This document shows, piece after piece, positions 1-20,018 of a stretch of 20,018 nt of DNA; the stretch's first letter is position 1; each line of letters begins with the position of its first letter. The notes below the pieces were generated by a model that saw nothing but the letters and a program-made list of their open reading frames with translations, did not search any database and was not told where the DNA came from. Position numbers and translations under genes: made by a program. Source of the stretch: a virus; the IMG/VR virus record IMGVR_UViG_3300027963_000413, positions 1 through 20,018 of that record. One strand, written 5' to 3'.

Positions 1-1702
1 CCATCTCCTCGTCAGGTTCAACCGCCAGACTGGATGCACCTTCAAAGTCGATAACTCCACTTGATCCAGTCGTGACCTCAACCATCTTGAAGCCGATCCT
101 CTGACCGTCTTCCCCGTCCTTTTGCTTACTGATGTGCAGGATTCCTTTTGGCGGTTGAGCGCCTTCGATCCTGATAATCTCCAGCTCAGTGTCCACTGCT
201 CCGAGAAGTGATGAGTGACCGCGGAGTCCCTTAGTCGCGTCCTTACCTGCGTGATGGACTACTAGCAAGCCACATTCATATCTGCCTTGTATAGCGCCAG
301 CAGCAGTAATGAATGCACCCATGTCCTCAGATGCATTCTCATTGCCACCGCCAAACGCTCTAGCCAAGGTATCGATAATGATCAGCTCGAAGTTGATGTC
401 GTTGATAGCCTTGAGGTCGTCTATTGCGTTAACTAAGTCTTGGAGGTCTGTCTTACTTGATCTCAGGTTGACCTGTCTGCGCAGGAAGTAGACAGGCGTG
501 TTCTCTGGTGTCTTGTGATGCGTCTTGAGCGCCTTGATCCTTGACCCGATACCACCGTGTCCCTCACCCGCGATGTACAAGACTGCACCGCGTCTGGTTA
601 TCTCGTTGCCAAGGAAAGACCGTCCAGTCGCAATGCACTCCGCAATGTCTAAAGCGATAAATGACTTGAAACTCGCTGGAGGTGCATATAAAGCGACGAA
701 TGATCGTTGCGGTATGACTCCTTGCACTAACCACTCAACAGGTTCGTCCTCGATGCTGTCCCACGCTTCGAGCTTGAATCCTTCGCGTTGAAGTGGTGTT
801 TGTGGCAGCTCCAACTCTTCAACAACTGGTGTCTCTACAACACCAATCAATCTTGCAGGAGTCGTTACATCCATCTCAGTTTGTATTGCTTGCGTGGCTT
901 TTGTCAGGTCAACCAGCCTGTCCTTGTCACCGCCATACTTATAGACGAACTCGAATGCGTCTTCTTTAACCTCGTCGAGCTGGAGGTCAACCACTCGGAT
1001 CGACTTCGTTACCGCCTTGAGTGCTGCAACTGCTTTTCTTGCATACTCCCAGCCCACCGTGTCGTTGTCAGGCACTATCGCAATGGTGAGTCCGACTAGG
1101 TGCTTGACCACATCTTCTGGAAAGTTACTTGCACCGTTGTGTGTACAGGTTGCCACCACACCTAAAGACTTGAGAGCGTCGGCTGCCTTCTCGCCTTCAC
1201 AAAGGAATACAGTTCTGCCTGTTTTGCGTGCAAAGTCAACCTCTGGTAAGTTGTACGGGACTATGTTTGCACCCGTCATACTGGCGTGTCGTCTGCCGTT
1301 CTCGTCCACTCTGAACTGCTTGTATGTCTTTCCCTTTGCGTCGAAGGTCTTGTATCTCTGCTTGATGTGCTGAACGACTCCATCCTCGTCGGTGTAGTGC
1401 CATTCCTGTTCGAGCACAGGTTCTTGCGGTTTCGGTAACGGCTTGATATGGGTCAAGAAGTCAGTCGGGTTTGGCAGGTCTGGGAGCAGTCCATAGTCCT
1501 TTACCGCATTAAAGACCGATTCCTGACTGCATCCGCTAAAGCATTTAAAGAGTGGCTTGCCTTCGTCTGTCTCCGATACACAAAGACTTGGATTCCTGTC
1601 CCCGTTACCTTGACCGTGTGAGCTGACAGGACAGCTCGCCATCCATTGCCCGTTCACCTTCTTTGCGTTGCCAAGCGCTTGCGCTATTTGTTCGGCTTGC
1701 AT
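1..1702 (-). CDS. Primase-helicase (Zn finger/TOPRIM primase fused to RepA-like ATPase), 3' end outside window
   Basis: The reading frame is open from ATG at 1702 to the window edge (567 codons, no stop), so the C-terminus is missing. An AAGGA ribosome site lies just upstream. Visible parts: a CHC2-like zinc site (C24, H29, C54, C58); a TOPRIM-like region with CEGEKAAD (168-175) and PDND (211-214); then a RepA/AAA_25-type hexameric helicase ATPase with P-loop APPASFKS (340-347), Walker B LIIIDT (440-445) followed by a conserved Gly/Asn-rich stretch, and the sensor HHAGKD (483-488). The family primes and unwinds DNA at the phage fork. The P-loop lacks the usual glycines but keeps K346 and S347. 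It is the last visible gene of the leftward early block, behind an intrinsic terminator, so expression probably depends on read-through. Confidence 0.93.
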   Translation of the reverse strand, partial: MQAEQIAQALGNAKKVNGQWMASCPVSSHGQGNGDRNPSLCVSETDEGKPLFKCFSGCSQESVFNAVKDYGLLPDLPNPTDFLTHIKPLPKPQEPVLEQEWHYTDEDGVVQHIKQRYKTFDAKGKTYKQFRVDENGRRHASMTGANIVPYNLPEVDFARKTGRTVFLCEGEKAADALKSLGVVATCTHNGASNFPEDVVKHLVGLTIAIVPDNDTVGWEYARKAVAALKAVTKSIRVVDLQLDEVKEDAFEFVYKYGGDKDRLVDLTKATQAIQTEMDVTTPARLIGVVETPVVEELELPQTPLQREGFKLEAWDSIEDEPVEWLVQGVIPQRSFVALYAPPASFKSFIALDIAECIATGRSFLGNEITRRGAVLYIAGEGHGGIGSRIKALKTHHKTPENTPVYFLRRQVNLRSSKTDLQDLVNAIDDLKAINDINFELIIIDTLARAFGGGNENASEDMGAFITAAGAIQGRYECGLLVVHHAGKDATKGLRGHSSLLGAVDTELEIIRIEGAQPPKGILHISKQKDGEDGQRIGFKMVEVTTGSSGVIDFEGASSLAVEPDEEM

Positions 1703-1728
1703 TCTTGTCCTTATATTTATTCAAGAGG

Positions 1729-1762
1729 AAAAAAAACGGGACTGATCGTTAGACCAGTCCCG
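1729..1762 (-). terminator. Rho-independent terminator after the SSB-like gene
   Basis: Read leftward, an 8-bp stem (CGGGACTG at 1762-1755 pairing with CAGTCCCG at 1744-1737, 10-nt loop) is followed at once by eight T residues (1736-1729). It starts 13 nt after the SSB-like stop codon and ends 26 nt before the primase-helicase start. That is too close for a separate sigma70 promoter in between. Confidence 0.85.
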
Positions 1763-1775
1763 TTAGTCCTAAGCC

Positions 1776-2375
1776 TTAAAACATTTCGTCGTCTTCTATC
1801 GCAGCAGCAACAGCAGTCTTAGGCGCTGCTTTTGGTTGTGGAGCTGGAGCACCCATCGTGATCTTTCCGTCACTATCAAATGATTGCGTACCGTCGTCCA
1901 CCGCGTCCATACCTGCTGGTCTTTCAATCCACGACACTACATCAAAGTTAGGGATTCTTGTTGTCCCCTTGCCAATCTTCTCTAGCGTCGAGCCTTTGTA
2001 CTCAATCACAGGGTACTTCCCTGCGTTGGCTGCTTGACCCGCCTCGATTGCCTTCCACAGCTTCTCCAGTCCCATGTTTGGACCTGTGCCGTTTGCTGAC
2101 CACTCTGCGACTCCCATCTCCTTGTTGTAGAACTTGATGGAGAAACCACGCTTGTGATCTGGGCTGGGTTGAGCACCTTTCTTACCCAGCGACACATCTG
2201 GCTGCCAGTCGCGCACGCCTTCTCCGAGGTGCATCCAACCTGTTTGGAGTGAGTCTGTATCGACAACCATTTTCTTTGGTGTGAACTCTTCTTTGTTTGA
2301 ATTGAGCCATGCGTTTGCGCTTGGCATAAAGCGGATGTAGTTACCACCGCCAGAAGAACTAGATAGATTAAGCAT
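1776..2375 (-). CDS. Probable single-stranded DNA-binding protein (SSB-like, acidic C-terminal tip)
   Basis: The 199-residue protein starts at an ATG with a GAAAGG ribosome site 6 nt upstream. The N-terminal 155 residues are a mixed, aromatic-rich domain (IRFMPSANAW, KRGFSIKFYN, NFDVVSWIERP). A Pro/Ala-rich flexible linker follows (about 174-190), then the acidic-hydrophobic tip IEDDEMF at the extreme C-terminus. That layout matches bacterial and phage SSBs, whose acidic tip recruits replication partners. I do not recognise a standard OB-fold signature, so the call rests on the tail and on its position between a recombination nuclease and a primase-helicase. The gene is bracketed by intrinsic terminators on both sides, which suggests its dose is set independently of its neighbours. 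It could instead be a recombination mediator. Confidence 0.6.
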   Translation of the reverse strand: MLNLSSSSGGGNYIRFMPSANAWLNSNKEEFTPKKMVVDTDSLQTGWMHLGEGVRDWQPDVSLGKKGAQPSPDHKRGFSIKFYNKEMGVAEWSANGTGPNMGLEKLWKAIEAGQAANAGKYPVIEYKGSTLEKIGKGTTRIPNFDVVSWIERPAGMDAVDDGTQSFDSDGKITMGAPAPQPKAAPKTAVAAAIEDDEMF

Positions 2376-2392
2376 TTGAGCCTTTCGAGTTT

Positions 2393-2418
2393 AAAAAAAT
2401 GTTGCATTTGTTTGCAAC
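2393..2418 (-). terminator. Probable Rho-independent terminator between nuclease and SSB-like genes
   Basis: Read leftward, a 6-bp stem (GTTGCA at 2418-2413 with TGCAAC at 2406-2401, loop AACAAA) is followed by A and then seven T residues (2399-2393). The stem is short and only half G/C, so termination may be partial. It lies 15 nt after the nuclease stop and ends 17 nt before the SSB-like ATG, leaving no room for a new promoter. Confidence 0.55.
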
Positions 2419-2433
2419 GGTTTGGGGGAATGA

Positions 2434-3534
2434 TTATTGACCTAATGAGTAATCTCGTGCAAGGGTGAGACCACTACTTACCTTCGCTGTGAGCTTGTCA
2501 ATTAAGTCTTTATGCTCTTTTGATAAGAGCTTTGATGCCTCAGATGGGCTAATTAGTTCGCTAGAGACCAACTGATCTGCTGGGATACCAGCGTCGTGAA
2601 GTTGATTCTTTGCGTCTGCTTCGTTAATCCATTTACGGTATGCACGCTTCGGCTGCATTTGCCAGCCCTTGATGACTTCACCGTCCTCAATGCGCTTGAC
2701 TGCGTGGTCTCGCACAGCATCGATGAACTTCTCAACAAGTGGTGCGCGTTCAAGCAGGTCTGCGATCTGCTCTGGTGTGAGCGTCACCACCACAGACTTC
2801 ATCTCTTCTTTAGTCATCACCGCAAGGTTTGGTGTGGCAGCAATGACCTCAAAGCCTTTGCGTTGCGCAGGACAGATTGCTTTTGCTGGACACCACTGGC
2901 AACCTTCTTCTGTTGGTGTGGGTTCTGTATCACCCTTCTTAATTGCTTGAATCGCTGGGGTTAACTGCGTCTCAGCCCAGTCGTTTAATTCTTTGAATGT
3001 GATCTTGTGCGTTCTGGGTTCACCGTGATGCGGTTGAATGATCGACAGCTCGATGTTGCTGAATTCAATCTTTGCGTGACGCATCGCACCGATGGCGTAT
3101 ATCTTCATCTGGTCTGAATCAGCGTCCACATAACCTCTGCCAGTTTTAAGGTCTGCAATGACTAGGGTTGACTTATCGTCGTTCCATGCCACCACATCGG
3201 CAGTACCACCCAGCTCGATGTCCTTGTCCTTGTATACGGTGACATACTGCTCGACCTTGAGTGTGCCAAGTCTTAACTCCAAGTCCCTGATGTGGTTCAC
3301 ATGGGCTGCTGCAAAGTCAGCGTTTTGCTCGGTGATAAGAATGTCTTTGACTGTCTTGCCAACCCAGTCATAGGGGCTTGAGTTAGTAAGGAATGCAGTC
3401 TCAGCCACCTCGTGAATGGCAGTACCGATCTGCGCAGCTTCACCTGCTGGCTGGTGCGGGATGTCTGCACAAAGCCTCACAGATGCAGGACAAGAGAGCC
3501 AGCGCGTAGCTGCCGATGGGCGTAGTTTGATCAT
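2434..3534 (-). CDS. RecB-family PD-(D/E)XK nuclease with four-cysteine Fe-S motif (DUF2800-like)
   Basis: The 366-residue protein starts at an ATG preceded by AAGGA. It shows the ordered motifs of RecB/Cas4/AddB-type nucleases: SCPAS with C15, GTAIHE with H41 (38-42), GGTADVV with catalytic D113, IADLKTG with D128 and K130, and QMKIYA (142-147). C212, C215 and C221 (CQWCPAKAIC) together with distant C15 form the C-x(n)-C-x2-C-x5-C pattern that holds a 4Fe-4S cluster in this superfamily. The protein is likely a DNA exonuclease that makes single-stranded ends for recombination or degrades host DNA. The whole length resembles the phage DUF2800 family. It sits between a GNAT gene (14 nt upstream) and the SSB-like gene, a typical recombination-module neighbourhood. 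Confidence 0.88.
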   Translation of the reverse strand: MIKLRPSAATRWLSCPASVRLCADIPHQPAGEAAQIGTAIHEVAETAFLTNSSPYDWVGKTVKDILITEQNADFAAAHVNHIRDLELRLGTLKVEQYVTVYKDKDIELGGTADVVAWNDDKSTLVIADLKTGRGYVDADSDQMKIYAIGAMRHAKIEFSNIELSIIQPHHGEPRTHKITFKELNDWAETQLTPAIQAIKKGDTEPTPTEEGCQWCPAKAICPAQRKGFEVIAATPNLAVMTKEEMKSVVVTLTPEQIADLLERAPLVEKFIDAVRDHAVKRIEDGEVIKGWQMQPKRAYRKWINEADAKNQLHDAGIPADQLVSSELISPSEASKLLSKEHKDLIDKLTAKVSSGLTLARDYSLGQ

Positions 3535-3548
3535 TGTTTTCCTTGCGT

Positions 3549-4091
3549 TTAAATAACTATTTCAACATTTTCTTTAGGCAGTATTAGACCGAAGTCATTG
3601 ACAAACAAACTGCTTGTCATGTATCGATAAATATTTACCTTGCGTTTGGAAGTTTCTTTCCATGTGTTCTTATGGCTTATTCCTTGGCGCTCACCAACTC
3701 TTACCCAACCCATCTGCTTCCAGAAGAAGTTGCTTGGTAAGTCGTCTGCGCAACCACAAGAAAAGTCTTCAATGCCACGAAGATTGCCGTGTGAGATGCC
3801 AGCACTAAGCAATGCTTTGCCTCTAGCAATAAGCCTTGCGTCTTCTTGAATACATATCTGGTTTACCTTGGAGTATTTGCCGTAACTAAACATCACAAAG
3901 CCGACCAGATCATTGTTTTCGACGCACACAAATAACTGATCATTACAAGTCGTGCTCCAACGCTTACCGCCTTTGTAGCCAGTAATCGCAGCCTCATACG
4001 CAACCTTCGGAATGAATCCAAGGCACAGACTTTCTTTCTTTGAAAGACTGACTATGTACTGCATATCATCTAATGTTGCCTTACGGATCAT
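3549..4091 (-). CDS. GNAT-superfamily acetyltransferase-like protein
   Basis: The 180-residue protein opens with IRKATLDDMQYIVSLSKKE, the usual first strand and helix of GNAT proteins. It continues with LVGFVMFSYG (strand 3-like) and a motif-A-like segment (about 77-95) with R86, R90 and G91 where acetyl-CoA is normally bound. A C-terminal extension of about 45 residues follows. The family transfers acyl groups from CoA to amines; the substrate is unknown. Its ATG overlaps the stop of the upstream small gene by ATGA (4088-4091), so translation is probably coupled. The motif-A glycines are poorer than in the second GNAT gene of this window, so it could be a divergent or inactive member. Confidence 0.68.
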   Translation of the reverse strand: MIRKATLDDMQYIVSLSKKESLCLGFIPKVAYEAAITGYKGGKRWSTTCNDQLFVCVENNDLVGFVMFSYGKYSKVNQICIQEDARLIARGKALLSAGISHGNLRGIEDFSCGCADDLPSNFFWKQMGWVRVGERQGISHKNTWKETSKRKVNIYRYMTSSLFVNDFGLILPKENVEIVI

Positions 4092-4282
4092 TTCTCTTGT
4101 AAGTGCAAAAGTGTGTAGATGCGACCGCGAACTTCATTGGTTACTGCGTGACCTAGTTGATCTGGATCAAGTAACTCTGAGAGAAGATCGTCCTTGATCT
4201 TTAATTGCTTGCGTGTTGTCTCCAACTCCTGAGTTAACCAAACAATGTGCTCGCGCATTGTGTTGCGTTCGTCTTCGTTCAT
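4088..4282 (-). CDS. Small coiled-coil protein of unknown function
   Basis: A 64-residue charged protein with a long helix rich in heptad-like spacing (HIVWLTQELETTRKQLKIKD, about 12-31), starting at ATG with a strong GAGGAAA ribosome site. It overlaps its neighbours on both sides by four bases (ATGA), which supports it as a real gene of the operon. No family is recognised. It could be a dimerising accessory of the neighbouring GNAT or resolvase genes, but nothing in the sequence shows this. Confidence 0.7.
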   Translation of the reverse strand: MNEDERNTMREHIVWLTQELETTRKQLKIKDDLLSELLDPDQLGHAVTNEVRGRIYTLLHLQEK

Positions 4283-4512
4283 TTGTTTCCTCTTTGTCGA
4301 ATGCGTTTGGATATATGTTGTTCAAGATGATTTTGGATACACCAATCAGCATCAACTGCACACGCCTCGCGTTCTTTCTCTGCTACCAGTTTGGCAAATA
4401 TTTCGTCACGAACCTGATGCCAGTTTGGGTGATATTCACCTATCATGTTCAGCACATTGTCGGCTTCTGCGTCAGCCTTGTCAGCCATCTCAATGATTTC
4501 ATCTTGTGTCAT
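4279..4512 (-). CDS. Small conserved phage-type protein (EREACA / IRQRG motif)
   Basis: From the ATG at 4512 the product is 77 residues, beginning MTQDEIIEMADKA. A longer GTG start at 4530 exists, but 4512 gives an exact ATGA overlap with the resolvase stop and is preferred. Near the C-terminus it carries AEKEREACAVDADWC (44-58) and ends IRQRGNK. I recognise this layout as a recurrent small protein in many proteobacterial phages and prophages, with no known function. It is mostly helical and charged. The chained overlaps on both sides place it firmly in the leftward early operon. Confidence 0.78.
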   Translation of the reverse strand: MTQDEIIEMADKADAEADNVLNMIGEYHPNWHQVRDEIFAKLVAEKEREACAVDADWCIQNHLEQHISKRIRQRGNK

Positions 4513-4979
4513 AACTGCTTCAACCCCCACATTGCGATCAGCACAGCCTCTGCTCTGCCGTCGTGCTTGACCAACTTAAACCATTCTTGCTTGTCTGGGA
4601 AGAGCTCCATTGCGCGGTGTCTTGATGCGTCCTTGCCGTAACCCTTGTTCATGGTTCGCGCCCAGACTGCTGGCTGGACATAAGTCACAGGTACTTGGAG
4701 CGCTGCCAGAACACCCTCAATGACCCCAGCAGAGCGTCCAAACGCAAACATTGAAGAGACACCTTGGTTTGGCATTGATGCAACCTTCTCAACTGCTGCA
4801 TGAGTCGGGTTCATATCCTTGAGGAGACCGACCAGTGCTTGCGCAGAGACTTGGCGTTTTGTAGTCTTACCGCGCTTGATCTCCACGATGGGCATATCTT
4901 CGACGCGCTCCAATACGCCATCAACGATCAATGCAATAGCACCGTTGTTGCCGACATCAATCCCAAGTTGTCTAATCAT
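4509..4979 (-). CDS. RuvC-like Holliday junction resolvase
   Basis: The 156-residue protein has the RNase H-fold RuvC layout. LGIDVGNNGAIALI places the first catalytic acid at D8; AAVEKVASMP places the second at E64; KHDGRAEAVLIAMWG supplies D140 and E144 in the last helix. In bacterial RuvC the final pair is usually two aspartates, so E144 is a conservative change. MFAFGRSAGVIEGVL (77-91) is also typical of phage RuvC relatives. The enzyme would cut branched DNA before packaging or during recombination. Its start overlaps the HTH gene by 8 nt and its stop overlaps the next gene by ATGA. The length is close to the family norm. Confidence 0.9.
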   Translation of the reverse strand: MIRQLGIDVGNNGAIALIVDGVLERVEDMPIVEIKRGKTTKRQVSAQALVGLLKDMNPTHAAVEKVASMPNQGVSSMFAFGRSAGVIEGVLAALQVPVTYVQPAVWARTMNKGYGKDASRHRAMELFPDKQEWFKLVKHDGRAEAVLIAMWGLKQL

Positions 4980-5184
4980 TTTTAACCCCCAGAGCCTCGA
5001 CCCGTGATGCGATCAAGCGATCTGTGGCGGTTTTAAGTTTCTCGATTGAGGTAATAAGCGGGACTGTATGCCCCGCTATCCATCGAGACATTTGAGCCTG
5101 ATCTATGCCAGCTTCTCGGCATATATCGGACATCTTGAACCCCGCCTTATCAGCGCGTTCTATGATTTCGGTTATGTAGTTCAT
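4972..5184 (-). CDS. Small Cro/XRE-like helix-turn-helix regulator
   Basis: This 70-residue protein is essentially one DNA-binding domain: MSDICREAGIDQAQMSRWIAG (18-38) has the helix-turn-helix spacing of Cro/CI repressors, with Q29, Q31 and R34 in the likely recognition helix. The tail is helical and could dimerise. It is the first gene of the leftward block and lies beside the divergent control region. It is therefore the best candidate to bind the palindromes at 5206-5218 and 5372-5387 and set the balance between blocks. The ATG has no clear Shine-Dalgarno site, so expression may be low or from a short-leader transcript. No repressor-type dimerisation or cleavage domain is present. Confidence 0.8.
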   Translation of the reverse strand: MNYITEIIERADKAGFKMSDICREAGIDQAQMSRWIAGHTVPLITSIEKLKTATDRLIASRVEALGVKND

Positions 5185-5205
5185 GCTGACTATGTTAACC
5201 TAGAA

Positions 5206-5218
5206 TTGACTACTTCAA
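5206..5218. promoter_or_regulatory. Operator-like palindrome upstream of the HTH gene
   Basis: TTGACTACTTCAA is a near-perfect inverted repeat (TTGA and TCAA arms). It shares its first nine bases with the palindrome at 5372-5387. On the minus strand it contains TTGAAG (5218-5213), which could be a -35 with a weak -10 (TAACAT, 5197-5192, or ACATAG, 5195-5190). A leftward transcript would then start almost at the HTH start codon. Function is inferred. Confidence 0.4.
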
Positions 5219-5228
5219 CAAGACAGAC

Positions 5229-5261
5229 AAAAAAAGGGGCTGAGTCCTGTCACCCAGCCCC
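5229..5261 (-). terminator. Rho-independent terminator upstream of the HTH gene
   Basis: Read leftward, a G/C-rich 7-bp stem (GGGGCTG at 5261-5255 pairing with CAGCCCC at 5242-5236, 12-nt loop) is followed by seven T residues (5235-5229). It lies 44 nt before the HTH start. It either stops antisense transcripts from the right or attenuates a leftward promoter placed further upstream. Confidence 0.85.
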
Positions 5262-5305
5262 TATCAAGGCAACTGCACCCCATGCGGAGACAAGGAGGCA
5301 CAGCA

Positions 5306-5327
5306 GACAGGGAAACTACACCCTGTC
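5306..5327. other. Hairpin in the divergent control region
   Basis: A perfect 7-bp inverted repeat, GACAGGG (5306-5312) and CCCTGTC (5321-5327), encloses an 8-nt loop. The bases CCTGTCA recur at 5246-5252 in the loop of the nearby terminator, so in a leftward transcript the two elements could interact. No T tract follows on either strand, so it is not itself a terminator. Confidence 0.45.
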
Positions 5328-5371
5328 AGGGTCTATTGTATTGTGGTAATAGTTGAGTTAGTTGTATGGTC

Positions 5372-5399
5372 TTGACTACTGAGTCAAATAATGTATGAT
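5372..5399 (+). promoter_or_regulatory. Strong sigma70 promoter with operator-like palindrome over the -35
   Basis: TTGACT (5372-5377) and TATGAT (5394-5399) are separated by 16 bp, each one mismatch from consensus, placing the start near 5406 and about 30 nt before the first rightward gene. The -35 is the left arm of TTGACTACTGAGTCAA (5372-5387), a 6-bp inverted repeat with a 4-bp centre. A dimer bound there would block the promoter. The HTH protein encoded at 4972-5184 is the obvious candidate. Confidence 0.72.
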
Positions 5400-5435
5400 C
5401 GGCATATCAACAACCAATGCTAAGGAGCAAACGAA

Positions 5436-5669
5436 ATGCTAGAAACTTTATTCAGATTTAAGTGCGAAGTGGAAGGGGTAACTCTCGTCTGCTTTCTCGA
5501 ACACGAACCAGAAGAACTAAACCACGGGGAAGCGCCAGACTTCCCAGCGTGCATGAATCTGGTCAATGCCTTTTGCGATAAGGTTGACATCGCCCACATT
5601 CTTATGCAGTCCATCGTGGATCACATCTGCGAAGAAGCCCTCACACAATTTAACTCTGAAAGCGAATAA
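5436..5669 (+). CDS. Small acidic protein of unknown function, first gene of the rightward block
   Basis: A 77-residue acidic protein. The ATG has an AAGGAG ribosome site about 8 nt upstream and lies just downstream of the strong promoter at 5372-5399, so it is probably made early and in quantity. It contains HEPEELNHGEAPDFPACMNL (23-42) followed by a helical C-terminal half. No family is recognised. Highly expressed early proteins in this position often act on the host, but nothing here shows a target. Its stop codon shares one base with the next start (TAATG). Confidence 0.72.
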   Translation: MLETLFRFKCEVEGVTLVCFLEHEPEELNHGEAPDFPACMNLVNAFCDKVDIAHILMQSIVDHICEEALTQFNSESE

Positions 5670-5812
5670 TGAAACACCAAAACTACACACAAAACTTTGA
5701 GGTAGATGGACCTTACGAAGACAAGTCAATCAGACTTGTTGACTGCGTGTTCATCTTCCTTGCTGGCGTATCTGTCGGCATCATTGCAGCTCTCTTAATT
5801 ACAGGAAACTAA
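5669..5812 (+). CDS. Tiny single-pass membrane protein
   Basis: A 47-residue open frame, beginning MKHQNYTQNF at an ATG that shares a base with the preceding stop. A polar N-terminal half of about 24 residues leads into one hydrophobic segment, LVDCVFIFLAGVSVGIIAAL (about 23-42), long enough to cross the inner membrane, and a short C-terminus. The next gene starts one base after its stop, and tight packing on both sides argues that it is real. No family is recognised. It could be an early membrane-acting protein or a superinfection-exclusion type, but the sequence does not decide. Confidence 0.6.
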   Translation: MKHQNYTQNFEVDGPYEDKSIRLVDCVFIFLAGVSVGIIAALLITGN

Positions 5813-5813
5813 T

Positions 5814-6074
5814 ATGTCAGTTCAAAAGAAAATCGAAGAGATCGTTCTGGGTTACTTGAAGGCATCTGAAGGCAAGGCACGCATCATGTCGCCACAGGAC
5901 ATTGCCAAGCTGGTAAGCGAAGTAGCCCACAAAGGTGCAATGCTTGGCTACGATAGTGGAATGAAGATGGCTCAACGCGCTCACGGCAACGAGCTGGAGA
6001 TCGCAGAGTTAACCGTCAAAGAGTTAACCGAGCGCGTCAAAGAGTTAGAGACTCAAATGATTGCGATGCAATGA
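5814..6074 (+). CDS. Coiled-coil protein of unknown function
   Basis: An 86-residue protein starting at ATG with an AGGAAA ribosome site. The first 50 residues look like a compact helical domain. The last 30 form a heptad coiled coil in which the unit VKELTERVKELE is nearly repeated; the DNA also repeats CGTCAAAGAGTTA around 6015-6048. It probably forms an oligomer. Its stop overlaps the next start by ATGA (6071-6074). No family is recognised. Confidence 0.72.
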   Translation: MSVQKKIEEIVLGYLKASEGKARIMSPQDIAKLVSEVAHKGAMLGYDSGMKMAQRAHGNELEIAELTVKELTERVKELETQMIAMQ

Positions 6075-6223
6075 CGCAGCCAGTCATCAAGACACAATGG
6101 GTCAAAACTCCATCGTGGGTGAAGACCCATACCAAGTGCGACAGCCTTGGTGTCTGCCAGTCCCTGCCAAAGATAACCTGCATCACTTGCCCAAGGCACA
6201 AAGCAAATGCGAAAAAGAAGTAA
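6071..6223 (+). CDS. 50-residue four-cysteine protein, possible zinc ribbon
   Basis: A short basic protein with C23, C29, C37 and C40 (C-x5-C and C-x2-C) followed by a lysine-rich tail. The arrangement could hold one zinc ion and contact nucleic acid. The ATGA overlap with the gene before it and the 17-nt overlap with the gene after it support a coupled small gene. There is no strong ribosome site. The first residues carry a PVIKTQWVKTPSWVKTHTKC pattern (4-23) not known to me. The function is unknown. Confidence 0.55.
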   Translation: MTQPVIKTQWVKTPSWVKTHTKCDSLGVCQSLPKITCITCPRHKANAKKK

Positions 6224-6683
6224 ATACAAGCCCAAACCAATCCGCGCTGACACATTAACCTATGTTATTCAGGGCTTGCGACTCGTTAATGATACAGGCA
6301 GCGTCGCCTTGGACTTGAAGATCAAGAATCATAGTTGTCTGGAAGCCCTCAGAACGGGTCAGGCGAGCCGTCAAGACATGGACGCTATCATCTCTGCCCT
6401 CAATGTCTCCGAAGCGCTCTGTCGCCTTGGAACTGGGCATGAATACATCGAAGAAGTAAAGCAGGGTCAAAATTCTTTACTTGAGCTATCTCGTCGTGGC
6501 ATTGATCGTGACGACAGGTTTGTCGCCAAGGCACAAGAACTGACAGACATCAACTATGCGTATGAGGTTCACGATGCACAGCTCGATGTCTGCACCATAG
6601 GGCAACTTGAGAAAGCCTTAGACCTTGTGGAGCGAGAGATTAGAGCCAGAAGAGCAACCGTCATTGAGGAGAAAGTGTCATGA
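6207..6683 (+). CDS. Phage protein of unknown function, 158 residues
   Basis: Starts at ATG with an AAGG site about 10 nt upstream, inside the end of the preceding gene. A basic N-terminal arm (RKRSKYKPKP, 2-11) leads into a mainly helical protein. Two regions look like helix pairs: TGQASRQDMDAIISALNVSE (about 50-69) and the C-terminal helix EKALDLVEREIRARRATVIE (about 134-153). The basic arm might bind nucleic acid. No catalytic motif is seen. Its stop overlaps the next start by ATGA, so it belongs to the same rightward operon. Confidence 0.75.
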   Translation: MRKRSKYKPKPIRADTLTYVIQGLRLVNDTGSVALDLKIKNHSCLEALRTGQASRQDMDAIISALNVSEALCRLGTGHEYIEEVKQGQNSLLELSRRGIDRDDRFVAKAQELTDINYAYEVHDAQLDVCTIGQLEKALDLVEREIRARRATVIEEKVS

Positions 6684-7096
6684 GTTTGTGGCGCAAGAGA
6701 AAAACTAGCGACAAAGTTGCGACAGATGTTCACCATAATGAACAAAAACAAGACACTTTGTCCGATCCACTGGACTTATTGCATCAAGAAAATGTGCGTT
6801 TGGGCTTGTACGAAGATGTTTATGATTTAAGTATCAAGTCGGAGAAAGCAATGCGTGAAGTGCAGAGACTAGGGCAAGAGATACAACCAGATGTAAACCA
6901 ATCGTTATGGGTTGATCCACCAGAAGGCTGGCGATATGGCTTCCCTGCTATATACGACCCTGCCAGCGATGGCGTGATGCGTGACTGGATAATTAGCAAA
7001 GGTTATCCAGCAAAACTAATTCAAGAGTATGGCGATGTATGGTTTGTGCGCTGCTGGTCTGCTGAAGAAGTGAAACCTTCCGATGAGTCTCATTGA
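6680..7096 (+). CDS. Phage protein of unknown function, 138 residues
   Basis: Starts at ATG with a GAGGAGA ribosome site 7 nt upstream, coupled to the preceding gene by ATGA. The N-terminal 30 residues are polar and probably disordered; about 33-66 is a charged helical region. The C-terminal half has a compact aromatic domain with DPPEGWRYGFPAIYDPASDG (about 78-97) and DVWFVRCWSAEEV. No family is recognised. Confidence 0.7.
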   Translation: MSLWRKRKTSDKVATDVHHNEQKQDTLSDPLDLLHQENVRLGLYEDVYDLSIKSEKAMREVQRLGQEIQPDVNQSLWVDPPEGWRYGFPAIYDPASDGVMRDWIISKGYPAKLIQEYGDVWFVRCWSAEEVKPSDESH

Positions 7097-7190
7097 AATT
7101 TCATGCAAAAAATATCCCGTTAGGGTCATAAATGCACAAAAACACTCTTAGATGATAAAAAATGTCCTGATCGGTACAGAAAGGTAAAAA

Positions 7191-7292
7191 ATGCTAGAAA
7201 CAGTATTGTGGGTTGTGTTCTTAATTATGTTTGGCGCGGTAGCTGTCATTGCTACTATCGTCGCAATCTTTATGCTGTCGGAGGACAAGTGA
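7191..7292 (+). CDS. 33-residue single-pass membrane peptide
   Basis: The frame opens at ATG with an AAAGG ribosome site and reads MLETVLWVVFLIMFGAVAVI as its first 20 residues, continuing hydrophobic to residue 29 and ending SEDK. It is almost entirely one transmembrane helix with charges at both ends. Its TGA overlaps the GTG start of the next gene (GTGA, 7289-7292), which suggests coupling. Its first four residues, MLET, match those of the gene at 5436. The function is unknown. Confidence 0.55.
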   Translation: MLETVLWVVFLIMFGAVAVIATIVAIFMLSEDK

Positions 7293-7480
7293 AAGTAACT
7301 CTAGAGTTTGACAACATTGACGACGCAAAAAAAGCCATCTACGCTGATGAGGCATGGATGGCTTTGGTAGAAATAAGTGAGGCAATGCGCTCACATACAA
7401 AACATGATGTTTCTGAAAAACAAACTTTAATAAGTATTGAAGAAACTCTGTCCGATGTGAGGCATATGCTTTACTCTTGA
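7289..7480 (+). CDS. Small acidic-helical protein of unknown function (GTG start)
   Basis: The preferred start is GTG at 7289, in frame, with GGAGGA just before it and a four-base overlap with the membrane peptide gene. A longer frame from 7208 would run antiparallel to no signal and give a Cys/Arg-rich extension read out of the membrane-peptide codons, so it was not used. The 63-residue product begins with a beta-like KVTLEFDN segment and then helices. Its last 10 bases overlap the end of the convergent acidic-protein gene (7471-7728), with no terminator between. Confidence 0.62.
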   Translation: MKVTLEFDNIDDAKKAIYADEAWMALVEISEAMRSHTKHDVSEKQTLISIEETLSDVRHMLYS

Positions 7481-7728
7481 TCTTCTTCGTCTTCTTCTTC
7501 TTCTTCTTCCTCTTCGTCTTCTACCCACTCGATCCACTCGTCGAGTTCTTCGTCGTAATACCAGACATTACCGTCTTCGTCTTCGAATGACAGCTCTTCG
7601 TCTTCAACACCCCAACCGCAGTCTTCTTGCAACGCAATGAACTCTTGAATTAGAGCAATCTTGTTGAAGTCGTCGGTTTCGATAACGACTTTTTCTTCCC
7701 AGCCCAATGAAATTTCTATCTTGTACAT
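7471..7728 (-). CDS. Extremely acidic small protein, candidate DNA mimic
   Basis: From the ATG at 7728 (AAAGGA site 7 nt upstream) the product is 85 residues. A start at 7773 would sit inside the upstream gene and is not favoured. The first 40 residues form a mixed domain (MYKIEISLGWEEKVVIETDD). The rest is dominated by Asp and Glu: an aromatic-acidic stretch NVWYYDEELDEWIEWVEDE, then a run of eight Glu and a DEEDQE end. This charge density resembles DNA-mimic inhibitors and acidic histone- or nuclease-binding phage proteins, but no family can be named. The CTT-rich DNA at 7481-7525 is simply its acidic codons. Confidence 0.72.
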   Translation of the reverse strand: MYKIEISLGWEEKVVIETDDFNKIALIQEFIALQEDCGWGVEDEELSFEDEDGNVWYYDEELDEWIEWVEDEEEEEEEEDEEDQE

Positions 7729-7738
7729 ACAAATCCTT

Positions 7739-8710
7739 TTAAGTGACATTGATAATTTGACCTCTGAATTCAACTTGCCCTTCGTCTCCCCATACTTGGA
7801 CGATCTCTGGCATAAGCAGTTTCCCTTCGGAAAATGACAGAATTACGAAACCAGAACGGTGATTTAGGGGATTGTCCTCACCGTAGGCAAACTGCGGTCC
7901 ATTTGGGTGCGCCAGCGTACCAGTATCAACGCCATAGCGGTTGCCGTTGTAGTCGCTATATGGTGTCACTTTAAGGCTGTGTAGATGACCTGTGACGATG
8001 GTCTTGCCAGCTCCGACAGTATTGTTGTGGGTTGCGTGTACACCGCCCTTGTAGCGGTGCTTGATCACTACATCTGGGGTTGGCCAGACCGACATACAGA
8101 ACTCCCAAGTTGGGAAATGATCTTCTAATTTGAACCCATAGGTTTTGGCAAACTCTGGAGCATTGGCTGCCAGACGAGCATTAAACCTTGCGTCGTGGTT
8201 TCCCCAAGTCCAGATTAACTTGCAGTTGTGCCGTGCTTGTTTCGCTGTTTCCTCGATCTCTCCCATGAACCCTTGACAAGCCTTCAGCTCCTCAATAAGA
8301 GTTGGCATCTTTGGACCAATGCCAGATTCTGGGTGACGGCTGATAGATGCACCGTCCAGCGCGTCCCCGTTACACACCACAACCGACGGCTTAAACTCTT
8401 TAATCGCCCATAAAAGACCATTAAGGGCAGTCGTGCGTATATTTGGAAAGAAGTGCGCATCACTAAATACGATAACTTGCCCATTCAATATGCCAAGTTC
8501 TTTGCGTTCATATGCAGTTTTAGGTTTTGGCGGTCTTCCGTATGTGTTCTTTGCCTCTAATAAAAGACCATATTTAGCCTCTAATTTAACTCTACGCCTC
8601 TGAAGGGTTCGCAGGTTACCCCCTACAATTTTGTGTACGGCAGCAATAGATTGATGTGTTTTCCACAGCTCTATAAATTCAGCATCAGGCATATTAGGTG
8701 TTTTGGGCAT
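7739..8710 (-). CDS. Calcineurin-like metallophosphoesterase with N-terminal helix-turn-helix
   Basis: From ATG at 8710 the product is 323 residues; a TTG start at 8758 inside the upstream gene is not favoured. Residues about 10-48 contain a helix-turn-helix-like region (SIAAVHKIVGGNLRTLQRRR). The catalytic domain then shows the full metallophosphoesterase set: SDAHF (D84, H86), NGDALDG (D116), TWGNHD (N171, H172), GGVHATHN (H225) and GHLH (H242, H244). Such enzymes use two metal ions to hydrolyse phosphodiesters; SbcD/Mre11 are nuclease relatives. The HTH suggests a nucleic-acid target. Phage members of this architecture are common but uncharacterised. It lies between a GNAT gene and the acidic protein gene. 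Confidence 0.9.
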   Translation of the reverse strand: MPKTPNMPDAEFIELWKTHQSIAAVHKIVGGNLRTLQRRRVKLEAKYGLLLEAKNTYGRPPKPKTAYERKELGILNGQVIVFSDAHFFPNIRTTALNGLLWAIKEFKPSVVVCNGDALDGASISRHPESGIGPKMPTLIEELKACQGFMGEIEETAKQARHNCKLIWTWGNHDARFNARLAANAPEFAKTYGFKLEDHFPTWEFCMSVWPTPDVVIKHRYKGGVHATHNNTVGAGKTIVTGHLHSLKVTPYSDYNGNRYGVDTGTLAHPNGPQFAYGEDNPLNHRSGFVILSFSEGKLLMPEIVQVWGDEGQVEFRGQIINVT

Positions 8711-8712
8711 AA

Positions 8713-9135
8713 CTATTCCAGTTTGAGTCGCCAATACGAAGTGTGTTTTGCCATCCAAGGCACGCTCGGATTAAACATCTTGAAACCACACGCAATAAGA
8801 GAGTTTGCAGAGGCTGGGTTGTCGTAAGTGCTGGTGACAATCCAGTTCATTTTGAGAGCTTTCGCTTGTCGGATGCGCACCCGAATAAACTTTTTCTGTA
8901 ACCCTTGTCCACGCATATCAGGTACAACGCCAGCGCGTATAAGATTACAGCAGTCAGACCAGCGAGAAGAATGAACAAGACCTGCGAAACCAATATCCAC
9001 GCCATTCTTAATAGCAATCCACCAATATCCAGAAGTCGTGTCGTAAGCTTTGTCATAAGGTAGGCATATCTTTTGAAGTACAGACAATCTCGTCTGAACC
9101 GAATCGAGTCGAATATCAACGCGCTTTATCTGCAT
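8713..9135 (-). CDS. GNAT-family N-acetyltransferase
   Basis: The 140-residue protein contains a canonical acetyl-CoA-binding motif A, AGVVPDMRGQGLQKKFIR (68-85), with R75-G76-Q77-G78 wrapping the pyrophosphate. This is followed by the usual second half, STYDNPASANSLIACGFKMF, where N and the Ala-Asn-Ser helix approach CoA. It is a complete, compact GNAT protein and likely active. The substrate is unknown; phage relatives may modify host proteins, tRNA or modified bases. It starts at ATG as first gene of the three-gene leftward island, and its stop is two bases from the next start. Confidence 0.88.
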   Translation of the reverse strand: MQIKRVDIRLDSVQTRLSVLQKICLPYDKAYDTTSGYWWIAIKNGVDIGFAGLVHSSRWSDCCNLIRAGVVPDMRGQGLQKKFIRVRIRQAKALKMNWIVTSTYDNPASANSLIACGFKMFNPSVPWMAKHTSYWRLKLE

Positions 9136-9178
9136 GATGTGTATTAGATGCTGACAACATTAAATATTTGTGACCTAA

Positions 9179-9208
9179 TTGACAAGCAAATCAATAGGTT
9201 ATGATAAT
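9179..9208 (+). promoter_or_regulatory. Sigma70 promoter for the rightward oxygenase operon
   Basis: A consensus -35, TTGACA (9179-9184), is followed by TATGAT (9200-9205, 15-bp spacer) overlapping GATAAT (9203-9208, 18-bp spacer). Either pairing gives a strong promoter about 25-30 nt before the gene at 9236. On the opposite strand TTGTCA (9185-9180) with TTTAAT (9164-9159, 15 bp) could drive the leftward island, so two divergent promoters would share a -35 core. Confidence 0.68.
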
Positions 9209-9235
9209 TTGCTCTTCTTAAACAAGAGGTGAAAA

Positions 9236-9439
9236 ATGGATCAAGAAAAACTAGATAAAGCCTTTTCGGAGTTGGACTATGAAGACGACTTAGAAATTAA
9301 GGTCTTAATATCTCAAACAGAGGTTGAGCACTTAAAGTCAGAAAACAATGAGTTAAGAAAATTGCTCACTGAATATGACTTGCGCTTACGCCATTATGTA
9401 GAGTTAATTGCAAAAATTCACATGACAACCATCACATGA
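9236..9439 (+). CDS. Acidic coiled-coil protein of unknown function
   Basis: A 67-residue protein with a strong AGAGGTG ribosome site, just downstream of the promoter at 9179-9208. An acidic N-terminal third leads into a clear leucine-heptad coiled coil (EVEHLKSENNELRKLLTEYD, about 29-48). It probably dimerises. Its stop overlaps the DUF3310 start by ATGA. No family is recognised. Confidence 0.72.
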   Translation: MDQEKLDKAFSELDYEDDLEIKVLISQTEVEHLKSENNELRKLLTEYDLRLRHYVELIAKIHMTTIT

Positions 9440-9639
9440 CTGACAATGTAAATAAACCCAAACACTACAACAGCCACCCGTCTGGTGTTGAGGTGATCCG
9501 CATCACAGAACACATGAACTTTTGTCTTGGTAATGTGATCAAGTATGTGCTTCGTGCAGACCACAAGAACGACGCAATAGAAGACTTAAAAAAAGCGCGT
9601 TGGTACTTAGACCGTGAAATATCTAGGCGCGAGCAATGA
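9436..9639 (+). CDS. DUF3310 protein (T7 gp1.7-like small phage protein)
   Basis: The 67-residue sequence matches the DUF3310 pattern throughout: KPKHYNSHPSGVEVIRITEH (7-26), then NVIKYVLRADHKNDAIEDLKKARWYLDREI (33-62). The family is widespread in phages. T7 gp1.7, a relative, is a nucleotide kinase acting on dTMP/dGMP, but most members are untested and this one is only the short core. It might serve nucleotide supply. It is coupled by ATGA at both ends inside a four-gene operon. Confidence 0.9.
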   Translation: MTDNVNKPKHYNSHPSGVEVIRITEHMNFCLGNVIKYVLRADHKNDAIEDLKKARWYLDREISRREQ

Positions 9640-10007
9640 GATCAAGCAGACTACCTAAACTTATCGCCCTGATCACGCAAAAGGGATACACATCAGTCGA
9701 GCTGGCTGAACTTGTCCATTGCACGCTCAGGTCTAGCAGAGACATGATCCAAAAGCTCAGGGAAGAAGGCAGAGTCCATGTCCAGTCGTGGCGTAAGACC
9801 AGTGTGACGCAATGGTCTGCTGTGTACCGCTACGGCATTGGAGTCGATGCAACTAAGCCTGAGCCTGTGAGCAGTAGAGTAAGACTACATAAGCACAGAA
9901 CCAAAGAAGATGCCGACACCAAGGAAAGAAGACTAGCCAAGCAGAGACAGCTCAAACGCAAGGTCAAGCGTGACCCGTTGACTGCTGCATTCTTTGGTGA
10001 GATATGA
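9636..10007 (+). CDS. Basic winged-helix DNA-binding protein
   Basis: A 123-residue, strongly basic protein. Residues 8-50 form a winged helix-turn-helix: LPKLIALITQKGYTSVELAE then LVHCTLRSSRDMIQKLREEG, with a wing-like strand after it (VHVQSWRKT). The C-terminal third is a Lys/Arg-rich tail (HKHRTKEDADTKERRLAKQR and beyond) that could add non-specific DNA or RNA contact. It might regulate phage or host genes, or guide the oxygenase encoded next. It overlaps both neighbours by ATGA. Confidence 0.75.
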   Translation: MRSSRLPKLIALITQKGYTSVELAELVHCTLRSSRDMIQKLREEGRVHVQSWRKTSVTQWSAVYRYGIGVDATKPEPVSSRVRLHKHRTKEDADTKERRLAKQRQLKRKVKRDPLTAAFFGEI

Positions 10008-10708
10008 AGACACACACATTCGCTTGGCATTCCGAGCACCCGTTCAAGCACTTGGTAATAGATGACTTCTTCCCAGATCAATTCGCTCTGCAAATATCTC
10101 AAGACTTTGACACAGTAAAAGATTTTTGGGTGCATTACAACAACGCACTTGAACACAAGTCAACCATGAATCATTGGGGTGCTTTCCCAGCCAGTATTTA
10201 TAAAGCAATGCAGCACCTTGTCTCGCCTGACTTTGTGCAGCAGATTGAGCACCTGACTGGCTGCACGCTCTACGCTGACTCTGGTCTGCATGGTGCTGGT
10301 ATGCACAGGCACATCTCTGGGGGAAAGTTAAACCCGCATCTCGACTACTCCATACACCCCAAGCTATTGCTTGAGAGACGGTTAAATCTAATCGTGTATC
10401 TGACACCCGACTGGCACAAAGACTTTGGCGGTCACTTAGGAATGTGGAGCGAGCCGTCTGATCTCGTAAGAGAGGTGATGCCTAAATTCAATCGTGCTGT
10501 TTTGTTTGACACAACAAACTCATTGCATGGACTCTCACGACCCGTTCAATGCCCAGAAGACTTTGCACGCAAGTCTCTTGCGGTTTACTACTTATGTGAG
10601 CCAAGACCGCAAGCAGAGGAAAGATACAGAGCGCTGTACTCCCCAGCAAAGGGTCAAGAAAATGATCCTAGTGTGCTGGAACTTATTGCGCTGAGAAGTC
10701 GTGTTTAA
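10004..10708 (+). CDS. 2-oxoglutarate/Fe(II)-dependent oxygenase
   Basis: The 234-residue protein has the double-stranded beta-helix signature of prolyl-hydroxylase-like dioxygenases. HLDYSIHPK gives Fe ligands H112 and D114, NSLHGLSRPV gives distal H175, and R189 (FARKSLAVYYL) is placed to bind 2-oxoglutarate. RLNLIVYLTPDWHKDFGGHL (126-145) is the typical strand after the HxD. It would hydroxylate or oxidise an unknown substrate. It begins with an ATGA overlap, and its TAA shares the palindrome TTAA (10705-10708) with the stop of the convergent ART-like gene. No terminator separates the two. Confidence 0.88.
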   Translation: MKTHTFAWHSEHPFKHLVIDDFFPDQFALQISQDFDTVKDFWVHYNNALEHKSTMNHWGAFPASIYKAMQHLVSPDFVQQIEHLTGCTLYADSGLHGAGMHRHISGGKLNPHLDYSIHPKLLLERRLNLIVYLTPDWHKDFGGHLGMWSEPSDLVREVMPKFNRAVLFDTTNSLHGLSRPVQCPEDFARKSLAVYYLCEPRPQAEERYRALYSPAKGQENDPSVLELIALRSRV

Positions 10709-12492
10709 GGGGAAAGTAGCCCGTAGTCAATCAAGTCTTGAATATTTGGTTGTTGGCGCTGCTGATCTACTGGACTCGCAAGCAGATCAGGTAATGCAAC
10801 ACCCATTGCAGTTGCGGTTGCTACATCTTTGCGGAATGGATCGAAGGCAGCGAAGCGTGAGCGAATTTGATCAGGACTAAATACAGCGCCAACATCAATC
10901 AACTTCGATGGACCAGACGCTGGATCGTATGTATTCTTCATAATCAAAGCATCGTGACCACCAGCCATAGCCTGATCAATCAAGTCTGAATAACTTTGAT
11001 CTCTGTAAGAGCTTCCAGCAAAGTCATAGACCATTGGATTCTTGTAACGCAAAGCGACTGGCAAAACATTACCACCTTCTTGTGTATTCTCCGAGATCAT
11101 TCTTTCAGCTTTGATTGCTTTAAAGTTATCAATCTGTTTAAGAGCTGGTGCAGCAGCATCTTCTCCAACAAGATTAACTAATTGCTTTTTTAGATCATTA
11201 AATTGTTTAGGTTCATAAGTGTTGTACCAACCATATGGCATTAATTCCATATATTTTTTATCTAATGCATTTGCTTCATCTTGAGATAATTTCTTGCTAT
11301 ATATTGTGTTTTTAATTGTGTCTAGCATTTGGTCTCTAGCGTCGCCATATTTAGCCACTAAACCTTGCGCATAGTTCATTCTGTTTATTTCAGAATCTTC
11401 AGCAATTTGCATTTGCTTTTCATATTCATTCCAGTCGCCACGCTTCTCTGCTGCATTAGCCTTGCGCATTGCCTCTCTGTATTCTCTTGAGCCACCAATC
11501 TGGGCATAGCCAGATGCAGTCTGAGCAGCGTTTCCTTCCATTGATACTGCATTAAGTGCAGCGATTTCCTCGTCTGTCTTGCCTAATCGTTTAAGTAAAT
11601 CTATCGACTCTTGATCAGTAGTTTTTTGCAACAAACCAGCAGGAGGATTTTGCGGATCACGCGCAAAGAAGTACGCCTTCTTAGCACTTGCAGCACCAGT
11701 AGCCTCACCAAGAAGGTCTGGTCTAAAGTTAGTAATATCACCAGTAGAACCGTGATACCAGTCTGGGTAATATCCTTGTTGCAACATTCTTGTCTCTTGA
11801 TTAGCAGACTGTCCAAGAGTTGCAGCATTTTCCTGTGCAATACGCAATGCCTGTTCTTGTGGATAAGGTGATCTTTGCGCCTTACCAAGAATATCAAGAG
11901 TTACAGACTCAACAAGCATTGCTTCTTGATCCTGATCGGTTGGTTTGTATTTTTTGTATTGCGCATCAACCATCTTTTTAAATTCTTTTTCACCAACAAG
12001 ATCGATTGACTGCTTTACCCTGTCAACGGTAGGAATGTCTTTAACCTTCAACATCTCTTCCATCGTTAACTCAGGCTTGTAAATGCCTTTTTTTAAATTT
12101 ATTGGGCTAACTGCAAACATTGGCTGCGGAGTAATAGGTGCAAGCAGACCGCCTTCACCAAGCATTGCACGATTGATCTGAGAGCCAAGCAGACCACCAG
12201 CTCTTTGCACACCTTTTGCGGTAGCCCTTGCAACAGAGCCAGCCATAGGCGCAACCGTCATCATGGCTTCAGCAGTCTCTGGCTTTAGCAATGGCACATT
12301 GGCTTGACCTATGTTCGTCAACGGTTCACCGTAAGACATACGCTCAATGGTCTTAGGTAAACCAGTTGACTCAAGCAGACTAGCCAGACCCTGCATCTGC
12401 TGGGTGCGTTGTGGTGACCTTAAATAATCGTAGCCACCATAAAGCAAACCAAGCAAAGGGTTCTGCGGTGTAGCGCCAATGTAGTCAGCCAT
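10705..12492 (-). CDS. Large presumed virion protein with ADP-ribosyltransferase-like domain
   Basis: The 595-residue protein starts at ATG with an AGGAAAA site. The first 130 residues resemble the Ala/Gly-rich N-termini of the neighbouring ejection proteins. At 245-250 WYHGST, then KKAYFFARDP (271-280), look like the NAD-binding strand and second motif of H-Y-[E/Q] ADP-ribosyltransferases. LPVALRYKNPMVYDF (477-491), GGHDALIMKN (511-520) and VGAVFSPDQIRSRF (534-547) match the C-terminal part of ART domains of phage polyvalent proteins, with Q542 in the place of the catalytic Glu/Gln. Between the halves is an insertion of about 180 charged helical residues (295-470). T4 Alt is a known precedent of an ejected phage ART. 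Catalysis is unproven here. Confidence 0.72.
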   Translation of the reverse strand: MADYIGATPQNPLLGLLYGGYDYLRSPQRTQQMQGLASLLESTGLPKTIERMSYGEPLTNIGQANVPLLKPETAEAMMTVAPMAGSVARATAKGVQRAGGLLGSQINRAMLGEGGLLAPITPQPMFAVSPINLKKGIYKPELTMEEMLKVKDIPTVDRVKQSIDLVGEKEFKKMVDAQYKKYKPTDQDQEAMLVESVTLDILGKAQRSPYPQEQALRIAQENAATLGQSANQETRMLQQGYYPDWYHGSTGDITNFRPDLLGEATGAASAKKAYFFARDPQNPPAGLLQKTTDQESIDLLKRLGKTDEEIAALNAVSMEGNAAQTASGYAQIGGSREYREAMRKANAAEKRGDWNEYEKQMQIAEDSEINRMNYAQGLVAKYGDARDQMLDTIKNTIYSKKLSQDEANALDKKYMELMPYGWYNTYEPKQFNDLKKQLVNLVGEDAAAPALKQIDNFKAIKAERMISENTQEGGNVLPVALRYKNPMVYDFAGSSYRDQSYSDLIDQAMAGGHDALIMKNTYDPASGPSKLIDVGAVFSPDQIRSRFAAFDPFRKDVATATAMGVALPDLLASPVDQQRQQPNIQDLIDYGLLSP

Positions 12493-12496
12493 CGTC

Positions 12497-14425
12497 TTAT
12501 TTTCCTAAAAGTCCACCAGAGATGTTTGGTGCATAGCTTCCAGCAGTTATTGCAGCAGCCGAAGGCAGTACGCGCTGTGCTGTGCCAAATAACTGCGCCA
12601 CACGGTCTTGCAGCATCTTGATGCCACCCTGATCGTTGAGTGCATTCATCACAAACTTAGGGTCTTCGGAGATCAATACCTGCGCGACCTTGAGTCTCTG
12701 GTCATCTGTCAGGTTAGGTGAAGACTTAGCCAAGGCTTTTTTCGCCAAGGATAGATAACTTCCCATGTTTCCTGACAAAGCGCCAGCAACCTCTTCTGCT
12801 GAGATGTTCATGCCAATGCGGTTTTGGTTGAAGACAGTTGGCGCTGTGGCTGATCCACCAAGAATTGCAGTAGCAGCTTTCTGAGACTGAGACGCACGAC
12901 CGACAGTTGCGAGCATATTGTCAAGTTCATCTTGCGGGAATATGGTGCGCAGAATCTGACCTTCTTTTGATGCTGGATCGCTGATCTTTTGCATCATTGT
13001 CTTGCCAGCACCAAGACTAGCCTTGTTGCGTAAAGCATCCATCACGCCAGCTCTAAAAGCCTTGGCTGCGCCTTCGCTCTTGTTGGCTAAGTTCTCAAAG
13101 TCGTAGGCAATTTCATCTGCACTCTTTGTGAAGACCTTGCGTCCTGCGTCGAATGATTCAGACGCTAGACGATTATTTGCAAATGTCTGGCGTGCAGTCT
13201 TCAAAGCCAACGACGCTGTATCAATCTCAGTACGAAGTGCATTCTCGGCTGCGCCTAAGTTCTTACCGACTTCACCGTAGCCACCAGTAAACGCAGCATT
13301 CTTTGCGGATGCTACGCCACGACGAATGATCTCCATGTCTTCCAATGTCGGAGTACGACTCCAGTTGACTTCACCTGTTGGCGTAACCGTCCAGAATGGC
13401 TTTTTACCAGTAGCTGACTGATAGGCATCATTGATGGCTTTGCCAGCCTCTGGGGTGCGTTTTAATGCGTCTGAGGCAGCGTCTAGCATTGGTTTATTGA
13501 TGACACCGCCTTGGCGGTACGCACCCGTGTATAGATCGCTTTCTAACTTACCAAGTTCTTGCTCACCCAAACGGTAAGACCTCAAGACATTAGCGTCTAA
13601 GTCTCCAGCAAGCCCTGCTTGCAGTTCACCCATCGCTTGCGTGCGAAGAGCTGGAGGACGACGAGTCAATGCGTCTTTGAGTGCAGTTGCAGCCTTGCCG
13701 CCGCCACGAGCAAATGCACGCACAGCGTCTTGCAATGTTGCGTTCTCTGCCATGATCTCGCCATTGGCAACCTTCTGGACGATCTCGTCAGTCGTTAAAC
13801 CTGACTCAGTAGCCAGTCGATTGATCTCAGTCTCCACGACCTTTGCACCACGATCACCAACACGACGACGGGTTGCGTCAATCACGCCATTTATCAAAGC
13901 ACCACCAGCCTTAATGACTCCCTGCGCCACAGGAGCGATCAGAGCGCCCTCTGCTGTGCCTACTGCACCAGCTTTAGCGCGTGACAATAGATCGCCTTCA
14001 GCGCTGGCTGCACCAGTAAAACCGCCTTGAGCGCCACCCATCATCATTAGTCTTGACAATGCTGGGGAAGCCTGTGCAGCGCCAACAGCTAAAGAGCCAC
14101 CACCAGTAAATGGTGCAGCAACGATTGCAGGTGCAATAGCACCACCGATTTCGTAACCTGCCGACTCGACTGGATAGGCTTTCTTGTAAACCGCCATCTT
14201 TTGGCGAATAGCAGACAGTTCGTCTTCGTACTTCGTACCTTTGAGCTGTGACTGAACTAGGGCTTCTGCTTCGTCAGAAGTTCCCATAGTCGCACCTTGA
14301 GCGAATTGTCTAATGCGTTGCGTCTCAGGCTTTGGAAGTTTAGACAGAGCGTCAATCTTTTGCGCTTGCGTCATCCCTTCTGGGAAGTCTATTGGTCCAA
14401 AACCTTCTACAAATTCGACTGCCAT
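12497..14425 (-). CDS. Presumed internal virion / DNA ejection protein, 642 residues
   Basis: Starts at ATG with an AAGGTGG ribosome site. The N-terminus carries VEGFGPIDFPEGMTQAQKID (6-25), a short motif common at the front of phage ejection and tail-associated proteins. A hydrophobic Ala/Gly-rich region follows (about 90-180: GYEIGGAIAPAIVAAPFTGG, GAVGTAEGALIAPVAQGVIK), able to enter a membrane. The rest is long amphipathic helices rich in Ala, Lys and Gln. In podoviruses such proteins are packaged in the head and ejected to form a channel for the genome. The call is by composition, length and position among tail genes. No lytic transglycosylase motif is seen. Confidence 0.68.
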   Translation of the reverse strand: MAVEFVEGFGPIDFPEGMTQAQKIDALSKLPKPETQRIRQFAQGATMGTSDEAEALVQSQLKGTKYEDELSAIRQKMAVYKKAYPVESAGYEIGGAIAPAIVAAPFTGGGSLAVGAAQASPALSRLMMMGGAQGGFTGAASAEGDLLSRAKAGAVGTAEGALIAPVAQGVIKAGGALINGVIDATRRRVGDRGAKVVETEINRLATESGLTTDEIVQKVANGEIMAENATLQDAVRAFARGGGKAATALKDALTRRPPALRTQAMGELQAGLAGDLDANVLRSYRLGEQELGKLESDLYTGAYRQGGVINKPMLDAASDALKRTPEAGKAINDAYQSATGKKPFWTVTPTGEVNWSRTPTLEDMEIIRRGVASAKNAAFTGGYGEVGKNLGAAENALRTEIDTASLALKTARQTFANNRLASESFDAGRKVFTKSADEIAYDFENLANKSEGAAKAFRAGVMDALRNKASLGAGKTMMQKISDPASKEGQILRTIFPQDELDNMLATVGRASQSQKAATAILGGSATAPTVFNQNRIGMNISAEEVAGALSGNMGSYLSLAKKALAKSSPNLTDDQRLKVAQVLISEDPKFVMNALNDQGGIKMLQDRVAQLFGTAQRVLPSAAAITAGSYAPNISGGLLGK

Positions 14426-14434
14426 AAGACCACC

Positions 14435-15787
14435 TTATCTAAATATCCATTTATTATTTTCAAAGCGCCACATTTGCTGACCAGCAGCAGGAGGAGTTTG
14501 CGCCATTCCAGCTTTCATTGACTGTTCCATTTTTACTTTAGAGGTAATGTCTTCTGGAATCTGATACTTCTGGAATGTAGAGTCAATAACTGATTTAGGT
14601 ACATATTGACCAAGCAATGCAGACTTGCGATCTGCTTGTTTGTTGTATGCCTCAATAGCTATCTTTGCGCCTGATCTGGCTAAGTTAGCAAGGTCAAGTC
14701 TTGCCTGATCGCTACCGACACCGCCAGCAGAAATCTTGTCAACAAATCCCTGCATACGGTCTGCAATGGCTTGCATCTGCTGCGCAGACTGTGCCTCACC
14801 CTGCATAACAGCAGAGTTTGGTTCAAGTGCTTTGATAGCCTTAATTAAGACACCATAGTCAGAAATACCAGCCTGACCCGTAGTCACCAAGTCCTTAACG
14901 ATGTTGTAACTTGATAGGACTGTCTCTACTGGTGTTCTGTAATTCTTATCCCACTCAGCCACCGTAGTCATAATCTGCTCTGGCTTCAATGCTGGAGCCA
15001 TGCCACCGCCATAGGTAGGAGCGCCAGCAGTTGGCTTTGGTACTGTTCCACTTGCTTCAACTCTGTTTTGCACATTAGTAGGTACTGTGCCAAGTGGATT
15101 ATTCATATCAATCAATTTCTTGCCACCAGAAGGTGTCTCGATGTATTGATAGTCAGGACGATAGACGATCTTCGTCTCACCACTAGGTAACTTGTATGCC
15201 AAAGTTGTTGGCGGTAAACCTAGACCAGCAAGTTCTGTATCGCTTAATTGATTAGCCTTCTGTCCAGCAGCCTTAAATGCCTCGCCAATAGCCTCTGTTG
15301 GCTTCATTAAAGGCAATAAGCGTCTTTGTTCTGGCGTGAGACCAGCAAACATTCCACCACCAGCAGGAGCGCCAGCAGTTGGAGCAGAACCAACAGGAGG
15401 TACGCCACCAGCTTCAGCAGGGATTGCTGGAATACCAGCTTGACCCGCAACGGCTGGAGCACCAGACTCACCGCCAAGCGCTTGCAAATAAGCCTTCATT
15501 CTGGCTTGCTCTAATGCGCCTTCTTGTAACTTCTGGCGTGTCAACAGATTCTGTATAGCGCCTTGCTGTGCCTGACCATAGCCTTGCTGTCCTGCTTGCA
15601 GAGCACCGCCAAGCGCTTGACCGATAGAGATCGGCTGACGGCTTGGACCACCAGCAGAAAGCAAAGCAGATGCTGCTTGAAGCATTGACTGCTGCTGAAT
15701 GTTGCTTTGTTGTTCTGGCGTGAGATAGTCCTCAAGACCAGTACCGCCTTGACCAAATAGTAAACCACCAAAGTCTGTGAGTGCCAT
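14435..15787 (-). CDS. Presumed internal virion protein, Gln/Ala/Gly-rich, 450 residues
   Basis: Starts at ATG with an AAGGA site, 10 nt after the upstream gene. The first 100 residues are rich in Gln, Ala and Gly (LTPEQQSNIQQQSMLQAASA near the start), typical of podoviral ejection proteins. The middle has a Pro/Ala/Gly linker where PTAGAP-x(0-2)-GGGM-x3-L-x-PEQ occurs twice (about residues 135-152 and 252-270), reflecting an 18-base exact DNA repeat at 15017 and 15365. The C-terminal third is helical. No enzyme domain is recognised. It lies in line with the two other large presumed ejection proteins. Confidence 0.65.
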   Translation of the reverse strand: MALTDFGGLLFGQGGTGLEDYLTPEQQSNIQQQSMLQAASALLSAGGPSRQPISIGQALGGALQAGQQGYGQAQQGAIQNLLTRQKLQEGALEQARMKAYLQALGGESGAPAVAGQAGIPAIPAEAGGVPPVGSAPTAGAPAGGGMFAGLTPEQRRLLPLMKPTEAIGEAFKAAGQKANQLSDTELAGLGLPPTTLAYKLPSGETKIVYRPDYQYIETPSGGKKLIDMNNPLGTVPTNVQNRVEASGTVPKPTAGAPTYGGGMAPALKPEQIMTTVAEWDKNYRTPVETVLSSYNIVKDLVTTGQAGISDYGVLIKAIKALEPNSAVMQGEAQSAQQMQAIADRMQGFVDKISAGGVGSDQARLDLANLARSGAKIAIEAYNKQADRKSALLGQYVPKSVIDSTFQKYQIPEDITSKVKMEQSMKAGMAQTPPAAGQQMWRFENNKWIFR

Positions 15788-15797
15788 TTTTAAATCC

Positions 15798-17048
15798 TTA
15801 CATCAAGCCGAGCAAACCACCAATGCCAGCGCCATAACCAGCATACTCAGGGTTAGCCGTTCCACCGATTAACTTGCCTAATGTTGCGCCACCCAATGCA
15901 CCGCCAAGAGCAGAAGCCGTGGTGTTTTGGTACAGAGGAGTTGTCTGCGAACTACCTATATTTGCGGGTTGTAAGCTCAATGCGCCTTGCGCCACATTCA
16001 AACGCTCTAGACCTAAGTTGCGAGCTGCATCGAGCTTTTGCTGTTCGTACTGCTGTTTGAGTTGTTGCTGTGATAGACCCAAGTTCTGAGCCTGTGCAAA
16101 GCCAGTATTCCGCAGTTGAGCAACAGCATTTGTTGCGTTGCGTAGTGCTGCCTCGTCAACCAATGATCTTGTTACGCCTTGGCGTGAACCACCAAAGGCT
16201 TTAGCTGCTGTGGCTGCTGCACCTTCAGCAGATATTTGACCTTGACGAGCACGCTCAATATCTCCAAGAGTTCCTTGGATTACTTGTTGCTCATATGGGT
16301 TCATGTACTGCTGAACCATTCCAAGGTTGTACTCAGCATAAGGAGCAAACTGCTTTGGTGCTAAACCAGCAGCAGTTGCTCTGGCTTCTTCTAGGTTTCG
16401 TAAATATGCTGCCTTGATCTCTGGATCAACGCTAGTGGTTGCTGTGCTTGATGTTGGTGTGTTAGAGCCTAAAGCCTTGGCTGCTGTTAAGCCAAGACTT
16501 GCTGCCGTCAGCATATTGGATGGACTAGCGGTAGCCCAGTTGTATGCGCCTTGCAATAAACCTGTTTGCGTAGAGCCTAGACCGCCAGCAGCAGCACCTT
16601 CAGCAGTTACTGGCGCAACGGTGCTTAATGCAGTTGTTGAATCTAGCGCTGGTACGACTGGAGACAATGGAGGTAAAGCAGTTGCAGTCGCAGCAGGTGT
16701 GGCAGCATTAGCTAAAGCTGTTCCAGCAGCCGATCCTGCTGCCGAAGTACCAAGTGCTGGAAGTTCTGTCGCAATGACTGAACCGCTAGTGACTGGAGTC
16801 GCTACTGCGCCAGCATCAGATACAGCAGCCAAAGGTACTGTCTCACCAGTTGTGGCGCTTACATAAGCTCCTATCTCTGGTGCGTAGTAATAACCAGCAG
16901 CCATCAAAGCAGCCAGAGTCCAGCCTTGTGGACCAAGCGTATTGCGTACACCCTGATCAATGCTTACGCCAAGATCACTTACGGCATTTATAGCGCCTTG
17001 ACCGATGTCACCGACACCGCTAACTACATCGCTTACGACTCCACCCAT
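15798..17048 (-). CDS. Presumed internal virion / ejection protein, 416 residues
   Basis: Starts at ATG with a GGGAGATG-type ribosome site. Residues 42-57 are a hydrophobic helix; 70-190 are a low-complexity Ala/Thr/Pro/Gly stretch. From about 208 a helical domain begins with DPEIKAAYLRNLEEARATAA and contains YMNPYEQQVIQGTLGDIERA (248-267) and AKAFGGSRQGVTRSLVDEAA, a pattern I have seen in many phage head-to-tail or ejection-module proteins. The C-terminus (ASALGGALGGATLGKLIGG and on) is Gly-rich and probably membrane-active. The function is inferred from composition and the tail-gene context. Confidence 0.68.
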   Translation of the reverse strand: MGGVVSDVVSGVGDIGQGAINAVSDLGVSIDQGVRNTLGPQGWTLAALMAAGYYYAPEIGAYVSATTGETVPLAAVSDAGAVATPVTSGSVIATELPALGTSAAGSAAGTALANAATPAATATALPPLSPVVPALDSTTALSTVAPVTAEGAAAGGLGSTQTGLLQGAYNWATASPSNMLTAASLGLTAAKALGSNTPTSSTATTSVDPEIKAAYLRNLEEARATAAGLAPKQFAPYAEYNLGMVQQYMNPYEQQVIQGTLGDIERARQGQISAEGAAATAAKAFGGSRQGVTRSLVDEAALRNATNAVAQLRNTGFAQAQNLGLSQQQLKQQYEQQKLDAARNLGLERLNVAQGALSLQPANIGSSQTTPLYQNTTASALGGALGGATLGKLIGGTANPEYAGYGAGIGGLLGLM

Positions 17049-17061
17049 ATCATCTCCCTTG

Positions 17062-17403
17062 TCACACCTTGTTGGTGTAGATAAAAGCCTTCGATCCGTC
17101 TAATAGTGATATTTGACATTTCTCAGACCAGCCAAATGACTTGGCAAATCTTACAAGTTTGATGTCTTCTTCGCGTATCAGCGCGACGAGAGGCTTCCCA
17201 ATTAAATTCTCAATCAGAGCAATGCTCTTCAAGCAGTCCTTTTTGACCCCAGAAGACCATCTTCTGATCTCCACATGAATCCACAAATTACCCCTAAAAA
17301 ACTCCAAGTACACAATGTAATCCTCTCGGATACATACAGGTACTTTTCCTGCCCTTAATTCTTGATCCAATTCTAAGTCACCGCTTACCCATTGCGACAA
17401 CAT
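17062..17403 (-). CDS. Small GNAT-like phage protein in the tail/ejection module
   Basis: From ATG at 17403 the product is 113 residues. An alternative TTG at 17421 has a better ribosome site (GAGG, 9-nt spacer) and would add six residues, so the start is uncertain. Both overlap the end of the tail-hub gene. Features such as VPVCIREDYIVYLEFFRGNL, HVEIRRWSSGVKKDCLKSI and LVRFAKSFGWSE follow an acetyltransferase-like fold seen in small proteins of podoviral structural modules; T7 gp13 (internal virion protein A) is a distant analogue by position and fold. The acetyl-CoA motif A is absent, so it is more likely structural or an assembly factor than an enzyme. Confidence 0.6.
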   Translation of the reverse strand: MLSQWVSGDLELDQELRAGKVPVCIREDYIVYLEFFRGNLWIHVEIRRWSSGVKKDCLKSIALIENLIGKPLVALIREEDIKLVRFAKSFGWSEKCQISLLDGSKAFIYTNKV

Positions 17404-18859
17404 CAAAACGGTTAACGCCAACGCGCCAGTCCTCTAAGACATTGCCCGTGTATCTGACCTTGACCTGTCTGGCAGCGAATCTCACATCTGTGGGTTGAGC
17501 TGCGGAATACGGTCCATAAGTCGTCTCAGTCGCCATCGGGTACATCCGAGTCTTGAAGGACACAACGACCTCACCTAGCGTTTGCTCGTCAGGTATGACG
17601 CGACGCACCGACATGATGTTGTCGCCAGCACCGATCTCGTAAGGACCAGACTCAGCGTAGGGGACAGCACCGTCGTAAGTGAATCCGACTTCGTGCTCAT
17701 AGATGTAGCCGTCAGTTGAGATCATCAAAGGATTGGTGAATACGCCTCTGTCAGTTCCAGCAGTACGAGCCAAAGAACCAATAGCCCAATGCCCTTCGCG
17801 GTAGTTGTAGACGACATAGGAGTCATTCTCATTGCTGGCGCTAGACGGGTAAAACCAGATGATCTCGCCATACTTTGAGTTGTGTACTGCGTAGACCTTG
17901 CTTGACTGGTTGTAGTTGATGTTCTGGAAGATGTAGTCACCAACATCTGACACCAAGGGCTTGACATAGCCGTCATATACCCAGAAGCCTGACTTAGACA
18001 TCCAAATGGCTGCGGTGTCAATGGCTGCTACTGCCTGTGAGGAGATCACGCCACAGCCTGACCCTGCCTTTTCAAAGGAGTAGACATAAGGCAGACCGAT
18101 GTATGTCGCCACATGGACATCGACATCTGTAAAGATTAGATTGATACCTCGGACGCGCTTGCCACACTTTATTGAGCCGACTGAATTGATCTCAAAGTCA
18201 CCTGCCTGATTGGTTGCCGATGGTGTCCAGACGGTGTTGTTTTCTTGATCACACCAAGATACCTTGCGTGGATTACCTGATGCGCCAAGGGCAAAGACAA
18301 ATCTTTCTGCTGTCGTCATCACAGCTTCGCAGCTCGTTGGCGCGTTGACAATGGCTATAGCCTTTGTTGGCGTGGTAAAGCCTAGCTGCCACTCAAGGAG
18401 CTGACCGTCAGCGCTTGAACACGCCACAAGATACTCGCCCCATGAATCCATCGACCAAGTTGTTGCTGGCACTATTGCACCTAAATCTGGACGCGCTACA
18501 CCATAGGCAGAAGAACCGTAGGTACTGTAACCATAGCCAGTCTTTAGCGTTGCGTCTGTAATGCCAGTCGTAAAGGTTGTAGGCGTGATGTCCTTGAGAG
18601 TACCAGCCTCATTCATTGCGTAGAGCTTTGTAGGCGTGCCAGCAGCAATGTAGCGTTCATCTGCATTGGTACGCCAAGTCAGCATTCCACGACTAACACC
18701 AGTCATCTGACTGTTTGATCTTTTACGCCACCCACCCCAAGGTCTCAAAGTGTTCTCAAACCATCTGACTAAGTTGGAGTCGAACCATCGCCCCGCAGAC
18801 TGGTACTCAGTACCATTGCGGTAAACGCCAGCAGGGATTTTGATTGGTACGAGTGCCAT
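17378..18859 (-). CDS. Tail hub / packaged-DNA stabilisation protein (P22 gp10-like)
   Basis: The 493-residue protein begins MALVPIKIPAGVYRNGTEYQ and continues through RWFDSNLVRWFENTLRPWGGW, the characteristic opening of the short-tail hub proteins that plug the portal after packaging. The body is made of beta-rich repeats with many aromatic and Gly residues (GIPYVYSFEKAG-like strands around 255-270; SKSGFWVYDGYVKPLVSDVG, SKYGEIIWFYPSS) that look like propeller blades. The length is close to P22 gp10 (about 470). The ATG has no good Shine-Dalgarno site and starts 9 nt after the fibre-like gene, so coupling is likely. This gene is the main reason to suspect a podovirus. Confidence 0.72.
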   Translation of the reverse strand: MALVPIKIPAGVYRNGTEYQSAGRWFDSNLVRWFENTLRPWGGWRKRSNSQMTGVSRGMLTWRTNADERYIAAGTPTKLYAMNEAGTLKDITPTTFTTGITDATLKTGYGYSTYGSSAYGVARPDLGAIVPATTWSMDSWGEYLVACSSADGQLLEWQLGFTTPTKAIAIVNAPTSCEAVMTTAERFVFALGASGNPRKVSWCDQENNTVWTPSATNQAGDFEINSVGSIKCGKRVRGINLIFTDVDVHVATYIGLPYVYSFEKAGSGCGVISSQAVAAIDTAAIWMSKSGFWVYDGYVKPLVSDVGDYIFQNINYNQSSKVYAVHNSKYGEIIWFYPSSASNENDSYVVYNYREGHWAIGSLARTAGTDRGVFTNPLMISTDGYIYEHEVGFTYDGAVPYAESGPYEIGAGDNIMSVRRVIPDEQTLGEVVVSFKTRMYPMATETTYGPYSAAQPTDVRFAARQVKVRYTGNVLEDWRVGVNRFDVVAMGKR

Positions 18860-18868
18860 AGGGTCTAA

Positions 18869-19522
18869 TTATGCTGAAAGATTGGACACAAAGGTAACCG
18901 TCGCAATGACAGACGGTATAGACGGTCTTGTTGGTGTGGAACTGGCAGCGTAGTGCTCAATGGATGCACCAACATCTGAAGTGCGCCACATGAGTTCAAC
19001 ATAGTCGTTTGTATCAAGACTTACAAAGAAGTTCATTGCACCAATAATGTGAAATGGGTCTCCAGAACTTTTCCTTGGTGCTAGTCCAAAGCGTGAGTTT
19101 GACTTGTCGATGTTTGTGCCGTTCTTGCGAAACCAGATGTCAATGTCTACCGACGCATTCGTCGTGTTTACTAACTGCACGCTAAATTGGATGTTATAAA
19201 TTCCAGCCTGAGACACATTAAGCCTTGACGAGTTTGACAAGGTTACGCCATTGTTGAAGTCAGTTGTGTCAAAGGTTATGGCGTAAGCAGTCGTGGTGTT
19301 CGCTGCCGTCTGGTCTGTGCCGTCTTGGAATGCCCCGTAAGGGTTGTTTAGAAACCTGCCACCGCGTGGTGACGCAATGGATTGCAAGGCATTGGTTAAC
19401 TTCAAGAAGAATGTGCGCAACGCACCATTCGTCTGCGCAACCGTCAGACGGTCATACCTGTCTTGCGGGTTAGGCAGATCTGGTACGGCAGGAGTCTGGA
19501 GTTGCTGATAGAGGTTCGTCAT
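18869..19522 (-). CDS. Tail-associated protein with C1q/TNF-like jelly-roll domain
   Basis: The 217-residue protein has a short helical N-terminal region (YQQLQTPAVPDLPNPQDRYD, then LRTFFLKLTNALQSI) that could trimerise or anchor to the tail. From about 80 it has a beta-sandwich pattern: SRLNVSQAGIYNIQFSVQLV (99-118), DIDIWFRKNGTNID, NFFVSLDTNDYVELMW. The sequence SQAGIYNIQFS with the later SLDTNDYVELMW is the usual signature of C1q-like jelly-roll domains on phage fibres, which bind receptors or decorate the capsid. It overlaps the lysin stop by ATGA. Host binding is inferred, not shown. Confidence 0.72.
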   Translation of the reverse strand: MTNLYQQLQTPAVPDLPNPQDRYDRLTVAQTNGALRTFFLKLTNALQSIASPRGGRFLNNPYGAFQDGTDQTAANTTTAYAITFDTTDFNNGVTLSNSSRLNVSQAGIYNIQFSVQLVNTTNASVDIDIWFRKNGTNIDKSNSRFGLAPRKSSGDPFHIIGAMNFFVSLDTNDYVELMWRTSDVGASIEHYAASSTPTRPSIPSVIATVTFVSNLSA

Positions 19523-19986
19523 ACAGCCTTGTTGTATTCTTCTTGCGTAAGTATGCCAATGGCGTACTTATTCTGAGGTCTGAAGATGGTGAGCTTTTGC
19601 TGACGCATCTCAGGAGCAAACGAAATGTGAGTCCAGCCTTTATCACCAAACTCATGGATCATCTGGTCAAACTTGATGTTTGATTTCTCAATAGCCTTGC
19701 AGACTTCGAGTGGAGTACCAAAGCCTTTACAGGTGAAGTCAATAGCCCAGCCATCCATGTGACTCGATACCTTGCTACCGCCTACCGCTACATTGACCTC
19801 TGGCAGTCGTATCCATGAATTGACATTGATAGGACTAGCAAGCAATTCTCTGATCTTCTCCATACCAATGGCAGCAACCTTCATATTCTCAAGTTGCTGT
19901 GTATTTGGCTGGTTACTGATACCTAGACGGGTTGCGGTATCGGAGTGCGTTGCCTCTTCAAGACTAAAGTGATCGGATAAGTTCAT
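19519..19986 (-). CDS. M15-family peptidase, probable endolysin
   Basis: The 155-residue protein has the M15A/VanY-like layout: LSDHFSLEEATHSDTATRLG (3-22) at the start, then SSHMDGWAIDF with zinc ligands H76 and D83, and WTHISFAP with the third ligand H120. The catalytic acid is probably in the E112-D115 neighbourhood. Such enzymes cleave peptide bonds in peptidoglycan (D-Ala-D-Ala or L-Ala-D-Glu type). No signal peptide or wall-binding domain is seen, so it would need a holin or be virion-borne. It lies at the head of the visible late genes, and its start overlaps the upstream gene by ATGA. Confidence 0.87.
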   Translation of the reverse strand: MNLSDHFSLEEATHSDTATRLGISNQPNTQQLENMKVAAIGMEKIRELLASPINVNSWIRLPEVNVAVGGSKVSSHMDGWAIDFTCKGFGTPLEVCKAIEKSNIKFDQMIHEFGDKGWTHISFAPEMRQQKLTIFRPQNKYAIGILTQEEYNKAV

Positions 19987-20018
19987 TTCTTAGCCTTCAT
20001 GTCCATGATCTTCTCTAG
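19983..20018 (-). CDS. 3' end of an upstream gene, cut by the window edge
   Basis: The last 11 codons read LEKIMDMKAKK and end in a TGA that overlaps the lysin ATG by four bases (19983-19986), the same coupling used throughout this genome. The basic end and the position directly upstream of a lysin would fit a holin/spanin-like or tail gene, but too little is visible to identify it. Confidence 0.6.
   Translation of the reverse strand, partial: LEKIMDMKAKK

What the first reader, a model, noticed from the sequence alone, without database searches (positions are those of the whole stretch)
10705..12492. ADP-ribosyltransferase-like domain in a presumed ejected virion protein
YHGS, AYFFA, GGHDALIM and VFSPDQIRS appear in the order seen in ART domains of phage polyvalent proteins, but with a helical insertion of about 180 residues between the halves. 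The gene closes a series of ejection-type proteins whose N-termini it resembles, so the enzyme may enter the cell with the DNA, as T4 Alt does. If active, it could modify host RNA polymerase, translation or a defence protein at the moment of infection.
Basis: partly seen in the sequence, partly recalled or inferred. Interest (0 to 1): 0.62.

Follow-up and report, generated by a model that had tools for sequence, protein, structure and literature searches.

The report
Swappable phage effector with ADP-ribosyltransferase domain
A short-tailed phage carries, right after its probable DNA-ejection genes, a protein whose back half is a real but helix-interrupted ADP-ribosyltransferase-type domain, and in closely related phages that back half is swapped for many other probable enzymes behind the same front end, which suggests an interchangeable set of effectors that may be delivered into the host cell.

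Summary
The 595-aa ORF at 10705-12492 (minus strand) is real, under purifying selection, and residues 236-552 are a split ART-PolyVal (PF18760) domain. Both halves match the profile in order; 50 of 51 relatives match it; profile-profile comparison with insert-free canonical members gives probability 99.8. A confident model of one such member retrieves PARP/tankyrase and other ART folds. The insert is real: about 190 residues, helical, in two pieces flanking a conserved A-x-x-Y-A helix, variable in length among relatives. The main addition is that the gene is a polymorphic slot: 77 distinct viral proteins share its first ~95 residues but carry 26 C-terminal types (18 in this same slot), and between close phages the cassette is exchanged within matching flanks. 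Virion packaging and ejection remain inference from position (last gene of a P22-like tail/ejection run; in other phages beside terminase and portal). N-terminal resemblance to the upstream ejection proteins was not supported. Substrate unknown. New variant of a known kind.

The parts
10705..12492 (-). Whole gene, 595 aa; ATG at 12492, 4 nt after the stop of the upstream gene, TAGGAAA about 10 nt upstream as possible ribosome site
12208..12492 (-). N-module (residues 1-95), shared by 77 distinct viral proteins with 26 different C-terminal types; no Pfam, PHROG or NCBIfam match
11788..12207 (-). Linker (residues 96-235), with a joint 'PYPQEQAL.LAQ..A' that recurs before other effector types
   Evidence: 11821-11884 still 84% identical to L018 inside an otherwise replaced stretch
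11647..11787 (-). ART core part A (residues 236-282): strand 1 with H247, strand 2 with F275
   Evidence: H 51/51, aromatic 49/51
11521..11646 (-). Insert 1 (residues 283-324), between strand 2 and the A-x-x-Y-A helix
11494..11520 (-). Conserved TASGYA helix (residues 325-333; A326 49/51, Y329 42/51 across ART-PolyVal members)
11077..11493 (-). Insert 2 (residues 334-472), helical; under purifying selection but less conserved than the core
10837..11076 (-). ART core part B (residues 473-552): strands with D514 (49/51) and the PxQIRS motif with Q542 (47/51)
10708..10836 (-). C-terminal tail (residues 553-595); nearly identical in L018, whose middle is unrelated
10712..12184 (-). Exchanged cassette: in close relatives with matching DNA on both sides this stretch (or most of it) is replaced
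   Evidence: L015, L017, L018, L021, L024, L026
12497..14425 (-). Upstream large protein (phrog_5880; one weak hit to an annotated 'DNA ejection protein'); very distant or unrelated proteins occupy this position in other phages
14435..15787 (-). Upstream protein in the position of a P22-like ejection gene, function inferred from order
15798..17048 (-). Upstream protein in the position of a P22-like ejection gene, function inferred from order
17378..18859 (-). gp10-like tail/stabilization protein (phrog_3287, virion structural)

Best explanation
The gene encodes a modular effector of a short-tailed phage. Shown by sequence: residues 236-552 are a helix-interrupted member of the ART-PolyVal branch of the ADP-ribosyltransferase superfamily, with H247 and D514 at the published catalytic positions; the first ~95 residues are a common N-terminal module; the stretch behind it is exchanged as a cassette among related phages. 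Inferred: the protein is made late with the tail and ejection proteins, is packaged in the head through its N-terminal part, leaves with the DNA, and uses host NAD+ to ADP-ribosylate a host macromolecule (RNA polymerase, translation or a defence protein) at the start of infection. Different phages fill the slot with different enzymes (ART, GNAT, PBECR nuclease, ParB-like, metallopeptidase), perhaps because hosts and defences vary.
For: ART domain: two ordered half-matches to PF18760, 50 of 51 relatives match, hhalign 99.8% / E 6.6e-30 of the second half against the insert-free L247 family, which itself matches PF18760 at E 4.7e-24; active-site columns conserved over 51 divergent members; model of L247 built on an alignment that includes the window protein, pLDDT 87 and pTM 0.79, matches tankyrase, PARP4, RES and NatT ART folds. 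Constraint: dN/dS 0.04-0.16. The same module stands in multi-domain phage proteins beside a canonical ART-PolyVal (L093, L238) or LPD23 and a weak metallopeptidase match (L082). Polymorphic slot. Position: end of a gp10-like and ejection-like gene run, 4 nt from the preceding gene; a complete circular relative shows the slot as the last gene of the late run; in another phage group the N-module gene precedes terminase and portal. No room for an immunity gene directly behind most slot alleles. The published survey uses such contexts as evidence of head packaging (PMC9503650).
Against: No virion proteomics and no cultured relative. The N-module has no homology to the upstream ejection proteins or to any known carrier, so it is not shown to be a delivery signal. 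Of 61 N-module genes with enough upstream sequence only 31 lie behind recognisable ejection-gene homologues. The strand-2 Tyr is Phe. The window protein alone stays below Pfam's cut-off (20.5 and 21.7 against 31.2 bits). The model of the window module itself was poor (pLDDT 61.6). Some ART-fold enzymes hydrolyse NAD+ instead of transferring ADP-ribose.
Confidence: 0.6

Rival explanations
1. The domain is an ART-fold NAD+ glycohydrolase: it consumes NAD+ and does not modify a target, for example to starve or disarm the host.
For: Fold neighbours include RES and NatT toxins, which from general knowledge degrade NAD+; the PARP-type catalytic Glu is not at its usual place; Tyr is replaced by Phe.
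Against: PARP/tankyrase transferases rank at least as high; the family is described as protein-modifying; depleting NAD+ at entry would not obviously help a phage.
Confidence: 0.2
2. The protein is not packaged; it is made late and acts in the producing cell, for example against superinfecting phages or to aid lysis.
For: Only the position in a late operon is known; the N-module has no demonstrated delivery function.
Against: Position directly behind ejection-like genes in one phage group and beside terminase/portal in another; domain partners are those of polyvalent proteins, which are predicted to be injected.
Confidence: 0.25
3. The ART domain is degenerate and serves as a structural or binding module.
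For: Phe in place of the catalytic Tyr; large insert.
Against: H247 and D514 are conserved in 51/51 and 49/51 of the divergent set; Phe or Trp stands at the Tyr place in most insert-free members sampled as well; strong purifying selection.
Confidence: 0.12

Closest known systems
ART-PolyVal (Pfam PF18760; Tox-ART-HYD2 clade, Iyer et al. 2017, PMC5512222)
   Same: Strand-1 His, strand-5 Asp, A-x-x-Y-A helix, PxQI[KR]S motif, order of elements; insert-free homologues in very large viral proteins
   Different: About 190 helical residues in two inserts; Phe for the Tyr in strand 2; sits alone behind a short N-terminal module rather than in a large multi-domain protein
Phage T4 Alt
   Same: Logic: ART thought to enter with the DNA
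   Different: R-S-E clade; packaging and injection of Alt are established, here they are not
MuF polymorphic toxins of phages (PMC12226406)
   Same: Constant N-terminal part linked to virion genes, with exchangeable C-terminal enzymes
   Different: No MuF domain; no adjacent immunity gene seen; found in phages with a P22-like gp10
Polyvalent proteins of phages and conjugative elements (PMC5512222)
   Same: Same repertoire of effector domains (ART, GNAT, PBECR, ParB, metallopeptidase, LPD23)
   Different: The window protein holds one recognised enzyme domain; diversity is between phages at one slot, not within one polypeptide

Membership tests
ART-PolyVal (PF18760) | Profile match over the domain, both halves in order | tested here: met
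   Residues 245-279 to profile 9-37 and about 470-545 to profile 47-132; hhalign of second half to the L247 family 99.8%
ART-PolyVal (PF18760) | Score above Pfam's curated cut-off (31.2 bits) for this protein as a whole | tested here: not met
   20.5 bits whole protein, 21.7 bits module; the insert splits the match. For this reason I call it a divergent, insert-bearing branch homologous to the family, not a plain member
ART-PolyVal (PF18760) | His in strand 1 | tested here: met
   H247, 51/51
ART-PolyVal (PF18760) | Tyr in strand 2 | tested here: not met
   F275; across the 51 members F 29, Y 14, W 6. L247, which passes the Pfam cut-off by far, also has Phe, so Tyr is not diagnostic of the family as sampled
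ART-PolyVal (PF18760) | Asp in strand 5 | tested here: met
   D514, 49/51; the assignment of the published Asp to this column is mine
ART superfamily | ART fold | tested here: inconclusive
   For the insert-free homologue L247 the VIA-align rows are tankyrase PARP domains and the NatT toxin, Z up to 7.6, rmsd 2.5-2.9 over about 105 residues; the model of the window module itself was too poor to decide
ART superfamily | NAD+-dependent transferase activity | not testable with these tools
   needs an assay
T4 Alt / VIP2 (R-S-E) clade | Arg-Ser-Glu active site | tested here: not met
   H-F-D configuration; no Pfam hit to an R-S-E ART
Ejected virion protein | Presence in virion and transfer into host | not testable with these tools
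   only position and architecture
MuF polymorphic toxin | MuF N-terminal domain | tested here: not met
   no Pfam match in residues 1-130
Polyvalent protein | Two or more unrelated effector domains in one polypeptide | tested here: not met
   only the ART domain was recognised in P0001; relatives such as L082 (LPD23, weak metallopeptidase, ART) come closer

The most novel reading that the evidence does not exclude
A previously undescribed phage-borne polymorphic effector system: a short, non-MuF N-terminal module acts as a packaging/ejection tag in short-tailed phages, and homologous recombination at conserved joints (linker and C-terminal tail) swaps dozens of unrelated enzymes, among them this helix-insert ART, into one slot at the end of the ejection operon, without immunity genes.
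Probability: 0.45. Interest if true: 0.72.

Novelty: new variant of a known kind. Interest (0 to 1): 0.52.

Why it matters
If the N-module is a delivery tag, one locus gives a list of at least 26 kinds of probable host-takeover or anti-defence proteins, and a short tag whose role in packaging can be tested. It would extend the virion-packaged ARTs, best known from contractile-tailed phages, to P22-like short-tailed phages, and the two-part helical insert offers a way to ask how such ARTs choose targets.

Tried and rejected
Model of the window module alone: low confidence (pLDDT 61.6), and PDB searches with it returned only unrelated helical proteins driven by the insert; treated as inconclusive. 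PDB sequence hits to a viral fusion glycoprotein at 400-474 are weak (best E 0.006) matches of a helical stretch and were dismissed. PRP1_N, FemAB and similar Pfam hits are weak and scattered. Homology of the N-module to the upstream ejection proteins: tested, not found. Bacterial genome scan with the module: no relative; that scan rests on two short patterns. The genome search with PF18760 gave nothing anywhere, controls included, so it is uninformative. First clustering of C-terminal parts by single linkage merged types through shared linkers and was replaced. No paper in the held library was found that describes this slot.

Full report
What is there. The finding is the minus-strand ORF 10705-12492, 595 aa, in a 20-kb IMG/VR virus record. 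It starts 4 nt after the preceding gene and overlaps, tail to tail, a 2OG-Fe(II) oxygenase gene on the other strand. The genes before it, in reading order, are an M15 peptidase, a small BclA/C1q-like protein, a gp10-like tail stabilization protein (phrog_3287, E 4.8e-82), a short ORF, and three larger proteins in the order expected for P22-like ejection genes, the last of which belongs to phrog_5880. The label 'ejection' for these three is positional; only one weak match to an annotated DNA ejection protein was seen.

The ART domain. P0001 matches Pfam ART-PolyVal weakly at 245-279 (profile 9-37; E 8.5e-4), and the isolated module matches at about 470-545 (profile 47-132; E 3.7e-4). The two stretches are therefore the two parts of one profile in the right order, split between profile positions 37 and 47. 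Scans of viral contigs found about 50 distinct relatives of the module at 55-98% identity, and 50 of 51 match the same family. A further scan found natural relatives without most of the insert, in viral proteins of over 2000 residues (L247-L249). L247 matches ART-PolyVal at E 4.7e-24, and the profile of the window's family aligns to the L247 family with probability 99.8, E 6.6e-30. This is homology, not motif resemblance.

Active site. In an alignment of 51 diverse members, His 247 is invariant, the position of the strand-2 aromatic (F275) is F, Y or W in 49, D514 is D in 49, and Q542 is Q in 47. The family description gives H in strand 1, Y in strand 2 and D in strand 5 (PMC5512222). I assign these to H247, F275 and D514. 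Phe at the Tyr position is shared by many insert-free members.

Fold. A model of the window module was not good enough to use (pLDDT 61.6). A model of the insert-free relative L247, built on the alignment that includes the window protein, is confident (pLDDT 87.2, pTM 0.79). Foldseek's best matches are tankyrase, PARP4 and RES folds, none below E 0.001; VIA-align gives Z up to 7.6, rmsd 2.5-2.9 over about 105 residues, and every listed row is a tankyrase PARP domain or the NatT toxin. Z under 8 is modest, but the uniformity of the list together with the sequence evidence makes the ART fold the natural reading. It rests on a homologue, so for the window protein itself I mark the fold test as inconclusive.

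The insert. It consists of residues 283-324 and 334-472, on either side of the conserved TASGYA helix, which aligns with the A-x-x-Y-A helix of insert-free members. Relatives with a short connection and with intermediate lengths exist. The insert is helical in the model, at moderate confidence, less conserved than the core (0.59-0.61 against 0.74-0.79 mean identity) but constrained; whole-module dN/dS is 0.04-0.16. It could serve in target choice or in passage through the tail; neither was tested.

The slot is polymorphic. Relatives found with the whole protein fall in two groups: those that share the N-terminal 95-150 residues but have other C-termini, and those that share the ART module behind other N-termini. 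A scan with the N-terminal alignment gave 77 distinct complete proteins in 26 C-terminal types, 18 of them found in the same genomic position behind the ejection-like genes. Recognised domains include PBECR5 nuclease, DUF7178, LPD23 with a metallopeptidase, ParB-like and a weak GNAT match; many types have no Pfam match. Between close phages the DNA matches on both sides (about 89-92% over the downstream flank 9660-10711 and 83-98% at the 5' end of the gene) while the stretch between, at most 10712-12184, is replaced; in L018 the match runs into the C-terminal tail of the gene, and a joint at 11821-11884 is still recognisable. This is allelic cassette exchange. Slot alleles are followed within about 200 nt by the convergent genes in most cases, which leaves no room for an immunity gene, unlike MuF polymorphic toxins, whose immunity genes are linked (PMC12226406).

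Does it enter with the DNA? Evidence is contextual. In one phage group the gene closes the tail/ejection run, also in the complete circular relative MW202879, where the slot holds another protein. In another group the N-module gene lies directly before terminase and portal genes. Both are contexts that the published survey treats as suggestive of head packaging (PMC9503650). About half of the N-module genes with enough upstream sequence do not lie behind ejection-gene homologues (31 of 61 do); those looked at belong to the second group.

Verdict. New variant of a known kind.

Noticed in passing
window 12497-14425; L001 5725-7989, L012 5393-7222, L006 3732-5648, L030 6099-7997, L031 6201-7997: The gene before the slot is itself variable: several very distant or unrelated large proteins occupy the same position in related phages.
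   Followed up: partly
L025 5933-6361: N-module ORF that leaves the family sequence after about residue 93 and ends early, in a phage otherwise very like the window; a broken allele or an assembly error.
   Followed up: no
L238 (1782 aa) and L093 (1728 aa): A canonical ART-PolyVal and the helix-insert version stand in the same large protein, so the two forms coexist.
   Followed up: partly
L033, L016, L020, L019, L023 and others (15 proteins): The second most common C-terminal type of the slot has no Pfam match in the members scanned; motifs such as 'YNT..GxYxG' recur.
   Followed up: no
window 10004-10708 (+): 2OG-Fe(II) oxygenase gene overlaps the end of the slot gene tail to tail and is kept beside many different slot alleles.
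   Followed up: no
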